Source of the DNA: Oscillospiraceae bacterium
GTDB taxonomy: Bacteria > Bacillota > Clostridia > Oscillospirales > CAG-272
Direction: 5' to 3'
DNA length: 64,000 bases
NCBI GenBank assembly: GCA_015063485.1
Contig: SVUA01000003.1
Coordinates: 51,495 to 115,494, forward strand
Within the stretch, counting starts at the first letter, position 1. Every line of letters begins with the position of its first letter. Under the pieces are notes generated by a model. The model was not told the origin of the DNA and ran no database searches. It was given only the letters and a program-made list of their open reading frames with translations. The position numbers and the translations under genes were made by a program. Below, piece after piece: positions 1 to 64,000 of the stretch.

Positions 1-57
1 AGAGTTTATTCGTCGATATTTCGTTCAATTTTTCATTTTGCACTTTGCATTTATCCC

Positions 58-80
58 CCCCGATAAACCGCAATTTATAA
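58..80. repeat. Right terminus of a dispersed family-1 element (cut by window edge)
   Basis: The sequence CGATAAACCGCAATTTATAA matches the right-hand terminus of elements found again near 2.5, 26.6 and 43.7 kb. The left end and core would lie mostly outside the window, so only this end can be assigned. Confidence 0.5.
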
Positions 81-101
81 AGTAATAAATAATAAAAAAC
101 A

Positions 102-126
102 AAGGGGAGCTTTCAAAGCTCCCCTT
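102..126 (-). terminator. Intrinsic terminator of the EF-G-like gene
   Basis: AAGGGGAGCTTT and AAAGCTCCCCTT form a perfect 12-bp stem with a 1-nt centre. On the minus strand a T-rich run (TTTGTTTTTTATT) follows. It lies just past the stop codon of the minus-strand gene. Confidence 0.8.
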
Positions 127-134
127 GCGCTTAA

Positions 135-2195
135 TTAAGCGTTAGCCTTTTTATAATTTTCAACTATCTTCGCGGAGATATTTCCGGGAACAATGTCGTA
201 TCCCGTCACATCAAAATCGAATGAGCCTCTTCCCTGCGACATAGCGCGAAGGATTATGGGATACTCGGAAAGCTCTGCCTGCGGAGCTACCGCATGGACT
301 GTGGTATAGCCCTTCTTATTCTCGGCAGGGTCCATTCCCATAACTGCGCCGCGGCGCTTGTTAAGGTCGCCCATAACGTCACCAACGAGAGAATCGGGAA
401 TAGTGATATCAAGGTCTCCGACCGGCTCAAGAAGCACGGGAGCTGCAAGCTCAAGGCACTTCTTATACGCGATACTTGCCGCGGTCTTGAAGGAAATTTC
501 GTCTGAGTCAACGTCGTGGTAAGAGCCGTCGTAAAGGTCAGCGGCAAGCTGAACGAGCGGGAATCCCGCAACGCCCTTAAGCATAGCGTCCTGAAGTCCC
601 TTTTCAACTGCGGGATAGAAATTCTTCGGAACTGTTCCGCCGACTACCGATACGGTAAAGGTAAGTCCCTCGTCCTCTGCGGGAGCGAATCGGATCTTAA
701 CGTGTCCGTACTGACCCGAACCTCCGTTCTGCTTCTTATGCTTTCCTTCAACGTCAACGGGCTTCGTTATACGCTCGCGGTAAGCAATCTTCGGAACGTC
801 GTAATTAACGGCAACTCCAAAGCGATTCTTAAGCTTTGCCGCAAGAACTGCCAAATGCATATCACCCAGACCGTAAATAAGCATCTGCTTTGTTTCCGCG
901 TTGTTTTCAAAGCGGAGAGTACGGTCCTCCTCAAGCATCTTCGCAATACTCTGGGATATCTTACCCTCGTCCTTTGCGGAAGCGGGGATCATAGCCTTCG
1001 TAAAGTAAGCCTTCGGATAAGAGATAGGAGCGTATGCCATATCCTTATTCCAAGTAAGCGTATCGTTCGTATTGGTATTCGCAAGCTTTGCGACCATACC
1101 GATATCACCGCAGGCAAGCTCGTCTACCTCTGTCTGCTTCTTGCCGTTCAATATGTAGATATGAGCAAGCTTCTCGCTCTCGCCCGAGATATTGTTAGTC
1201 ATTATTATATCACGCTTAACCGTACCGTTCATGACCTTAAAGAAGGACATTTTACCAACGAACGGGTCAGCGACGGTCTTGAATACGAAGAGAGAAGGCG
1301 CGCCTTCGGGAACTATCTCGGACTTCGAGCCGTCTGCAAGTGTTTCTTCCTTCTTTGCGGTATGTCTGGGGAAGGACTCCGTTATCTTATCGAGCATCGT
1401 CCAAACGCCCCAAAGCTTTGTAGCCGCGCCGCAGAATACGGGAACGATATCACCGTGGATTATACCCTCGTGAACGGCGTTAATAGCTTCCATATGGGTT
1501 ATCTCTTCGCCCTCGAAGTACTTCATCATAAGGTCTTCGCTCGTACTTGCAACTGCTTCCATAAGCATATCTCTGTACTTTGTAACTGCTTCTGCCGATT
1601 CCTCGGGGATTATTTCCACGAAATGACGTCCGTTTGCATCGAATACGTGTGCGGACTCGTCAATAAGGTCGATACAGCCTTTTACCTCACCGTCCTTTAC
1701 CATAGGAATGGTAAGGGGGCAGATATGCTTTCCAAAGGTCTCGTGGAGCGAGTCGAGAACGCGAGCAAAACGTGCCTCGTTATCGTCGAATTTGTTTATA
1801 AAGAACGCACGAGGCAATTTTGCCGCGTCTGCGTAATTCCACGCAAGCTCTGTTCCTACTTCGATTCCCGCCTTACCGTCAACAACGATAATAGCGCTGT
1901 CCGCAACGCGGAGCGCCTGACAAGTCTCTCCTACGAAATCAAGATATCCGGGGGTATCGAGAAGGTTGATCTTAACGTCTTTCCAAGTCATATTGAGCAA
2001 AGAAGTCGAAAGCGAGAATCCGCGCTTTACTTCTTCCGCGTCGTAGTCGGAAACGGTATTTCCGTCCGCGATCTTTCCGAGTCTGTCCGTTCCTCCCGTG
2101 AGATATATCATAGCTTCGGCAAGCGAGGTCTTACCCGCGCCTCCGTGTCCGAGCAATGCGATGTTTCTGATTTGTTTGGTGTCTACAACAGCCAT
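135..2195 (-). CDS. Elongation factor G-like translational GTPase (EF-G-2 type paralogue)
   Basis: A 686-residue ribosome-associated GTPase of the EF-G superfamily. Visible motifs are the P-loop GHGGAGKT near residue 20, the G3 motif DTPGYLDF, and the G4 motif NKFD, followed by EF-G domains II-V; the full length is typical of EF-G. The G3 histidine of canonical factors (DTPGHVDF) is replaced by tyrosine, as in the EF-G-2/FusA2 subgroup, so this is probably not the main translocase. No rpsL, rpsG or tuf genes lie nearby. The start is the ATG at 2195, which follows AAAGGAGGACAAACCA; the upstream ATG used in the ORF track has no such site. The gene appears monocistronic, with its own promoter at 2303-2331 and a terminator. 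Confidence 0.9.
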   Translation of the reverse strand: MAVVDTKQIRNIALLGHGGAGKTSLAEAMIYLTGGTDRLGKIADGNTVSDYDAEEVKRGFSLSTSLLNMTWKDVKINLLDTPGYLDFVGETCQALRVADSAIIVVDGKAGIEVGTELAWNYADAAKLPRAFFINKFDDNEARFARVLDSLHETFGKHICPLTIPMVKDGEVKGCIDLIDESAHVFDANGRHFVEIIPEESAEAVTKYRDMLMEAVASTSEDLMMKYFEGEEITHMEAINAVHEGIIHGDIVPVFCGAATKLWGVWTMLDKITESFPRHTAKKEETLADGSKSEIVPEGAPSLFVFKTVADPFVGKMSFFKVMNGTVKRDIIMTNNISGESEKLAHIYILNGKKQTEVDELACGDIGMVAKLANTNTNDTLTWNKDMAYAPISYPKAYFTKAMIPASAKDEGKISQSIAKMLEEDRTLRFENNAETKQMLIYGLGDMHLAVLAAKLKNRFGVAVNYDVPKIAYRERITKPVDVEGKHKKQNGGSGQYGHVKIRFAPAEDEGLTFTVSVVGGTVPKNFYPAVEKGLQDAMLKGVAGFPLVQLAADLYDGSYHDVDSDEISFKTAASIAYKKCLELAAPVLLEPVGDLDITIPDSLVGDVMGDLNKRRGAVMGMDPAENKKGYTTVHAVAPQAELSEYPIILRAMSQGRGSFDFDVTGYDIVPGNISAKIVENYKKANA

Positions 2196-2302
2196 TGGTT
2201 TGTCCTCCTTTCTTCCGCGCTCTTGCATGGAAGATATAAAAATTTAAGATTATATTTAACGGTAACACCGAAAATATCGAGATAAAAAATCCCTATATCT
2301 TA

Positions 2303-2331
2303 ATTATACAATATTTGGATTCAAATTTCAA
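2303..2331 (-). promoter_or_regulatory. Sigma-A promoter of the EF-G-like gene
   Basis: On the minus strand TTGAAA is followed after 17 nt by TATAAT, about 110 bp upstream of the ATG at 2195. Confidence 0.65.
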
Positions 2332-2457
2332 GAGCAAATTTTGTGTTTAATGAGGTTAGAATATAGAAATCAAGTAAGTTTTTTTGTGAAAAATAGACAA
2401 AAATCCGTTTTAGCGTACTAAAATACACTTCAAATAACGAAAACCTTGAAAAAACAC

Positions 2458-2486
2458 TTGCATAATCGCGCGGAAAATTATATAAT
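2458..2486 (+). promoter_or_regulatory. Candidate sigma-A promoter for murD
   Basis: TTGCAT, 17 nt and TATAAT read toward murD. If used, the transcript would carry the whole dispersed repeat at 2514-2641 in its leader. Confidence 0.5.
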
Positions 2487-2513
2487 GTATAGAGATATCT
2501 TGTGTTATTACTT

Positions 2514-2641
2514 CAAATTTTGATTTCCAAAGCGATTCGCGGTTGCGTCCCGCGAATTTGCGAGTAACAAGTAACTCGGTCAAAACACGCTTTGTTGCGT
2601 CTTCTGCTCATTACTTCTTCTCCACGATAAACCGCAATTTG
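2514..2641. repeat. Dispersed family-1 element R1
   Basis: Left end CAAATTTTGATTT and right end CGATAAACCGCAATTTG, which are imperfect inverted repeats of each other. The core contains GCGATTCGCGGTTGCGTCCCGCGAATTTGCG and CTTTGTTGCGTCTTCT. The same core occurs inverted at 26.6 kb (R4). It fills most of the gap before murD. Confidence 0.75.
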
Positions 2642-2672
2642 TTTAACTTATACTTTACTTTCGGAGGACAAA

Positions 2673-4127
2673 ATGTCAAACAACAAGCTTCAAAAATACA
2701 TAAACGGACGTTCATGCGCGATACTCGGTCTTGGAGTATCGAATCTTCCGCTCGCCGAAATTATACTTTCGTCGGGCGCGCCACTTACGATAATAGACAA
2801 AAAAAGCGTTTCCGAACTCGGAGACTCGGCACTTGAATTGCAAAAGCGCGGCGCGAGATTTGTTGCGGACGCTTCATTTGCCAATATAGACGGAGAGCTG
2901 ATTTTCCGCTCTCCCGGTATCCGCCCCGATATCGACGGAATCAAAAAAGCAACGTCTTTAGGCGCAGAGCTCACGAGCGAAACGGAGCTTTTTATGAAGC
3001 TCACCGACGCTACGACATACGCCATTACAGGAAGTGACGGAAAGACCACGACTACAACACTTACAGGCAAATTTCTTGAAGCGCAAACCAAGCTTAATTG
3101 CAAGGGCAGAGTGTTCGTCGGAGGAAATATCGGCAATCCCCTGCTCCCTGTTTGCTCGAATATGACATCAGACGATACAGCCGTTCTTGAGCTTTCAAGC
3201 TTTCAGCTGATGACCTTTTCCCGTGCTTCAAAATACGCGGCGATAACGAATCTGTCACCCAATCACCTTGATTGGCACAAGGGCGGAATGCTTGAATATG
3301 AGGAAGCCAAAAGAAAGATGATCGGCAAGGAAACAATAAGAGTTGTGCTTAACGCTGAAAGCGAGGTAACCGCCCGCATTGCTCTTGAGGAGCTTGAACG
3401 CGCCGAGCGAGAGATAATAGTTTTTTCCTCCAAGCGTACGAAAGAGGAGCTTTGCGAATTTACAAAAACTCTCGGAGCGAAAAAGGGACTTTTGCGCCTC
3501 GTTTTCGAGCGTAACGGAGTTATCGTGATATCGGACGGCGAGCATGAAGAGGAGCTTCTCTGTGTGTCGGATATCGTTCTCCCCGGAAGACACAACGTAG
3601 AGAATTATATGACGGCTATGGCTCTGACCTATGGCAACGTGCAAAAGACGGTATATACCGACATTGCAAAAAGCTTTGGCGGGGTCGAACACAGACTTCA
3701 GCTCGTACGTACGCTTGACGGAGTTGATTATTACAACAGCTCGATAGATTCCTCTCCCTCAAGAACGGCGGCAGCGCTCTCTGCTCTCCATGGCAGAGAT
3801 ATCGTCATTATTTGCGGCGGTTACGATAAGAAGATCCCCTTTGAGCCCTTGGCAAAAAGCCTTTGTCAGAGTGCGCGCGCCGTTGTCCTTACGGGCGCGA
3901 CGGGTGATAAAATAAAGGAAACTATCCTTTCTTGCCCCGATTTTGACCCTCAAAAGCTCACCGTCGTATCAAATCTCGATTTCGAGGGAGCTGTAAACGA
4001 CGCGCGCCGTCTGGCAACCGCAGGCGGCTGCGTTCTTCTCTCCCCTGCCTGCGCAAGCTTCGATGCCTTTAAAAATTTCGTCGAACGAGGCAAACGCTTC
4101 TGCGATATAGTAAACGGTTGGGTATGA
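2673..4127 (+). CDS. murD: UDP-N-acetylmuramoyl-L-alanine--D-glutamate ligase
   Basis: Cytoplasmic Mur ligase of 484 residues that adds D-glutamate to UDP-MurNAc-L-Ala during peptidoglycan precursor synthesis. It shows the N-terminal Rossmann motif GLGVSNLPLAE, the Mur ligase P-loop GSDGKTTTT near residue 118, and the central NHLDWH motif. The MurD-type C-terminal motifs GGYDKKIPFEPL and LLSPACASFDAFKNF separate it from MurC, MurE and MurF. ATG 2673 follows TTCGGAGGACAAA. It stands alone here rather than in a dcw cluster; a candidate promoter lies upstream and the leader is occupied by repeat R1. Confidence 0.95.
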   Translation: MSNNKLQKYINGRSCAILGLGVSNLPLAEIILSSGAPLTIIDKKSVSELGDSALELQKRGARFVADASFANIDGELIFRSPGIRPDIDGIKKATSLGAELTSETELFMKLTDATTYAITGSDGKTTTTTLTGKFLEAQTKLNCKGRVFVGGNIGNPLLPVCSNMTSDDTAVLELSSFQLMTFSRASKYAAITNLSPNHLDWHKGGMLEYEEAKRKMIGKETIRVVLNAESEVTARIALEELERAEREIIVFSSKRTKEELCEFTKTLGAKKGLLRLVFERNGVIVISDGEHEEELLCVSDIVLPGRHNVENYMTAMALTYGNVQKTVYTDIAKSFGGVEHRLQLVRTLDGVDYYNSSIDSSPSRTAAALSALHGRDIVIICGGYDKKIPFEPLAKSLCQSARAVVLTGATGDKIKETILSCPDFDPQKLTVVSNLDFEGAVNDARRLATAGGCVLLSPACASFDAFKNFVERGKRFCDIVNGWV

Positions 4128-4153
4128 AGAGATGCGAGAATTCGGGGATACGA

Positions 4154-4345
4154 CTTACTTTTCTTTTTCGCGAAAAAGAAAAGTAAGCAAAAGAAAAAGC
4201 AAAGCATGGGATTTATTTATAATAACCGTTTGTAGATAACTAAATTTTATAGTTTTTCTCTAAGAAAGAAAGTGGTCGGACGCCTGTTGCGGCACCGACC
4301 ACACTTTCTTTGGCGCTCGACTCTTTCTTTCAAGAAAGGGGCGAA
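4154..4345. repeat. Hairpin-rich family-2 repeat between convergent genes
   Basis: Contains a perfect 34-nt palindrome CTTACTTTTCTTTTTCG/CGAAAAAGAAAAGTAAG at 4154-4187. A second stem AAGAAAGTGGTCGG...CCGACCACACTTTCTT follows around 4265-4312. The right edge (CTTTCTTGAAAGAAAGAGTCGAGCGCCAAAG on the minus strand) is also found near 56.0 kb. It lies between murD and the convergent oxidoreductase gene and probably terminates transcription from both sides. Confidence 0.6.
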
Positions 4346-4361
4346 CACGTCCCCCGCGTTC

Positions 4362-5345
4362 TTACACCGTAAGAACGACTTTTCCGATATTTTTACCTTG
4401 ATATAGTATATCGTGCGCAGCTTCTGCCTCTTGAATGGGAAGGACCGCATGTATAGTAGGCTTAACGAGTCCTGCCTCTATCTTCGGATAAACGTCACGC
4501 ACGATACCCGCGAGTATCTCTGCTTTGGTTTCGGGCGCGCGGGAGCGGAGCGTACTTCCAATAATACGCACGTTACGGACATAGATATTTTTCAGGTCTA
4601 TCTCGGTCTTTGTACCCGCGAGAGCGGCTATCATTATCCAACGCGCGCCGTGAGTAAGATAATGTATGCACTTGCCCATTATCTCACCGCCAAGACAGTC
4701 GATAGCAACGTCCACCGAGTGTCCGTTTTCAAGCTCCTCCTTAAGAACGAGTGAGATATCCTCTTTCGTGGTGACCACCACTCTGTCGGCATTGAGATGC
4801 TTGATATTGTTCGCGATCTCATCGGTAAGAACGGTAGTAATGACTCTGATACCGAAAGCCTTTGCCATGGGAATTATTACACTCGCAAGACCCGATGCGC
4901 CCGCGTTCATAAGAAGGGTATTCCCTTCTTTTATTTTTCCCTCAATAAAGAGATTGAGATATGCCGTAGCAAACGCCTCGGGGATAGCCGCCGCCTCGAC
5001 CATAGAGCAATTCTTCGGAACGGGCATAAGCATATCGTATTTTACGGTCACGTATTCAGCGTAACCGCCGCCGCCAAGAAGCGCGCAGACCTTGTCGCCA
5101 AGCTTCCAGCTCGATCTTTCACTTGCTTCTTTGCCGATCTCAACTATCTCTCCCGAAATTTCAAGTCCCATCCATTCGGGACAGCCCGCGGGAGGCGGAT
5201 AGTCTCCCTCTCTCTGCATGAGGTCGGCGCGGTTGAGAGCCGCCGCTTCAATTTTAACGAGTACCTCATCCGACTTCATTATCGGGTCGGGTACGTCGCT
5301 CCAGTGTAAGCTTCTGTCGTTTTTATCAACAAGTATTGCTTTCAT
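4362..5345 (-). CDS. NAD(P)H:quinone oxidoreductase-like medium-chain dehydrogenase
   Basis: A 327-residue zinc-independent MDR enzyme of the quinone oxidoreductase/PIG3 type, expected to use NADPH to reduce quinones or enones in the cytoplasm. The N-terminal GroES-like part carries NRADLMQREGDYPPPAG, a hallmark of this subfamily. The nucleotide-binding part shows LLMNAGASGLASVIIPMAKAFG near residue 140 and AIDCLGG. The ATG at 5345 follows AAGGGGAAATAAAA. It lies 12 bp after the dehydroquinase-like gene and forms the last gene of a three-gene cluster opposite an AraC regulator. The physiological substrate is unknown. Confidence 0.85.
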   Translation of the reverse strand: MKAILVDKNDRSLHWSDVPDPIMKSDEVLVKIEAAALNRADLMQREGDYPPPAGCPEWMGLEISGEIVEIGKEASERSSWKLGDKVCALLGGGGYAEYVTVKYDMLMPVPKNCSMVEAAAIPEAFATAYLNLFIEGKIKEGNTLLMNAGASGLASVIIPMAKAFGIRVITTVLTDEIANNIKHLNADRVVVTTKEDISLVLKEELENGHSVDVAIDCLGGEIMGKCIHYLTHGARWIMIAALAGTKTEIDLKNIYVRNVRIIGSTLRSRAPETKAEILAGIVRDVYPKIEAGLVKPTIHAVLPIQEAEAAHDILYQGKNIGKVVLTV

Positions 5346-5357
5346 TTTTATTTCCCC

Positions 5358-6152
5358 TTAATACAACATATTATCTCTGACCGCTTTCATGGCGCGGAGC
5401 TTAGGCTGATCCTTGGAATTTGCGTTTTCGTAATGATCCATGCAAAGATACATACAAACGCCCAAAGCCGCGCCTATCTGCCTCGTAAGCTTACCGTATT
5501 TTCCGCTCGCGAGATAAAGGAACGGACGGTCAAGCTCTTTACGCAAACGGTATATCGTATTGATACACACTTGCTGTTCCTCGACGGTATTAGCCTCGGT
5601 AACTATCTTTACAACGTCAGTTCCTCGTTTTATCTGCTCACGAGCCCACGTGAGCGTTTTTTCTTCGTCAAAGAAGCAACGAACGTGGCAGGACATAAGT
5701 ACCTCACAGCCGAGCGCGTGTATCTCATCGATGAGCTTTTTCTGCTTTTCGATAACGGCGGGATCGAAGGAAAGCTCGTACTCCGCCTTTCCGAAAACGT
5801 CGCCCATAACGTCGCAAAGCGTTGCTCCGCAGCGCGCTCCCATGAGAAGAAGCTCCATGCACTCCTCGTCTGAAAGTCCTTGGCTCTCATGTCCGCGATA
5901 AGAGGTTATGTATATCGGTTTGCCCTCGCAGAACCCGAATAGCTTTTTGAGGCTCTCCTCGTTTCTGTATTCGGGCAAAAGATTGCAGAGCTGTATGCCG
6001 AACGCCTCCGCGCCGTCATAATGCGCGTCGTAGATGCGATTCTTCGCCGTCTCAAGCGTCTTTTCTTGTATCATCGCGCAAAGAAGCGGGCGCGAATAGG
6101 TCAAAAATGTGGGCTTCAGCGTTCCCATGTTTCTTTCGTTCTGAATACTCAT
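5358..6152 (-). CDS. Type I 3-dehydroquinate dehydratase-like (beta/alpha)8 protein
   Basis: 264 residues. The fold and spacing suggest the class I dehydroquinase/AroD family, which dehydrates 3-dehydroquinate through a Schiff-base lysine. Candidate catalytic residues are the His of SCHVRCFF and the Lys of DVVKIVTEANT, about 30 residues apart as in AroD (His143/Lys170). The C-terminal part (ASGKYGKLTRQIGAALG) resembles the MGxxGxxSR region but is altered. I use ATG 6152, preceded by ACGGAGATAAGTGAT, not the ORF-track start inside the upstream gene; the two genes are then 1 bp apart. Because it sits with two redox enzymes and an AraC regulator rather than with aro genes, a catabolic or non-shikimate substrate is possible. 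Confidence 0.65.
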   Translation of the reverse strand: MSIQNERNMGTLKPTFLTYSRPLLCAMIQEKTLETAKNRIYDAHYDGAEAFGIQLCNLLPEYRNEESLKKLFGFCEGKPIYITSYRGHESQGLSDEECMELLLMGARCGATLCDVMGDVFGKAEYELSFDPAVIEKQKKLIDEIHALGCEVLMSCHVRCFFDEEKTLTWAREQIKRGTDVVKIVTEANTVEEQQVCINTIYRLRKELDRPFLYLASGKYGKLTRQIGAALGVCMYLCMDHYENANSKDQPKLRAMKAVRDNMLY

Positions 6153-6153
6153 A

Positions 6154-6927
6154 TCACTTATCTCCGTATTTTCTTCTCTCCATAGCATCACGGCCGCCGT
6201 CGATAAGCACGTTCGTTCCGTTAAAGAACTGACCCTTATCGGAAGCCAAGAAGATAACGAAATCGATTATCTCTTCCGGCTCAGCCGCGCGCGCGAGCAT
6301 AGTTCTCATATTTGCCATAGCCTCTCTTGTGAGAACAGGACCGGGGGATACGCACATCGAGCGTATGCCGTACTTCGCGCCATACTGCGCGATAGCCTTT
6401 GTAAGTCCGCCCATAGCCGCGCTCTTTGACGCCGAATACGAAATATTGTGTCCGCTTCCCTCCTGCCCAGTGATCGAACCGATGTGAACGATAAGACCGC
6501 TCTTCTGCTCTCTCATCTGCTTGAGTACCGCGTGATCGAAATATATCTGTCCGCGGAGATTTACGTCAAGACCCCAATCGTAGATCTCGATCGGAACGTC
6601 GGGAAATTCGATACTGCTCGGAATTCCGTGAACACGGGTCTCCGCGCCGCCCGCAAAGTGAGTGAGAACGTCGATGCTTCCGAAAGCCTCAACTGCCTTG
6701 TCTCTTGCGTTGCATACCTGCTCGTAGTCGCGAACGTCGCAAACGACACCGATAGCCGAGCCCTCACGTATAGCGTTTATCTCGGCGACAGCGCGGTCGA
6801 GCGCTTCGGGATTGATTTCGCAAAGGACAGCGTTTCCGCCCTCCTCAACGTATCTCTTGCACATAAGAAATCCCATTCCCGATGCCGCACCGGTGGAAAG
6901 TACTGTTTTGTTTTCAAATTCTTTCAT
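6154..6927 (-). CDS. Short-chain dehydrogenase/reductase
   Basis: A 257-residue classical SDR. It has the cofactor motif TGAASGMG near the N-terminus, an acidic residue in CEINPEALDR after the second strand that hints at NAD preference, the catalytic serine in HIGSITG, and YSASK around residue 160. The C-terminus ends in NVLIDGGRDAM, as in sugar or polyol dehydrogenases. The ATG at 6927 is chosen because CAAAGGAGAATATT precedes it; the ORF track start is 57 bp too far upstream. It is the first gene of the minus-strand cluster with the dehydroquinase-like and quinone oxidoreductase genes, divergent from the AraC gene. Confidence 0.9.
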   Translation of the reverse strand: MKEFENKTVLSTGAASGMGFLMCKRYVEEGGNAVLCEINPEALDRAVAEINAIREGSAIGVVCDVRDYEQVCNARDKAVEAFGSIDVLTHFAGGAETRVHGIPSSIEFPDVPIEIYDWGLDVNLRGQIYFDHAVLKQMREQKSGLIVHIGSITGQEGSGHNISYSASKSAAMGGLTKAIAQYGAKYGIRSMCVSPGPVLTREAMANMRTMLARAAEPEEIIDFVIFLASDKGQFFNGTNVLIDGGRDAMERRKYGDK

Positions 6928-7054
6928 AATATTCTCCTTTGTGCTTTGTTTTTTTACAATACAATTATAACTCATATTTTTCACGGTAACAATGCAAAAA
7001 CCGATACACTTTTAACATTTTTGATACTTTTTGTCTGTTTTTTGTTTAAAACGC

Positions 7055-7082
7055 TTGATTTTTTTTACAAAAAAAGTATAAT
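7055..7082 (+). promoter_or_regulatory. Promoter of the AraC-type gene
   Basis: TTGATT, 16 nt and TATAAT, about 30 bp before the GTG start codon. The intergenic region is shared with the divergent SDR operon. Confidence 0.55.
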
Positions 7083-7113
7083 TAAAGCAAAGACTGAAAA
7101 GGAGGGCGTAAAT

Positions 7114-7872
7114 GTGAATATTTGCTCCGTAACTGTTACACGCATAAGTTCGATAATTAACGTTTATTCCGAAGAAGGCAGATATTTGGAAATAAAAAAC
7201 CGCCCATATTACGGCATAAGCTTTTGCAAAAACGGTAAAATAGAATACGTAAAGAACGGTATTAAGACCGTATCGGACAACACCTGCGCCATTATACTTC
7301 CAAAAGGTCAGAATTACTCGTTATTCGGTACAAAAACGGGCGAATTTCCTTTGATAAATTTCGATACCGACCAAAATATCACCGACGATGTTTTGCGAAT
7401 ACCTCTGCAAAACCCCGAAGCTTATATCCTTGAATTTGAACGTTTGCGCACTTCATGGCAAAATCCATACGGTCAGGCAAAAGCGATGAGTATTTTTTAC
7501 GACGTGTTGGACAGGATGTCGCACGAGGGAAACAACGAAAGCATCTTGCTATCACCTGCTCTTAAATACGTTTCCGAGCACTTTTCCGAGTCTTCGCTCT
7601 CAAACGAATCTCTTGCAGTCGCGGCAAATATAAGCGAGGTATATCTGCGCCGTCTTTTCGTAAAAACATTGAGAATTACGCCAAAACAGTATATTCTTGA
7701 ATTCAGGATACGGCAAGCAAAGCAGCTCCTCTCCGAAAAAGCGTTTACCGTTACAGGCATCGCCGAGAAATGCGGATTCGCAAGTGTTTATCATTTTTGC
7801 CGAGCGTTTAAGACAATAACGGGACAGACTCCTACCGAATACGCCTCAACCGCCGAGCGAACAAAAGGATAG
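7114..7872 (+). CDS. AraC-family transcriptional regulator
   Basis: 252 residues with an N-terminal cupin-like sensing part (ISFCKNGKIEYVKNG, LPKGQNYSLFG) and a C-terminal double helix-turn-helix of about 100 residues (LAVAANISEVYLRRLF, ITGIAEKCGFASVYHFCRAFK-like second helix pair, TGQTPTEY). The start is GTG 7114, seven bases after GGAGGG; the long upstream extension in the ORF track overlaps the divergent SDR gene and is not believable. Divergent placement suggests that it controls the SDR-dehydroquinase-oxidoreductase cluster, probably in response to the substrate of those enzymes. Confidence 0.88.
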   Translation: MNICSVTVTRISSIINVYSEEGRYLEIKNRPYYGISFCKNGKIEYVKNGIKTVSDNTCAIILPKGQNYSLFGTKTGEFPLINFDTDQNITDDVLRIPLQNPEAYILEFERLRTSWQNPYGQAKAMSIFYDVLDRMSHEGNNESILLSPALKYVSEHFSESSLSNESLAVAANISEVYLRRLFVKTLRITPKQYILEFRIRQAKQLLSEKAFTVTGIAEKCGFASVYHFCRAFKTITGQTPTEYASTAERTKG

Positions 7873-8009
7873 TTACTTTTTCTTTTGAAAAAGCAACCTG
7901 AACTAACCTTGCGGTAAGTCCTTAAAGAAAACAAAACATTTTTTACACAGCGTTAGTCAGTCCTCAAACAATGTTTTTTATTAATATACTGAAAATTAAC
8001 AAAATGTCC

Positions 8010-8038
8010 TTGATAATCAAAGCCTTTATTGATATAAT
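8010..8038 (+). promoter_or_regulatory. Promoter of the lipoprotein-cysteine desulfurase pair
   Basis: TTGATA, 17 nt and TATAAT, 45 bp upstream of the lipoprotein start. Confidence 0.6.
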
Positions 8039-8082
8039 AAAAAGGATAAAATAATACCTTTGTTAAAGAAAGGAATAATAAA

Positions 8083-9096
8083 ATGTTCAAAAAGATCACC
8101 GCGCTTATTTTAGCGATTTTGCTCTGCCTCTGTGCGCTCGCTTCTTGCTCAACGTCGGGCGAGGAAGTTCCCGACGGAATGAAATCAGCATATATTTCGG
8201 GTGAGCCCTTCCGCTTGTACATACCTGAAGGCTGGGTATCCAACACACGAAGCGGTGTTTCGGGCGGATATTCTCCTTTGTACGCAGGAGTCAGCGTCAG
8301 CGCGAGATATGATTCAAATATTTCGGCAGACACCGACGTTGCGGCTTATCTTGAAGAATGTTCGGCTAAATATGCAGAAACTCTTGATTCTTACGTAAAC
8401 ACGGGTATATCCGAAGCACTTCTGGGCGGTAAGGACGCGCGCCGTCTTACTTATAATGCAAAGGACGAGGACGGAGTTTCCATGACCTGTTCACAATTCT
8501 GTGCAAAGGACGATAACGGTATTGTTATCTCGCTCTATACCTATTGCCCCACAGAGCTTTTGGAGAAAGCAGAGAACGATATCGAATCGGTTCGCGCGAA
8601 TTTCGTTATCCTTAACGAATCTCCCGTCATTAAAAACGATGAGGTGATCGACAAAAACACTCCCGCGGGTATGAAGATAGCTTCCGATAAGAACGCGGCG
8701 TACAGACTTTACGTTCCGACATCATGGACATGCGAAGCAGAAAATCTTCGCTCCGAGGCTCGCGTTGCTTCTGACGGCTCTAACGTGACCGTAACTCTTT
8801 ATGAGCCGAGCGTTTCGATGTCGATAGAGGATTATTTCGACCGTTGCGCTGAAGACTATCAAAAGGGACTTCGCGGTTACACTCTTATCGAGGCAAATGA
8901 CAGAACGGTCTCGGGCAAGAGCGCGAAGAGCTACACCTACTCGGCAGAGTACGGCAATGCGAAATACCGCATCATGCAGACGGTATTCAGCGACGGAAAG
9001 ATAATGTATTCTATTACCTATACGGCACTCGACGAGAATTTTGATACGCACATGACGGACGTTGAGCTTATTCTTAACTCCTTCAGATTCCGTTAA
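8083..9096 (+). CDS. Lipoprotein with two tandem PsbP-like domains
   Basis: 337 residues with a lipoprotein signal peptide (KKITALILAILLCLCALASC, lipid-modified Cys near residue 22), so it is anchored on the outer face of the membrane. The mature protein has two similar halves. Each starts with a GMK(S/I)A segment followed by (F)RLYxPxxW and a stretch around an EDYF or AYLEEC-like helix, suggesting an internal duplication of a DUF1795/PsbP-like domain. Start ATG 8083 follows AAAGAAAGGAATAATAAA. It ends 10 bp before the cysteine desulfurase gene, so the two are probably co-transcribed, although the link in function is unclear. Confidence 0.7.
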   Translation: MFKKITALILAILLCLCALASCSTSGEEVPDGMKSAYISGEPFRLYIPEGWVSNTRSGVSGGYSPLYAGVSVSARYDSNISADTDVAAYLEECSAKYAETLDSYVNTGISEALLGGKDARRLTYNAKDEDGVSMTCSQFCAKDDNGIVISLYTYCPTELLEKAENDIESVRANFVILNESPVIKNDEVIDKNTPAGMKIASDKNAAYRLYVPTSWTCEAENLRSEARVASDGSNVTVTLYEPSVSMSIEDYFDRCAEDYQKGLRGYTLIEANDRTVSGKSAKSYTYSAEYGNAKYRIMQTVFSDGKIMYSITYTALDENFDTHMTDVELILNSFRFR

Positions 9097-9106
9097 AGAG
9101 GTATTT

Positions 9107-10267
9107 ATGCGCGATATTTATATGGACAACAGCGCGACGACCCCCCTTTCAAAAGCGGCTAAAGATAAGATATCCGAGGCTGTCGAGGTGTTTGGAAACC
9201 CCTCCTCGCTTCACTCTGCGGGTCAGGCGGCGCAAAAGCTCGTTGATGAGGCAAGAGCGCGCCTGCTCTCTGCTCTCGGCGTAAGACAAAGGCAAGGGAG
9301 CTTTGTTTTTACCTCGTGCGGTACGGAGGCGACCTCGTTTGCACTCTTCGGTTGCGCTTACGCAAAGACAAGAAGAGACGCTACGAGAATTCTGACGACC
9401 GACTCGGAACACCCATCTGTCGCGCGCGCCCTTGACAGACTCTCTCTTGATGGCTTTGAGATAGTCAAGATACCCACGAAAAACGGGGTTCTTGATAAAG
9501 AGGCGCTCAAAAAAGCGCTTGATAAAAAGATATTTCTTGCAACCTTTATGCTCGTGAATAACGAAACGGGCGCGATATACGATGTAGCTGGAGCGTTTGC
9601 GGAGATAAAACGCGCTTATCCCAACGCGATAACGCATTGTGACGCGGTCCAAGGCTTTATGAAGCTTCCGTTTACCCCCACCGCTTTACATGCCGACCTT
9701 ATCACCGTAAGCGGTCACAAATTACACGCGCCCAAAGGCGTGGGCGGACTTTATATTTCAGCCGAGATGCTCAAGGCGAAAAAAATAGTTCCCTTCCTCG
9801 TCGGCGGCGGACAGGAGAGCGGTATGCGCTCGGGAACTGAAAACGTGATAGGAATTTCTGCGTTTGGAGCGGCGGTAAACGATATCATGGGCAGAAGAGC
9901 CGAGATATCTAAAAAGATTTCGAAGCTTCGCGAATACGCGGAAGAGAAGCTTTCAAAAATTGACGTTCGCATAAACCGCCCGAGCGGAGAATATCTGCCG
10001 AGCATTATAAATATAACCCTGCCAAGCATCAAGAGTGAAACTATGCTCCACCACCTTTCAGCCGACGGTATATACGTCTCAAGCGGCTCGGCTTGCTCGT
10101 CACATTCGGCACACCCGAGCGAATCGCTCATAGCGTTCGGTCTTACACCAAAAGAAGCCGATTGCTCATTGCGTATAAGTCTTTCGGAGTATAACGAAAA
10201 GGAAGATATCGACGCGCTTGTCGCATCATTGTCAGTAGGTCTTGAAAGACTTGTAAGAATACGATAA
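9107..10267 (+). CDS. Cysteine desulfurase (NifS/IscS type)
   Basis: 386-residue PLP enzyme that removes sulfur from cysteine for Fe-S cluster or thiocofactor synthesis. It begins MRDIYMDNSATTPLS, and has HCDAVQGFMKLPF, the PLP-lysine motif SGHKLHAPKGVGGLY and the mobile loop Cys in SSGSACSSHSAHPS, which places it in the group with an extended Cys loop. The start is ATG 9107 after AAAGAGGTATTT; the ORF track adds residues overlapping the lipoprotein. It is not next to iscU or thiI here, so the acceptor cannot be inferred. A terminator follows at 10311. Confidence 0.92.
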   Translation: MRDIYMDNSATTPLSKAAKDKISEAVEVFGNPSSLHSAGQAAQKLVDEARARLLSALGVRQRQGSFVFTSCGTEATSFALFGCAYAKTRRDATRILTTDSEHPSVARALDRLSLDGFEIVKIPTKNGVLDKEALKKALDKKIFLATFMLVNNETGAIYDVAGAFAEIKRAYPNAITHCDAVQGFMKLPFTPTALHADLITVSGHKLHAPKGVGGLYISAEMLKAKKIVPFLVGGGQESGMRSGTENVIGISAFGAAVNDIMGRRAEISKKISKLREYAEEKLSKIDVRINRPSGEYLPSIINITLPSIKSETMLHHLSADGIYVSSGSACSSHSAHPSESLIAFGLTPKEADCSLRISLSEYNEKEDIDALVASLSVGLERLVRIR

Positions 10268-10310
10268 TAAGATAAACAAAACGAGCCTCATAACTCTAAA
10301 CTGAAAACCA

Positions 10311-10364
10311 ACAGAAAAAGAGCAGACATATAAGATTTGTGTCCTATATGTTTGCTCTTTCTGT
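10311..10364 (+). terminator. Terminator-like hairpin after the cysteine desulfurase
   Basis: ACAGAAAAAGAGCAGACATATA pairs with TATATGTTTGCTCTTTCTGT with one bulge. The stem is about 20 bp and stands alone between the desulfurase and the RHS remnant region. Confidence 0.5.
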
Positions 10365-10452
10365 CGTTATATGGGTTTGGGATTCGCCCAAATGATGTGT
10401 CTGGAGAGTTTGCAGAAAAGTTGCGAGTACTCATAAAAAACGAAAATTATGG

Positions 10453-10477
10453 AACACAAGGAACCGTCCCCTGTGTT
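10453..10477. repeat. REP-like palindrome AACACAAGG...CCTGTGTT
   Basis: AACACAAGGAACCGTCCCCTGTGTT, an imperfect palindrome. The same 25-mer recurs at 11259 and 12634 at the edges of RHS fragments. Confidence 0.7.
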
Positions 10478-10500
10478 ATAGAACCGTCCATTGTCTTATG

Positions 10501-11031
10501 TTACTGAATTAATGTTTCATAATCTTTGATTAACTTCAACGCTTGTTTTTTGGGCAAAACAGTAATCAAATGATTATATAATTTTTTGTTAAACCCAACT
10601 TTTATTCGTGTTTTAGATGGTTTCCATAAATTCATTTTTGAACGATAAGCTTCGTCAAATGCATCATATGACAGGAATATGAAAAATACATTTGAACCGG
10701 CTTTAGAATTAAGAATACCGTGTACGTAATATCCAATTCCGCAATATTTGCATTTTTCATAGTCTAAAAAGATGGGTTTTGAAAAGATAGTCTTTATTTG
10801 TACGCCTTTGTCTTGAAAAGTTCCCCATGAAAAAAGTTGAATACTTTCTTTCTTAATAAAAACTCCCCAAGCACAAGCACATCCAATGCCAGCGACAACA
10901 AAGAATATTGAACCTGCATTAACAGAGACAAAGCATAACAAATATAAACCAAACATTAACGGAGCAAATATAAAAAACAGCGAAACAACAGCGGCATACG
11001 CCGTTATTTTTGAGCCAAGATATTTTTTCAT
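10501..11031 (-). CDS. Small membrane protein downstream of an RHS remnant (possible immunity protein)
   Basis: 176 residues with two hydrophobic segments near the N-terminus (AYAAVVSLFFIFAPLMFGLYLLCF and IFFVVAGIGCACAWGVFI), then a soluble domain of beta-rich appearance ending in helical KKQALKLIKDYETLI. The architecture resembles bacterial PH-like membrane proteins, but I do not recognise a family. The start is ATG 11031 after AGAGGTGTAT. It directly follows a fragment of an RHS reading frame, the usual place of an immunity gene in a polymorphic toxin locus, so immunity is a positional guess. Confidence 0.5.
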   Translation of the reverse strand: MKKYLGSKITAYAAVVSLFFIFAPLMFGLYLLCFVSVNAGSIFFVVAGIGCACAWGVFIKKESIQLFSWGTFQDKGVQIKTIFSKPIFLDYEKCKYCGIGYYVHGILNSKAGSNVFFIFLSYDAFDEAYRSKMNLWKPSKTRIKVGFNKKLYNHLITVLPKKQALKLIKDYETLIQ

Positions 11032-11039
11032 ATACACCT

Positions 11040-11227
11040 CTAATATACATTTCAGCAATTACCTGAGAGCCATTAAGGAAATATTCGTGCTTGACTCCGT
11101 TGTAGGTCTTGCTCGTTCTTATTCCGTCGGCGTTGTAGGTGAATTCGAGGAAGGTATCAAGTTCACCGTCATCCCATACGTTCGATACGCTTACAAGCTG
11201 TCTGCCCTCCCATTCGAGCGCATAGCC
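11040..11227 (-). pseudogene. RHS/YD-repeat fragment (no intact gene)
   Basis: Reads GYALEWEGRQLVSVS...FLEFTYNADGIRTSKTYNGVKHEYFLNGSQVIAEMY, a typical YD-repeat segment. It has no start or remaining RHS body upstream. A closely similar segment lies at 13.64-13.83 kb. The frame then runs out of register into the membrane protein gene. Confidence 0.8.
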
Positions 11228-11237
11228 GGAACACAGA

Positions 11238-11284
11238 GGACAGTTCCATGTGTTATGGAACACAAGGAACCGTCCCCTGTGTTA
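11238..11284. repeat. 47-bp REP-like palindrome at an RHS breakpoint
   Basis: GGACAGTTCCATGTGTTAT followed by GGAACACAAGGAACCGTCC and CCTGTGTTA. The first half is a near-perfect inverted copy of the second. The unit is repeated at 12613-12659 and marks the truncated upstream end of the RHS fragment. Confidence 0.75.
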
Positions 11285-11327
11285 TCAAGCTGCGACAGGT
11301 AGGTTTTCACGCTAACCGTCCCCTGTC

Positions 11328-11708
11328 TTATTTAGATAATAGAGCCTTTATTACTTTACCACTATCCTGCTCAATAATTACAAAACCACCTCTGGAAAAC
11401 AAGTAGCCTTTATCAACGAGCCATAATCGGTTTTCTTGATCATATGTCACCGTTGTAATGCCAAAACCTTTATGTTGTGCTAAATTATCAATGATTCTAG
11501 AACCTATTGCTTTAGCCGTGGAAGCATCAGGAATATAACCAACTTCCGGAAAATAATTGTTTTCTTCTGTAAATGTGCTTATGAATTCCTTTAAATCAGC
11601 ACTTTCCGGATTTGAAACGAGAAATGACTGAAATATCGACGAGATTATTAAAACAAGGAGTATTACTGTTTCAATGATGCAAATGTTCCGCAAAAGATTT
11701 TTTTTCAT
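11328..11708 (-). CDS. Membrane-anchored NTF2-fold immunity protein candidate (YbbC/YhhH-like)
   Basis: 126 residues: one N-terminal transmembrane segment (ICIIETVILLVLIISSIFQSF) and a domain reading YIPDASTAKAIGSRI...ENRLWLVDKGYLF...GGFVIIEQDSGKVIKAL. This pattern (PDxxTAxxI, then V-x-L or W-x-V, then GG-x-x-x-I-x-x-x-x-G-K-I-x-K) fits the NTF2-fold immunity family found beside RHS toxins. ATG 11708 is preceded by GGAGG that forms the last codons of the upstream RHS frame, so the two genes are translationally coupled. It would protect the cell from the toxin tail encoded just upstream. Confidence 0.7.
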   Translation of the reverse strand: MKKNLLRNICIIETVILLVLIISSIFQSFLVSNPESADLKEFISTFTEENNYFPEVGYIPDASTAKAIGSRIIDNLAQHKGFGITTVTYDQENRLWLVDKGYLFSRGGFVIIEQDSGKVIKALLSK

Positions 11709-11715
11709 TTTATTC

Positions 11716-12624
11716 TTACCTCCATTCAGCATGAATCGGACTATTGGGGTCCCATGGAATATCATTCGCAGGTATTACAGAAATCCCTTTATTGCTATTG
11801 TTTCTATTTTTATATGTGTATTTTTTTAAAAATCCTCCAGGTGTAACGAGGTAACTGTCCATCCTAAAAAAATTTGACCAGCCAATATCTTTCATAAATC
11901 CTGTTGAAAAATCTTCGTTCTTATATTTAGGGTCATAATTGCCATGTGTATGAATAGTTGAAACAATTGGAAAATTTGTAAAAATATTTGGAAGTACAGA
12001 TTTTCCGTTTATTCCAACAAATGTAAAAGTATAAGAATATTTTACGGATATAGTAAATTTTGGCACTTCTTTAATTCCTAATATTGACAAATACCAAGGA
12101 GCTGGTTGCATAGTAATATCTATTGCTAATGTTTTATAAATCGCTGAACCATATTCTTGCTTTTTATTAATAGATTTTGCATTATAATACCTTGCAAAAT
12201 CTATTGCAGCCTCATCTGGCGTGTCAAATAAATCTCCAGGTTTATTACCCAAATAATCCACTTCGTTTACAGGATTATTACTACAATATGCAAACATATT
12301 ATTGCCCAATAATCCTTGACCGGTGGAAACATATCCATCCCCATTAAGGAACCTACCCATATCGGGCGAGTAATATCTACTCTGGAGATAGTACATCTGG
12401 GTTTCAATATCGTAGAAATATCCACGGTAGCGGAAAGGATTGTAGCTTTCAAGTATGGTTTTGTCAAATCCTGTCGAGTTGCATACGACAGTGCATCTGC
12501 CCCAAGCGTCGTAAACGTATTTGCCGATTCTGTATCCCGTATCGTCATATACAGCAACGATATCGCCCTGCAGGTTCTTTTCAAAGAAGAAGCAGTCGAA
12601 AGTTCCCTCGGTGGACAGTTCCAT
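11716..12624 (-). pseudogene. 5'-truncated RHS core with C-terminal toxin domain (DUF4329-like)
   Basis: An open frame of 302 codons holding only the end of an RHS protein: LQGDIVAVYDDTGYRIGKYVYDAWG, then the RHS core signature YRGYFYDIETQMYYLQSRYYSPDMGRFLNGD, then a variable tail. The tail starts DTPDEAAIDFARYYNAKSINKKQEYGSAIYK and contains STIHTHGNYDP, which resembles the DUF4329 tail domain. The start of the frame lies inside a palindromic repeat, and no signal or N-terminal RHS shell is present. It is therefore an orphan tail, useful as a donor for recombination rather than a secreted toxin. The immunity candidate follows after 7 bp. Confidence 0.75.
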
Positions 12625-12659
12625 GTATTACGGAACACAAGGAACCGTCCCCTGTGTTA
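12613..12659. repeat. 47-bp REP-like palindrome at a second RHS breakpoint
   Basis: GGACAGTTCCATGTATTACGGAACACAAGGAACCGTCCCCTGTGTTA, near-identical to 11238-11284. It overlaps the first codons of the truncated RHS frame. Confidence 0.75.
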
Positions 12660-12739
12660 CTCTGTTAAAAAAGTTTTCCCCTTGCTATATAAGCAGTATA
12701 AGTAAGCAATACCTGTTTTTATAAGTGTTATTATTTGTG

Positions 12740-13585
12740 TTATGTTATAGAACCGTGCCCTAACTTAATTCCCCAATACACTTTGGCAGGGGAAAATTTA
12801 TCTCCTTCACGGTCTACCCACATATTATCCCAACCATCAGGCTTTTGAGAAACCTCACAATATATAATGGTTTCCGGACAATGTGAAAACGCGGCATCTT
12901 CGATGTTTTGAATGTCTTTGTGCAAATATATCTCAGAAAGACTTTTGTTCCCGAAAAAAGCATTACAACCTATTGACCTTATGCTTTTCGGAATATTTAT
13001 TGTTTTCAATGTTTCTATCTCACAAAACGCAAAATCTCGTATGCTTTCTATGCCTTCGGGTATTACGCTATCTTTACAACCGTATATCACGCTATTAATG
13101 CGTCGATCTATAAGACAATTTCCCTCCGAATAGTAGTATGCATTATCTTTGTCAACCTCAAAGACAGAAAGCTTATTGCACAATGAGAACACTTCAATAT
13201 CGGATATCGTGTTTATATCTTTGCCAATAATAACTTTTTCTAAATTTTCACAACCGTAAAAAGCTCTTTTTTCAATAGTTTGTATTCCTTGGGGGATCGT
13301 GACGGTTTTTAGTGTATGACAATCAGCAAAAGCCCACGTTCCGATGTGTAATATAGGCATACCGTTAGGCGCAGAAGATGGCAATATAAGATTTTCAGAG
13401 TCCCCTTGATAATCAAGAATATAATATTCATCATGGAAAATTTGTTTATCATTCTCCCAATGAGATATTCGTTCAAGTATCAACCCGGATAAATCATATT
13501 CTTCTTTTTCCTTGGAACAACCATAAAATGTAGGAAGTAATAATACAAGTGATAATATTAATACAATGCTAAAAATTCTCTTCAT
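12740..13585 (-). CDS. Lipoprotein with BspA-type leucine-rich repeats
   Basis: 281 residues with a lipoprotein signal (RIFSIVLILSLVLLLPTFYGC) and at least five LRR_5/BspA repeats of about 23 residues with the pattern IPxGIxxIxxxAFxxCxxLxxVxI, for example IPQGIQTIEKRAFYGCENLEKVIIG. It is exposed on the cell surface. ATG 13585 follows ATTGGAGGATTTATTG; this start overlaps the end of an RHS fragment by 17 bp. Position suggests that it replaced or serves as the downstream partner of an RHS tail, but BspA proteins are usually adhesion or decoy proteins and not known immunity factors. Confidence 0.8.
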   Translation of the reverse strand: MKRIFSIVLILSLVLLLPTFYGCSKEKEEYDLSGLILERISHWENDKQIFHDEYYILDYQGDSENLILPSSAPNGMPILHIGTWAFADCHTLKTVTIPQGIQTIEKRAFYGCENLEKVIIGKDINTISDIEVFSLCNKLSVFEVDKDNAYYYSEGNCLIDRRINSVIYGCKDSVIPEGIESIRDFAFCEIETLKTINIPKSIRSIGCNAFFGNKSLSEIYLHKDIQNIEDAAFSHCPETIIYCEVSQKPDGWDNMWVDREGDKFSPAKVYWGIKLGHGSIT

Positions 13586-13880
13586 CAATAAATCCTCCAA
13601 TCATCCTGAACAAATGCTCAACGTTATTTTCCGTCCAAGTCTCCGCAAGTACCTGCGAGCCGTTAAGGAAATATTCGTGCTTGACTCCGTTATAGGTCTT
13701 GCTCGTTCTTATTCCGTCGGCGTTGTAGGTGTATTCGAGGAAGGTAGCAACGTCTGTGTAGTCACTAACCGAACCAACGCTTACAAGCTGTCTGCCCTCC
13801 CATTCAAGAGCGTAGCCGTACATATCGAAGCCGTCTTCCCACATTCGAATGGGATTGCCTACCGCATATTTTCCATCGCT
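13569..13880 (-). pseudogene. RHS/YD-repeat fragment ending in GGFIDEENF
   Basis: Minus-strand frame reading LSDGKYAVGNPIRMWEDGFDMYGYALEWEGRQLVSV...YNADGIRTSKTYNGVKHEYFLNGSQVLAETW. It is the 3' end of an RHS gene without its upstream body, about 85-90% identical in nucleotides to the fragment at 11.05-11.22 kb. The ribosome binding site of the lipoprotein gene lies inside its last codons. Confidence 0.75.
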
Positions 13881-13942
13881 CAATTTTATTTTATCATTGT
13901 TTTTTTTATTTGTCAATAAAAATCTCAAAAAAACACAGAGAA

Positions 13943-14746
13943 CTATATAAGCCGTTCGCGGAGGAATGCGAGGATCTTTTTTTCCTCTCTGGAGACCTTG
14001 ACCTGCGTAACGCCGAGCGCATCGGCTACCTGCTGCTGTGTCATATTCCGATAGAAGCGAAGCGCGACTATCCTCTGCCACTGCTCTGACATTTCCGAAC
14101 AAGCCTTTTGCAAAGCTACGCGGTCGTTGATTCGGTTTATTTCGCTTGACGCTTCAACATCGACAATAGTTTCTCCGACTGTCATCGTATCGTCCTCGCC
14201 GTACGCGCTGTCCGAGAGAGAAACGATAGGAGAAATAGCGTCCATAGCAATAGTTGCTTCCTCGGGTGTAACTCCGCAAAGTGATGCAAGCTCCGAAAGT
14301 CTTGCTTCTCTTCCCTCCTCCGCAAAGATCCGATTCTTTTCGCTCAAAAGGAGCGCGCCAAGTTTTTTGTAATACCGCCCGACCTTGATAGGACCTTCGT
14401 CGCGCAAATGCCGCCTTATCTCTCCGAAAATGAGGGGCACTGCGTAGGTGGAAAAATTCGTTCCCCTCTCGCAATCAAACCCCCGCGCCGCCTTTATCAT
14501 TCCGATAGTTCCTATCTGTATAAGATCCTCAAGCTCTACTCCGCGCTCACAAAAGCGCAAGGCTATCTTGCGCACGAGCCCCATATTAAGCTTTACAAGC
14601 TCCTCAAGCGCCCACTCGGAGCGTTCTCCCTCTCCCGCCTGAGCTAAAATTATAAGCTCACGGTTTGCCGAATACGCAGAGCCTTCAGAGGCGCTTAACG
14701 TCGGCAGAGCCGTTTGTGAAGTACAACAGTCGTCCCCTTGCCACAC
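13943..14746 (-). CDS. sigF: Sporulation sigma factor F
   Basis: 267-residue sigma-70 family factor that directs forespore transcription. Region 2 is seen as NMGLVRKIALRFCERGVELEDLIQIGTIGMIKAARGFD, with YAVPLIFGEIRRHLRDEGPIKVGRY. Region 4 is ALRFYRNMTQQQVADALGVTQVKVSREEKKIL. Gene order after spoIIAA and spoIIAB fixes the assignment to SigF rather than SigG. The start codon is uncertain: the only standard start before region 2 is GTG 14746, which gives a 52-bp overlap with spoIIAB. Activity should be held in check by SpoIIAB until asymmetric division. Confidence 0.93.
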   Translation of the reverse strand: MWQGDDCCTSQTALPTLSASEGSAYSANRELIILAQAGEGERSEWALEELVKLNMGLVRKIALRFCERGVELEDLIQIGTIGMIKAARGFDCERGTNFSTYAVPLIFGEIRRHLRDEGPIKVGRYYKKLGALLLSEKNRIFAEEGREARLSELASLCGVTPEEATIAMDAISPIVSLSDSAYGEDDTMTVGETIVDVEASSEINRINDRVALQKACSEMSEQWQRIVALRFYRNMTQQQVADALGVTQVKVSREEKKILAFLRERLI

Positions 14747-15177
14747 CTTGATCTCACCTTAACCTTATCACAAAAACTTTCCATAACCGTAAAGCCCATT
14801 CCGCTTCGCTCATTTGCGGCATCGGTCGTGTAAAGAGGCATTCTCGCCTGTTCAACGTCGGGGATACCGCACCCGCGGTCAGCTATCTCAATACGAACGC
14901 TCTTGTCTCCGTTTGCGTGGAGTATAAGCTTTGCGGTTATGTATATCTCACCTACGGTGTCACGGTAGGCGTGAACTATGCAGTTCGTTACCGCCTCGGA
15001 GACGGCGCATTTTATGTCGGCAAGTTCGTTTACGCTTGGGTCTGCCTGAGCGCAAAATACAGATATCATCGAACGGGCAAGCGATTCATTTACCGACAGT
15101 GAGGGAAGTTTTATCTTTATTTGGTTTATTACCTCCTCTCCCCTTTTCTTTTTTTCATTTTCATTGTTCCGATTCAT
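14695..15177 (-). CDS. spoIIAB: Anti-sigma F factor, serine kinase
   Basis: 160-residue GHKL ATPase-fold protein that binds SigF and phosphorylates SpoIIAA. The N box is seen as EAVTNCIVHAY, the G1 box as DRGCGIPDVEQARMPLYT, and the G2 region as ERSGMGFTVMESFCD. The ATG at 15177 is well placed after GGAGGAGGTAAAAA and overlaps spoIIAA by 17 bp. Compared with the usual protein it has about 15 extra N-terminal residues rich in Asn, Glu and Lys; a second GAGGAGGTAA lies within this extension. Confidence 0.95.
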   Translation of the reverse strand: MNRNNENEKKKRGEEVINQIKIKLPSLSVNESLARSMISVFCAQADPSVNELADIKCAVSEAVTNCIVHAYRDTVGEIYITAKLILHANGDKSVRIEIADRGCGIPDVEQARMPLYTTDAANERSGMGFTVMESFCDKVKVRSRCGKGTTVVLHKRLCRR

Positions 15178-15517
15178 TTTTTACCTCCTCCGGGTCATTT
15201 TCAATACGTACTATTCGCGAAAGTCCCGCAAGCTCGAATATCTTTACTATCCTTTCGTTCGGATTGCGCAAGGCAAACGCTCCTCCTAGCTTCTGCATAA
15301 GAGAGTATCTGCCCATGATAAGTCCAAGACCCGAGCTATCCATAAATTCAATTTTCCCAAGCTCTAAAATGAGCTTTTTCGGACGCAGACGGCATATCTC
15401 CTCGTCCATTTCAGTTCGCACGTTTACCGCGCTGTGATGGTCTATCTCGCCAAGCAAACGAAATTCTAAAACTTCGTTTTCAAAGCGGCTTTCGTATCGG
15501 CAATTACTTTTTGTCAT
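15161..15517 (-). CDS. spoIIAA: Anti-sigma F factor antagonist
   Basis: 118-residue STAS-domain protein that releases SigF when unphosphorylated. The phosphorylation-site region reads FMDSSGLGLIMGRY, with the serine in the conserved DSSG motif, and LLGEIDHHSA matches the early strand. It is the first gene of the spoIIAA-spoIIAB-sigF operon. A TTGTGA-18-TATGAT promoter-like sequence lies 40-65 bp upstream; I see no clear sigma-H box. Confidence 0.95.
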   Translation of the reverse strand: MTKSNCRYESRFENEVLEFRLLGEIDHHSAVNVRTEMDEEICRLRPKKLILELGKIEFMDSSGLGLIMGRYSLMQKLGGAFALRNPNERIVKIFELAGLSRIVRIENDPEEVKNESEQ

Positions 15518-15553
15518 TTTAACCTCCGTTTTTTTATTTACGGTATATATTTT

Positions 15554-15583
15554 ATCATACGTGATCTGCGAAATTTGTCACAA
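15554..15583 (-). promoter_or_regulatory. Candidate promoter of the spoIIA operon
   Basis: On the minus strand TTGTGA, 18 nt, TATGAT. In Bacillus this operon uses sigma-H, so the vegetative-type match should be treated with caution. Confidence 0.35.
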
Positions 15584-15603
15584 TAGGTCGGTCAAGAGAC
15601 GCG

Positions 15604-15635
15604 CAAGTGGAACTTTTTAAAAAAAGTTCCACTTG
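15604..15635. repeat. Perfect 32-nt palindrome of the GGAACTTTTT hairpin family
   Basis: CAAGTGGAACTTTTTAAAAAAAGTTCCACTTG, two 15-nt arms around AA. A related GGAACTTTTTT hairpin occurs at 50678 and inside element R6. Confidence 0.7.
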
Positions 15636-15735
15636 ACCCCTCAAAAATTTTCTTGAAATTTGTTTTAACGTTTACTGAGCTTTATCTGCTTTTAACGGAC
15701 AGTCGAAAAAAAAGAAAAGCAAGTAAAAGCAAAAA

Positions 15736-15767
15736 GGATAAGGCATAGAATCGTCTATACCTTATCC
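15736..15767. terminator. Terminator hairpin downstream of zapA
   Basis: GGATAAGGCATAGA-ATCG-TCTATACCTTATCC, followed on the minus strand by TTTTTGCTTTT. Confidence 0.75.
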
Positions 15768-15786
15768 CATTATGTTTTTTATGCGT

Positions 15787-16110
15787 TTACTTCGCTATCA
15801 TCATTTTTAATTCTTCTATCTCGCGGCGAAGATTTGCGTTCTCGAATTCAAGCTCGTCGACGGTATTCTCGGCGATATCGAGCTTACCCTCGACAGACTT
15901 TAGCTTTCTCTGCGTTTTTATACGCTCCGAGCAATAATCAAGAGCGCAAAGGAGTGCCGCCTCGGTCTTGGAGCAACGGCTTCCGGGACCGAGTATCTCC
16001 TTCATCTTACGGTCTACCATTCCAACAAGAGCCTCAACGGTCTCGGGAGATTCCTCGGCAACAACGTTCATCTGAACGTCGGATATCGTAATAGTGTACT
16101 TCTGTTTCAT
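15787..16110 (-). CDS. zapA: Cell division protein ZapA
   Basis: 107 residues. The N-terminal part (YTITISDVQMNVVAEESPETVEALVGMVDRKMKEI) is the ZapA globular domain that bundles FtsZ filaments. Residues from about 65 on form a coiled coil (LKSVEGKLDIAENTVDELEFENANLRREIEELK) for tetramer formation. The start is ATG 16110 with GGAGG upstream; the extra first codon in the ORF track is a TTG. It is divergent from proB and has a terminator hairpin after it. Confidence 0.85.
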   Translation of the reverse strand: MKQKYTITISDVQMNVVAEESPETVEALVGMVDRKMKEILGPGSRCSKTEAALLCALDYCSERIKTQRKLKSVEGKLDIAENTVDELEFENANLRREIEELKMMIAK

Positions 16111-16141
16111 CAAAAAACCTCCAAAATTTACGAATTACCAC

Positions 16142-16170
16142 TTGCAAAAAGCGGAAAATGAGTGTATAAT
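16142..16170 (+). promoter_or_regulatory. Promoter of proB-nth
   Basis: TTGCAA, 17 nt and TATAAT, about 80 bp before the proB start. Confidence 0.6.
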
Positions 16171-16251
16171 ATTAATCATCTATATTATAATATAAAATCC
16201 CGAATTTTTAAAGGGGTTTTGAAAAAATTTTACAGAAAGAAATAAAAAATC

Positions 16252-17046
16252 ATGGGATATTTAAGAGACAGCCACAGAATAGTGGTAAAGGTCGGAACTT
16301 CAACGCTCACACACAACACGGGACACCTTAACCTCCGCAGGATAGAAAAGCTTGTCAAGGTGCTTTCGGATATGAAAAATCACGGCATTCAGGTAGTCCT
16401 CGTTTCGTCGGGTGCGGTCAGCGCGGGAGTCGCAAAGGTCGGCTTTGGACGTATTCCCTCCTCTACCGAGGAAAAGCAGGCTATGGCGGCTATCGGTCAG
16501 AGTGAGCTTATGAAGATGTACGACAGATTTTTCTCGGATTACGGTCACACCGTAGCGCAGATACTTATGACAAAGGACGTTCTCTCCAATCCTGTCCGCA
16601 GAAGCGCGGCGGAGAATACGTTTAACCGTCTGCTTGAAATGAATTGCATTCCGATAGTAAACGAGAATGACTCGGTCTCAACCGACGAGCTTACGAAATT
16701 CGGCGGTAACGATATACTCTCGGCGTACGTATCACAGCTTTGCGGTGCGGACGTGCTTCTCAATCTTTCGGATATCGACGGACTTTACGACTCCGACCCT
16801 CGTACAAATCCCGAGGCAAAGCTCATTGAACGAGTCGAGACACTTGACGATTCCGTTTTCGCCATAGCGGGCGGAGCGGGAAGCTCTCGCGGTACGGGCG
16901 GAATGATAGCAAAGCTCAACGCCGCAAAGATAGTTACCGAATCGGGAATACCTATGTTCATTCTCAACGGTAAAGACCCCGAGATACTTTACGAGCTGCT
17001 TGACGGCGGTCATATCGGAACTTATTTCGTGGCGGATAAAAAATGA
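16252..17046 (+). CDS. proB: Glutamate 5-kinase (without PUA domain)
   Basis: 264-residue amino acid kinase performing the first step of proline synthesis. Motifs include IVVKVGTSTLT at the N-terminus, VLVSSGAVSAG, PIVNENDSVSTDEL, FGGNDILSAYVS and GTGGMIAKLNAAKI. The length matches forms that lack the C-terminal PUA domain. ATG 16252 has only a weak AGAAAG site. Its partner proA is 31 kb away in this window on the other strand. It overlaps nth by 4 bp, so the two are translationally coupled. Confidence 0.93.
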   Translation: MGYLRDSHRIVVKVGTSTLTHNTGHLNLRRIEKLVKVLSDMKNHGIQVVLVSSGAVSAGVAKVGFGRIPSSTEEKQAMAAIGQSELMKMYDRFFSDYGHTVAQILMTKDVLSNPVRRSAAENTFNRLLEMNCIPIVNENDSVSTDELTKFGGNDILSAYVSQLCGADVLLNLSDIDGLYDSDPRTNPEAKLIERVETLDDSVFAIAGGAGSSRGTGGMIAKLNAAKIVTESGIPMFILNGKDPEILYELLDGGHIGTYFVADKK

Positions 17047-17702
17047 AAAAGGAATCGATTCAACACAAACAGGAACGAATGGCGCAGATAGTCGAAAAGC
17101 TTGAGGGCATATATCCCGAAGCGGTATGCGCACTTGAGTACGGCGGTGAGCCGTGGAAGCTTTTAGTTATGGCTCGTCTGTCGGCTCAATGCACAGACGC
17201 GCGTGTTAATATCGTCTGCCGCGACTTGTTTGCAAAGTTCCCAACGCTTGACGCTCTCGCGAATGCTCCTCTTAAGGAGATAGAGGACATCGTCCGCCCC
17301 TGCGGACTCTTCCGCACAAAAGCGAAGAGCATTAAGGAAGCGTGTATTGCCGTCCGCGACGTTCACGGAGGAATAGTTCCCGACAACATGGAAGATCTGC
17401 TCAAGCTCTCGGGAGTCGGCAGAAAGATAGCAAATCTCTTGCTCGGCGACATCTACGGAAAGCCCGCGATCGTTGCGGATACGCATTGCATACGCATCTG
17501 CGGACGATTCGGAATGTATGACACGTCTCTTAAAGATCCTCACAAGGTCGAAAAGATACTTTCGGAGATCGTTGAACCGGAAAAGCAGTCGGATCTCTGC
17601 CACAGAATAGTTCAGTTCGGCAGAGATACCTGTATGGCAAGGTCACCGAAATGCGACGTATGTCCGCTTTCTGACCTTTGCCCTTATACAAAAGAAAAAT
17701 GA
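17043..17702 (+). CDS. nth: Endonuclease III (DNA glycosylase/AP lyase)
   Basis: 219-residue base excision repair enzyme acting on oxidised pyrimidines. The helix-hairpin-helix with the catalytic lysine reads LSGVGRKIANLLL, and the catalytic Asp follows in VADTHCIRICGRFG. The C-terminal 4Fe-4S loop has cysteines in CHRIVQFGRDTCMARSPKCDVCPLSDLC, matching the C-x6-C-x2-C-x5-C pattern. It overlaps proB by ATGA. Confidence 0.95.
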   Translation: MKKESIQHKQERMAQIVEKLEGIYPEAVCALEYGGEPWKLLVMARLSAQCTDARVNIVCRDLFAKFPTLDALANAPLKEIEDIVRPCGLFRTKAKSIKEACIAVRDVHGGIVPDNMEDLLKLSGVGRKIANLLLGDIYGKPAIVADTHCIRICGRFGMYDTSLKDPHKVEKILSEIVEPEKQSDLCHRIVQFGRDTCMARSPKCDVCPLSDLCPYTKEK

Positions 17703-17711
17703 TATTCATTT

Positions 17712-17953
17712 AAAAATTGCGGTTTATCGGTGAGATCGTTATATCGTTTGATTGGTTTAAATCGTTTGTATTAGGACCGTCGAGGACGCCGGTCCCTACA
17801 AGATAAATTATGATCGTTAGGGCTTTCCATCGCCTCACGGCGAGGAATATGTGTACAAATTTTTCTACACTGTAGGGACCGGCGTCCTCGACGGTCCGTT
17901 CCCATTCGGTTAAATTTATGCGAACATAACCCACCGATAAATCAAAATAATTT
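17712..17953. repeat. Dispersed family-1 element R2 with invertible-looking core
   Basis: Outer ends AAAAATTGCGGTTTATCGGTGAG and CACCGATAAATCAAAATAATTT. Inside are two identical 27-bp inverted repeats, GGACCGTCGAGGACGCCGGTCCCTACA at 17774-17800 and its complement at 17871-17897. They enclose a 70-bp core. R3 at 22.1 kb has the same outer parts in the same orientation but the core reversed. No protein gene lies in this 350-bp gap. Confidence 0.9.
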
Positions 17954-17995
17954 AACCACCTCAAAAAGAAAAACCAACAAAAAGCATTTAACCAC

Positions 17996-18024
17996 TTGAC
18001 TTACAGAACAAATTAAATTATAAT
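17996..18024 (+). promoter_or_regulatory. Promoter of the ROK kinase gene
   Basis: TTGACT, 17 nt, TATAAT, 37 bp before the start codon. Confidence 0.7.
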
Positions 18025-18060
18025 ATTATCAGTAAATTTTATCAAACGGAGGAATTACAT

Positions 18061-19005
18061 ATGTATAGACTTGGTGTTGACCTTGGCGGAACTAATATCG
18101 CCGTCGGTCTCGTTGACGAAAATATGACTCTCGTCGCAAAGAAGAGCACTCCCACAGGAGCAGAGCGCACAGGTGAGCTTATAGTTGATGATATCGCTAT
18201 GCTCTGCAAAGCTGTTTGCGAAGAAAACGGAGTTTCTCTCTCAAATGTGGCTTGTATCGGTATCGCTACCCCCGGTATCGCAAATACCGCAACGGGAGTG
18301 GTCGAGTACGCAAACAATCTCCCCTTCAAGAAATTTCCTATTGCCGAGCTTCTCAAAGCGCGTGTTGGAGTTGCTAACATTAAGATCGCAAACGACGCGA
18401 ACGCAGCCGCTTGGGGTGAGGCTGTCGCGGGTGCGGCTAAGGGCTCTTCAAATAATGTAATGATAACGCTTGGCACGGGTGTCGGCGGCGGTATCATTAT
18501 CGATAACAAGATATACGCAGGCTTTAATTGCGCGGGCGGAGAACTTGGACATATCGTTATTGAGGTCGACGGTGTTCCCTGCTCTTGCGGAAGACGCGGC
18601 TGTTGGGAGGCTTATTCCTCGGCTACCGCTCTTATCCGTATGACACAGGAAAAGATCGACGAGTGCAGAGCTAACGGCAGAGACACTATTATGTTTAACG
18701 CTGAAAAAGTATCGGGCAGAACCGCGTGTGACGCTATGCGCGCAGGTGATGCGGCGGCTAAAGAGGTATATGACAAATACGTCAAGTATCTTGCTTCGGG
18801 TATTACCAACATTATAAACATCTTCCAGCCCGAAGTTATCTCGCTCGGCGGCGGAGTATCCAATGAGGGCCAGTCGCTTATCGATTCGATCCTTCCTATC
18901 GTTCGTAAAGAGCAGTACGGCGGCGGTATCGTTGCTATGACCGATATCCGTATCGCAAAGCTTGGCAACGACGCGGGTATCATCGGAGCGGCTATGCTTG
19001 GCTGA
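18061..19005 (+). CDS. ROK-family sugar kinase, probable glucokinase
   Basis: 314-residue cytoplasmic kinase. The ATP-binding motif is LGVDLGGTNIAVGLVD, the catalytic region has NDANAAAWGE, then LGTGVGGGIIID, and the ROK zinc motif is CSCGRRGCWEAYSS preceded by GGELGHI. These features fit glucokinase of Firmicutes, although N-acetylmannosamine or fructose kinase activity cannot be excluded. ATG 18061 follows AACGGAGGAATTACAT. It is a single-gene unit with a good promoter and a strong terminator. Confidence 0.85.
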   Translation: MYRLGVDLGGTNIAVGLVDENMTLVAKKSTPTGAERTGELIVDDIAMLCKAVCEENGVSLSNVACIGIATPGIANTATGVVEYANNLPFKKFPIAELLKARVGVANIKIANDANAAAWGEAVAGAAKGSSNNVMITLGTGVGGGIIIDNKIYAGFNCAGGELGHIVIEVDGVPCSCGRRGCWEAYSSATALIRMTQEKIDECRANGRDTIMFNAEKVSGRTACDAMRAGDAAAKEVYDKYVKYLASGITNIINIFQPEVISLGGGVSNEGQSLIDSILPIVRKEQYGGGIVAMTDIRIAKLGNDAGIIGAAMLG

Positions 19006-19021
19006 TATTGAAATTAAACCC

Positions 19022-19057
19022 AAAAGGACTTGAGTTAAACAACTCAAGTCCTTTTTT
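19022..19057 (+). terminator. Intrinsic terminator after the ROK kinase
   Basis: AAAAGGACTTGAGTT-AAAC-AACTCAAGTCCTTTTTT, a perfect 15-bp stem with a T run. It may also serve the convergent operon. Confidence 0.9.
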
Positions 19058-19060
19058 GAT

Positions 19061-19858
19061 TTAAAGCTCAAATTTTTTATTTGTTTTTGGGTCTGTAAGT
19101 GTCGGATATTCTGAAATTTTAAGTCCGTATTTGTTAACTAACCATTCAGCCAAAGGAAGACTTCCTTCATCATAAGCATTATTTGGGGCATGCGCGTCAA
19201 GTCCAAAGACTGCCTCACAGCCCTCTTCGCCCGCTATCCTCCAAAAGCTCTCCTTGGGATATATCCGTCTCGACCTTATCCCGAGGAAATTTATCTCCAA
19301 TGGCAGACCATACTCCTTTGCGCTCTTGCATATTCTTCTCATATGTCGGTCGTAAATTTCATCGTCTCCGAAAAAGTTAAATACATCGGGATGGGCAACG
19401 TAGGAAAACACTCCGCTCTCGATTCCCTCAATAACGTTATCGGCATACTGACAAAGCTTTTCTTCCGAAAGATTCGGAGTGCAAACGTACGGGGATTGCG
19501 GAGGATACTCGTTATCAACGTAGTGCTGACCGAGTATAAGATATTCCGCGCCAAGACCGTTTACGATATTGAGCATATCTCTGAAATAAAGCGGATAATA
19601 CTCCATTTCAAAGCCGACGTATATCTTGATATCGTTCTTGTATTCCTCGCGAAGAGCGCGTACCGTATCCATATAATCCTTCGCTTGAGACATAGGAACG
19701 CGGTAGGTCGATTCATGCCCATCGGGAAAAGCGAAAGGAGCGTGCTCCGAAAAGCCCATATGCGTGATACCGCCCGCTATCGCCCTCTCGATATATTCAC
19801 GCTCACTTCCGCTTGCGTGTCCGCATCTGTGCGTATGCGTGTGAAGATTGACTTTCAT
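19061..19858 (-). CDS. PHP-domain histidinol-phosphatase (HisJ/HisK type)
   Basis: 265-residue PHP phosphoesterase. Metal ligands are in HTHTHRCGHA, GFSEHAP, VGFEMEYYP, LGQHYV, AHPDVF and GLDAHAP. The order and length fit the HisK type of histidinol phosphatase. No his genes are nearby; it is the last gene of a run with ThuA and CapA-like genes (4 bp gap), so it may act on another phosphate ester in carbohydrate metabolism. Confidence 0.8.
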   Translation of the reverse strand: MKVNLHTHTHRCGHASGSEREYIERAIAGGITHMGFSEHAPFAFPDGHESTYRVPMSQAKDYMDTVRALREEYKNDIKIYVGFEMEYYPLYFRDMLNIVNGLGAEYLILGQHYVDNEYPPQSPYVCTPNLSEEKLCQYADNVIEGIESGVFSYVAHPDVFNFFGDDEIYDRHMRRICKSAKEYGLPLEINFLGIRSRRIYPKESFWRIAGEEGCEAVFGLDAHAPNNAYDEGSLPLAEWLVNKYGLKISEYPTLTDPKTNKKFEL

Positions 19859-19862
19859 TATC

Positions 19863-20606
19863 TTATTTCTTTTTAACTATTACATAAGGCTCGTCATCGG
19901 TTATCTTGCGAACGTGAGGACAGGTGATCTCCTGTCTGTACGTAGGAGCTACGAAGCGTACCGCGTTGCGAATAACAGACTGTACCTCGGGGACTTTGAA
20001 GGTCGGGAAGGTCTCGTGCCCCGGCTGGAAGTAGAATATCTTTCCGTTTCCTCTCTGGTAAAGACAGCCCGAACGGAATACCTCTCCGCCCGAATAGTTA
20101 CCGATAAGCAAAAGCTTGTCGGGCTCGGGAATACTGAAAGGCTCACCATAGGTCTCCTCGCCATCAAGACAGAAATAACGGTCTATATCCTTTGTAATGG
20201 GGTGAGAGGGATCGATGACCCAAAGCACCTCGCTGTCTCCGGTCTCTCTCCAAGTGAGACTGCAAGGCGTACCCATGAGAAACTTAAAAGGCTTAGAGTG
20301 GTGAGCGGAGTGAAGGAATATAGCTCCCATACCTGACCATACGGCATCGCGTACGAGCGCGGCTACTTCATCGGGAACATTTTTGTGTAACATGTGTCCC
20401 CACCAGATAATAACGTCGGTCTCATCGAGTATCTCCTTTGTAATACCGCAGTTTTCGTCGTCAAGAGTTGCCGTTCTTACGACGATATCCTCTTCTCTTC
20501 CGAGAAATTCCGCGATAGCATTGTGAATACCGTTAGGATATATCGACGCAACGGTTTCACTCTCACGCTCGTGTTTAAATTCATTCCATACCAATACTCT
20601 AATCAT
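19863..20606 (-). CDS. ThuA-domain protein (trehalose utilisation type)
   Basis: 247 residues with a class I glutamine-amidotransferase-like fold. Family motifs are DVIIWWGHMLH, GMGAIFLHSAHHSKPF, LMGTPCSLTWRE and LWVIDPSHPI. The biochemical activity of ThuA proteins is not established; they accompany sugar dehydrogenase and sugar uptake genes. I prefer the ATG at 20606, eight bases after AAAGGAG, over the ATG two codons upstream. It lies between CapA-like and PHP genes in an operon. Confidence 0.85.
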   Translation of the reverse strand: MIRVLVWNEFKHERESETVASIYPNGIHNAIAEFLGREEDIVVRTATLDDENCGITKEILDETDVIIWWGHMLHKNVPDEVAALVRDAVWSGMGAIFLHSAHHSKPFKFLMGTPCSLTWRETGDSEVLWVIDPSHPITKDIDRYFCLDGEETYGEPFSIPEPDKLLLIGNYSGGEVFRSGCLYQRGNGKIFYFQPGHETFPTFKVPEVQSVIRNAVRFVAPTYRQEITCPHVRKITDDEPYVIVKKK

Positions 20607-20627
20607 TTTCATATCTCCTTTTTTTAA

Positions 20628-21941
20628 TCATTTCAATTCAACGACACCTATGCCGTCCTCTCTGACGGTTATCTTCGTTCCGTAAGGCGCGGACATTTCC
20701 GCGTAACGCTCGATAATTCCATGGTCCTTTGAGAATCTCGGATTTCCGAGACGGTAACGAGGCTCGCCAAAGCCAAGCTCGATAGGCATAAGCTCAAGGT
20801 GTGTAAGCTCTCCGTCCTCCATCTCGAAGTAAGGAATAACAGCTTCCATCATTCTGTGGTCGGTAAGCAGACCAACGGTGTAGTTTCTTGAACGCTTGCG
20901 GTAGATCTCGCAGAGGGGATCGTCCGAGGTAAGTCCGTACTTTTCATACATATCCTCGGGAGCGAAGGTCACGCTCTCGTTGTGGAGCATAAAGTCGCCG
21001 AGCGAATAGAAGATAGGACGGTTCTTGTATATCTCAAGAGGTCTGAGGAGGTGAGGACCGTGACCGAGGACCGCGTGCGCGCCCATGTCGATACAACGGT
21101 GAGCGAACTCGATAAGGAAGTCTGCGGGGGTCTCCTTGGTCTTGCCCGAAAGCTCGTGTCCATGGATACTTACGAGGATATAATCTGCCTGAGCCTTTGC
21201 CTCATAAATAGCCTGTTCAAGACGCTTCATATCCTTTTCAACAAGCTCTACGTGATACTTGGTCGTCTCACCAAGGTGGAATTCTATATGTCCGCCAAGT
21301 TCCACCGACGTATTGTTTTCTTTAAGAGCAACGTAGCCCTCGGCTCTCGATATGTCGCGCTCTGCGTTGATTCCGCTTACGTTCGCTATCTCGTTAAGTA
21401 CGTCAAGCTGCTCCTGTGTGACCTCCATATATCTTCTGGTTCTGAGAGCGTTTACACCCGGACGGCCGATTATTCTGCGCGACTGACGTCCCACCATAGC
21501 CGAAGGTCCTGCGATAGAGGAAGCCATGGAAATAAGCGCGACTCTTGCATTGTGAGTGTCAAGATAAGCGGGAGCTGCCGCCTCGTCAAGATTCATTCCG
21601 ACGCCCGCGTGTACGAAATCTGTTTTTTTAAGCGCCTCAAGAGTAGAGAGCAGACCGCCGTAGCTCCAGTCAAACGTGTGGTTGTTGGCAAAATTCAGCA
21701 TATTAAAGCCGTATGCCTTTGCTATATCAAGCGTTTTGGGATCGGAATTGTGATACGAGCCGCCGTTAAACTGACCGCCGTAAATGCCGTCCTTGTAAAT
21801 TATAGACTCAAAGTTAAAGAAACGCGCGTCACCCTTGCAGATGTAATCTCTTACTTCCTTGAAGCCCTCATATTCGGTAGAGATATTTCTCTGAATGAGC
21901 ATGTCGCCCGCGGCGGTAAATTTAGCCTTTGGTAATTTCAT
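20628..21941 (-). CDS. CapA-family metallophosphatase-like protein
   Basis: 437 residues of the PGA_cap/CapA family, related to calcineurin-like phosphoesterases. Motifs are FTAAGDMLIQRN, ARFFNFESII, MLNFANNHTFDWS, VSIHGHE and AVLGHGPHLLRPLEIY. CapA proteins take part in poly-gamma-glutamate export, but no capBC genes are present and there is no signal peptide, so a cytoplasmic sugar-related phosphatase role is equally plausible. ATG 21941 follows CAAAGGAGAACAATTTT. It is the first gene of the CapA-ThuA-HisK operon. Confidence 0.85.
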   Translation of the reverse strand: MKLPKAKFTAAGDMLIQRNISTEYEGFKEVRDYICKGDARFFNFESIIYKDGIYGGQFNGGSYHNSDPKTLDIAKAYGFNMLNFANNHTFDWSYGGLLSTLEALKKTDFVHAGVGMNLDEAAAPAYLDTHNARVALISMASSIAGPSAMVGRQSRRIIGRPGVNALRTRRYMEVTQEQLDVLNEIANVSGINAERDISRAEGYVALKENNTSVELGGHIEFHLGETTKYHVELVEKDMKRLEQAIYEAKAQADYILVSIHGHELSGKTKETPADFLIEFAHRCIDMGAHAVLGHGPHLLRPLEIYKNRPIFYSLGDFMLHNESVTFAPEDMYEKYGLTSDDPLCEIYRKRSRNYTVGLLTDHRMMEAVIPYFEMEDGELTHLELMPIELGFGEPRYRLGNPRFSKDHGIIERYAEMSAPYGTKITVREDGIGVVELK

Positions 21942-21985
21942 AAAATTGTTCTCCTTTGTTTTGTATGCTTTTTATTTACAGTATA

Positions 21986-22014
21986 ATAATACCTCAAATT
22001 GATCAAAAAGTCAA
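21986..22014 (-). promoter_or_regulatory. Promoter of the CapA-ThuA-HisK operon
   Basis: On the minus strand TTGACT, 17 nt, TATTAT, about 45 bp before the CapA start. Confidence 0.5.
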
Positions 22015-22062
22015 TAAATTTAACAAAACTTATCGTTTTTATCAAAAATGATACAATCTTAC

Positions 22063-22300
22063 AAATTGCGGTTTATCGAGCAGATTTGTTATATTGATTG
22101 ATTGGTTTAAATCGTTTGTATTAGGACCGTCGAGGACGCCGGTCCCTACAGTGTAGAAAAATTTGTACACATATACCTCGCCGTGAGGCGATGGTAAACC
22201 CTAACGATCATATTTTATCTTGTAGGGACCGGCGTCCTCGACGGTCCGTTACCATTCAGTTAAATTTATGCAAATACAACACACCGATAAATCAAAATTT
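22063..22300. repeat. Dispersed family-1 element R3 (core reversed relative to R2)
   Basis: Outer ends AAATTGCGGTTTATCGAG and CACCGATAAATCAAAATTT. The same perfect 27-bp inverted repeats occur at 22124-22150 and 22221-22247. The 70-bp core between them matches the reverse complement of the R2 core at 66 of 70 positions. The element ends 6 bp before the radical SAM stop codon. Confidence 0.9.
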
Positions 22301-22305
22301 TCAAA

Positions 22306-23136
22306 TTATGAAAACCTCTGTGCGTACGCGCATCTGCGGCAAAGCTCCTCGGAAGCCGTTTTGCTTTCAAATCCCTTTAACATATCACACACTCTTTTTG
22401 ATGCAAGAATATCCGAAATATCCGAATCAAAGATATTTCCAAGAGTAATCACTCCGTCACTATCCAAGCAACACGGCACGACAGAGCCATCGCAAAGTAT
22501 ACCAAAATGATCGCGCAAACCATAGCAATACACGCTATCGCCTTGCATTTGTGCCGAAAGGTCGGGCCACTCAAAGCGCTCTCCCCATTCAATATGTAGC
22601 TTATCTCGTATCCTGATCCCTCTTGTGTTCTCTGCCCATTCGCACCCCCGAAAACGTGAACGCAAAATTGAAACTGTCTTTTCGTTCAGTCCGCCGTCAG
22701 AGCCGCGATTCCATAGACGCAATACTACTATAACGCCCGCATTAGATGCGGCATCGGAAAAATCGCATACCTCGCTCATGTAGCGAAGATGATCCTCTTT
22801 CGCTCCCTCTTCAAAGCTGTGGAGAGAAACGCTTACCTTGTGAACACCCGCCGACAGTATTTCATTCTGACGCTTTGAAAGAAGAGTTCCGTTAGTCGTA
22901 ATGATCGACTTAAACTCTTTTTCTTTTGCCATTTGCAAAAACAGAGGCAGATCGGGGTGAGTCAGTGGCTCGCCCATAAGATGATAATAAATATATTTCG
23001 TCTGTCCCAAAAGCTGCGAAAGAATGCGCTCAAATTCGTTTGCCGTCATTCTTCTTTTCTCTCGCGAGTGCCCGTGACAAAAGGAACAGCTCATGTTACA
23101 AATATTTGTTATTTCAACGTAGACCTTTGAATACAT
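22306..23136 (-). CDS. Radical SAM protein with SPASM-like C-terminus
   Basis: 276 residues. The SAM-binding 4Fe-4S motif is CNMSCSFC near residue 11, followed by HLMGEPLTHPD and TTNGTLLSK. A C-terminal cysteine set (VYCYGL, LCDGSVVPCCLDSDG, CRRCAYA) fits an auxiliary cluster of the SPASM type. Such proteins modify peptides or activate other enzymes; no substrate peptide gene is obvious nearby. The start is ATG 23136 after AAAGGATAGCT; the ORF track begins nine codons earlier. Confidence 0.88.
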   Translation of the reverse strand: MYSKVYVEITNICNMSCSFCHGHSREKRRMTANEFERILSQLLGQTKYIYYHLMGEPLTHPDLPLFLQMAKEKEFKSIITTNGTLLSKRQNEILSAGVHKVSVSLHSFEEGAKEDHLRYMSEVCDFSDAASNAGVIVVLRLWNRGSDGGLNEKTVSILRSRFRGCEWAENTRGIRIRDKLHIEWGERFEWPDLSAQMQGDSVYCYGLRDHFGILCDGSVVPCCLDSDGVITLGNIFDSDISDILASKRVCDMLKGFESKTASEELCRRCAYAQRFS

Positions 23137-23172
23137 AGCTATCCTTTCTGTTTCCTCTATCAAATTTCCAAA

Positions 23173-24525
23173 TTAAAAAATCTGATAGAACGGTACTTTC
23201 TTTTTCTTTTCTTCGGGTTTCTTTTCTTCAAATTTCTCTTCTTTGATAACCTTTGGCTTCTTCTCAACCCTTACGGCCTTCTTTTTAGGTCTGACAGTCT
23301 GCGATCGCGCTGTTTCTTCCGCAAAGTTTTCATTAGTGAGCTCAAATTCTATCTCGCCAAGACTGTCCATAAGCAAAAAATCATCTAAATTTATGCAGAT
23401 CACTCCGCTTAAAGAACGCTTCGCGCCATAGCTTATCACTATCTTTTTAGCCTCGCCTACAAGTCCGCGGAAGCTCTCCGAAAGCCCGATCTCGCTCTTT
23501 TGATCGCCATACACCGTCTGTATGAAATATTCCTCACCGCCCTTGCGCGCAAGAATATCTATTTTCTTTCCGCCGTTATCGTAAACGCTTACGTCGTAAC
23601 CTCTGTAAATAAGCTCGTTATACACTGTGTTTTCAAGATTTTGACCCATATCTACCTGTCCGTCCATGCGACGAATCGAGTTAAATGCCACGTCGGTATT
23701 ATAGATCTTCGTGTAAAACACAAGTGTGCGCAAGGCTCTGCTCGAAAACTGCTCCGCGGTTTCGATAACATACGCTTCCTTAAGATAATCAAGATATTTC
23801 ATTATCGTATTTATTGAGCAAGAGCCGTGTTCAGCGGTTATACGGTCGTATATCGCCTTTTCCGAAAAGATCTTACCGTTTGACTGTAAAACAAAATCAA
23901 CAAGGCTTAAGAAAAGGTCTTCCTTACGGATCTTGTAACGTCTTATAATACCATCGATGATCGCTCCGTCAAGCTCGTCAAGATAGCGAAGCTGAGCATC
24001 TTTTCCATCAAATTCAAAGCGTTTTGGTAAACCGCCAAGCTCGAGATAATCGTCAACCGTCACATTCTTTCCAAGCTCGTCCGCATATTCAAGTATCTCC
24101 TTGTAAACGAAAGGTCTTATCCTAAAGGAAACGTACTTTCCGCCAAGCGCTTTTTCAAAGCTCTCGCTCATAAAATCCCTATCCGAGCCGATAACGAAAA
24201 GCGAATATCCTAGTACTTGAAGCGCAGCGCAAGCCGCTTCCCAACCGCTCATCACCTGCATCTCGTCAAAAAAGAGATAGCTTTTTCCTCGCTTTACTCT
24301 TTCCTCTACGTATCCAAGCAACGCATCGGGAGTTTTAATATTAGCAGACACGCGCTTGTCACCGAAATTCAAATAGATGATATTATCGGATCTTTCACTT
24401 ATCTCAGCCATTATTTGATTCAAAATGACCGATTTACCCGAATCCTTTATACCCGTAATTATCTTTATTTGCTCCGAATCGTAAAATTTGCGTATTTTTT
24501 CAATATAATGCTCTCTTTTTATCAT
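23173..24525 (-). CDS. AAA-type ATPase of the DUF4143-containing family with a basic tail
   Basis: 450 residues. The Walker A is GIKDSGKSV (usually GxRRxGKT), Walker B is YLFFDEMQ, and the sensor region GSDRDFMSESFEKALGGKYVSFRIRPF matches this ATPase family. A winged-helix section follows (ITAEHGSCSINTIMKYLDYLKEAYVIE) and then a nuclease-like domain (ENTVYNELIYRGYDVSVYDNGGKKIDILARK). The last 60 residues are a Lys/Glu-rich low-complexity tail (RPKKKAVRVEKKPKVIKEEKFEEKKPEEKKKK), which is unusual for the family. ATG 24525 follows AAGAGGTGTACGCT. The physiological role of the family is poorly known. Confidence 0.85.
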   Translation of the reverse strand: MIKREHYIEKIRKFYDSEQIKIITGIKDSGKSVILNQIMAEISERSDNIIYLNFGDKRVSANIKTPDALLGYVEERVKRGKSYLFFDEMQVMSGWEAACAALQVLGYSLFVIGSDRDFMSESFEKALGGKYVSFRIRPFVYKEILEYADELGKNVTVDDYLELGGLPKRFEFDGKDAQLRYLDELDGAIIDGIIRRYKIRKEDLFLSLVDFVLQSNGKIFSEKAIYDRITAEHGSCSINTIMKYLDYLKEAYVIETAEQFSSRALRTLVFYTKIYNTDVAFNSIRRMDGQVDMGQNLENTVYNELIYRGYDVSVYDNGGKKIDILARKGGEEYFIQTVYGDQKSEIGLSESFRGLVGEAKKIVISYGAKRSLSGVICINLDDFLLMDSLGEIEFELTNENFAEETARSQTVRPKKKAVRVEKKPKVIKEEKFEEKKPEEKKKKVPFYQIF

Positions 24526-24557
24526 AGCGTACACCTCTTATTTTTATTTACAGTTAT

Positions 24558-24586
24558 ATTATATAAAAAATCTCTTAAATTGTCAA
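24558..24586 (-). promoter_or_regulatory. Consensus promoter of the AAA ATPase gene
   Basis: TTGACA, 17 nt, TATAAT on the minus strand, 33 bp before the ATG at 24525. Confidence 0.75.
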
Positions 24587-24617
24587 GATAATTTTTATTT
24601 GTAGTGAAAACTTAAAA

Positions 24618-24660
24618 AACACAAAAAGACGGTTCTTTTGATGAACCGCCTTTTTGTGTT
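24618..24660. terminator. Terminator of the PadR-DUF1700-DUF4097 operon
   Basis: AACACAAAAAGACGGTTC-TTTTGAT-GAACCGCCTTTTTGTGTT. It overlaps the last base of the DUF4097 stop region and stands between two minus-strand units. Confidence 0.8.
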
Positions 24661-25629
24661 TTATTTTACAATGCTTATTTTGATATCTCCCGTATCGGTC
24701 TCTATCTCGCACTTTCCACCGCTCATAGATTTGGGAACTTCAATATCCCCTGTATCTGTCTTTGCAAAAAATATCTTGTCGGACAAAAGCGTTCCCGTTA
24801 CGCGTCCCGTATCGGTCTCTACCGATATTTCTCTCGCGTCACATCTGTCAAAAGTGACCTTACCCGTCTCCGTATCAATATCAAATATCTCGGACGCGAT
24901 AACGTTTTTCAAAGCGATATCTCCCGTGCCACACTCCGAGAAAAGATTCTTGCAATTAAGACCGTCTAATTTCACGTCTCCCGTGCTCGTGCGAAGCTTA
25001 ACGTCACCCGTGCAGTTTACCGAGACCGCGCTCACGCGTCCGGTCGATACCCAAAGGTCAAGCGCACCGGCGGAGATATTCTCAAGAAGTATTCCGCCCG
25101 TACTCCTCTTTATCTTTATCATTCCGTTAGTGGAAGCTTTACACTCCACGTCTCCCGTGCTGCCTAAAATATCAATACTTTCAAACGTAATATCACTCGG
25201 CAGAGCTATTCTTCCCGTAGAATTTTTCAATGATAATGAAATATTTTTGTTTTTTGGCAGATATACGGTTATCATCGGATTTCCGCTCCAACCGATATTT
25301 ATATGATCATACCATTTTTTAGTGCTTACCGCGCTTACGGATAGTTTCCCGTCCACTACACTGACCGAATGCTTCATTTTTTCTTCTTCATAGCAAACTA
25401 TCTTGCATTTTTCATCATCTGACGCAACAAAAACTATATCCGCCGTATCGGTATTTACCGATATACTGTTGTAATCGTCGCTTATCTCATAGGTATTAGT
25501 TTCATATTTATTCGTTGTAAGCTTCAAAAAATCCCATTTAAGCAAAGTCATCACCCCCGCGAAAATTATAGCGCCAAGAAGAACGAGCGAAGCCCCCACA
25601 ATAATCCATATTTTAGTCGCTTTTTTCAT
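24661..25629 (-). CDS. DUF4097 beta-strand repeat protein, membrane anchored
   Basis: 322 residues. One N-terminal transmembrane helix (IWIIVGASLVLLGAIIFAGVM) is followed by an extracellular-looking domain with repeats of about 20 residues centred on (S/D)TG(D/R/K)(V/I), for example STGDVKLDGLNCKNLF, TETGKVTFDRCDAREISV and DTGDIEVPK, as expected for a beta-helical DUF4097 fold. It is the last gene of the PadR-DUF1700-DUF4097 operon and overlaps DUF1700 by 1 bp (TAATG). Its function in envelope stress sensing is inferred from gene neighbourhoods in Firmicutes only. Confidence 0.88.
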   Translation of the reverse strand: MKKATKIWIIVGASLVLLGAIIFAGVMTLLKWDFLKLTTNKYETNTYEISDDYNSISVNTDTADIVFVASDDEKCKIVCYEEEKMKHSVSVVDGKLSVSAVSTKKWYDHINIGWSGNPMITVYLPKNKNISLSLKNSTGRIALPSDITFESIDILGSTGDVECKASTNGMIKIKRSTGGILLENISAGALDLWVSTGRVSAVSVNCTGDVKLRTSTGDVKLDGLNCKNLFSECGTGDIALKNVIASEIFDIDTETGKVTFDRCDAREISVETDTGRVTGTLLSDKIFFAKTDTGDIEVPKSMSGGKCEIETDTGDIKISIVK

Positions 25630-26228
25630 TATGCCTTCTCCTTTCCCACAAAACAGAATTTAATACCGAGCGCCGCCTTTTTCGTAAGCCACACAACGCC
25701 TTTCGTAGCCGCAAGGCAACCGATGAACGCAAATATAGCCAATCCTCCCAAGGTAATACCCGCGCCTATAATTGCGATTCCAACAGGAATCTTGCCCAAA
25801 GCTATAAACAAAACTCCTCCCGCAACGCCGCCTATCGCGACGCCGACAAATGCGGCAAAAACAGACCAAAAAACAGCTATTACCGACCATATCACCGCGT
25901 AAAGCGATATAACGACGGCAAACGCCGCTATCAAAAGTGCGAGCCAGATAGGCGAGCCGAGCGCCAAAAGTACTATCTCCCACGCACGAAGCTTTCTTTT
26001 AGGTTTTATTTTCTCCTTTGCGACCTTTATAAGAGGCGTTTCCGATATTATCTGCATAGCTATCTCGTCGACCGAGCCTACCGCCGTGACCGCTTCCTCC
26101 TCGGAAAGTCCCTCTTCCATTCGGTCCTCTATCATTTCGCTGTAAAAGCTCAACCGTTCCACGACGTCGTTCTTCGGCAAGCCTGATAATCTATCGTGCA
26201 GCTCTAAAAGAAACTTAAGCTTGGTCAT
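25629..26228 (-). CDS. DUF1700-family membrane protein
   Basis: 199 residues. The cytoplasmic N-terminus (FLLELHDRLSGLPKNDVVERLSFYSEMIEDRMEEGLSEEEAV) is the typical DUF1700 helical domain. It is followed by four or more hydrophobic segments rich in Gly and Ala (LIAAFAVVISLYAVIWSVIAVFWSVF, GVAIGGVAGGVLFIAL, GIAIIGAGITLGGLAIFAF). ATG 26228 lies inside the 3' end of padR behind AAAGGAGGAGAGAGCAA. The trio PadR-DUF1700-DUF4097 is a recurrent Firmicutes module. Confidence 0.9.
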   Translation of the reverse strand: MTKLKFLLELHDRLSGLPKNDVVERLSFYSEMIEDRMEEGLSEEEAVTAVGSVDEIAMQIISETPLIKVAKEKIKPKRKLRAWEIVLLALGSPIWLALLIAAFAVVISLYAVIWSVIAVFWSVFAAFVGVAIGGVAGGVLFIALGKIPVGIAIIGAGITLGGLAIFAFIGCLAATKGVVWLTKKAALGIKFCFVGKEKA

Positions 26229-26541
26229 TTGCTCTCTCCTCCTTTGTTACAAATTGATACATAGACAGCATCTCCTTCCACTCATTCTTGAACTCTTCAA
26301 TGCGCCGAAGTCCCTCGTCGGTAATACGGTAATATTTCCGAAGCCTGCCGCCGTGCTCCGCCACTCGCACGGTCAGCATATTTAAAGTCTCAAGGCGTTT
26401 CAGAATAGTGTATAAGGTAGATTCCGACATTTCGATATACGGCTTCATGTCCTTGATTATCTTGTAACCGTATGAATCCTCGTTTTTTATCGCGGCTAAT
26501 ACGCAAACGTCAAGCATACCGCGTTTTAATTGAATATCCAT
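26215..26541 (-). CDS. PadR-family transcriptional regulator
   Basis: 108-residue winged-helix regulator. Motifs are LDVCVLAAIKNEDSYGYKIIKDM, SESTLYTILKRLETLNML and GGRLRKYYRITDEGLRRIEEF. It probably represses its own operon with the DUF1700 and DUF4097 genes in response to a ligand or envelope stress. ATG 26541 follows AACAGGAGGTATGAT; a TTGACA-17-TATGAT promoter lies 25-55 bp upstream. Confidence 0.93.
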   Translation of the reverse strand: MDIQLKRGMLDVCVLAAIKNEDSYGYKIIKDMKPYIEMSESTLYTILKRLETLNMLTVRVAEHGGRLRKYYRITDEGLRRIEEFKNEWKEMLSMYQFVTKEERANDQA

Positions 26542-26565
26542 ATCATACCTCCTGTTACATAATAC

Positions 26566-26594
26566 ATCATATCACGAAGTATTGGTTTTGTCAA
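26566..26594 (-). promoter_or_regulatory. Promoter of the padR operon
   Basis: TTGACA, 17 nt and TATGAT on the minus strand. PadR autoregulation through this region is likely but no operator is certain. Confidence 0.7.
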
Positions 26595-26612
26595 GAGGGT
26601 TAGGGAAAATTT

Positions 26613-26760
26613 CAAATTTTGATTTATCGGTGAGATGAAGTAATGAATAGAAGACGCAACAAAGTGTATTTTGCGTAGCAAATTCGCGGGACGCAACCGC
26701 GAATCACTTTGTTGACGGAGGTGGCGAGTTTTTAACTCGCCACCGACTAACCGCAATTTG
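26613..26760. repeat. Dispersed family-1 element R4 (core reversed relative to R1)
   Basis: Outer ends CAAATTTTGATTTATCGGTGAG and CACCGACTAACCGCAATTTG. The core AGAAGACGCAACAAAGTG...AAATTCGCGGGACGCAACCGCGAATCACTTTG is the reverse complement of the R1 core, although the outer ends are in the same orientation as in R1. Confidence 0.8.
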
Positions 26761-26768
26761 TTTCATTC

Positions 26769-26801
26769 AAAAAGCCTTGCGAAAAATTCGCAAGGCTTTT
26801 T
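26769..26801. terminator. Terminator after the beta-helix gene pair
   Basis: AAAAAGCCTTGCGAA-AAA-TTCGCAAGGCTTTTT, a perfect 15-bp stem located 20 bp past the stop codon of the minus-strand operon. Confidence 0.88.
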
Positions 26802-26820
26802 GTATTATTTTTATTATCTT

Positions 26821-27642
26821 TTATCCCGGAAAATAGCAATGCTTAACAGGGTTCTTTAATACGATAGACTCTTCATCACCCGATTCAAAAGCTTCGCCCG
26901 TGAGATTAAAGTAGCACTCGGCAGGCACTTCAACACCGTCAGTTCCGACCTGCAAGGTAACGCCCTTAGACTTCAGATGGTCGATCTGCATATTGTATAT
27001 TCTCGCATCCGCGTTAGCGTTCATCGTAATAGCGGGAGCGGAGGTATTAAAGCAGCTGTCCTGAAGGATTATCTCGTGTACCTCGGGCTCTTTGCCGATA
27101 ACGTAATCGGGTTCTTCAACGGTAGCATCCATAACGACTGCCGTACCCTTGCAATCCGCAACGAGATCCTGCATAATGAAGTTGTTCGAACCCATAGTAA
27201 TAACTACGCCGTTCTCACCCGTAAATCTGCTGTTATACAAGCGGACCTCGTGAGTAAACGAAAAACGAAGAGCTTTTGCGAACTCAATACCGTTTATATT
27301 AACGTGGAAAGCATTGTAAAGCATCACGTCGCCGACAAACTTACCGTTTCCGCGGATAGTGATGTACTGATCCTGAAAAACGTAAGTGTGCTTGTCGGCC
27401 TCGGAAAGATTTTTGTTCGCGAGAAGGAAAAAGTCTCCCGTCGCTGTCAATGTAGCATTTTCAAGCACAAGGTCGGTCATAGGGTGTATCCACAAAGTCT
27501 TGTCGACAGTGTAGTTGCCTTTAAGCACAACTCTGCCTATGTCAAGCTCTTTAGACGTGTCAAGTGCCTTTTGTATTCTTTCGGTATCACTTCCCTCAAA
27601 ATCCTCGGGAGTAACGTATCCTCTCAAACGCATATCTAACAT
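26821..27642 (-). CDS. Right-handed parallel beta-helix protein (pectate lyase fold)
   Basis: 273 residues with the regular beta-helix pattern (LVLENATLTATG, QYITIRGNGKFVGDVML, NAFHVNINGIEF, HEVRLYNSRFTGENGVVITMGS, NNFIMQDL). The N-terminus resembles the start of GH28-like enzymes (DTERIQKALDTSKELDIGRVVLKG). No clear GH28 catalytic triad is visible, so it may be a lyase, an epimerase-like enzyme or a non-catalytic partner. ATG 27642 lies 1 bp after the stop of the upstream GH28-like gene, with GGGGAGGTG as binding site. No signal peptide. Confidence 0.7.
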   Translation of the reverse strand: MLDMRLRGYVTPEDFEGSDTERIQKALDTSKELDIGRVVLKGNYTVDKTLWIHPMTDLVLENATLTATGDFFLLANKNLSEADKHTYVFQDQYITIRGNGKFVGDVMLYNAFHVNINGIEFAKALRFSFTHEVRLYNSRFTGENGVVITMGSNNFIMQDLVADCKGTAVVMDATVEEPDYVIGKEPEVHEIILQDSCFNTSAPAITMNANADARIYNMQIDHLKSKGVTLQVGTDGVEVPAECYFNLTGEAFESGDEESIVLKNPVKHCYFPG

Positions 27643-27643
27643 A

Positions 27644-28984
27644 TTATTGCACCTCCCCATCTATGACCAACGTGCTCTCAGGCGCGACGTCGATCGGTGT
27701 TTTAGCACTGTTATACTTAAATCCGTCAATAGTTACCTTTGCGTCACCGCTGAGGACGACACATCTTCTTACCAGATCTGCATTAACGTCACGGAAATTA
27801 ACTTCTCCTGTAATATTTGCCAGTCTGATAATAGTTCCCTTATATTCCTCGGGCTTAAGCATTCTGTCTACAAGTATATCCTTCTGAGTAGCGCCGTGCC
27901 ACATATGCTCAAAGGTAACGTCCTCAAACGTACAGCGTCCGTCGATTCCAACAATGTTGCGGTTGTCGCTGTAAGTCTTTATGTTGGTGAATTTCGAATG
28001 GCTCAAGGTATTGCTCACGTGTATGGTATTGCCGCTGCGTGAGGTAATATTTTTCGCGGTTATATTTCTCGTCTCTCCATGCGCTGCGGGACGAAGGCTC
28101 GAATAATTCGTACTGCCGATTCCTACGCAAGCGTTGGTAGGCTTCTTCTTCGTATAGTCGGAAACGTCCATAATGGTATCGATATCAACGTTATAAATAT
28201 TGTTTCCGTCGTGGTTGAGAATACGCACTACCATACAGTAATACGGGTCTGCCTTTACGTTACGGATCTTGATATCGTGAATATCGGTGTCCTTGCCCTC
28301 GACCTTACGATCAAGCTCACCCCTGCCAAGAAGCGCGGTCATAGCGATAACGTCGTCACCCGTACGTCCTGTGATATTCTGAATATCGAAATTATTACAG
28401 CCGACACGCAGATCGATTCCGTCCATGTTGTTGACATGAGGGATAGCAAAGAAATCTATGTCCTTGATGGTAACGTTGCGGCAACAGATGTGACATACCG
28501 CCCACCAACGCTGATTCTCGATATGGACGTTTTCAAGTCTCAAGCCGTTTACGTTTATCCAAAGGAACATATTGTTACGCCAAAGGCTCGGCTGACGGAA
28601 TCTGTTTGTGGTCTTCTCCAACAGATGATTGTGTACGCCGCCGTCAAGGATAACGTTGCCTTGTCCGATAATGGCAATATTTTTCTGCTCATTTCCAAGC
28701 TTTGTGGCTTTTTCAAGATCCCAAGCATATAGGGACGCAAACATATTGTCATATACGCCCGTCTCCTGCACCATATAGCAGTTGTCAAGAATAATGGTGA
28801 AATCGCTGGGCACTTTTATGCTCACAGGGATACGCCATTCACTCTTTCCTGTTCTTGCGTTGTAACGCGGTATAACGATCTTACGACAACCGTCTTCCTC
28901 CGCCGCCGCGATCGCGTTCTGAATAGTTTCGCTGTCGTTTGCTCCAAACAGCTTCTCGTCATTGGGAGAGATAAATTCCTTCAT
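27644..28984 (-). CDS. GH28-like polygalacturonase-fold glycosidase
   Basis: 446 residues. It opens with the pectate-lyase superfamily segment (GANDSETIQNAIAAAEEDGCRKIVIPRYNARTGKSEWRIP). The candidate catalytic region includes VNNMDGIDLR, corresponding to the NTD motif, and GRTGDDVIAM, corresponding to G-D-D, about 20 residues later. The canonical GH28 GHG histidine motif is not obvious. No signal peptide is present, so it should work on imported oligosaccharides. First gene of a two-gene operon; a regulator is not adjacent. Confidence 0.75.
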   Translation of the reverse strand: MKEFISPNDEKLFGANDSETIQNAIAAAEEDGCRKIVIPRYNARTGKSEWRIPVSIKVPSDFTIILDNCYMVQETGVYDNMFASLYAWDLEKATKLGNEQKNIAIIGQGNVILDGGVHNHLLEKTTNRFRQPSLWRNNMFLWINVNGLRLENVHIENQRWWAVCHICCRNVTIKDIDFFAIPHVNNMDGIDLRVGCNNFDIQNITGRTGDDVIAMTALLGRGELDRKVEGKDTDIHDIKIRNVKADPYYCMVVRILNHDGNNIYNVDIDTIMDVSDYTKKKPTNACVGIGSTNYSSLRPAAHGETRNITAKNITSRSGNTIHVSNTLSHSKFTNIKTYSDNRNIVGIDGRCTFEDVTFEHMWHGATQKDILVDRMLKPEEYKGTIIRLANITGEVNFRDVNADLVRRCVVLSGDAKVTIDGFKYNSAKTPIDVAPESTLVIDGEVQ

Positions 28985-29513
28985 ACGAGTCCTCCTGTCA
29001 GTTTTTATGCGTATTTTTTATTTTTTTATAATATGCGCGTTCGCATATTTATTTACGTTGTAATTATAGCATACCTTTTTATATTTTTCTTGCCAAAAAA
29101 CGAAAATTTCGTGCTATTTTTTTACCACATTCTGGTGAGATCAGATATCTATTGCTTTATTACAGCCTAATTATAACACATAACGATTTGAATTACAATA
29201 GTTTTTCAAAAGCGGAGCAAAACAGCACAAACAAATACGTTTTTCACCAAAATCGGTTAAAAAAAGAAAGAAAATCGGGCAAAAAATTAAAATCCGAGCT
29301 CGTATCGTATAAACAAAACGGATACAAAAAAGCCTTGTGGAAGTAATTAGCCATACAAGCAGAGAATAACCCCACAAGTAATAAAGCAAGCCACCACAAG
29401 ACTTTTCTTTATAGATACAAGAGCCACAAGTAAAAAGAAAAAGCCTTGCAGAATTATCTTCTACAAGACTTATTTCTATATCTGTTCAGCTTTTATTATT
29501 AAAATAATAATGG
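28985..29513. other. AT-rich gene-free stretch
   Basis: No credible coding frame. Several short imperfect repeats of AAGCCTTG(T/C)... and CCACAAG(A/T) motifs occur around 29330-29470, which look like eroded terminator hairpins (AAAAAGCCTTGCAGAATTATCTTCTACAAGACTT). Confidence 0.4.
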
Positions 29514-29546
29514 TTTAAGCCTGTTGGAACGATTGAGTGGGAATGA
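29514..29546 (+). pseudogene. Foreign guaA 3'-end remnant (FKPVGTIEWE-stop)
   Basis: TTTAAGCCTGTTGGAACGATTGAGTGGGAATGA translates to FKPVGTIEWE followed by a stop. The resident guaA on the opposite strand ends TPKPVGTIEWE. Nine consecutive residues plus the stop match while synonymous positions differ, so this is a piece of a related guaA gene and not a recent duplicate. Confidence 0.8.
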
Positions 29547-29575
29547 TGTGTTGTCCTTGGTGAGAGAGATAAAGA

Positions 29576-29612
29576 AAAGCCCTGTGAAAGTTAATTCACA
29601 AGGCTATTTTTT
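29576..29612. terminator. Hairpin with T run beside the guaA remnant
   Basis: AAAGCCCTGTGAA-AGTTAA-TTCACAAGGCTATTTTTT. Confidence 0.6.
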
Positions 29613-29677
29613 CTCTTGATGAGAATATTCGATTTTGGCTTTTTAAGCTGTTATCGATTGGGTTTGGACATATCAAG

Positions 29678-29690
29678 TTATTCCCACTCG
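29678..29690 (-). other. Candidate attachment-site remnant at island left end
   Basis: TTATTCCCACTCG is identical to the last 13 bases of the resident guaA gene at 31763-31775 and has the same orientation. The 3' end of guaA is a well-known integration target of tyrosine-recombinase islands. Confidence 0.55.
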
Positions 29691-29791
29691 CTTAAATTAG
29701 CATTATATTGAGTAAATTTAGGTATTTTCGCGCGGTTTTTCGGGGGATTTGACCGCTATTTTCCGCCTGTCTATGGAGTCTGCGAAAAAAC

Positions 29792-29809
29792 GGTATCAAA
29801 TTGGTATCA
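29792..29809. repeat. GGTATCA-N4-GGTATCA pair, left copy
   Basis: Two GGTATCA heptamers spaced by AATT. The same arrangement with GAAC as spacer occurs at 31686-31703, at the other side of the island. Confidence 0.55.
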
Positions 29810-29916
29810 CCGATACCACCCGAAAACACACTTTCTCTGTTTGCTTTATTATACTATACGTGTAGTATACTTGCTTGATACTCCTCTTGCTTTTATTATT
29901 TTATTGTTTTTTACAG

Positions 29917-30309
29917 TTACACAATTGCTGATACCTCTGAAATGCCGACATCCCAAGTAAGTGTTTTTTTGTAATACATGAGTTCATAACATTTTCCTGG
30001 ATAAATGATATGATGAATCGTATTTGATGACATTAACATAGAGAATCGCACACAAAATGTAATTTCTGTTGGTTTAGTAATATTGATAGAGCGAGCTGTT
30101 TCTCGGTCAATTTTTGCCAATTCTTTACCTGTTTTAGCGTCGCATACAATAGCATATTTAGCACTTCTATCTTTGGAAGTGAATTTTAGCATTGTTGGAG
30201 TAGTTGCGGTGTTAGTATTAACTCCTTTGATTGGATAACCACAGTTGGGACAAGCACTCGCTTGATTTGAAACTTGTTTTCCACATTCTGGACACTTAAT
30301 AAGAGCCAT
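29917..30309 (-). CDS. Zinc-ribbon protein of unknown function
   Basis: 130 residues. The N-terminus is a double-CxxC zinc ribbon (CPECGKQVSNQASACPNCGYPI). The remainder looks beta-rich (MLKFTSKDRSAKYAIVCDAKTGKELAKIDRETARSINI and TEITFCVRFSML) without recognised family. ATG 30309 follows GGAAGGATGTAATT. It lies in the guaA island together with the toxin-antitoxin locus; a specific link is not evident. Confidence 0.75.
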   Translation of the reverse strand: MALIKCPECGKQVSNQASACPNCGYPIKGVNTNTATTPTMLKFTSKDRSAKYAIVCDAKTGKELAKIDRETARSINITKPTEITFCVRFSMLMSSNTIHHIIYPGKCYELMYYKKTLTWDVGISEVSAIV

Positions 30310-30480
30310 AATTACATCCTTCCTAAAGCAAAATATTGTATTGCTTTTAATTCAAAACATAGTTTTTCAGTTCGCTTTATTATACAATGAAAATGGAATA
30401 ATTACAAGAGTTTTTGCTAATAAATCAAATCTTTTTTGTTTATTCTTAATTTTGATTATTCATAATCCACCATACTCTTT

Positions 30481-30915
30481 TCAATCTTGCATTGCACGGC
30501 GAATGTTAACATCTTCCATATCATTAAAAACTTGATATAATCTATCAAACAAAGCATCTATTTCTTCTTTGTTACATCCATTAAACCCAAGAGCTTCATA
30601 GTCATAACATTGTGCCATTTTTTGCAAAGCAGAAATGACTCTATACAATGCTAAATCCATATCGTAAGAGTCTAAGTATACGCCTCTAATGTTCTGATAT
30701 CTTTCGACGATTGAAGCATATCGCTCGATATACATTTTTACATCTGAAACCGAATTTACATCTTGCCACTGCAACCGAACATTTTCGCAATCTCGCTTCC
30801 ATTGTCTTTTCATATCTTTGTCATTGCCCCAACAACTGTCAAGTTTGTGTTTTACATTATATTTATCGTTAAATTCAGTTAATTTTTCTTTGATATAACT
30901 TTTTATATCATTCAT
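30481..30915 (-). CDS. Uncharacterised helical protein downstream of toxN
   Basis: 144 residues, predicted mostly alpha-helical (SYIKEKLTEFNDKYN, DKDMKRQWKRDCENVRLQWQDV, ALYRVISALQKMAQCYDYEALG, EEIDALFDRLYQVFNDME). There are no motifs I recognise and no signal or membrane segments. ATG 30915 follows AGAGGGTTTTCT. It starts 18 bp after the toxN stop, so it is probably read from the same transcript when the antitoxin terminator is passed. Confidence 0.55.
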   Translation of the reverse strand: MNDIKSYIKEKLTEFNDKYNVKHKLDSCWGNDKDMKRQWKRDCENVRLQWQDVNSVSDVKMYIERYASIVERYQNIRGVYLDSYDMDLALYRVISALQKMAQCYDYEALGFNGCNKEEIDALFDRLYQVFNDMEDVNIRRAMQD

Positions 30916-30933
30916 AGAAAACCCTCTTAATAT

Positions 30934-31422
30934 TTATTTCATATAATCGGCGCAAGCCTTTTCAAGCAGAAGAAAATCGTTGCAGCGCTTGGCGAGAGAT
31001 GAAGCATCGCCCTCCTTGATTTTAATCTTATAAACGTTCTGCGCGTTCTTCCAAATCTTCTCTTGGATTGACTTGATATAACGGTACTCGGCGAGAAGCA
31101 AAGCGCGGTAGTGCGGATCACGCTCACTTCTGATATCAACGTACTTGGTTTCGCTCAGCGGCACCGGGAACATATTGTTCAGATTGATAACGGCATAGTC
31201 CTTGATCTTAATAAAATCAAGTCCTTCCTTCATAAGCTTGTGCTTGTCCTTAAACGAGGAAAGCGGCGCGAAGTAATCAAAACCGTTGATTCGCAAAACG
31301 ATACCGATATATTTTCTCTCGTTCTTCTGCCCGGACTTCTTGTTCTGAAATAGATGCGGAGCATATGCTGAGAGATATGTAATATAGTTTGCGTTAATCT
31401 CGTAAAGCTTAAGGTTGTCCAT
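30934..31422 (-). CDS. toxN: Type III toxin-antitoxin endoribonuclease (ToxN/AbiQ family)
   Basis: 162 residues. The sequence begins MDNLKLYEINANYITYLSAY, then KYIGIVLRINGFDYFAPLSSFKDKHKLM, INLNNMFPVPLSE, and ends in a helical stretch (YRYIKSIQEKIWKNAQNVYKI...CNDFLLLEKACADYM). These match ToxN/AbiQ proteins, including the PL(S/T)S active-site loop followed by a Lys-rich segment. Such toxins cut RNA at A-rich sites and abort phage infection. I use ATG 31422 with GGAGG five bases upstream; the 45 extra residues in the ORF track correspond to the antitoxin RNA and terminator. The RNA antitoxin lies immediately upstream. Confidence 0.88.
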   Translation of the reverse strand: MDNLKLYEINANYITYLSAYAPHLFQNKKSGQKNERKYIGIVLRINGFDYFAPLSSFKDKHKLMKEGLDFIKIKDYAVINLNNMFPVPLSETKYVDIRSERDPHYRALLLAEYRYIKSIQEKIWKNAQNVYKIKIKEGDASSLAKRCNDFLLLEKACADYMK

Positions 31423-31443
31423 TGAGTCCTCCAAAATAGCAAA

Positions 31444-31468
31444 TGAGGGCAAGTGTGCCTTGCCCTCA
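31444..31468 (-). terminator. Leaky terminator between antitoxin RNA and toxN
   Basis: TGAGGGCAAG-GCACA-CTTGCCCTCA, a perfect 10-bp stem followed by TTTGCTATTTT on the minus strand. In type III systems this terminator sets the ratio of antitoxin RNA to toxin mRNA. Confidence 0.88.
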
Positions 31469-31580
31469 TCACATAACTTTCGCATTCTGAGTAGCGAAAC
31501 ACTCACTTGTAACTTTCTTGAAAGAACCAAGAGAAGTTCGCTTAGTAAGTTTCTCATTTAGGGCTGAGATACACCCACAC
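31469..31580 (-). ncRNA. toxI: Type III antitoxin RNA with three degenerate pseudoknot repeats
   Basis: Between the promoter and the terminator lie three successive H-type pseudoknots. PK0: GGGT-GTAT-CTCA-GCCC-TAAA-TGAG (31576-31553). PK1: GAAC-TTCT-CTTG-GTTC-TTT-CAAG (31539-31517). PK2: GAGT-GTTT-CGCT-ACTC-AGAAT-GCG (31504-31481). In each, stem 1 pairs the first and fourth blocks across an 8-nt loop, and stem 2 pairs the end of that loop with the last block. Linkers are AAACTTACTAAGC, AAAGTTACAAGT and AAAGTTATGTGA. The spacing of 35-37 nt matches type III antitoxin repeats; stem sequences differ completely between units. Confidence 0.8.
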
Positions 31581-31584
31581 TTAT

Positions 31585-31613
31585 ATTATAACCTTTTTAT
31601 GCTGTTTTGTCAA
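31585..31613 (-). promoter_or_regulatory. Consensus promoter of the toxI-toxN operon
   Basis: TTGACA, exactly 17 nt and TATAAT on the minus strand. Transcription would begin near 31578, just before the first pseudoknot. Confidence 0.88.
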
Positions 31614-31685
31614 CACAAAATGGATATTTTCAATAAATCAACGACAAAAATTTTCACATTCCTGCCGTTGTTTATTATTCTCTTT

Positions 31686-31703
31686 GGTATCAGAACGGTA
31701 TCA
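31686..31703. repeat. GGTATCA-N4-GGTATCA pair, right copy
   Basis: GGTATCA-GAAC-GGTATCA, 60 bp from the end of guaA and in the same orientation as the left copy. Confidence 0.55.
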
Positions 31704-31762
31704 AAAATCCGTTTGAAGTGCCGAAAATCCTTGATATATAAGGCTTTTTAGACTTCTGTTTA

Positions 31763-32767
31763 TTATTCCCACTCGATAGTACCAACGGGCTTCGGCGTAA
31801 GATCATAAAGAACTCTATTTATACCCTCAACCTCGGCGGTGATGCGCGCGGTGATCTTATGGAGCACAGCGTAAGGGATCTCCTCGATAGTTGCGCTCAT
31901 TGCGTCCTTGGTATTTACGGCACGGATTATTGCGGGCCAACCCTCATATCTGCTCTCGTCCTTAACACCAACGCTCTTTACGTCGGGAACAACTACGAAA
32001 TACTGCCATACTTTCTCTGCAAGACCATTCTTATCGAACTCATCGCGCAAAATAGCATCAGCCTCACGAAGAGCATGAAGTCTGTCTCTCGTGATAGCGC
32101 CAAGGCAACGAACGCCAAGTCCGGGTCCCGGGAACGGCTGACGGTATACCATTGCGTGAGGAAGTCCGAGAGCCTCACCTACAACTCTTACCTCGTCCTT
32201 AAAGAGAAGCTTAACAGGTTCAACAAGTCCATCGAACTTAAGGTCCTCGGGAAGTCCGCCGACGTTGTGGTGCGACTTTACAGCCTTTTTACCCTCTGCC
32301 TGCTTAATGCTCTCGAGTATATCGGGATAAATAGTTCCCTGCGCGAGATATGCAACTCCGTCAAGCTTTCTTGCTTCGTCCGCGAATACATTTATAAATT
32401 CCGCACCGATTATCTTTCTCTTCTTTTCGGGGTCTGAAACACCTGCGAGAAGATCGAGGAAGCGGTCAGTAGCATCTACGTACACGAGGTTCGCGTCAAG
32501 CTGATTCGTGAAAAGCTCAACGACGTTTTCGGACTCATTTTTACGCATAAGACCGTGGTTTACGTGAACGCACACAAGTTGTTTGCCGATAGCCTTAATA
32601 AGAAGTGCGGCAACGACGGAAGAATCCACTCCACCTGAAAGGGCGAGAAGGACCTTTTTGTCACCTACCTGCTCACGAACCTCGCGGATCTGTTCCTCAA
32701 TAAACTTATCGGCGAGCTCCTTGGTTGTAATACGTTCCATTGTTTCGGGGCGCTTGTTGTTATCCAT
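31763..32767 (-). CDS. guaA: GMP synthase, ATP-pyrophosphatase part only
   Basis: 334 residues covering the synthetase half of GMP synthase, which aminates XMP. Motifs are the PP-loop LALSGGVDSSVVAALL near residue 40, AQGTIYPDILES, KSHHNVGGLPEDL, YRQPFPGPGLGVR and the C-terminal dimerisation part ending KPVGTIEWE. The N-terminal glutaminase domain of about 190 residues in ordinary GuaA is absent, and no glutaminase gene is adjacent. ATG 32767 follows CGGAGGATAAATAA. Either a separate GuaA-A subunit exists elsewhere, as in archaea, or ammonia is used directly. Its 3' end is the target site of the downstream island. Confidence 0.92.
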   Translation of the reverse strand: MDNNKRPETMERITTKELADKFIEEQIREVREQVGDKKVLLALSGGVDSSVVAALLIKAIGKQLVCVHVNHGLMRKNESENVVELFTNQLDANLVYVDATDRFLDLLAGVSDPEKKRKIIGAEFINVFADEARKLDGVAYLAQGTIYPDILESIKQAEGKKAVKSHHNVGGLPEDLKFDGLVEPVKLLFKDEVRVVGEALGLPHAMVYRQPFPGPGLGVRCLGAITRDRLHALREADAILRDEFDKNGLAEKVWQYFVVVPDVKSVGVKDESRYEGWPAIIRAVNTKDAMSATIEEIPYAVLHKITARITAEVEGINRVLYDLTPKPVGTIEWE

Positions 32768-32912
32768 TTATTTATCCTCCGTTTTTATAGATCAAAAAAG
32801 AAAACTTTTTCACATTATATATTTTAGCACATTACGAAAAAAGTAGCAATATTTTTTTGAAAAATTTTTTATCATTATTCCGATTTTTCCGTATTGAACA
32901 AAAAACATTTTC

Positions 32913-32950
32913 AAAAAACCTCTCAATTTTCGCAAATTGAGAGGTTTTTT
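32913..32950. terminator. Terminator after the phosphatase-like gene
   Basis: AAAAAACCTCTCAATTT-TCGC-AAATTGAGAGGTTTTTT, 17-bp perfect stem. Confidence 0.9.
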
Positions 32951-32958
32951 GGACAAAA

Positions 32959-33783
32959 TTATATATTCTTTTGTGCGGGATAAGCGCGATAAAGGTGGAC
33001 GATATTAAGGTCCTCGTCCATATCGAGTCCGTGAGAGCCGCACTTTGCGCCGGGTTCTTTGTTGTCAAGTTCATGACAACCGTGGTCCATAGCAAATCCA
33101 ACGAGGGTATCGTGACCCTTCCAATGCTTCTTAACGAGGTGACAAAGAGCCGAAAACTCATGCGCGTTCGAGCGAAGCTCCGCGAGAGCCTCGATGCTTT
33201 CAGGTCCGTACTTGTGCATACGAGCGTCATAGTTTCCGTTATAAACGCAAACCACGTCGTATTTATCCTCAAGCAATACCTCCGCCGCCTTTGCGTTGAT
33301 CTCGTCTATCGTATCGTAAATGAAGTAATCCATTTCGCGCTCAAGATATATTTTTGACATACTGCACTCGGTCTGCGCGATTATAACGGGCTTCTTTCCG
33401 GCGCGGATAAGCGCGTCAAAAAGCGTATCGATCTTTATTACGGGCTTTTCATATCTTCGGATACCGTGTACCTCGGGCTGTGCGCCCGTATACATAGTGC
33501 CAAAGCAAACGGGAGTGACCGAGGGCATAACAGTGCAGAAAGGAAGAGCCAGCTCTGTTTTGCTCGTTGCGACGTCGAGGAGCTGAGGGTATTTCTCATA
33601 TACCCACTGCGCGATAGCATCGGGGTTATACATAAGTATTCTATCCGCCTTTTTTCCTCCGAAAGCTTTGTCAACGTATTCGCAAAGCTCAGGTGAAGCA
33701 GGAGCGGCTTTTTCAGGCGCATCGATACCGATAGCATAAGCGAGAGCCGCGCAAAGTGTGTCCAAGGATTTTTCGTTTGTCAT
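32959..33783 (-). CDS. Alkaline phosphatase superfamily protein
   Basis: 274 residues. The segment PSVTPVCFGTMYTGAQPEVHGIRRYEKPVIKIDTLFDAL resembles the nucleophile region of phosphodiesterase/phosphoglycerate mutase-like enzymes. VVCVYNGNYDARMHKYGP supplies a D-x3-H metal-binding pair, and FAMDHGCHE and SHGLDMDEDLNIVH supply the remaining candidate ligands. The substrate is unknown. ATG 33783 follows AAAGGAATCTGAAAAA. It has its own promoter (TTGATT-16-TAAAAT at 33833-33860) and a strong terminator, so it is monocistronic. Confidence 0.75.
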   Translation of the reverse strand: MTNEKSLDTLCAALAYAIGIDAPEKAAPASPELCEYVDKAFGGKKADRILMYNPDAIAQWVYEKYPQLLDVATSKTELALPFCTVMPSVTPVCFGTMYTGAQPEVHGIRRYEKPVIKIDTLFDALIRAGKKPVIIAQTECSMSKIYLEREMDYFIYDTIDEINAKAAEVLLEDKYDVVCVYNGNYDARMHKYGPESIEALAELRSNAHEFSALCHLVKKHWKGHDTLVGFAMDHGCHELDNKEPGAKCGSHGLDMDEDLNIVHLYRAYPAQKNI

Positions 33784-33832
33784 TTTTTCAGATTCCTTTC
33801 AAAATATATTTGTTAAGTATTCTTACTTATAC

Positions 33833-33860
33833 ATTTTAACACATTTCGAGAAAAAATCAA
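33833..33860 (-). promoter_or_regulatory. Promoter of the phosphatase-like gene
   Basis: On the minus strand TTGATT, 16 nt, TAAAAT, 50 bp before the start codon. Confidence 0.5.
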
Positions 33861-33921
33861 TAATTTTTCGAATTTTTATACGTTATTTGTTATATTAAAA
33901 ATCGATTTGCAGAAGTATTAT

Positions 33922-34160
33922 AAAAGTTGCGGTTTGTCGGGGAGCAGTTTGTTCGCACCCCCATTAGCCTTCTCCAGCGGAGAAGGTGGATTTTGCGAAG
34001 CAAAAGACGGATGAGGAGATCACCATTTAGGTTTTTCAAGACGTGTTCTCCTCATCAGTCGCTATCGCGACAGCTTCTCCGCTGGAGAAGCCTCGGTTTA
34101 AACCGTTTCCTTCGTGCGTAGCCATTTTGTCAAATCAAACCCACCGACAAATCAAAATTT
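33922..34160. repeat. Dispersed family-1 element R5 with CTTCTCCAGCGGAGAAG core
   Basis: Outer ends AAAAGTTGCGGTTTGTCGGGGAG and CCACCGACAAATCAAAATTT. The core has inverted copies of CTTCTCCAGCGGAGAAG (33969-33985 and 34073-34089) and of GATGAGGAG/CTCCTCATC. This core differs from R1-R4, while the outer ends are shared. The element occupies the 408-bp gap between genes. Confidence 0.8.
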
Positions 34161-34191
34161 GAAAATTTCAACATATTATGTAATCCGACGG

Positions 34192-35625
34192 TCAAATATC
34201 TATCTTCGCAAGTCCCGCTTCCGACGTTTCCTTGTAGGAAACAGAGAGGTCACGTCCCGTTTCCTTCATTGCCTTCATTACCTTGTCAAAGGATATCTTT
34301 CGGCTATCCCACAAAAAACTTGCAAGGCTAACGGCGTTTATAGCTCTCATAGCCGCTACCGCGTTTCGCTCGATACAAGGTATCTGAACGAGTCCGCAGA
34401 TAGGGTCGCAGGTAAGTCCGAGATGATGCTCGATAGCTATCTCCGCCGCGTATTCTATTTTATCTATACTCAATTCAAACAATTCGCCAAGAGCAGCCGC
34501 CGCCATAGCGCACGCGCTTCCTATCTCCGCCTGACAGCCGCATTCCGCGCCCGATATCGACGCGTTCGTTTTTATCAATGCGCCTATAACGCCCGCCGTT
34601 TCAAGCGCGCGGATTATCTCATTGTCGCTGTATCCGTTCTTCTGCTGTTGATAGTATAACACAGCGGGTAAAACGCCCGACGCTCCGCACGTAGGAGCTG
34701 TTACGATAGTCTCGCCCTGCGCATTCTGCTCACTCACGGCATACGCGTACGCGCAAACCATTCTGTTTTCTCTCGTCTGCGCCGACTCGTCTATATGCTG
34801 ACTGTTAAAGAGAGCCTTGGCCTTCTTTTTGACGTCAAGTCCTCCGGGAAGTACACCCTCGTCCGCAAGTCCCTTTTGTATAGACGTTTTCATTGCGTTC
34901 CATACCGTATGCATATATCCGCGAAAATCGGGAGCTTCGTTTCTCTCTGCGTATTGCCAAATTCTTATATTCTGCTCTTTGCAATACTCTGAAATATCGG
35001 AAAATGTACTTAATGCAAAAACGCGTTCTTCCTTTTTTACTTCGTCGTTGGCGAAAGCAATACTACCGCCGCCAACACTCTTAACACACGCCTTATCTAT
35101 CTCCCTGCCGTCCTTATATGCAAACAGACGCATAGTGTTCGGGTGAGGAATATCGGTCTCAAAATAATCAAGCTCAACGTCGCAAGGAATAGGCGCGAGA
35201 GTCTTTTTCACGACCGCATCCGTGCCGTGTCCCCTTCCCGTCTTTGCAAGCGAGCCGTAGAGTATTACCTTAAAGCGATCCGCCTGAGCGTTTCTCTGCT
35301 TGAATATGATACACGCGCGTTCAGGACCTATCGTGTGAGAGCTTGACGGTCCTCTGCCTATCTTGTAAAGCTCTGTTATCGATGCCATTCCGTCCACCGA
35401 CGTTTCGTGACGAACCTCAGAAGGCTCGGAAACGAGCAGTTCCTCTACCGCAACGTTAAGTATGCGCGCCGTCATTATCAAATTTTTAGCTGACGGCTGT
35501 GATAGTCCCGTCTCCCACTTGGATATTGCTCTGTCACTTATACCAAGATATTCGGCAAGCACCTTTTGCGATATTCCCTTTTTAGTTCTGACCTCTTTTA
35601 GCTTTTCACCCTGAAAATCTCTCAT
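34192..35625 (-). CDS. Helix-turn-helix / L-serine ammonia-lyase fusion
   Basis: 477 residues. Residues 1-66 form an XRE-type helix-turn-helix (LKEVRTKKGISQKVLAEYLGISDRAISKWETGLSQPS). From about residue 80 the protein is an iron-sulfur L-serine dehydratase with the beta part (ELYKIGRGPSSSHTIGPERA, FYGSLAKTGRGHGTDAV-like) and alpha part (TAPTCGASGVLPA, ISGAECGCQAEIGSACAMAAAAL, CDPICGLVQIPCIERN) in one chain. The cysteines needed for the cluster are present. The enzyme converts serine to pyruvate and ammonia; the DNA-binding domain suggests autoregulation or a trigger function. ATG 35625 follows AAAGAGGTATGTC. Confidence 0.9.
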   Translation of the reverse strand: MRDFQGEKLKEVRTKKGISQKVLAEYLGISDRAISKWETGLSQPSAKNLIMTARILNVAVEELLVSEPSEVRHETSVDGMASITELYKIGRGPSSSHTIGPERACIIFKQRNAQADRFKVILYGSLAKTGRGHGTDAVVKKTLAPIPCDVELDYFETDIPHPNTMRLFAYKDGREIDKACVKSVGGGSIAFANDEVKKEERVFALSTFSDISEYCKEQNIRIWQYAERNEAPDFRGYMHTVWNAMKTSIQKGLADEGVLPGGLDVKKKAKALFNSQHIDESAQTRENRMVCAYAYAVSEQNAQGETIVTAPTCGASGVLPAVLYYQQQKNGYSDNEIIRALETAGVIGALIKTNASISGAECGCQAEIGSACAMAAAALGELFELSIDKIEYAAEIAIEHHLGLTCDPICGLVQIPCIERNAVAAMRAINAVSLASFLWDSRKISFDKVMKAMKETGRDLSVSYKETSEAGLAKIDI

Positions 35626-35731
35626 GACATACCTCTTTATGTAACGAATTTACTTAATTATACATAAAAAATATCCAACTATAAAGGCTTTTTGATTTAT
35701 TTGTTGTTGCCAATATCAACCGTGAGTTGAT

Positions 35732-36211
35732 TTATTTATGATACCTTGTTCCCTTTCGAATGTTAAATGCTCTGTAAACGCCCTCAAGGAGCAAAACGCG
35801 CATAAGCTGATGCGGAAAGGTCATTTTCGATACCGAGAGACGCATATACGCGCTTCTTTTAACGCTATCGGCAAGTCCAAACGAGCTTCCGATAATGAAA
35901 ACTATCTCCCCCGCTGTCTGCTCTATCTTGCCGATCCTCTCGGCAAGTTCCTCGGACGAGAGCTGATTTCCTTCAACACACATAGCTATCCTGTACGCGC
36001 GCGGAGAAATGCTTTTTTCTATCTGCAACGCCTCGCGCTCAAGAGCCTTTTGTATCTCGGTGTCCGACGGGTCGTCGGGGAGCTTTTCTTCCTTTAGCTG
36101 TACCGTCTCAAAACGGCAAAAGGCAGAAAGCCTTTTTTCATATTCAGCAGCGGCATCGCGCAGATAGCTCTCTTTAAGATTTCCTATAACGATAAATTTT
36201 ACGTTAAGCAT
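35732..36211 (-). CDS. rlmH: 23S rRNA (pseudouridine-1915-N3)-methyltransferase
   Basis: 159-residue SPOUT methyltransferase. It has FIVIGNLKESYLRDAAAEYEKRL at the N-terminus, EIVFIIGSSFGL in place of the usual FxIGGxxG, and the C-terminal knot LSVSKMTFPHQLMRVLLLEGVYRAFNIRKGTRYHK. It acts on helix 69 of 23S rRNA in assembled ribosomes. The upstream MBL gene stops one base before the start, and its last codons (GGAGGACATATAA) provide the ribosome binding site. Confidence 0.95.
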   Translation of the reverse strand: MLNVKFIVIGNLKESYLRDAAAEYEKRLSAFCRFETVQLKEEKLPDDPSDTEIQKALEREALQIEKSISPRAYRIAMCVEGNQLSSEELAERIGKIEQTAGEIVFIIGSSFGLADSVKRSAYMRLSVSKMTFPHQLMRVLLLEGVYRAFNIRKGTRYHK

Positions 36212-37012
36212 TTATATGTCCTCCGAAAAGCATAGCTCTGTCGGTTCGTCCGCAGAAGCGACCGCCACGGTAACACGCGTGTCCGAAATGGCGCACTCGG
36301 CTTCGTCAAGAGCAAGATGCGGCTCGTTGTTCTCTTCGCTGAGGTGAGCGAGAAGAAACGCGCGCGTTCCGCTCTGCGCCAAGGACGCGGCAAAAGCCGC
36401 GCTGTCGGGATTTGATAGATGTCCTCGGTTCGATCTTATTCTCAATTTTAGATCGTACGGATAAGGACCTTCCATAAGCATTATGGGGTCGTGATTCGAT
36501 TCAAGCACGACCGCCTCGCAGCCGCAAAGTCCCTCTCTGACCGAATCCGAAACGTAACCGATATCGGTAGCAAGTCCGATATAGTGAGTGCCGTCGCAGT
36601 CCTCAAAGCTTATCCTGTAACCCACGCTCATGCGGCTGTCGTGCGGCGTACGGAAGGACGACACGGTAAGCGCGCCGACCGTCTCCGTAAACATAGCGTC
36701 GTGTCTTACGAGATTTTCGTGTAACGGTCCGCGCGGCAATCTGTCAAAGCGTTCAGCAGACTTTGCCATTATATGTATGGATATTGAGTGCTTTTTAGAA
36801 AGTACCTCAAGAGCGGACACGTGATCGCTGTGCTCGTGCGTTATAAAGATCGCGCCGATATCCGAAAGCGCAACTCCGATATCCGAAAGTGCACGGCACA
36901 GCGAACGCGCGCTCTTTCCCGCATCTATAAGTATTGAGCTTCCGCAAGCGCTTATATATATCGAATTTCCGCCCGAGCCTGAATAAAGAGTTACTATCCT
37001 ACAATTTTTCAT
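36212..37012 (-). CDS. MBL-fold hydrolase of the YycJ/WalJ type
   Basis: 266-residue metallo-beta-lactamase fold protein. It contains LYSGSGGNSIYI, ILIDAGKSARSL, the metal motif ITHEHSDHVSAL, ESNHDPIML and KLRIRSNRGHLSN. YycJ/WalJ is a 5'-3' exonuclease-like protein linked to DNA repair and cell-wall homeostasis in Firmicutes, and it commonly precedes rlmH, as here. It lies in a run galK - small membrane protein - MBL - rlmH on the minus strand. Confidence 0.9.
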   Translation of the reverse strand: MKNCRIVTLYSGSGGNSIYISACGSSILIDAGKSARSLCRALSDIGVALSDIGAIFITHEHSDHVSALEVLSKKHSISIHIMAKSAERFDRLPRGPLHENLVRHDAMFTETVGALTVSSFRTPHDSRMSVGYRISFEDCDGTHYIGLATDIGYVSDSVREGLCGCEAVVLESNHDPIMLMEGPYPYDLKLRIRSNRGHLSNPDSAAFAASLAQSGTRAFLLAHLSEENNEPHLALDEAECAISDTRVTVAVASADEPTELCFSEDI

Positions 37013-37019
37013 ATCCGTA

Positions 37020-37445
37020 TCATGCTCCGAACAAGCCCTTAATTACGAAAAGATCAAACGCGTCAAACGCAAACGTAAAGAGAAACGCAAACGCGACGAT
37101 AAGCAGCCAACGCGATCTTTCCGAGCGTTTTTTAGCGTCCTCTATAAACTTCGTTTTTTCTTCCTCGCTCCATTCAAGCGGAAGCATCTCGCGCGTGATA
37201 CCATTTCGCGAAAAGCCACGGTTGTAAATAACGTAGCCTATCACCGAGGTAGCGGTTATCACGGCATATATTCCAAACACTATGTAAAACTCGGGACGCT
37301 GCATAAAGAAACGGTAAATGACGAGAACCGCTACCGTTACCACGATAAGCACCGCAATTTTAACCAACGCCTTTTTAGCCGCTTTTTTCCTTTGCTCAAG
37401 CGTCATATCGTCATTCTGCGGTGAATTTATTCTTCTTTCCGACAT
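37020..37445 (-). CDS. Small membrane protein of unknown function
   Basis: 141 residues with three transmembrane segments (ALVKIAVLIVVTVAVLVIYRF, FYIVFGIYAVITATSVIGYVIY, LLIVAFAFLFTFAFDAFDLFVI) and a Lys/Glu-rich cytoplasmic loop (PLEWSEEEKTKFIEDAKKRSERS). ATG 37445 is preceded by GAGGAGAAAAA; the ORF track starts eight codons further upstream, inside the gap to galK. It shares an operon with the MBL hydrolase and rlmH. Confidence 0.75.
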   Translation of the reverse strand: MSERRINSPQNDDMTLEQRKKAAKKALVKIAVLIVVTVAVLVIYRFFMQRPEFYIVFGIYAVITATSVIGYVIYNRGFSRNGITREMLPLEWSEEEKTKFIEDAKKRSERSRWLLIVAFAFLFTFAFDAFDLFVIKGLFGA

Positions 37446-37461
37446 TTTTTCTCCTCGATAT

Positions 37462-38745
37462 TTAAGCAATACAGGTTGCTCCTACGGGACGTATGCGGAG
37501 AACGATACACTTTCCTTCCCCGAATACGCTGTCCATAAGCGCGCGGAAGCCCTCAACTTCACTCATAGGTACGAACGCCTGTATAGTTCCCGCAAATCCG
37601 CCGCCGTGAACACGCCAAGCGGCACTCTTGCCCGAAAGATATCCGTCCGCCAAGCAAAGAGCCAAAGACAATCCCTGCTCACGAAGATTTTTCGTTGTAT
37701 AAACGTTTTGCAGATAGCAGAACGAGGATCTGCCCGAAGCTATCACCTCGGAGAAAAACGCATCTATATCGCCTTCCATAAGCGCCGCCTTCTGCTTCGC
37801 GACTCTCTTGTTTTCATTAAAGAAGTGGAGCGCGCGGAGTATCGCTCTGTCTCCGAGCTTTTCGCGAAGAACGGGTATCTCACGCACAAGCTCATTCTCG
37901 TCAAGTTCACGAAGAACACTCTTGCCGAAATGAGCGGCTACCGCCTTCATTTCGGAGGGTACGGAAGCGTAATCATCGGTAAGATCGGCGTGGTTTCCGC
38001 CTGTGTTTACGATACAAAGATTGTATCCCTTTGCCGAGATATCAAGATCCACCTTTTCTATTTCGGGTTGCTTTGGGTCTGCAAAATCGATAGCTACGAT
38101 ACCGCCGACGGCGCACGCGACCTGATCCATAAGTCCGCAGGGCTTACCGAAAAATTCATTCTCGGCATACTGCGCAAGCTTTGCTATCTCAACGTTAGAT
38201 ACCTCTCCGTCGTTATATATGTAGTTGAGTATGTTTCCGACCATATCCTCAAACGCGGCAGAAGAGGAAAGACCGCTTCCTTTTAGCACGTTTGACGTGG
38301 TGTACGCGTCAAATCCGCCGATTTTCAAGCTCTCTTTAGCAAATCCCGCGCACATTCCCGCAATAATAGATTCTGATGTGCCGTATTTTTCTTTGACAGG
38401 AGTGTTGTAGACAGAAAAATCAACGACATCCTCGGGAAACCCCTCGCTCTTTATGCGAATAACGCTGTCCTCTCTCTTTGATGCAACAGCTATAATATCA
38501 AGGTCGATAGAAGCCGCTACGACACAACCGTGATTGTGGTCGGTGTGGTTGCCCGAAAGCTCACTTCTGCCCGCAACGCTATAAAGACCGACTTCTCTGT
38601 CCTCTCCGTAAAGTTTTGCAAATTCGTCGATAGCCTTTGTGTAGCGTTCCTTTTGGAAAGAGACCGCTCCCTCTCCGTAAACGTAAGCAAATTTTTCGTC
38701 AAGCGCTCCGCTTGCAATGTAGCCTTTCATCTGGATCGTGTTCAT
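37462..38745 (-). CDS. galK: Galactokinase
   Basis: 427-residue GHMP kinase that phosphorylates galactose for the Leloir pathway. The galactokinase signature is GRSELSGNHTDHNHG and the ATP loop is LKGSGLSSSAAFE, followed by GKPCGLMDQVACAVGG and the C-terminal AWRVHGGGFAGTIQAFVP. The GRSELSG variant replaces the usual GRVNLIG, which is seen in some Clostridia. ATG 38745 follows AAAGGAGAATAAAAGAT, and a TTGCTC-17-TATAAT promoter lies upstream. galT and galE are not nearby. Confidence 0.9.
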   Translation of the reverse strand: MNTIQMKGYIASGALDEKFAYVYGEGAVSFQKERYTKAIDEFAKLYGEDREVGLYSVAGRSELSGNHTDHNHGCVVAASIDLDIIAVASKREDSVIRIKSEGFPEDVVDFSVYNTPVKEKYGTSESIIAGMCAGFAKESLKIGGFDAYTTSNVLKGSGLSSSAAFEDMVGNILNYIYNDGEVSNVEIAKLAQYAENEFFGKPCGLMDQVACAVGGIVAIDFADPKQPEIEKVDLDISAKGYNLCIVNTGGNHADLTDDYASVPSEMKAVAAHFGKSVLRELDENELVREIPVLREKLGDRAILRALHFFNENKRVAKQKAALMEGDIDAFFSEVIASGRSSFCYLQNVYTTKNLREQGLSLALCLADGYLSGKSAAWRVHGGGFAGTIQAFVPMSEVEGFRALMDSVFGEGKCIVLRIRPVGATCIA

Positions 38746-38794
38746 ATCTTTTATTCTCCTTTACGATTTATTTTTTAATTAAATATTCATAATA

Positions 38795-38823
38795 ATTATA
38801 TCATCTGTGATTTATTTGAGCAA
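38795..38823 (-). promoter_or_regulatory. Promoter of galK
   Basis: TTGCTC, 17 nt, TATAAT on the minus strand, 50 bp before the galK start. Confidence 0.55.
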
Positions 38824-38872
38824 GAGGTTTATAATAAAATTATTTTATTTTTTACAAATGACGGCTTTTCTC

Positions 38873-38901
38873 TTGAAAAAATCATTAAAATGTTATATAA
38901 T
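38873..38901 (+). promoter_or_regulatory. Promoter of the membrane protein-GH30-MATE run
   Basis: TTGAAA, 17 nt, TATAAT, 64 bp before the ATG at 38966. Confidence 0.6.
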
Positions 38902-38965
38902 TATTGTATTGGATAGCTTTTCTCTGCCAATTCTTGATTTTTTACAAAGAAACGAAAGGACGACG

Positions 38966-39775
38966 ATGAGTAATTTCAGAAAATTTACCGAGTTTTGCGC
39001 GGGAATTTCGGTGTTTGCCGCGATAATGTACGTTTTAAGGCAGTACCTTGAATATAACTTTAAAGACGTTGAATCAACGAAGGAAAAGCTTAAGATATTT
39101 TTCGACCCGTCCTCTTCAAGAGACTATCGCGGATATATACTTCTTGCCGCGCTTCTACTCTTAGCAATAGCGGTAAGCCTTGTGTTCAAGCGTGTTCCCG
39201 AGCTTTCGTTCTTTTTATCCGCGCTTCCTCTTCTTTACGTTATATATCTGTACGACGCGGGCAGACTTTACGAAAGACCTATGCTCTTTTTCTGCCTTTC
39301 GATAGTTCAGATAACGGGTAATCTCTTTGATTCGCTCAAGCTGTCCGAGAAAGGACGCAAATACAGTCCCGTCATCACCTCGTTTTTTGCCTCGCTGATT
39401 CCTCTGCTCTGCTGTCTTTTAACGCTCTGGAGAAAAGGAGAGGTAACAAATATCCCGCTCGACAAGCTATATCCATTCGACCTTGAGATAATGCGTAATA
39501 TTGACGATATAGACGTGTCTCTGTTTAAAACGATAGCTGTAATGTACGGAGTTATCCTGCTCATAAGCATTATCTTAAGAGGCGTTCACTTTATAGACTT
39601 TTTCCTATCTCTTGTTCCGCTTGTATTCGTTATATATAAGCAGTCGACCGAAGCTCTCGGTCCTCATCATGAAATAATAATGGCGGCGGCTATACTCTGC
39701 TCGATAACACACCTGTGCCTTACCGTCGGAGCGCGCTCGAAAGCCTTCTTAAAAGAAGGATCTCAAGATCTCTAA
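38966..39775 (+). CDS. Polytopic membrane protein of unknown function
   Basis: 269 residues with about eight hydrophobic segments (FCAGISVFAAIMYVL, GYILLAALLLLAIAVSLVF, LSFFLSALPLLYVIYLY, VITSFFASLIPLLCCLLTL, TIAVMYGVILLISIIL, IIMAAAILCSITHLCLTV). The N- and C-halves show a similar alternation (LSFFLSALPLLYVIYLYDAG and IDFFLSLVPLVFVIYKQSTE), suggesting an internal duplication. I do not recognise a family. ATG 38966 follows AAAGGACGACG. Confidence 0.7.
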   Translation: MSNFRKFTEFCAGISVFAAIMYVLRQYLEYNFKDVESTKEKLKIFFDPSSSRDYRGYILLAALLLLAIAVSLVFKRVPELSFFLSALPLLYVIYLYDAGRLYERPMLFFCLSIVQITGNLFDSLKLSEKGRKYSPVITSFFASLIPLLCCLLTLWRKGEVTNIPLDKLYPFDLEIMRNIDDIDVSLFKTIAVMYGVILLISIILRGVHFIDFFLSLVPLVFVIYKQSTEALGPHHEIIMAAAILCSITHLCLTVGARSKAFLKEGSQDL

Positions 39776-39831
39776 AAATTGTAGATAACGGTTAAATCAA
39801 CCTATAAATAATAAAACGAAAGGACATTTCT

Positions 39832-41196
39832 ATGAAAATAATAAGAACTATTCCAAAAGAAAACAAATTTTTCGTCGAAGAAACAGTTGAAAACGGCAAC
39901 GTCCGCAAGAGCATTGAACGAGGCGTTATAAACGTATTTGACGAGTTCAAGTATCAAGAGGTGCTTGGATTTGGCGGCGCGTTTACCGAGGCTGCCGCGT
40001 ATAACTATTCTCTGCTAACAGACGAGCAGAAAAAAGACTTTATGGAAAAATATTTCGATAAAGAAAAAGGAATCGGCTATAATTTCTGCAGGACCTGTAT
40101 CAACTCCTGCGATTTTGCTATTGACATATATACCTACGTTGAGGACGGAGACGAAACTCTCGAAACGTTTAATATCGACCGCGACAGAAAATATATAATA
40201 CCGTTTATAAAGGATGCCCAAAAATACACTGGCGAGGAGCTTACGATATTCGCGTCTCCGTGGTCGCCCCCTGCGTATATGAAAGATAACAACTCCTCAA
40301 CAAACGGCGGAAAACTCAAGGAAGAATACAAGCCTATTTGGGCAAAATATTACGCTAAATACATAAAGGCTTTCAGAAACGAGGGCATAACCGTGTCCGC
40401 GATATCGGTACAGAACGAGCCCATAGCTTATCAGCCTTGGGAAAGCTGCTACTACTCTCCGGAGGACGAGCGCGATTTTGTCGAAAAACATCTCGCTCCC
40501 ACGCTTGATAGCGAAGGGCTTTCTGATATAAAGATAATAGTTTGGGATCACAACAAGGAGCGCGTGTACGACAGAGCAAAGCGCATATTTACATCGAAAG
40601 CCGTTGAGGAGCGCGTTTGGGCAGTCGGACACCATTGGTATTCGGGAGATCACTTTGACGGTCTGCGCCTCGTTCACGAAAGATTTAACAAGCCTCTCAT
40701 ATCAAGCGAGATATGCGGAATAATAACCGATAATGTTTTCAATATTGCTGAAAACTATGCAAAAGAGCTCTGCGGAGACTTTAATAACTTTACCGCCGCA
40801 TTTTGCGACTGGAATCTGCTCCTCAATGAAATAGGCGGTCCTTTCCACAACAGAGACAGAAGCTTGCCTGACACCGAAAAACTCGTTTACGAGAACAAGG
40901 GCGTCGGCTGTTACGCTCCCGTGCTCTACGATTCAAACAAAAAAGAACTCATCTACACGCCTATCTATTATTACATCGGTCATTTTTCGAAGTGCGTAAA
41001 GCGCGGCGCGCGCCGTATTGCTACAACGAAGTTTGCGGACAGTATTCAGACTTGCGCGTTTGAAAACCCCGATGGCTCTTTGGTAGTTGTAGTCGCAAAC
41101 ATCAGCGATAACGAGCTTCCCGCGGTTATAAGACATGAGGGCATCTGCACCTCACTTCCAATGCCCGCACACTCTATCGCAACGGTTCTTTTGTAA
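39832..41196 (+). CDS. Glycoside hydrolase family 30 enzyme
   Basis: 454 residues. The N-terminus QEVLGFGGAFTEAAAYN is the GH30 opening; SPWSPPAYMKDN follows. The acid/base glutamate lies in ISVQNEP near residue 195 and the nucleophile in ISSEICG near residue 292. The end is a beta-sandwich domain (TTKFADSIQTCAFENPDGSLVVVVANIS). GH30 members act on beta-1,6-glucan, beta-glucosides or xylan. No signal peptide is present, so cytoplasmic action on imported oligosaccharides is likely. It precedes a MATE exporter by 6 bp. Confidence 0.88.
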   Translation: MKIIRTIPKENKFFVEETVENGNVRKSIERGVINVFDEFKYQEVLGFGGAFTEAAAYNYSLLTDEQKKDFMEKYFDKEKGIGYNFCRTCINSCDFAIDIYTYVEDGDETLETFNIDRDRKYIIPFIKDAQKYTGEELTIFASPWSPPAYMKDNNSSTNGGKLKEEYKPIWAKYYAKYIKAFRNEGITVSAISVQNEPIAYQPWESCYYSPEDERDFVEKHLAPTLDSEGLSDIKIIVWDHNKERVYDRAKRIFTSKAVEERVWAVGHHWYSGDHFDGLRLVHERFNKPLISSEICGIITDNVFNIAENYAKELCGDFNNFTAAFCDWNLLLNEIGGPFHNRDRSLPDTEKLVYENKGVGCYAPVLYDSNKKELIYTPIYYYIGHFSKCVKRGARRIATTKFADSIQTCAFENPDGSLVVVVANISDNELPAVIRHEGICTSLPMPAHSIATVLL

Positions 41197-41202
41197 TAAA
41201 AT

Positions 41203-42552
41203 ATGATATTTACTAAAGACAGATCATTTTATAAAACGCTTATACTTCTCGCCATTCCGATAGCGCTTCAAAATCTCATCACCTTTTCGGTAAACCTTGC
41301 AGACGGAGTTATGGTCGGCGCGCTTGGAGATGCCGCGGTGTCGGGAATGTATATGGGCAACCAGATACAGACCTTGCTTCAGGTCGCAAACGCAGGAATA
41401 GAGGGTGCTATCCTTATTCTTGCGGCGCAGTATTGGGGGAAACGCGATACCTCGTCGATCCGAAAAATAGTTGCCATAGGCGCACGCTTTTCCCTTCTCG
41501 TTGGAATCGCACTTACAACGATTTGCGCCATATTTCCAAAAGAAGTCATCAGCCTATTCACTAAAGATATAACCACGATCCAAGCAGGTGCAGAATATTT
41601 GCGCATCGTCTGCTTCTCTTACGTGTTCTTCTGTATTACACAGTCGTTTATAGCCGCTATGCGAAGCGTTGAATCGGCAAGAATAGGACTTTACGTTTCT
41701 ATTTGCTCTCTTATAACGAACGTAGGACTTAATTATCTCCTCATATACGGAAAATTCGGTTTTCCCGCACTCGGCATAAAGGGTGCGGCTATCGCCACCG
41801 TGATATCCCGTATGGCAGAAACAGTAATTATCGTTCTTTACGTTTTCGTTATCGATAAAAAGCTCAAATTCAAAATCTCCGATATCTTCTCGTCGGATAA
41901 TCTATTGCTCAAGGATTTCGTAAGATACGGTGCGCCTATAATAGCAGGACAACTCGTATGGGCAACGAATATGCTGGCAAGCTCTGCTATCATGGGCAGA
42001 CAGACTGCTATCGGTGCGGTGGCGGCGATGAGCATAGCCGGTACGCTAAATAACCTCGCATACGTCGTAATGAATGGTATGTCGGGTGCTGTCGGTATCA
42101 TCACGGGCAAAACGATCGGCGCTGGCAAAGAGGACAAAATGCGTGAATACGCAAAGACCGTGCAAATGCTCTTTCTTATGCTCGGTATAGTTACGGGAGC
42201 AGCGGTATTTTTGCTCAAAGAACCTTTTATATCACTATATGCGGTAAGCGATGCGGCAAAAGCCGAAGCCGTAAAATATATCAACGTGTTATCGGTAACT
42301 ATCATCGGAACGTGCTACCAAGCCGCCTGCCTTTTCGGACTTGTAAAAAGCGGAGGAGATATCTCTTTCGTTTTCAAAAACGATTTTATATTCGTATTTC
42401 TCATAGTGCTTCCGTCAGCTATCATAGCAACGGTGTTTGGCGCTCCCGCATGGGTCGTGTTCGCGTGCCTCAAATGTGATCAGATACTAAAATGCTTCGT
42501 TGCTATTGTTAAAGTTAATAGCTATAATTGGATGAAAAATCTAACAAGATAA
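41203..42552 (+). CDS. MATE-family efflux transporter
   Basis: 449 residues with 12 predicted membrane helices. The N-half begins IPIALQNLITFSVNLADGVMVGALGDAAVSG and the C-half repeats the pattern with APIIAGQLVWATNMLASSAIMGR, as in MATE proteins (Na+ or H+ coupled drug/metabolite export). The start codon lies 6 bp after the GH30 stop and has no clear ribosome binding site, suggesting coupling. A strong terminator follows. Confidence 0.92.
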   Translation: MIFTKDRSFYKTLILLAIPIALQNLITFSVNLADGVMVGALGDAAVSGMYMGNQIQTLLQVANAGIEGAILILAAQYWGKRDTSSIRKIVAIGARFSLLVGIALTTICAIFPKEVISLFTKDITTIQAGAEYLRIVCFSYVFFCITQSFIAAMRSVESARIGLYVSICSLITNVGLNYLLIYGKFGFPALGIKGAAIATVISRMAETVIIVLYVFVIDKKLKFKISDIFSSDNLLLKDFVRYGAPIIAGQLVWATNMLASSAIMGRQTAIGAVAAMSIAGTLNNLAYVVMNGMSGAVGIITGKTIGAGKEDKMREYAKTVQMLFLMLGIVTGAAVFLLKEPFISLYAVSDAAKAEAVKYINVLSVTIIGTCYQAACLFGLVKSGGDISFVFKNDFIFVFLIVLPSAIIATVFGAPAWVVFACLKCDQILKCFVAIVKVNSYNWMKNLTR

Positions 42553-42555
42553 AAC

Positions 42556-42590
42556 AACGGCTCTGCGCGGATATCCCACGCAGAGCCGTT
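42556..42590. terminator. Bidirectional terminator between MATE and esterase genes
   Basis: AACGGCTCTGCG and CGCAGAGCCGTT flank CGGATATCCCA, with A and T runs outside. A very similar hairpin (CACGGCTCTGCG) recurs at 43971. Confidence 0.85.
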
Positions 42591-42613
42591 TTGTATCTTT
42601 CTTATAGTAATTT

Positions 42614-43579
42614 TTAATCAAGAAGCTGCGACATAAAGCGGAAAACAATATCTTCATGTCCCTTCAAGCCCTCGTGCCCATAATCGGGATATATAACGAC
42701 CTGCTTTTCCGAGGTTATCTTGTTATACATCGCAAACTGCGTAGAGGGAGGACAGGTAGTATCCATCAAGCCCGTTGCCATTAACACCTTTGCTCGAATC
42801 CTTGGCGCTAGATACTGAATGTCGATATATCCGAGCTTTGTAAATATTTCTTCCTCGCGCGAGTGTGTGGGATCGAAATGGCGGAAGTAATATCTGAGTC
42901 CTTCATACGCGCCCTTGTTGAGATCCATTTCAAACACGCGCTTATAGTCGGACAAATAAGGGTATGTAGGAGCGCAAAGACGAATAGAAGGAACTAACGC
43001 GGCGCACGCAACGGTAAGCGCGCCGCCCTGTGAGCCTCCCATAGCACCAACTCTTTTCTCATCAACATAATCGAGTCCCATAATTATGCGAGCAAGCATA
43101 GCGGTATCAAGAAAAAGCTCTCGGCAATGCAGATCCTTAGGATCTCCGTCAAGACCTCTTACAAACTGCGTAGTGTGCGTAGTTCCAAGAGTTCCGCCTA
43201 CGTCTGTCGATCTTCCGCCTTGTCCGCGGCAATCCATACTTGCAATGACAAAGCCCTCGCAAGCATAGCGCAAAAGCGAGTTCCATTCACCGCCGTCACC
43301 GGAAAGCCCATGGAATTTCAAAATAGCGGGAGCTTTTCCCTCAAGCTTTTTAGGCCTTGCGACTTTTGCGTAAATTCTCGCGCCCTTGGTAGATGTGAAT
43401 GTCAGTTCAAAAAAGTCCGCAACTCTTGATGGAAAGTCGTACGGCTTGAACTCCGCGTTCGGCTCTATTGAATTCATCTCGGCAAGAGCTTCGTTCCAAA
43501 ATTCGTCAAAATCGGCAGGACGAGGATTTCTGCCATTATATTCTTTTAATTTTTCAACAGACATATCAACGCATGCCAT
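42614..43579 (-). CDS. Acetyl-xylan esterase / cephalosporin-C deacetylase family (AXE1)
   Basis: 321-residue alpha/beta hydrolase. The N-terminal part NPRPADFDEFWNEAL is typical of AXE1. The nucleophile serine lies in AMGGSQGGALT, with LMDTTCPPSTQF (catalytic Asp) and PDYGHEG (catalytic His). SMDCRGQGGRSTD matches the substrate-side motif. It removes acetyl groups from xylo-oligosaccharides in the cytoplasm. ATG 43579 follows AAAAGGAGAATACAAAT. Confidence 0.92.
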   Translation of the reverse strand: MACVDMSVEKLKEYNGRNPRPADFDEFWNEALAEMNSIEPNAEFKPYDFPSRVADFFELTFTSTKGARIYAKVARPKKLEGKAPAILKFHGLSGDGGEWNSLLRYACEGFVIASMDCRGQGGRSTDVGGTLGTTHTTQFVRGLDGDPKDLHCRELFLDTAMLARIIMGLDYVDEKRVGAMGGSQGGALTVACAALVPSIRLCAPTYPYLSDYKRVFEMDLNKGAYEGLRYYFRHFDPTHSREEEIFTKLGYIDIQYLAPRIRAKVLMATGLMDTTCPPSTQFAMYNKITSEKQVVIYPDYGHEGLKGHEDIVFRFMSQLLD

Positions 43580-43691
43580 ATTTGTATTCTCCTTTTCAGG
43601 TGATTTTTTATTGTTTTAATATTATATCTCAAGTAAATTCTAAAGTCAATACCCTTTTGTTTTTTCGTATCACATAATACATTTTAAATTT

Positions 43692-43957
43692 AAAATTTTG
43701 ATTTGTCGGGGAGGACGCGATTACTTTCTTTTTCGCGAAAAAGAAAGTGGAGTTGCAAGCAACTCTGTCAAAGAAAAAGCAATACAAAAAATTATTATGT
43801 AGCCATTATGGCTATGCAAAACCTTATTTTTGAAAGTTTTTTGAGGGAGTTTGAGGGAGCGAGCATGAACTTTGTTCATGCCCCGTAGCGAAGCGAAGGA
43901 GTTTTTCAAAAAAGTTCCCTCATCGCGTCCCCCTCGCCACCGACTAACCGCAATTTA
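43692..43957. repeat. Dispersed family-1 element R6 enclosing a family-2 hairpin core
   Basis: Outer ends AAAATTTTGATTTGTCGGGGAG and CTCGCCACCGACTAACCGCAATTT. Inside, GGACGCGATTACTTTC and AAAAAAGTTCCCTCATCGCGTCC form a second, nested pair of ends. The core contains TTTCTTTTTCGCGAAAAAGAAAG and imperfect GTTCATG/CATGAAC palindromes. It shows that termini and cores combine freely. Confidence 0.75.
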
Positions 43958-43970
43958 TTTAAACAACAGA

Positions 43971-44003
43971 CCCACGGCTCTGCGAGATGCGCAGAGCCGT
44001 GGG
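43971..44003. terminator. Strong hairpin before the yfcE tail remnant
   Basis: CCCACGGCTCTGCG-AGATG-CGCAGAGCCGTGGG, 14-bp stem extended by AACAAC/GTTGTT. Confidence 0.85.
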
Positions 44004-44008
44004 GTTGT

Positions 44009-44152
44009 TTATAAATTCACCGTCTTATACGACTTGCCGTCAAGGTCGCAAAACGTAAGTATTCTGTTTTCATAAATGATATAGCTCTTCGCCGAATTTT
44101 CCTTGAGTATCGACACAGAGCCGGAATTTACATAAAGATTTCCGTCTGCGTA
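44009..44152 (-). pseudogene. Decayed 3' end of a yfcE-like phosphodiesterase gene
   Basis: On the minus strand it reads ADGNLYVNSGSVSILKENSAKSYIIYENRILTFCDLDGKSYKTVNL and a stop. The intact gene at 47045-47602 ends GEGNLYVNPGSVSIPKENSEKSYIIYENRTLNFCDLDGKVYKTVTL. Only the last 45 codons remain, abutting the GH127-like gene. It indicates an old duplication or insertion at this site. Confidence 0.85.
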
Positions 44153-45856
44153 TCACTTCTGGTGTTTCTGTTGAGACGGTCCCTTATTGGGGGCTCCCGT
44201 AAATTCGATATCCTCGGGAGACGGATAGTATTTCGGCTTCGTAAGATCGCGCTGATAAAGTCTTATGTGCTCCCCCTTAGGCAAAAGCTCGATCATGTCG
44301 CCTCCGCGCCAAAACTCCGTATATTCTCTACCCGCAAAGAACTCCTTTTTCTCTACAGTCTGCATCGAAAATACGAGTTCAAGAATGTCTCCCACATTCA
44401 AGTTCTTTACATATACTGTATCTTCATTCATACAGATCTCCGCAGGTTTTCCGTTCAACAGCAGACTCCACTCGCTTCCCATCCAATCGTAAAGGCGGAA
44501 GCCTGCGTTCATAGCTGTCCTTGCTTCAAATCGGATATTACCGTTATCAGGCATTTCATCGCAAAGGCTCCATGCCTCCGTCTCTTTTTTGGTATGGATA
44601 TTGACGATCAATACACCGTTCTCGTCCGTAACGATATTATCCCACAGGATGCCGAGCGCGATCGGTCCCGTTCCAACGCAGCAGCCCGCAATAGAACGAA
44701 AGCGCGTCAAGGAGATACTATTCGGCTCGGAACCGCCCGTATATCCGCCAAGTAATCGCTTATCAAGATCGTGATAGGTCTTTCCGTCCTTGTCGGGCAG
44801 TGTGTTGTCAACTGTCACGTATCCCGTATATTTTATCTGATTTTCCGAGAGCTGATTTCTACCGAAACGATTTAGATCGTCCCAATATTCGCTCTTTCCG
44901 CAAAGTATCAACTCATAAGAACAAAGAATCATATCCTTGATACAGCAGGTCTCGCAATGCTCCTCCGATTGATCCATCCATTGCGCGTATTCGGGCACCC
45001 AGCCAAACGAGGAGGTCAGAGAGCGAGTATACTTATATATCCTCTCACCCGCATTCAAATAGCTTTCCTCACCCGTAACTCTGCCAAGATAGATAAGCCC
45101 CGCCGCTACCCAGCACGCCGAATGAACGTGTCCGAAATATTCGTACTTGTAATTGAAGTAACGTGACGGACCGAGTAAATAATTGGCAATACCTCTCGCA
45201 AGATCAAGCGCCGTATCATCGTTTGCGATTACGAAACGATCGACAAGCGCGTGGAGCATTACTGCGTTACGGATCGCTTGCTCTCCGCGTCCTGTATGGC
45301 GGCTGAGATCAAATCCGCCATCCATAAGATATACGTCGTTCGGAAATTCGTATATCGGCTTTTTCTCATAGGAATCCCCCGACCAGAAAGTCTTGACCTT
45401 TCGCTCGATTACAAGAGAACGCATGCCTCTTACAAGCTCTGATGCTCTTTTTTCAGCCTCTGTGTCATTAGGATCATTTCGTACCATTCGGTTAAGCGCG
45501 GGCAGAATATACCCCATCTCGTGAAAAGAGGAGTGCATCGTATGCGTCCACGGATATTTTTTGTGATAACGCAGACCGTGTTCTCCCCAACACGACAGCA
45601 CTTGACGGCGAAATCCGTCGTAAAGCTCATCTGATTTATCCGAGCTTCCCAATATTCCTATCAGGCTGTCGACAGCTTCAAACCACGAGCCGACAAGTTC
45701 TGCATCGTCCACACGGCAGTGCTCCGCCTCTGCGGGCTTTTTGTGTGGCAAGGTCAGCCAGAACGGTAAGTAATCGTATGCCCTGTCGGTCATTCCGTCA
45801 ATGTAATTCAGTGCCAGCTTTGCGTCCTCTTTCAGATCATATTGCTGATATTTCAT
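44153..45856 (-). CDS. GH127-like (alpha/alpha)6-barrel glycosidase, divergent
   Basis: 567 residues with helical-barrel signatures (MDGGFDLSRHTGRGEQAIRNAVMLHALVDRF, YLGRVTGEESYLNAGERIYKYTRSL) and a C-terminal beta-sandwich. A Cys cluster SEEHCETCC around residue 300 and AGCCVGTGP near residue 391 correspond in order and spacing to the Glu-3Cys zinc site of GH127 beta-L-arabinofuranosidases. Overall it is only distantly similar to the better GH127 protein at 50.8 kb. No signal peptide. The start ATG overlaps the AraC stop by 4 bp and follows GAGAGGGATACGATTAT, so it is the second gene of a regulator-enzyme pair. Confidence 0.7.
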   Translation of the reverse strand: MKYQQYDLKEDAKLALNYIDGMTDRAYDYLPFWLTLPHKKPAEAEHCRVDDAELVGSWFEAVDSLIGILGSSDKSDELYDGFRRQVLSCWGEHGLRYHKKYPWTHTMHSSFHEMGYILPALNRMVRNDPNDTEAEKRASELVRGMRSLVIERKVKTFWSGDSYEKKPIYEFPNDVYLMDGGFDLSRHTGRGEQAIRNAVMLHALVDRFVIANDDTALDLARGIANYLLGPSRYFNYKYEYFGHVHSACWVAAGLIYLGRVTGEESYLNAGERIYKYTRSLTSSFGWVPEYAQWMDQSEEHCETCCIKDMILCSYELILCGKSEYWDDLNRFGRNQLSENQIKYTGYVTVDNTLPDKDGKTYHDLDKRLLGGYTGGSEPNSISLTRFRSIAGCCVGTGPIALGILWDNIVTDENGVLIVNIHTKKETEAWSLCDEMPDNGNIRFEARTAMNAGFRLYDWMGSEWSLLLNGKPAEICMNEDTVYVKNLNVGDILELVFSMQTVEKKEFFAGREYTEFWRGGDMIELLPKGEHIRLYQRDLTKPKYYPSPEDIEFTGAPNKGPSQQKHQK

Positions 45857-46827
45857 ATAATCGTATCCCTCTCATTCATTTTTTTAATATATGATAACGG
45901 AGAAAGACCAATCTGCTTTTTAAAGGTATTGGAAAAATGGTTGGCGTTATTGAAGCCCACCGCGCTCCATATATGCTTAAGCATTCGCTCGCTCTCCGTA
46001 TCTATCATTTCTCTTGCCCTCTCAATACGGCAAATGTTCAAATATTCCTTAAAGGATCTGTTAAAGCAGCTCTTGAACAGACGGCAAAAATGTCCCGTAC
46101 TGTATCCGAAATACGCTGATATCTCCTCGGTCGATATACTGCGGCTTATATTTTCGTCTATAAACGAAGAAACTCTTGTCATAAACTCATACTGATAAGG
46201 AATGGCATCCTTATCCTCGGCTTCAAGCTTATCTCTTACAAGAACGGAATACATTCTGACAAGTTCGCCAAATACCGCAATGGGCCACTCTGTACGGCGT
46301 TGCTCCGCCTGCTCGATGATAGCATCTATACAATCACACAATTCTGCACTGCACGACTGCTCATGCGAGATAAAATTAGAAAAGCGAAGTCGGCGCAGCT
46401 TATCAAACAAAAGCTTATTGTTTCCTTTCTCTGCGGGAAAGAGATCGGTCGGCTGAAAAATAAGACACACCCTCGAAAATTCCGCCGTTTCATCAGGTAA
46501 GTAGATACCGTGATTCTCAAACGGGTTTACAATCAGTATATCGTTTTCCGTTACCGAATACGTTTTGTTTTTTATTATCACGTTCGCATTTCCTCGGCAG
46601 ATACGCAATATCTCGATTCCCTCGTGAAAATGGTATGGAGAAAGAGCGTAATCCGTGCTCAAGAATCGGCTCATGGAGCTGAGCATGTAATTCTTATTCG
46701 GGCGAATCACGTTGTTGAACGATATCAAAGGAGTTCGTATGCGGTCTTTATAATCGTCCTTGAGTATGCACATCGGCATAACTGAAAAATCGTCCAAATT
46801 TATACGTTTATATTGATGGTCGCTCAT
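45853..46827 (-). CDS. AraC-family regulator of the GH127-like gene
   Basis: 324 residues: an N-terminal cupin domain (HFHEGIEILRICRGNANVIIKNKTYSVTENDILIVNPFENHGI) and a C-terminal AraC DNA-binding domain (SRSISTEEISAYFGYSTGHFCRLFKSCFNRSFKEYLNICRIERAREMI, then AVGFNNANHFSNTFKKQIGLSPLSY). ATG 46827 follows CGGAGGGGAGATTT. It is translationally coupled to the glycosidase downstream and probably activates the pair in the presence of its sugar. Confidence 0.9.
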   Translation of the reverse strand: MSDHQYKRINLDDFSVMPMCILKDDYKDRIRTPLISFNNVIRPNKNYMLSSMSRFLSTDYALSPYHFHEGIEILRICRGNANVIIKNKTYSVTENDILIVNPFENHGIYLPDETAEFSRVCLIFQPTDLFPAEKGNNKLLFDKLRRLRFSNFISHEQSCSAELCDCIDAIIEQAEQRRTEWPIAVFGELVRMYSVLVRDKLEAEDKDAIPYQYEFMTRVSSFIDENISRSISTEEISAYFGYSTGHFCRLFKSCFNRSFKEYLNICRIERAREMIDTESERMLKHIWSAVGFNNANHFSNTFKKQIGLSPLSYIKKMNERDTII

Positions 46828-46967
46828 AAATCTCCCCTCCGTTTTTTATCACAATGAAAGAATAACACACATCTCAAAAAAAGTCAACTTAAAGCAGTAA
46901 GAATATCAGTCTACTTCAAAAACATATCAAGCTATTTCAATATCTTTTCCCACTCTATATAAAAAGA

Positions 46968-46993
46968 CACTTGCGAAAAATATCCTGCAAGTG
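46968..46993. terminator. Weak hairpin after yfcE
   Basis: CACTTGC-GAAAAATATCCT-GCAAGTG, 7-bp stem with T-rich flanks downstream of the minus-strand yfcE gene. Confidence 0.4.
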
Positions 46994-47044
46994 CCTTGAA
47001 ATGAATTTATATTATATTCATTATATTTATTGTATATATTGATT

Positions 47045-47602
47045 CTATAATGTTACCGTCTTATAGACCTTTCCGTCAAGGTCGCAGAAGTTAAGCGTTC
47101 TGTTTTCATAAATGATATAGCTTTTCTCCGAATTTTCCTTGGGTATCGAAACAGAGCCGGGGTTTACGTAGAGATTGCCCTCACCAAACGGCTCGCACAC
47201 AGGGATATGCGTATGTCCGTGCAAAAGGATATCGCCCTTTTTGAGCGGCGGCAACGCACCCGTATTGAATTCATGTCCGTGGGTTGCAAAAAAGGTCAAA
47301 CCGTCGGCGCAAAGATACGCGTACGAGGCAAGAACAGGAAACGAAAGCACCATTTGGTCGACTTCGGTATCGCAATTCCCTCTCACGCAAAGTATCTCAT
47401 CTTTTATACCGTTAAGAAGCTCGATCACTTTCTTCGGCGCGTAACCGCTTGGCAAGTCGTTTCTCGGCCCGTGATAAAGTATATCTCCAAGCAATATCAA
47501 TCTTTCCGCTCCGCTCTCTCGGTATCTCTCTATAAGCTTTTCGGTACATTCCGCGTCACCGTGAATATCGGACGCTATAAGCCATTTCACACGCTTGATC
47601 AT
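47045..47602 (-). CDS. yfcE: YfcE-type metallophosphodiesterase
   Basis: 185-residue calcineurin-like phosphoesterase. Metal-binding motifs in order: ASDIHGD, LLGDILYHGPRND, VRGNCD, ATHGHEF and LHGHTHIP. It should hydrolyse phosphodiesters; the cellular substrate of YfcE proteins is not known. ATG 47602 overlaps the proA stop by 4 bp (ATGA), and GAGGGAAG in the proA end serves as binding site. A decayed copy of its tail lies at 44.0 kb on the far side of the AraC-glycosidase pair. Confidence 0.9.
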   Translation of the reverse strand: MIKRVKWLIASDIHGDAECTEKLIERYRESGAERLILLGDILYHGPRNDLPSGYAPKKVIELLNGIKDEILCVRGNCDTEVDQMVLSFPVLASYAYLCADGLTFFATHGHEFNTGALPPLKKGDILLHGHTHIPVCEPFGEGNLYVNPGSVSIPKENSEKSYIIYENRTLNFCDLDGKVYKTVTL

Positions 47603-48849
47603 CTGACACTTCCCTCGCCGTCGATAAGATATTTTTCGGTCGTAAGCGCAGACAAGCCCATAGGACCTCTTACGTGAAGCTTCTGCGTTGAAATGCCTAT
47701 CTCCGCGCCAAAGCCGAACTCTCCGCCGTCGGTAAAGCGAGTGGACGCGTTTACGTAAACAGCCGCGGAGTTTACCTCGCGCTGAAATCTCTCGCCGTGA
47801 GCCTTATCCCCCGTAACTATCGCTTCGCTATGTCCCGTACTGTATTTATTGACGTGAACTATGGCGTCGGTAAGAGTGTCTACCACGCGAACTGCCACAA
47901 TATAGTCGTTGTATTCGGTGTAAAAATCCTCTTCGGTAGCTTCTGTCGCGTCGGGGATAAGAACGCGTGTCTTTGCGCAGCCGCGTATCTCAACGTCAAA
48001 ATTCTTCATTTTCTCCGCAAACGCAGGTAAAAATTTTGCCGCAACACCCGCGTGAACGAGAACCGTCTCTATTGCATTGCATACTGACGGGCGGCTGCAC
48101 TTTGCATTGACCGCAATATTTAGCGCCATTTCCATATCGGCGCTATCGTCAACATAAAGATGGCAGTTGCCCGCTCCCGTTTCGATAACGGGTACTTTAG
48201 CGTTCTCAACAACGCTCTTTATAAGACCCTTGCCGCCGCGCGGGATAAGAACGTCTACCTTTCCGCGCATCGTCATAAGGATATTCGCGCTCTCGCGCTC
48301 GGTAGAGGTAACAAGCTCGATACAGTGCGGATCAAATTCGCAGGAGTCAAGAGCTTTTTTCATGACCGAAACGAGAGCGGTATTGGTGCATATCGCTTCC
48401 TTGCCTCCGCGAAGAACGACAGCGTTACCCGTTTTGAGACAAAGAGCCGCGGAATCAACAGTCACGTTAGGACGCGCCTCGTAAATGATAGCCACCACGC
48501 CGAGCGGAACGCGTACACGTTTAATGTGTAAGCCCGACGGACGCTCCCACGCGTCTCCCGTTCCGATAGGGTCGTCAAGCTTCGTTACGTCAACGAGGGA
48601 TGCGCATATACCCTCTATGCGCTTTTCGTTGAGCATCAGTCTGTCTATCATCGCCTTTGCAACGCCGTTAGACTCTGCCGCCTCAAGATCGCGCTTGTTT
48701 TCATTTACTATCGTTTCTGTGTTTTCGCGCAAAGCCTCGGCTATCTTCAAAAGAGCCGCGTTCTTTTGCTCCGTACTTGCAAGCGCGAGCTTTGCCGCAG
48801 CCGCCTGCGCGTTATTGCATAAGCTTTCTATCTGTTCGTAAAGCTCCAT
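47599..48849 (-). CDS. proA: Gamma-glutamyl phosphate reductase
   Basis: 416-residue NADPH-dependent aldehyde dehydrogenase superfamily enzyme for the second step of proline synthesis. Motifs include VPLGVVAIIYEARPNVTVDSAALCLKTGNAVVLRGGKEA, LIPRGGKGL, VIETGAGNCHLYVD and the catalytic Cys region KCSRPSVCNAIETVLVH. ATG 48849 begins MELYEQIE. It is coupled to yfcE and separated from proB by about 31 kb. Confidence 0.95.
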   Translation of the reverse strand: MELYEQIESLCNNAQAAAAKLALASTEQKNAALLKIAEALRENTETIVNENKRDLEAAESNGVAKAMIDRLMLNEKRIEGICASLVDVTKLDDPIGTGDAWERPSGLHIKRVRVPLGVVAIIYEARPNVTVDSAALCLKTGNAVVLRGGKEAICTNTALVSVMKKALDSCEFDPHCIELVTSTERESANILMTMRGKVDVLIPRGGKGLIKSVVENAKVPVIETGAGNCHLYVDDSADMEMALNIAVNAKCSRPSVCNAIETVLVHAGVAAKFLPAFAEKMKNFDVEIRGCAKTRVLIPDATEATEEDFYTEYNDYIVAVRVVDTLTDAIVHVNKYSTGHSEAIVTGDKAHGERFQREVNSAAVYVNASTRFTDGGEFGFGAEIGISTQKLHVRGPMGLSALTTEKYLIDGEGSVR

Positions 48850-48907
48850 AATTAAAAACCGTCCTTAAATTTTATTTCTTGATCGATGTATCATAAAACA
48901 ATTAACT

Positions 48908-49414
48908 TTATTTCACGTACGCCTTTTCTATCTCGCAGATATACATACGATGGTAGTCTTCAGCCGCGTAATTTGACAATAAAGCTTTGTCTATAAAGCG
49001 ATCCTTTTCGATATCCTGCGCGTAAAGCTTTCTGCAAACGAGCAAAAGCTGCGCTTCCTTAATACACGGAACGCCATCAACGTCAGCAGTCGAAAGTCCT
49101 GCTTTTGCAAGCTTATCGCAGTCGCGTCCGCTCTCTCTTCCGCAGAGAGTGAGCGCACTTCTGTATTCTTCGTCCAAAAACGCAAAGGATATCCTATCCT
49201 CCTTCTCAACAAGAGAGTAGGTGTGTCTTTGAGGTCTTATAAACGCCGTGCAAACGCATTTGTTCCATAGAACGCCAAGCGTACCCCAGCTTGCCGTCAT
49301 TGCGTTGACTCTGCCGTTTTCTTCGTCATTTGCGGTTATAAGCATCCAATTCTTGCCTATAAGCTTCATGGCATTTGCAATCTCGTAAGGCGATATCTCC
49401 TTGAAATCTTCCAT
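48908..49414 (-). CDS. Flavin reductase-like (FMN-binding split barrel) protein
   Basis: 168 residues. It begins MEDFKEISPYEIANAMKLIGKNWMLITANDEENGRVNAMTASWGTLGVLWNKCVCTAFIRPQRHTYSLVEKEDRISFAFL, which is the typical flavin reductase domain that binds FMN and uses NAD(P)H. The start is ATG 49414 after TTTGGAGGTATTAT; the ORF track begins 13 codons earlier. It is the first gene upstream of proA but separated by 58 bp, so co-transcription is uncertain. Confidence 0.88.
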   Translation of the reverse strand: MEDFKEISPYEIANAMKLIGKNWMLITANDEENGRVNAMTASWGTLGVLWNKCVCTAFIRPQRHTYSLVEKEDRISFAFLDEEYRSALTLCGRESGRDCDKLAKAGLSTADVDGVPCIKEAQLLLVCRKLYAQDIEKDRFIDKALLSNYAAEDYHRMYICEIEKAYVK

Positions 49415-49619
49415 ATAATACCTCCAAATATATCTCACTTTATATGATATCAAAAAATCCTCGTTTCGTCAATGTTTTTTGAAAATCAAGCCTAAATATT
49501 AAAACATAATTCACAAATGTTCATACTTTATACAAATAATACTGTCGATATAAGTAACAAAAAAATGTATAATTATATATCATTATATAATAATTATTCA
49601 TTTGGAAAGGATATACCTA

Positions 49620-50657
49620 ATGCAAAACAATCTCGAATTTATAAGAAAGCTCCCCATTCCTATGGATCTAAAGGAGCAATATCCGCTCAAAACTGAATAC
49701 AAGGAAAAGAAAAAAATACGCGACACGGAAATTGCCGACGTATTTACAGGAAGATCGGACAAGCTCGTCCTTATCATAGGACCTTGCTCGGCAGACCGCG
49801 AGGACGCGGTGCTTGACTACACGCTCCGTCTCGCAAAGATTCAGGAAAAGGTCGCGGATAAGCTCATTATTATCCCCCGAATCTATACGAACAAGCCTCG
49901 TACCACAGGTGACGGATATAAGGGTATGCTCCATCAGCCCGCCCCCAACCGCGCAGAAGATATGCTTGAGGGTATTATCGCTATCCGCCGTCTCCACACC
50001 CGCGCTATCGAGGAAACAGGTCTTTTCTGCGCAGACGAGATGCTCTATCCCGAAAACTACCGCTACCTTTCCGACTTACTTTCCTACGTTGCCGTGGGAG
50101 CTCGCTCAGTCGAGAACCAGCAGCACCGCCTCGTAGCAAGCGGTATAGATATTCCCGTAGGTATGAAGAATCCCACGGGCGGTGACATCTCGATAATGCT
50201 CAATTCAATTACCGCAGCGCAGCACTCTCACACCTTCCTCTATCGCGGTTGGGAGTGCGTTTCAAAGGGAAATCCCCTCGCTCACGCTATTTTGCGCGGA
50301 TACGTCGATAAGCACGGCAAATCTCTGCCCAACTATCACTTCGAGGATCTTATCTCGCTTTATGAGGATTATGAGACAAGAAATCTTCAGAACATGGCGC
50401 TTATCGTTGATGCAAACCACGCAAACTCAGGCAAAAAATACGAGGAACAACCCCGTATATGCAAGGAAGTTCTTCACGCTTGCCGTCATTCCGACAAGGT
50501 TCGAAGCTACTTCAAGGGCTTCATGATAGAAAGCTATATCGAGGACGGCTGTCAGAAGATAGGCGCGGATTCGGTATACGGAAAATCCATCACCGATCCC
50601 TGTCTCGGCTGGGTTAAGACCGAACGCCTTATCTACGACATAGCTGAGCTTATATAA
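49620..50657 (+). CDS. aroF: 3-deoxy-7-phosphoheptulonate synthase (class I DAHP synthase)
   Basis: 345 residues catalysing the first step of the shikimate pathway. Motifs are LVLIIGPCSADRE, PRIYTNKPRTTGDGYKGMLHQP, LFCADEMLYPENYRYLSDLLSYVAVGARSVENQQHRLVASG, GMKNPTGGDISIMLNSI and IVDANHANSGKKYEEQ with metal ligands. It belongs to the AroF/G/H type, but I cannot assign feedback specificity. ATG 49620 follows GGAAAGGATATACCTA. A single-gene unit; no leader peptide or T-box is visible upstream. Confidence 0.93.
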   Translation: MQNNLEFIRKLPIPMDLKEQYPLKTEYKEKKKIRDTEIADVFTGRSDKLVLIIGPCSADREDAVLDYTLRLAKIQEKVADKLIIIPRIYTNKPRTTGDGYKGMLHQPAPNRAEDMLEGIIAIRRLHTRAIEETGLFCADEMLYPENYRYLSDLLSYVAVGARSVENQQHRLVASGIDIPVGMKNPTGGDISIMLNSITAAQHSHTFLYRGWECVSKGNPLAHAILRGYVDKHGKSLPNYHFEDLISLYEDYETRNLQNMALIVDANHANSGKKYEEQPRICKEVLHACRHSDKVRSYFKGFMIESYIEDGCQKIGADSVYGKSITDPCLGWVKTERLIYDIAELI

Positions 50658-50677
50658 TGACGCATATAAAATTTGAT

Positions 50678-50731
50678 GGAACTTTTTTGAAAAAAGTTCC
50701 CTCACTCCCTCTCAAAAACTTCTTGAGGGAG
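50678..50731. repeat. Two adjacent hairpins (GGAACTTTTTT and CTCCCTC type)
   Basis: GGAACTTTTTTGAAAAAAGTTCC at 50678-50700 and CTCCCTC...GAGGGAG at 50705-50731, together like the right half of the R6 core. Probably ends DAHP synthase transcription. Confidence 0.6.
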
Positions 50732-50762
50732 ATTATTTTGGAGTCGAACTGTGTTCGGCTCT

Positions 50763-52604
50763 TTATTTTTTGTTTTGTACGTAAGGAAGCTCGGTCATAC
50801 GCAATTTTGAACAGCCGTAAGGATACAATTCCACCTCGCACTCTTCTCCCATCGGTCTCTTTGATTCGGGAAGCCTTGCGCACACGGTATCGTATCCGTA
50901 CGCATAGCCCCAATCGATAGGCGTTACCTTTGCCTTAATAACGAGAGCGGGTGATTCGGACGAGAACGGTATATCTCCAACCGAGTGCTCCTCAACGGTA
51001 AATTCCTTCGAAGAATACGCAAAATTCCACTCGGATACTCCTTTATAATGATAATCGCAATATGGGAATTTCCTCTCAACGTCATTTTTTGTATATTCTT
51101 TGAGATTTACCTCCGCTTTTATCGGCAGAGCGAAAACGAGCGGACCGTACTCAACGTATCGAAGCGACCTGCTCGGTGATGTGGCAAGTCTTGCCTGTAC
51201 GTCAAACGATATAAGTATCTCGGTCTTTCCTTCATTAAATCCACCAAACGTAAGCATATCTTGCTTTTTAACGAGCTTTCCGTTGACAGTTAGACCTTTC
51301 GCAAATGAGGGGACTCTTATATGTAACTTCATCGCGGTCTTTTTATCTGCCTCAACGGTATATTTGAATGTGTTTTTAAAGGGATATTCAGTATCAAGTC
51401 TTATTTTTATCTTGCTTCCGTTCCATTCGGAGTTAAGCTCTGCGGGAACAGGCATAGCACAGACCACACCGTCATTGGCTCTCATAAAGGTACTGAGCAC
51501 AAGCTTTGGCCAACCTTGACCGAAATTTGCGGTACAACAACCAAAATGAGGCTCAAGTCCGAAAACGTGCGCGTCCCTGCCGTTAGTACGAAACACGGGA
51601 TTCCCCAAAAACGGAGTGCAATCTATCTGATTGCTCATCTGTACGTATTGATGCGCCCACATATCGTCGGTCACCGCCGCGGGAAGCGAGTTAAACGACA
51701 CCTTTTCAAGAAGCTGTGCCCACCTTTTGTCTCCCGTATAAGCGTATAAATGCTCTAACGAAAACATAAGCTCAACGACAGCGCAAAGCTCCACACCTTG
51801 AATCGCGCTTATTCCCGAAAGACATTCGTCTCCCGTAAACATACCTGTTGGCATAGCGTTGTATTTCATAAGCTCGCTGTAAAGCTTATCCGCAAGCCCC
51901 GTGTATTCTTCTCCGAGGAGCTCACACGAGACAGCTTCTGATTTAAGCATCATGGCAAGATTTACAACGTGAGTTTCATGAGTCCATTTGTTAAGAGGAC
52001 GCGCCCATACGTCCATATGCTTTTCATAGTCTGTTCCCTGCTCTTTCAATATCTTTGCAAGGTCCTTTATCCATTCCTCGCCATAACGGTCATACAGCCA
52101 ATTCAGCGCTATAAAGCTCTCAAACCAGCGGCGTTTCGCCCAAGAAAATAGCGAGATCTTACCATTCTTCAAAAGCTCGTAATAGTTTTTCATGATTCTG
52201 TAAACGACGTCGGGAATACGCGCATCGTTTGAGCATTCCGCGTAATTTACAAGCACCTTTGATATAAGCTGGACCGCCCACGTATCGTATTTTTCTCTGG
52301 GCGTACTTCCATTCGGACATATCCAACCGTCTGCATCTTGATTAGCGATTATACAGTCTACGTATCTTTTTGCTCTTTGCTTCATATCGTCATCGTCAAG
52401 CAGATACGCAAGCGGAATAAATCCGTCGAGCCAATAAGGAACTCTCTCCCACCCCTCGCGATCACCGCCTATCCACATAGAATCTCGTACGTCTGCCCAA
52501 ACTCTGTCAAGCTGTCCCGCAAGACCTTGTGCCTGTAACCTTAACTGTCGCTCCGTCCAACCGATAGGTCTTATCTCGTTTGAAGTAAAAAAGCCGTATT
52601 TCAT
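50763..52604 (-). CDS. GH127 family glycosidase (beta-L-arabinofuranosidase type)
   Basis: 613 residues. The helical barrel begins WTERQLRLQAQGLAGQLDRVW and WIGGDREGWERVPYWLDGFIPLAYLLDDDDM. The zinc site is IQGVELCAVVELMFSLEHLYAYTGDKRWAQLLEKVSFNSLPA near residue 270 and EPHFGCCTANFGQGWPKL near residue 355, matching the E-x-C and C-C pattern of GH127, where the first of the paired cysteines is the nucleophile. C-terminal beta domains follow. ATG 52604 follows ACAGAGGAGGTTTTT; the ORF track start is 39 codons too early. No signal peptide. Divergent AraC regulator. Confidence 0.88.
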   Translation of the reverse strand: MKYGFFTSNEIRPIGWTERQLRLQAQGLAGQLDRVWADVRDSMWIGGDREGWERVPYWLDGFIPLAYLLDDDDMKQRAKRYVDCIIANQDADGWICPNGSTPREKYDTWAVQLISKVLVNYAECSNDARIPDVVYRIMKNYYELLKNGKISLFSWAKRRWFESFIALNWLYDRYGEEWIKDLAKILKEQGTDYEKHMDVWARPLNKWTHETHVVNLAMMLKSEAVSCELLGEEYTGLADKLYSELMKYNAMPTGMFTGDECLSGISAIQGVELCAVVELMFSLEHLYAYTGDKRWAQLLEKVSFNSLPAAVTDDMWAHQYVQMSNQIDCTPFLGNPVFRTNGRDAHVFGLEPHFGCCTANFGQGWPKLVLSTFMRANDGVVCAMPVPAELNSEWNGSKIKIRLDTEYPFKNTFKYTVEADKKTAMKLHIRVPSFAKGLTVNGKLVKKQDMLTFGGFNEGKTEILISFDVQARLATSPSRSLRYVEYGPLVFALPIKAEVNLKEYTKNDVERKFPYCDYHYKGVSEWNFAYSSKEFTVEEHSVGDIPFSSESPALVIKAKVTPIDWGYAYGYDTVCARLPESKRPMGEECEVELYPYGCSKLRMTELPYVQNKK

Positions 52605-52641
52605 AAAAACCTCCTCTGTTTTTAATATTGCAAAAACATTA

Positions 52642-52670
52642 TTGACATATTTGACTTCATATAGTATAAT
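52642..52670 (+). promoter_or_regulatory. Consensus promoter of the AraC gene at 52.7 kb
   Basis: TTGACA, 17 nt, TATAAT, 75 bp before the AraC start in the intergenic region shared with the divergent GH127 gene. Confidence 0.7.
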
Positions 52671-52744
52671 AGCAGATATAACGGTATATTTCAATTGCAA
52701 TATCCGAAAAATATATTGCAAAAATCGATATAGGAGATATCTTT

Positions 52745-53518
52745 ATGATCCTTGATTTTTCTCCCTCGCCAAACTTTTACGCCTGCTCGACAAAAGTGTT
52801 TTTGCAAAATGAGATACACGTAACGCGCCGCTATAAAAGAAGCGTATTGATCTTAATGCTTGGCGGAGTACTGCGCTTTATGGAGGACGGAAAAGAAATA
52901 ACACTTGAAAAAGGCGAATATTATATTCAACGCCAAGGTCTTTTTCAGGAAGGAGTACCGCTTGACGATCCGCCGATCTACTTCTACATAGAATTTTACG
53001 GTCATTATTCGGACGGCGAAAACGGTCTTGCCCTGCGCGGAAGCTTTTCTCCCGAAAAGCTTTCGGCAATAACCGAAGGACTTGAAGCTATTTTTAAAGA
53101 GCATAAGGCAAATTTCTTCTTGTTGAACTCATATATGTGCCGCATATTCAGCGAGCTTCTGGAAGGTGTTCCGACATTAAACGAAAAAACCAATACCGCC
53201 CGTCTTATAAAAAACTTCATAAGCTCCCGTTATTATTCGCAGACAAAAATATCCGACATATCAAAAAAATTCGGATACGCCGAGGATTACGTTATACGCA
53301 TCTTCAAAGAAATATACGGTATAACTCCGCACAAATATCTGACGAATATTCGCTTGGAGCACGCAAGATGGCTTCTCGAAAACACCGATAAAACGGCTGA
53401 TGAAATAGCAGTAAGTATAGGCTATAACGATTTTTCCACCTTCTTTCGCGCATTTAAAAACGCATACGGAGTTTCGCCAAGCAATATACGGAGAGCAAAT
53501 CAAAAACAAGGAGTATGA
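52745..53518 (+). CDS. AraC-family regulator divergent from GH127
   Basis: 257 residues. A cupin N-domain (LIMLGGVLRFMEDGKEITLEKGEYYIQRQGLFQEG) is followed by the AraC domain (KISDISKKFGYAEDYVIRIFKEIYGITPHKYLTNIRLEHARWLL and EIAVSIGYNDFSTFFRAFKNAYGVSPSNIRR). ATG 52745 follows ATAGGAGATATCTTT. It most likely activates the divergent GH127 gene. The stop codon lies within a terminator hairpin. Confidence 0.9.
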   Translation: MILDFSPSPNFYACSTKVFLQNEIHVTRRYKRSVLILMLGGVLRFMEDGKEITLEKGEYYIQRQGLFQEGVPLDDPPIYFYIEFYGHYSDGENGLALRGSFSPEKLSAITEGLEAIFKEHKANFFLLNSYMCRIFSELLEGVPTLNEKTNTARLIKNFISSRYYSQTKISDISKKFGYAEDYVIRIFKEIYGITPHKYLTNIRLEHARWLLENTDKTADEIAVSIGYNDFSTFFRAFKNAYGVSPSNIRRANQKQGV

Positions 53519-53536
53519 CGGTTGTCATACTCCTTG
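53507..53536. terminator. Bidirectional terminator between AraC and asnA
   Basis: CAAGGAGTATGAC-GGTT-GTCATACTCCTTG, 13-bp perfect stem, overlapping the last codons of the AraC gene; A and T runs on both sides. Confidence 0.88.
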
Positions 53537-53543
53537 CTTTTGA

Positions 53544-54551
53544 TCATAAAAGAGTTATATTATGCGCTTTGCAAGCCTCGATCATTTCAACGGGCCACAC
53601 CGACGTTTGAACCTCTCCGACGTGCGCCTTTTCAAGTAAAAGCATACACAGGCGCGACTGACCGATACCTCCGCCGATAGTAAGCGGAAGAGTTCCGTCA
53701 AGTATCATCTTGTGATACGGGAAAGCTCTGCGCTCATTTGCGTTTGCGATATTGAGCTGTCTGTCCATAGCCGCGGCATCTACGCGGATACCCATAGACG
53801 AGATCTCAAGCGAGCGGTCAAGCACGTTATTCCAAACGAGGATATCACCGTTGAGCGCCCAGTCGTCGTAGTCGGGCGCGCGGCTGTCATGCGGCTTGCC
53901 CGACTTGAGCGCACCGCCTATCTGCATAATGAAAACTATGCCGTGTTCCTTTGTGATAAGGTCCTCTCTCTCCTTGTCGGTCTTGTCGGGATACATATCC
54001 TCAAGCTCCTGACTTGTGATAAAGAACACCTCCTCCGCCATCTCTCCCGTAAGCACGGGATAATGTTCGGAAAGCTTTGCCTTCGTTCTCGCAAGCGCGC
54101 GAATGATACCTCTTACGGTCTCCTTGAGATAATCGATAGTGCGGTCTGACGCTTCGATAACCTTTTCCCAGTCCCACTGGTCAACGAAGATCGAATGTGT
54201 GTTATCCGCCTTGTCGTCTCGGCGAATAGCGTTCATATCGGTATAGATACCCTCTCCCGAGCCGTATCCGTAACGGTAAAGAGCCATTCTCTTCCACTTC
54301 GCAAGTGACTGGACTATCTCCGCAGTACCCTCTACCTCTTTCATTGTAAAGGACACCTTGCGCTCAACACCGCTGAGGTCATCGTTGATACCGCTTCCCT
54401 GCTTTACTATTATGGGCGCGGTCACGCGGTCGAGATTCAGTTCTCTCGCAAGCTCCTTTTGAAAGGTGTCTTTTATTAACTTTATCGCTCTCTGCGTATC
54501 GCGAAGCGAGAGCTTCGGGTCGTAATTTTTTGGGAAGATCAGTTCTGACAT
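53544..54551 (-). CDS. asnA: Aspartate--ammonia ligase
   Basis: 335-residue ammonia-dependent asparagine synthetase, structurally related to class II tRNA synthetases. Recognised by VTAPIIVKQGSGINDDLSGVERKVSF, KWKRMALYRYGYGSGEGIYTDMNAIRRDD, HSIFVDQWDWEKVI and LPLTIGGGIGQSRLCMLLLEKAHVGEVQ. ATG 54551 follows GAAAGGAGATCGTT. It lies 31 bp after asnS and should be controlled by the same T-box. Confidence 0.96.
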   Translation of the reverse strand: MSELIFPKNYDPKLSLRDTQRAIKLIKDTFQKELARELNLDRVTAPIIVKQGSGINDDLSGVERKVSFTMKEVEGTAEIVQSLAKWKRMALYRYGYGSGEGIYTDMNAIRRDDKADNTHSIFVDQWDWEKVIEASDRTIDYLKETVRGIIRALARTKAKLSEHYPVLTGEMAEEVFFITSQELEDMYPDKTDKEREDLITKEHGIVFIMQIGGALKSGKPHDSRAPDYDDWALNGDILVWNNVLDRSLEISSMGIRVDAAAMDRQLNIANANERRAFPYHKMILDGTLPLTIGGGIGQSRLCMLLLEKAHVGEVQTSVWPVEMIEACKAHNITLL

Positions 54552-54582
54552 AACGATCTCCTTTCACTTTTGTTTTTTCTTT

Positions 54583-55956
54583 TTATCTGATGTTTCCAAC
54601 TGTTCTCGGATAGAGTATAACGTCGCGAATGTTCGACATTCCCGTAACGTACATGATGATACGCTCAAAGCCAAGTCCGAAGCCCGAGTGAGGAACGCTT
54701 CCGAACTTACGAAGATCAAGGTAATCCTTGTAATCGTCAAGGTTCATGCCTCTTGCCTCCATAGCCGAAACGAGCTTATCGTAATCAGCCTCTCTCTCGG
54801 AGCAACCGATTATCTCTCCGACACCGGGGACGAGAAGGTCGGTAGCGGCAACGGTCTTTCCGTCGGGGTTCTGCTTCATATAGAATGCCTTGATATCCTT
54901 GGGATAATTCGTAAGGAATACGGGTTTTTTGTAAATTTCCTCGGTGATATATCTCTCGTGCTCGGTCTGGAGGTCAAGCCCCCACTCAACAGGGTACTCA
55001 AACTTTACGCCCGAAGCTTTGAGCTGATCGATTGCCGTCGTATAATCAACGATAGCGAAATCGTTGTCAACGACGCTCTGGAGCTTCTCGCGAAGTCCCT
55101 TTTCAAATCTCTGCTCGAAGAATGCAAGCTCATCGGGGCACTTTTCCATAACGTCTCGGATAACGTACTTTATCATATCCTCCGCGATCTCGATAATATC
55201 GGGAAGCTCCGCGAATGCCACCTCGGGCTCGATGTGCCAGAACTCCGCAACGTGTCTTGGCGTGTTGCTGTTTTCAGCACGGAAGGAAGGACCAAATGTA
55301 TATATCTTTCCAAGTCCCATAGCCGCGACCTCTCCCTCAAGCTGACCCGAAACAGAAAGTCCCGCGCGCTTGCCGAAGAAGTCGTTTGCGTAATATTCCT
55401 CTGCGTTCTTATACTCGGTATTGTAACCAATAGTCGTTACCTGAAATACCTCGCCCGCGCCCTCACAGTCAGAGCCCGTAAGAAGAGGGGTGTTGATATA
55501 GGTATAGTGATTTTCTTGAAAATATCTGTGAAGAGCCGCTGCCATTATCGAACGGATACGGAGGACTGCGTTAAAGGTGTTGGTACGAACTCTGATGTGA
55601 GGGATCTCACGGAGAGTCTCAAGCTTCTGGAATTTCTTCTGCAAAGGATAGTCCGCAGGACAGTCGCCAAGCACCTCGATGCTTACGGCGTTTATCTCAA
55701 CTCCGCCGCCGTTCATAGCGGGGACGACAGTTCCAACTACCTTGAGTGCAGACCCTAAGTGTGTTGCCGCTACGGGCATCTCAAGAGTCGCCTTGTCAAC
55801 GACTATCTGCAAGTGATTAAGCGTCGTTCCGTCGTTGAGCGCAAGGAACGCCATATTCTTCGAGTCACGCGCAGTGCGTACCCAACCGCAAACGGTCGCC
55901 TCCTGTCCAACGTACGCGCCGTTTTCCATAATATCGCGAATATCAATGTGTTTCAT
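54583..55956 (-). CDS. asnS: Asparaginyl-tRNA synthetase
   Basis: 457-residue class II synthetase. The OB-fold anticodon-binding domain (VTVCGWVRTARDSKNMAFLALNDG) is followed by IRVRTNTFNAVLRIRSIMAAALHRYF, the GPSFRAENSNTPRHVAEFWHIEPEVAF motif 2 and GFGLGFERIIMYVTGMSNIRDVILYPR motif 3. It charges tRNA-Asn and is co-transcribed with asnA. ATG 55956 follows AAAGAGAGGGTATAAAAA. A T-box leader lies upstream, separated by a repeat insertion. Confidence 0.97.
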   Translation of the reverse strand: MKHIDIRDIMENGAYVGQEATVCGWVRTARDSKNMAFLALNDGTTLNHLQIVVDKATLEMPVAATHLGSALKVVGTVVPAMNGGGVEINAVSIEVLGDCPADYPLQKKFQKLETLREIPHIRVRTNTFNAVLRIRSIMAAALHRYFQENHYTYINTPLLTGSDCEGAGEVFQVTTIGYNTEYKNAEEYYANDFFGKRAGLSVSGQLEGEVAAMGLGKIYTFGPSFRAENSNTPRHVAEFWHIEPEVAFAELPDIIEIAEDMIKYVIRDVMEKCPDELAFFEQRFEKGLREKLQSVVDNDFAIVDYTTAIDQLKASGVKFEYPVEWGLDLQTEHERYITEEIYKKPVFLTNYPKDIKAFYMKQNPDGKTVAATDLLVPGVGEIIGCSEREADYDKLVSAMEARGMNLDDYKDYLDLRKFGSVPHSGFGLGFERIIMYVTGMSNIRDVILYPRTVGNIR

Positions 55957-55997
55957 TTTTTATACCCTCTCTTTATTTTATCTTTATTATTTATGAG

Positions 55998-56178
55998 GAC
56001 GCATTCGACCCTTTCTTAAAAGAAAGTGTCGAGCCCCAAAGAATTTCTTAAAATAGAGTTTTCTTTTATGTTTAGTTTTTTTATGTTTAGTTTTCTTTTT
56101 GCTTACTTTTTCTTTTATGTTTAGTTTTCTTTTTGCTTACTTTTTCTTTTTTAAAAGAAAAAGTAAGTCGCGTCCCCC
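55998..56178. repeat. Family-2 repeat with tandem TTTATGTTTAGTTTTC units between T-box and asnS
   Basis: Starts GAGGACGCATTCGACCCTTTCTTAAAAGAAAGTGTCGAGCCCCAAAG (matching 4.3 kb inverted). Then CTTTTATGTTTAGTTTTCTTTTTGCTTACTTTTT is tandemly repeated. The right end is the palindrome CTTACTTTTTCTTTTTTAAAAGAAAAAGTAAG at 56136-56167 and TCGCGTCCCCCC. It lies inside the asnS leader. Confidence 0.65.
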
Positions 56179-56193
56179 CACGCGTCTACAAAC

Positions 56194-56470
56194 AAAAAAC
56201 ACAGTCAGCTCGATCCTAAATAGGACGAACGACTGCGCTCGCGGTACCACCTATCTTACCGTAAAAAACGGTCTCCTCTACCCTCCCGTAACACGAAAGG
56301 ACGCCATTCTAACGCATAGCACGCGGCGCACCTACTGACAGAACCTCTGCGTTCAGATTGCAGCTCCGAAGTGTTCTTCGCGGGAGATCATTCTGCGCGG
56401 CTCACACCTTTCCGCACTCTCTGTAAGCGATATATCCCGTTACTTTTCTTCATCTTCGCTTTTATACATA
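56194..56470 (-). promoter_or_regulatory. T-box leader (tRNA-Asn responsive) of asnS-asnA
   Basis: On the minus strand the leader has the T-box core GGTGGTACCGCG (complement at 56240-56251). A terminator follows, formed by CAGTCGTTCGTCCTA...TAGGATCGAGCTGACTG, with TTTTTT at 56194-56199. A long stem I precedes it (AGAGAGTGCGGAAAGGTGTGAG ... CGCACCTACTGAC on the opposite strand). CTGAACGC carries an AAC triplet at 56351-56353, a plausible asparagine specifier. Uncharged tRNA-Asn should favour antitermination and raise AsnS and AsnA. Confidence 0.88.
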
Positions 56471-56474
56471 TGAT

Positions 56475-56503
56475 AGTATAATACTTTTTTCCCATTTTGT
56501 CAA
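56475..56503 (-). promoter_or_regulatory. Promoter of the T-box-asnS-asnA operon
   Basis: TTGACA, 17 nt, TATACT on the minus strand, directly upstream of the T-box leader. Confidence 0.75.
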
Positions 56504-56528
56504 GGAAAAATACAAAAAAACTCAAAAA

Positions 56529-56562
56529 AGTATCGTCGACGGATATTTCCGCCGACGATACC
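56529..56562. terminator. Terminator of the EEAP-repeat membrane protein gene
   Basis: GTATCGTCGACGG-ATATTT-CCGCCGACGATAC with one mismatch; on the minus strand TTTTTTGAG follows. Confidence 0.85.
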
Positions 56563-56581
56563 TTTATTTTTTAAGTTATTT

Positions 56582-58075
56582 TTACTTTACTTCAGTCTCT
56601 TCTGCTGCGGGAGCTTCTTCTGCAACGGGAGCTTCCTCAACTGCGGGAGCTTCTTCTGCAACGGGAGCTTCCTCAACTGCGGGAGCTTCTTCTGCAACGG
56701 GAGCTTCTTCTGCAACGGGAGCTTCTTCTGCTGCAGGAGCTTCCTCAACTGCGGGAGCAGCGTCTACAAAGCTACCCGAGATAATGCTCTTCATCTGCTC
56801 CTTGGTGAGATCCTTACAAAGAACCTTCTTAAGAACGATGAGAGCGATCTCAGCTACGAGCATGATTATAGCGCCTACGAGAACGAGAGTAAGAGCAGCC
56901 TCTTCGTCACTGTTGAGAACGAGGAAAGAGAAATCACCTTCAGCAGCAGTAGACGTAGGATCAATATATCCGTGCTTTGCACCTGCAAGATACTTGGGAA
57001 TGATAGCAACGATCAAAGCGATAATAGCGCCCGCAATGCTGCAATCGGACTTCTTCTGCGTACAAGAAACACGAGCGATAGAAGCGATGAAGTACGAGAT
57101 AACAGCGAGAAGAAGTACCCATGTTACCAATACCGCAACGCCATCCATGAAATATGCGTTATTGATCTCAACTTCCTTCTTTGCCATTTCAGCAAGGTAA
57201 ACAATGTCGCCAACCTTATCGAGATACTTAGCAAAAGCTCCGCCAAGGAATGCGCCGAATACGTTAGCCTTTATCATGTTAAAGAAGAATACGAGGAATC
57301 CAATGATACCAACGACAGAAATACCCTGTGCAATATTGAGATATGTAACCTCTGCCTTAGAGTAGTTGTGGAGTCTCGAAGCCGCGGTGTTGAGAACTGC
57401 CGCGATTATAGTTACTACAAATATACCGATAAGACCGCTTCCGTAAGACATTCCGGGAATAAGAGTCTGGAATACCATAAGGGTCATGATAAGGGTAAAC
57501 GAGGTAAGGAGCAATCCGCCTACCTTTCCGACTGCTTCGCCGGGCTCCTTGATATTCTTCAGAGCCGCTACCAATGTCTTTATCGTCTTAACGATCATGG
57601 TGATAGGAAGCGCAATGGTCATACCAAGTACGCCAAAGATAGCAATGAAAACTATGAAAACAGTAAAGATCTTTGCAAAACCGTCAGCTTCACCTTCTTC
57701 ATCGTCAGTACTGCCTGCAACGGTAGTAGCGATAGCAAGAGCCGTCATTACGGTCTTCTGTCCGTCTTCGCTTTCAAGCTTTTCTTCAAGCTTTTCAAGC
57801 TTTTCGCTTCCTTCGGTATTCTTGTCACCCGCGAGAGAAACGATATCAACTATCATCTTTCCGCTCTTGAAAAGTCCGACTGCGCTGATCTCGACTTCGT
57901 CGGGGATATCAGCTTTGATGCCAATGTCGACCATCATTTCGACGATATCTGCCTTCTGAGCTTTCGTTTCAAGCTTGATGATGGGCATAAAACTCATTAT
58001 AAGCGCAACAACGGTCAAAAGAACGCAGACCCAGACCTGAATGGTCTTCATTTGCTTCTGGGGTAAGTTAAACAT
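56582..58075 (-). CDS. Polytopic membrane protein with EEAP-repeat C-terminal tail
   Basis: 497 residues. After a first membrane helix ([22 protein letters not shown]) comes an extracellular-looking segment of about 95 residues, then seven or more helices ([73 protein letters not shown] and others). The last 60 residues are eight EEAP units ([12 protein letters not shown]...), highly acidic and probably disordered. ATG 58075 is eight bases after GGAGG; the ORF track begins five codons earlier at an ATG overlapping this site. Family and function not recognised. Confidence 0.75.
56594..56762. repeat. 18-bp tandem repeats coding for the EEAP tail
   Basis: About nine copies of an 18-bp unit (GGAGCTTCTTCTGCAAC or GGAGCTTCCTCAACTGC on the plus strand), in frame within the membrane protein gene. 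Copy number is likely to vary between strains. Confidence 0.85.
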
Positions 58076-58220
58076 AGTATTTTCCTCCATAATTAATATT
58101 TAGTAATACAGTATTATTATACACCCCGCAAATATTTTTGTCAATAGCTTTTTTCACATTTGTTCAAAAAACGATAAAGAAATTCACACAGGCTTCACTT
58201 AAAAACTTCGTATTTATTGA

Positions 58221-59513
58221 TTAATTATTGAAGCTCCAAGCAAAAAATGCCTTCCTATATTCATTTATTTTTTGTTCCGCAACAGCGATCTTTTCTTTGT
58301 TTTGCTCCATAAGAGCCGTCGCGTGTTTTTTGGTTAAGCTTTGATATTTCGGAAAATATTCCTGCAACAGAAAACGAGCGTATTTTACTGCTCTGAACTG
58401 TCCGAACACAAGATAATTCACTCTATCTATCGCAAGGACCGCCACGCAATCACCTATGCGTATAGCGTCCTTGACTTCGTCCTTGCTTTTTGCGAATACT
58501 ATCGAATATTGCTTATTAAAGGCAGTATCCTTCCCTTTGTAAGTATGCGCGTCCGAAGCACCCACAACGGGAATAGATACTCCCATCTCGCGCAACTCTT
58601 CCCAAAGAGCTATCTGCAGATTGCTGCCATTCTGTCCCTTGCTATCGCAAGCCGCTATGAGCTCGAGCGCATCAAAAAAGTTGTTCTTGAGCAAATATCT
58701 CGTCGTCGCCTCGGGCATATGATACTCCCCAAAGGTAGTCCAATACGGATGCGCCATTATAGCGACTCCGTTTGCCTTGCGTATCTGCTCTGCTATAAAA
58801 ATACGGTACGCGCAGTCTCTTCGGTCAGCAACGTCCGCGTCAAAGGATACGGAATCCATAATACGAGTTATCTCGCGCTCAACGTATTCATCCTGTGTTT
58901 CTATGATCTTATTTACACTATCGTCTCCGTCAAAATTAATAACGTGAAAATAGCCCATGCCCTTGTTGTGAACTTCCTCACCTTTAAATACGGTAAACTG
59001 GTCGGTAAGAGCCTCGAACGCGCTCTTACCTTCAAGAGACGGAGCATATTTATGGTGATCTGTGATCGCGATAAAGTCATAGCCCGCCGATCTATATGCG
59101 CACCCGACCTCAAACGGCTCTCCCTCTCCGTCCGAACGGTTTGTGTGCAAATGCGTATCTCCCTTGTAAGCATCCAAGAAAGCAAGATCTTCTCTGACCG
59201 CATATAGTTGCGTGCGATAGATGCGAACTCCGTCGCACTCTATCTTCACGTCATATTTCTGCTCTTCGGAAAATGTATATTCGACCCAATAAAGTCCCGC
59301 TTTCTCACGTGTCATTTTTTCATACGGATATCTCGTTTCCTCGTCAATGCGATATTTTTCAGTGTGCTTTATACCGTATATCTCCATAGGTTGTATCTTA
59401 ATGGAAATAACTTGCTCAGAACTTATCGCTTTGCTTGAAAATCTTACGTAGACCTTTTGCTTCTTTTGCGCAGAAAAGACCTTTGGAAATACTTTTATAT
59501 TCATTTTTTTCAT
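58221..59513 (-). CDS. PHP-domain phosphoesterase with N-terminal beta domain
   Basis: 430 residues. The first 115 residues form a beta-rich domain. The PHP domain follows: KGDTHLHTNRSDGEGEP, AITDHHKYAPS, FKGEEVHN, IMAHPYW and GASDAHTYKGK, each with its metal-binding His, Asp or Glu. The end is helical. Members of this architecture occur in carbohydrate-related loci of Clostridia, but the substrate is unknown. No signal peptide. The start ATG follows CGAGGTATATCAA. Confidence 0.82.
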   Translation of the reverse strand: MKKMNIKVFPKVFSAQKKQKVYVRFSSKAISSEQVISIKIQPMEIYGIKHTEKYRIDEETRYPYEKMTREKAGLYWVEYTFSEEQKYDVKIECDGVRIYRTQLYAVREDLAFLDAYKGDTHLHTNRSDGEGEPFEVGCAYRSAGYDFIAITDHHKYAPSLEGKSAFEALTDQFTVFKGEEVHNKGMGYFHVINFDGDDSVNKIIETQDEYVEREITRIMDSVSFDADVADRRDCAYRIFIAEQIRKANGVAIMAHPYWTTFGEYHMPEATTRYLLKNNFFDALELIAACDSKGQNGSNLQIALWEELREMGVSIPVVGASDAHTYKGKDTAFNKQYSIVFAKSKDEVKDAIRIGDCVAVLAIDRVNYLVFGQFRAVKYARFLLQEYFPKYQSLTKKHATALMEQNKEKIAVAEQKINEYRKAFFAWSFNN

Positions 59514-59673
59514 TTGATATACCTCGAGCTTTTTGATTTATGATTATAGTATAACATACCCTTATGCGATTTGTCAAATAAAACCTTTTTGTTGATTTTA
59601 AACGGCAAGGATAAAAAACTTGCCCCTTTTCAATAAACGTAAAGTTTATTTTTTATCAAAAAATCATTTTTAT

Positions 59674-59692
59674 AACAAAACATAAACATTTC
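59674..59692 (+). promoter_or_regulatory. Shared 19-bp motif upstream of the first small membrane protein
   Basis: AACAAAACATAAACATTTC. A copy differing at two positions lies at 60324-60342 before the response regulator. A TATAAT box follows 27 bp downstream at 59720. Confidence 0.5.
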
Positions 59693-59767
59693 AGAAGCAA
59701 AACGCAAAAACAGAGGGCGTATAATAGAGCCATCAAATCAAGAAAAAAACAAAGAGAGGTTTTTATT

Positions 59768-60151
59768 ATGAACAAGAACGATCAACAGTTCGCGGTGCAG
59801 AATATCCGCATGCAGTATATGGAAAAAGAGTCTACCGAGCTTGATGCGCTCCGCGGACTTGATGCAAAGGTAAAGCGTCCCGCAAACGTATTCGCATATG
59901 TTTTCGGCAGCATCAGCGCGATTATTACGGGTACAGGTATGAGCCTTATAATGACCGATATCGGCACGACACTCGGAATCGCAAGTACAATGGTTTTCGG
60001 CATCGCCATTGGCATTGTGGGACTTGTAATGGCTCTTATCAATTACCCCATATACAAGGGTATTCTCAGCAGCCGCAAGAAAAAGTACAGTGCGGAGATC
60101 CTTAAGCTCAGCGATAAAATAATGAAAACAAACAACGTAAGCGAGACATAA
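59768..60151 (+). CDS. Small membrane protein, paralogue A of a two-component system neighbour
   Basis: 127 residues: a hydrophilic N-terminus (QNIRMQYMEKESTELDALRGLDAKVKRPANVFAYVFG), two membrane helices (SISAIITGTGMSLIMTDIG, MVFGIAIGIVGLVMALINYPIYKGIL) and a C-terminal Lys-rich helix (RKKKYSAEILKLSDKIM). It is paralogous to the protein at 63.1 kb (LDALRxLDAxV..., YPIYKGILSSRKKK / YPLYNAITQKEREKIAPEILRL). ATG 59768 follows AAGAGAGGTTTTTATT. Both paralogues flank the sensor and regulator genes. Some databases call such proteins dihydropteridine reductase, which the sequence does not support. Confidence 0.75.
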   Translation: MNKNDQQFAVQNIRMQYMEKESTELDALRGLDAKVKRPANVFAYVFGSISAIITGTGMSLIMTDIGTTLGIASTMVFGIAIGIVGLVMALINYPIYKGILSSRKKKYSAEILKLSDKIMKTNNVSET

Positions 60152-60323
60152 AACACGGCTCGATTCGACTTTTATCAATGTCGTTCTCTGCACAATATTC
60201 TCATTCGGGCTCAGTGTGATCAGCCGTGTCGTTCTCAAAAAGACAAGTTTAGTATAAAATATCAGGCAACGCTGAAAAACAGTGTTGGCTTTTCTGATTT
60301 TTTTCGAAAACAGCGAAAACGTA

Positions 60324-60342
60324 AACAAAACTTTAACATTTC
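60324..60342 (+). promoter_or_regulatory. Shared 19-bp motif upstream of the response regulator
   Basis: AACAAAACTTTAACATTTC, 17 of 19 bases as in 59674-59692. It overlaps the expected -35 region of a TACAAT promoter at 60348. Confidence 0.5.
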
Positions 60343-60392
60343 TATGTTACAATAGAGGTATAAAAGCAAAATACGCCTTGGAGGATAAAAAT

Positions 60393-61064
60393 ATGTTCAA
60401 AATTTTGGTAGTTGAAGACGACAGAGATCTAAACCGAAGTGTTTGCGCTTTTCTTAATAACAGTGGCTATATTGCCGTTGGCTGTCTTTGTGCAGAGGAC
60501 GCATATGACGAAATGTATAAGACCACCTTTGACCTCATCATATCGGATATTATGATGCCGAATATCGACGGCTTTGAATTCGCAAAGACGGTGCGTTCGC
60601 TTAACAATGACATTCCGATATTGTTTATGACCGCCCGTGACGATTTTGCATCCAAGCAAAGAGGATACCGCATAGGCATCGACGATTATATGACCAAACC
60701 TATCGACCTTGACGAGCTGTTTCTGCGTATCGGCGCACTTCTTCGCCGTTCAAAAATAGCCTCAAGCCGTCGCCTTGAGGTAGGCAACTTCGTTATGGAT
60801 GCTGACGAGCGTACCGCTATGCTCGGTGACGAGGAAATATCTCTAACTCAAAGAGAGTTTGACCTTTTATATAAAATGCTTTCATATCCGAAAAAGACCT
60901 TTACCCGTACACAGCTGATGGACGAATTCTGGGACGTGGATACACAAACAAGTACGAGAACGGTCGACGTGTATATGACCAAGCTCCGCGCGAAGTTTTC
61001 GAACTGCGATTCCTTTGAGATACAGACCGTTCACGGTCTTGGCTACAAGGCGGTGATAAAATGA
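60393..61064 (+). CDS. OmpR-family response regulator
   Basis: 223 residues. Receiver domain with the acidic pair EDD, the phosphorylation Asp in IISDIMMPNIDGFEF, FMTARDD and DDYMTKPID with the conserved Lys. The DNA-binding winged helix follows (ISLTQREFDLLYKMLSYPKKTFTRTQLMDEFWDVDTQTSTRTVDVYMTKLRAKF). ATG 60393 follows TTGGAGGATAAAAAT; the longer ORF-track start is not supported. Overlaps the kinase gene by 4 bp. Confidence 0.93.
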   Translation: MFKILVVEDDRDLNRSVCAFLNNSGYIAVGCLCAEDAYDEMYKTTFDLIISDIMMPNIDGFEFAKTVRSLNNDIPILFMTARDDFASKQRGYRIGIDDYMTKPIDLDELFLRIGALLRRSKIASSRRLEVGNFVMDADERTAMLGDEEISLTQREFDLLYKMLSYPKKTFTRTQLMDEFWDVDTQTSTRTVDVYMTKLRAKFSNCDSFEIQTVHGLGYKAVIK

Positions 61065-62137
61065 CACATGGGCACAGATACCGCAAGGCGCTGAGGTTTC
61101 TCTCCCATTTTCTTATGTTCTTTATCGTCGTCGCTTTCGTCACGACCTGCTGTATGATGCTCTTCGTCACGCTTATGGCGGATTCGCTCGGCTTGACACT
61201 TACGGGCGAAAATCTCAACAAGGCGGCTAAGCTGACCTTTTTGAACGTTATATTGATAAGTCTTCTCTTCACCGTAATAGATTCGATAAGACGCTATTTT
61301 GCCATAGAGCGCCCGATAAAGAAGATCGGAGAGGCGGCGGAGCGTATAATCGAGGGCGACTTTTCAGTAAGGATACCTCGCTTGAACGAGGCGTATGGCG
61401 AGAACAGCCTGAACAGAGTTATAGACTGCTTCAACAAGATGGCGGAGGAGCTTTCGGGAACAGAGACTCTGCGTACAGATTTCATCGCGAACGTATCGCA
61501 TGAGCTGAAGACCCCTTTGAGCGTTATGCAAAATTACGCGGTCATGCTTCAATCAAAATCGCTTTCGGAGGAAGAACGCATCGAATACGCACACGCGATA
61601 TCCGAATCCTCAAAGCGCTTGGCGGCTCTCATCACAAACATACTAAAGCTCAATAAACTTGAAAATCAACAGATAACGCCAATATCCGAATCCTATGATC
61701 TCGGAGAGCAGATCTGCGAATGTCTCCTTTCCTTTGAGGACGTGTGGGAGAAAAAGAATATAGGTATAGATACAGACATTGAAGACGGAATAAAGGTCTG
61801 CGCCGATCCCGAAATGATGAGCCTTGTATGGAATAATCTTTTCTCAAACGCTTTTAAATTCACGGATAACGGCGGAAAGGTCTGTGTAAAGGTCTTTTGC
61901 GACGGAGAGGATGCCGTCGTCAAGATCGAGGATACGGGTTGCGGTATATCGGGAGAGGTAGGCGCGCATATCTTCGATAAATTTTATCAGGGAGACACCT
62001 CTCACGCAAGTGCGGGTAACGGACTCGGACTTGCGCTTGTAAAAAGAGTCGTGGATATAACCAAAAGCAGTATCTCGGTCGACAGTGAGGTCGGCAAAGG
62101 AACTGCTTTCACCGTAAAAGTAAGGAGGGATAGCTGA
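61061..62137 (+). CDS. Sensor histidine kinase
   Basis: 358 residues. Two membrane helices (HFLMFFIVVAFVTTCCMMLFV and LTFLNVILISLLFTVI) enclose only about 35 residues, so the sensor part is very short and the stimulus may lie in the membrane. HAMP domain near residues 78-130, HisKA with FIANVSHELKTPLSVMQNY, and HATPase with N box NNLFSNAFKFTDNGG, G1 DTGCGI and G2 GNGLGLALVKRVV. Pairs with the response regulator. Confidence 0.93.
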   Translation: MTHGHRYRKALRFLSHFLMFFIVVAFVTTCCMMLFVTLMADSLGLTLTGENLNKAAKLTFLNVILISLLFTVIDSIRRYFAIERPIKKIGEAAERIIEGDFSVRIPRLNEAYGENSLNRVIDCFNKMAEELSGTETLRTDFIANVSHELKTPLSVMQNYAVMLQSKSLSEEERIEYAHAISESSKRLAALITNILKLNKLENQQITPISESYDLGEQICECLLSFEDVWEKKNIGIDTDIEDGIKVCADPEMMSLVWNNLFSNAFKFTDNGGKVCVKVFCDGEDAVVKIEDTGCGISGEVGAHIFDKFYQGDTSHASAGNGLGLALVKRVVDITKSSISVDSEVGKGTAFTVKVRRDS

Positions 62138-63024
62138 TGGAGCGTTGGAAAAAGGTCGGGAAAGCTCTGCTTTTTCCGCATATCGCAGTAATGATATTGC
62201 TTTTGCCGATCGCAACTGCGTCGCTCTTGTGCGCTTTTTTGATCTTCGGGTCGGAACACCCCGTATCATACGCGGCGTATATGGTTGCCTTTTATACTCT
62301 TTGCGTGTGGTGTATCCGTATTCCAAACCTTATAAAATTCGTAAAAAAAGTACAACAAGATAACCGCCTTGTAAACCGATTGACGACCGACGCGCATCTG
62401 CGCGTAAAGATATCGCTGCATGGCTCGATAGCATTTAACCTCGCGTATGCGGTCTTTCAGTTCGGGCTCGGACTTTTTCACGGATCGTTCTGGTTTCATT
62501 CGATCGCGGTGTACTATCTCTTGCTTGTGATAATGCGCACCTTTCTGCTCAAAGACGTCCGCCGCGCTACCCCTGGCGAAAATAGGGAGTCGGAGCTTCA
62601 CCGCTACCGTTTTTGCGGTATCATACTTCTGATAATGACACAGGCACTCATTTCAATGGTGTTCTTTATAACCTATTTCGGAAGAGGCGTAACTCACCAC
62701 TTTATCACCACTATCGCGATGGCGGCGTTCACATTTACGGCGCTCACCGTAGCTATAGTCAATATCGTAAAATACAGACGGTATAACAGTCCGCTTTTCT
62801 CGGCATCAAAAGCTATAAGCCTCGCTTCCGCTCTCGTTTCAATGCTGACACTTGAAACGGCAATGCTCACGGCTTTCGCAAGCGAGGACAATACCCCTAT
62901 GTTCCGCACTCTAATGACGGGGCTCACGGGAGTAACGGTCTGTCTGCTAATAATCGCAATGGCGATATTTATGATAGTAAAGTCAACAAAGGAACTAAAA
63001 AAGATAAAGAATAACATTTCATAA
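62137..63024 (+). CDS. Polytopic membrane protein of the two-component operon
   Basis: 295 residues with about seven helices (PHIAVMILLLPIATASLLCAFLI, YAAYMVAFYTLCVWCI, GSIAFNLAYAVFQFGLGLF, FHSIAVYYLLLVIM, GIILLIMTQALISMVFFITYF, IAMAAFTFTALTVAIVNIV, GVTVCLLIIAMAIFMIV). The last base of the kinase stop is the first of its ATG, so it is translationally coupled. I do not recognise a family; a role as target or co-sensor of the two-component system is a positional inference. Confidence 0.75.
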   Translation: MERWKKVGKALLFPHIAVMILLLPIATASLLCAFLIFGSEHPVSYAAYMVAFYTLCVWCIRIPNLIKFVKKVQQDNRLVNRLTTDAHLRVKISLHGSIAFNLAYAVFQFGLGLFHGSFWFHSIAVYYLLLVIMRTFLLKDVRRATPGENRESELHRYRFCGIILLIMTQALISMVFFITYFGRGVTHHFITTIAMAAFTFTALTVAIVNIVKYRRYNSPLFSASKAISLASALVSMLTLETAMLTAFASEDNTPMFRTLMTGLTGVTVCLLIIAMAIFMIVKSTKELKKIKNNIS

Positions 63025-63098
63025 ACAAATCGTTATTCTTTCTATAACAAAAGAAAGCTATAATATATCCGTAAAATAAAGAGAGAGTGAGAAAAGAA

Positions 63099-63473
63099 AT
63101 GGATAATAATCAAAATAAAGATACTTTCAATTATACCTATTCGGCAAATGAGCAAAAGGAGATCGCAAAGATCCGTGAAAAGTATGCTCCCGAATCGGAA
63201 AATAAAATTGATCAGCTTCGCAGACTCGACGCAAGCGTGACAAAAAAAGGAACTGCGTGGTCGATAATCATGGGCGTTATAGGTTCACTTATTTTGGGTG
63301 TAGGAATGTGCTGTGCTATGCTCTGGAATATGTTCGTTATCGGAACAGGCATCGGACTTGTCGGCATAGCACTTGTAGCACTCGCATATCCCCTTTATAA
63401 CGCGATAACCCAAAAAGAGCGCGAGAAGATCGCGCCCGAGATACTCAGACTTACAGATGAGTTGATGAAATAA
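63099..63473 (+). CDS. Small membrane protein, paralogue B
   Basis: 124 residues. N-terminus DNNQNKDTFNYTYSANEQKEIAKIREKYAPESENKIDQLRRLDASVTKKG, two helices (TAWSIIMGVIGSLILGVGMCCAML, FVIGTGIGLVGIALVALAYPLYNAI), then KEREKIAPEILRLTDELM. It matches the protein at 59.8 kb in length, topology and in DxLRxLDAxV and YP(I/L)Y segments. ATG 63099 is preceded by a GAGAGAGTGAGAAAAGAA region; an in-frame GTG 12 bp upstream is an alternative. A TATAAT box is at 63059 and AACATTTC at 63013. Confidence 0.75.
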   Translation: MDNNQNKDTFNYTYSANEQKEIAKIREKYAPESENKIDQLRRLDASVTKKGTAWSIIMGVIGSLILGVGMCCAMLWNMFVIGTGIGLVGIALVALAYPLYNAITQKEREKIAPEILRLTDELMK

Positions 63474-63547
63474 ACAGAAAATGAAAGATCGCTCGTTATA
63501 TTAGCCGAAATAGGCAGTTAAAAAGAAAATCTGCCACCTATTAAAAA

Positions 63548-63576
63548 GGACAGAGAATTTTTTACGTTCCCTGTCC
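63548..63576 (+). terminator. Terminator of the two-component region
   Basis: GGACAGAGAA-TTTTTTACG-TTCCCTGTCC followed by TCTTTTTCT; one mismatch in the stem. Confidence 0.75.
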
Positions 63577-63619
63577 TCTTTTTCTTGATAAACACTGACT
63601 TGATTCAAAACGCGAAGAT

Positions 63620-63765
63620 TTACTCACAAAGGATAACCTTACACGGTTTTCCTGTTTTTTCTGCATATTTTATAACTGACAATGTTCCCTTTGATCTTCC
63701 GTTCCAGAATGCAACGATTTTATCTGCATAATCCACTATTTCTTTGGTACAATATAAGCGTAGCC
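63620..63765 (-). pseudogene. Truncated SLOG/DUF2493-like gene fragment
   Basis: On the minus strand the frame reads LRLYCTKEIVDYADKIVAFWNGRSKGTLSVIKYAEKTGKPCKVILCE and a stop. This is the typical C-terminal half of small SLOG (YpsA-related) proteins, with ADxxIAFWxGxSxGTxxxIxYAxxxGKPxKVI. The upstream half with the nucleotide-binding start is missing, and a long palindrome occupies the junction. Confidence 0.7.
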
Positions 63766-63817
63766 CTATACCGAGCAAAACGGTATAGTCAGCTATGCTT
63801 ATATTGTACCAAAGAAA
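63739..63817. repeat. 79-nt near-perfect palindrome
   Basis: TTTCTTTGGTACAATATAAGCGTAGC (63739-63764) is the inverted copy of 63792-63817 with one mismatch in 26. Between the arms CTATACCG and CGGTATAG form an inner stem. It lies at the broken end of the SLOG-like fragment. Confidence 0.9.
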
Positions 63818-63913
63818 ACGCCCCGTGAAAAAATCCCGAATTTATTTTCGAAAAAGTGCTGGACTTTCCCTTTCTTCTGTGGTATTGTTGTGTGCTAACA
63901 GGAGGTACGACAA

Positions 63914-64000
63914 ATGAAAAGTATGATAAAAGAGCTATGGCACGGAAATATTAATCCGCAGACAGACAGCAGAAACAACTCCCCGGAAATGAAAGAGCTT
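63914..64000 (+). CDS. Start of a DUF6809-like protein (cut by window edge)
   Basis: 29 codons visible: MKSMIKELWHGNINPQTDSRNNSPEMKEL. The pattern (L)WHGNIxPxxxxxxxSxExKEL recalls the small DUF6809 family of Firmicutes. ATG 63914 follows ACAGGAGGTACGACAA, a very good ribosome binding site. The rest lies outside the window. Confidence 0.6.
   Translation, partial: MKSMIKELWHGNINPQTDSRNNSPEMKEL

Follow-up and report, generated by a model that had tools for sequence, protein, structure and literature searches.

Type III antitoxins are usually described, sought and modelled as copies of one RNA in tandem. The lineage of loci considered here, in which a single toxin gene is preceded by three unlike RNA units, A, B and C, raises a testable question: how are three unlike RNAs recognised by one toxin? 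One such locus lies in the window analysed here, a 64,000-nt stretch of a contig from an Oscillospiraceae gut bacterium. We judge it to be a ToxIN system (type III) whose antitoxin units have become fully differentiated, its toxin being a ToxN by sequence, fold and catalytic residues.

Organization of the locus and identity of the toxin

A sequence-only reading of this DNA had proposed a promoter, three pseudoknots, a terminator, a ribosome binding site and a ToxN/AbiQ-like gene, and all of these were found again at the locus (Table 1). The TTGACA-17 nt-TATAAT element was the top-scoring σ70-type match of the region and recurred in most A-B-C relatives, and the terminator hairpin was retained in relatives despite divergence of its sequence. 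A GGAGGA ribosome binding site preceded the toxN ATG at position 31422. The units were spaced by 37 and 35 nt in the window, in agreement with the 35–37-nt period reported initially, but the range widened to 35–39 nt in the relatives.

Table 1 Features of the locus, with positions counted from the first nucleotide of the window.
Feature	Position	Strand	Details
Promoter TTGACA-17-TATAAT	31585–31613	−	TTGACA at 31613–31608, TATAAT at 31590–31585; 12/12 consensus
Antitoxin unit A, pseudoknot	31552–31576	−	Stem 1 GGGT/GCCC, stem 2 TCTCA/TGAGA; shuffle test and relatives
Linker A-B (AACTTACTAAGC)	31540–31551	−	UUA conserved
Antitoxin unit B, pseudoknot	31516–31539	−	Stem 1 GAAC/GTTC, stem 2 TCTTG/CAAGA; relatives
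Linker B-C (AAGTTACAAGT)	31505–31515	−	UUA conserved; last base T able to lengthen the C stem
Antitoxin unit C, pseudoknot	31479–31504 (31505 with the extending T)	−	Stem 1 (T)GAGT(G)/(T)ACTC(A), stem 2 TTCGC/GCGAA
Intrinsic-terminator-like hairpin in the gap between array and toxN	31442–31470	−	T tail weak
toxN, endoribonuclease toxin of the ToxN/AbiQ family	30934–31422	−	ATG at 31422, stop at 30934; 162 aa, intact

Two genes on the same strand 3′ of toxN are possible cargo of the locus: one, directly adjacent, codes for a 144-aa protein without a Pfam or NCBIfam match (window 30481–30915, minus strand), and the other for a 130-aa zinc-ribbon protein (29917–30309, minus strand). The window also contains a T-box leader (56218–56465, minus strand; Rfam RF00230, 107 bits).

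The toxin matched Pfam PF13958 (ToxN_toxin) at 159 of 159 positions (160 bits, 6e-47), and its sequence matches in the PDB were 4ato (ToxN Bt, E = 2e-20), 2xd0, 7d8o and 4glk. Foldseek comparison of its AlphaFold2 model (pLDDT 89.9) returned, at E ≤ 0.001, only ToxN Bt, Ec and Pa and AbiQ (4ato, 7d8o, 2xd0 and 4glk), and CptN structures were absent from both the sequence and the fold matches. Residues R36, S55, S56 and K58 match the catalytic set Lys33/Thr52/Ser53/Lys55 of E. coli ToxN (PMC8860590); among 22 aligned toxin sequences S56 and K58 were invariant, and R36 and S55 were conserved in at least 90%. Replacement of Lys33 by Arg is known from some E. coli clusters (PMC8860590). The PF13958 match, the fold matches and the catalytic residues upheld the initial assignment to the type III loci with a ToxN/AbiQ toxin.

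Three unlike units with a common predicted fold

The H-type pseudoknot folding of the units rests on prediction and covariation. The best chain of three pseudoknots in the 110-nt array scored 27.9, compared to 5.6 ± 4.0 (maximum 20.2) after dinucleotide-preserving shuffling, and none of 300 shuffled arrays reached 27.9. Stem 2, drawn initially with 3–4 nt, was actually 5 bp long in the units. Tandem Repeats Finder at a minimum score of 30 returned 0 rows at the array, so that repeat-based screens would miss such loci; in the homotypic control locus (L066) it recovered 37 nt × 3.1 copies at 100%. A direct repeat search at the array found none, and an Rfam scan of the locus gave no family match at the gathering score. 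A CRISPR-DR match in Rfam (E = 3.9) at the array was set aside as chance.

The covariation that the sequence-only reading had seen within the array is suggestive only; real covariation came from the relatives, where it was present in stem 1, stem 2 hardly varying. For unit A (31 distinct relatives) all stem cells were paired and one stem-1 pair varied among G-C, A-U and U-A, and for unit B (19 distinct relatives) all cells were paired and three of the four stem-1 pairs had changed on both sides. Covariation was weaker for unit C (25 distinct relatives), with 98% of cells paired and one stem-1 pair changed on both sides. Stem 2 was near-fixed inside each unit type and differed between A, B and C; at L034 the stem 2 of C survived an insertion of ~24 nt. 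This unit-specific fixed stem 2 is the least explained feature of the array. Conservation of the paired blocks, named beforehand as a key test of unlike units with a common structure, was borne out by the related loci.

The linkers had been described as beginning with AAA(C/G)TTA. Among 29 distinct loci, TTA or TAA was retained in 29, 29 and 26 of the linkers following A, B and C, respectively, and AAA in 17, 22 and 13. Thus, the TTA/TAA part of that description was conserved, and the AAA part, which is in part an extension of stem 2, was often lost. The element common to the linkers was xAxUUA, and the case for cleavage inside AAA is weakened, the conserved linker element being UUA/UAA.

Distribution and position-specific conservation

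ToxN relatives were pooled from a scan of a genome collection, three whole-genome surveys (12 of 395, 21 of 394 and 16 of 399 genomes being ToxN-positive), viral contigs, and annotated plasmids and phages. The 81 full-length ToxN loci comprised 37 A-B-C, 4 A-A-C and 40 that were neither, the A-B-C labels being assigned by regular expressions from the conserved loops. As an independent check of the labels, we took for each locus the best match between two 30-nt stretches lying 30–89 nt apart; it had a median of 0.67 (maximum 0.77) in A-B-C loci and of 1.00 in the other loci, where it was at least 0.83 in 39 of 40. The A-B-C array precedes 29 distinct ToxN proteins, with identity down to less than 65%, in several bacterial families and in phage contigs.

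Tandem repeats are expected to undergo concerted evolution. Judged from the aligned sequences, the conservation of the A-B-C arrays is the reverse of that pattern. Array-mates shared a mean identity of 58% against a shuffled baseline of 47% (29 distinct A-B-C loci), and counterparts of A, B and C across loci were 98–99% identical where the toxins were at least 85% identical. At toxin identities below 65% the counterparts still shared 86, 80 and 77% (A, B and C), compared to 50–51% for the promoter and terminator stretches. A unit was closer to its counterpart elsewhere than to any array-mate in 2,395 of 2,436 comparisons, and no permuted or homogenised array occurred among the 29 distinct loci, the A-B-C order being kept throughout.

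A three-unit array was present with every full-length ToxN of the A-B-C/A-A-C clade, and no full-length toxin beside a broken array was seen among the relatives. Broken toxN genes beside an intact array were found at L021 (stop), L037 (start lost) and L038 (deletion). In 390 family genomes no array lacking ToxN was found, the sole new case being a contig end. A first viral scan using the ToxN protein gave no match, and array scans of the viral contigs did; a DNA-similarity search for the array in sequenced phages and plasmids produced short chance matches only. An A-B pattern in about 15 marine phage contigs was rejected as a coincidence of coding sequence; in those inspected the spacing was constant and an array was lacking.

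Origin of the A-B-C array

On a maximum-likelihood tree of ToxN (73 rows), the 33 distinct A-B-C and A-A-C toxins split from the remainder with support of 100/93. The A-B-C toxins formed a single clade (support 89/92, recovered in 88% of bootstrap trees), and the A-A-C lineages L035/L036, L090 and L005 were successive sisters nested with it. In the outgroup L039 the array was mostly of the A kind, except for an unlike unit in the middle. The A-A-C arrays resemble A-B-C in their sister ToxN lineages, in having three units and in placing C last, but their middle unit is of the A type (a diverged A in L005) and B is missing. On this tree A-B-C arose once, out of A-A-C arrays; on a simple reading the units would have differentiated stepwise, C at the last place first and B in the middle afterwards.

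The closest relatives have the guaA neighbourhood in common, L004, L015 and L018 being collinear, and the more distant loci lie elsewhere. At the guaA site, L041, L042 and L044 contained toxN remnants and no array, which represents recurrent loss. ToxN was not found in the other sampled members of the genus.

Proposed working of the locus

This is very probably a type III (ToxIN) locus with a precursor encoding three unlike pseudoknots, and we propose that it works in the following way. Transcription would begin just 5′ of unit A and would mostly end at the terminator, so that antitoxin RNA would outnumber toxN mRNA. In each of the three linkers (A-B, B-C and C-3′), ToxN would cleave the precursor at or beside UUA/UAA, and it would then grip the products via their common single-stranded overhangs, an arrangement that would leave the pseudoknot cores free to differ. 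In solved ToxIN systems ToxN cuts the precursor and holds the units by the overhangs at their 5′ and 3′ ends (PMC8860590), and a 3:3 ring is closed; by analogy, an inactive ring of three ToxN and three RNAs would close here. Once the short-lived RNA was lost, as might happen on phage infection, the nuclease would be free, with phage defence as the presumed outcome.

This proposal is supported by the relatives with a decayed toxN at the guaA site, which lack the array, and by the units outlasting promoter and terminator in conservation. Each precursor holds exactly three units, the number in one 3:3 ring. The core pseudoknot of ToxI alone gives no ToxN binding (PMC8860590), and recognition of shape plus linker, as the sequence-only reading had put it, is plausible by analogy. 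Against the proposal, the known ToxN cleavage signal is A-rich, whereas the conserved element here is UUA/UAA. In addition, antitoxins of related toxins in the CptIN family did not cross-inhibit (PMC4627078), so that one toxin cannot simply be assumed to accept three unlike cores, and recognition through overhangs only leaves the unit-specific invariance of stem 2 unexplained. The long coexistence of one toxin with three unlike cores is a natural experiment on what ToxN reads, such as overhangs and shape, and what it ignores.

Why the units differ

One explanation, which we rate at slightly below an even chance, is a copy-number lock: the units, each doing the same job, would have diverged and stayed so since identical repeats slip, recombine or can be taken up by phages, and since the level of defence depends on the antitoxin dose. 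The invariable presence of exactly three units in A-B-C and A-A-C arrays speaks for it. AbiQ defence depends on repeat number (PMC5086642, PMC5772629), and identical ToxI repeats slip during cloning and ToxI was taken up by a phage through recombination (PMC3475682), which gives such a lock a known benefit. It is compatible with the mechanism proposed above and would explain why the units differ. However, it predicts units that merely differ, and not an invariant stem 2 and loop proper to each unit over such toxin divergence, and most ToxIN loci manage without a lock.

A rather unlikely alternative is an ordered ring: within a 3:3 complex each of A, B and C would have its own place, or would be set apart by its affinity or by the step at which it is assembled, each transcript thus yielding a single ring. 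The A-B-C order in 29 of 29 distinct loci, free of permutation or homogenisation, is consistent with this arrangement, as are the exact match in number to the solved 3:3 rings and the last place of C everywhere, A-A-C loci included. Yet ToxN is one protein whose sites are all identical, two alike units suffice in the A-A-C relatives, and the order may persist merely because unlike units cannot recombine; the conserved order therefore fits a fixed ring position and a copy-number lock equally. That each unit keeps its own stem 2 unchanged speaks for separate roles of the units. A further version of the ring reading, which we regard as unlikely, holds that the units are non-interchangeable, each transcript contributing an A, a B and a C to an ordered, asymmetric ring of three ToxN in which the fixed stem 2 and loop of each unit would make a place-specific contact or serve an assembly step. 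If so, the order of the RNAs within a toxin-antitoxin complex would be programmed. The unlike units make ring assembly testable through distinguishable parts.

It seems improbable that one or two units only act as antitoxin while the rest stabilise the transcript, control the terminator or act as binding decoys. In favour of this reading, the linker after C varies more than the other two (UUA/UAA in 26 of 29), and a single repeat is enough in a CptIN system (PMC4627078); against it, both stems and the overhang motifs are kept in all three units. A leader peptide or N-terminal extension of ToxN was rejected as having next to no chance of being right. A 207-aa frame does run open from ATGAGA in unit A into toxN, both in the window and in several of the close relatives, but in many other relatives it is out of phase or contains stops (loop 3 of unit B varies from 3 to 6 nt) with the stems kept, and a terminator and ribosome binding site lie between.

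Phage loci and PBECR4 nucleases

A complete A-B-C locus adjoins a terminase gene on the phage contig L106. On a sibling tailed-phage contig, L237 (IMG/VR 3300026522_000176), an orphan A-B-C array lies at 7808–7920 with toxN absent. The two contigs are 95–99% identical on either side and have the array at the same place; in L237 toxN is replaced by a module (7983–8873) consisting of a promoter, two 51-nt repeats, a terminator and a PBECR4 nuclease gene. The stems of the L237 array are intact and the UUA of its inner linkers is lost (CATTTAC to CTGCTGC and AGTTAAG to AGCCCCG). At L169, A-B-C and ToxN are intact and are accompanied by an orphan RNA of 51-nt repeats without the nuclease. Orphan antitoxins acting as protection from a sibling's toxin would explain both L237 and L169. 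Changes in the 3′ overhang abolished ToxI activity in another system (PMC3475682), which makes an inactive relic another possible reading of the array in L237.

Five PBECR4 nuclease genes from the same taxonomic order (L276, L277, L279, L280 and L282) each had a drum RNA (Rfam RF02958) and then a terminator in front of them. Drum RNA may therefore be the RNA partner, perhaps the antitoxin, of PBECR4 nucleases; no paper on its function turned up in the literature searched.

Comparison with known type III systems

The CptIN and TenpIN systems share with the locus the type III layout, and the CptI antitoxin is also a pseudoknot; its unit is 45 nt long and the complex 2:2 (PMC4627078). The toxin of the locus, in contrast, matches only PF13958 and the solved ToxN and AbiQ. 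With the ToxIN family (ToxIN Pa, Bt and Ec, and AbiQ/antiQ) the locus has in common the ToxN fold, the catalytic residues, H-type pseudoknot units of ~36 nt, and the order of promoter, array, terminator and toxin. The family arrays consist, wholly or largely, of one unit in tandem, whereas no two units of this locus match and each is conserved separately. The homotypic ToxIN arrays of Bacillota (for example L066, L045 and L065) likewise share the pseudoknot frame and the toxin family, but their units are identical or nearly so. Earlier ToxIN surveys relied on near-identical repeats found by Tandem Repeats Finder, which this array lacks, and the locus is therefore filed as a divergent ToxIN variant related by descent rather than as a standard member. 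Such repeat-finding criteria overlook whole subfamilies.

The claim that known antitoxins have nearly identical repeats proved too strong and describes a tendency only. At least two well-matching units were present in 39 of the 40 other ToxN arrays, which contained 2–4 scorable units, compared to exactly three in A-B-C and A-A-C; of the 28 other arrays that could be scored, however, about 9 were mixed, at least one unit showing a compensated change in stem 2 (a fixed-geometry unit finder gave 13, of which 4 were terminators or other false units by eye). Mixed arrays were observed on several branches of the ToxN tree (L011/L076, L047, L049, L055, L069, L258 and L260), with the patterns A-B-A, A-A-B and A-A-A-B. 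Mixed type III arrays thus look commoner than the literature suggests, and their repeated origin on the tree suggests a general pressure, for example control of the antitoxin dose or protection against capture by phages, of which we found no treatment in the literature searched. Unlike units per se are not unique to this locus; what is unique to the A-B-C arrays is their complete and long-conserved differentiation.
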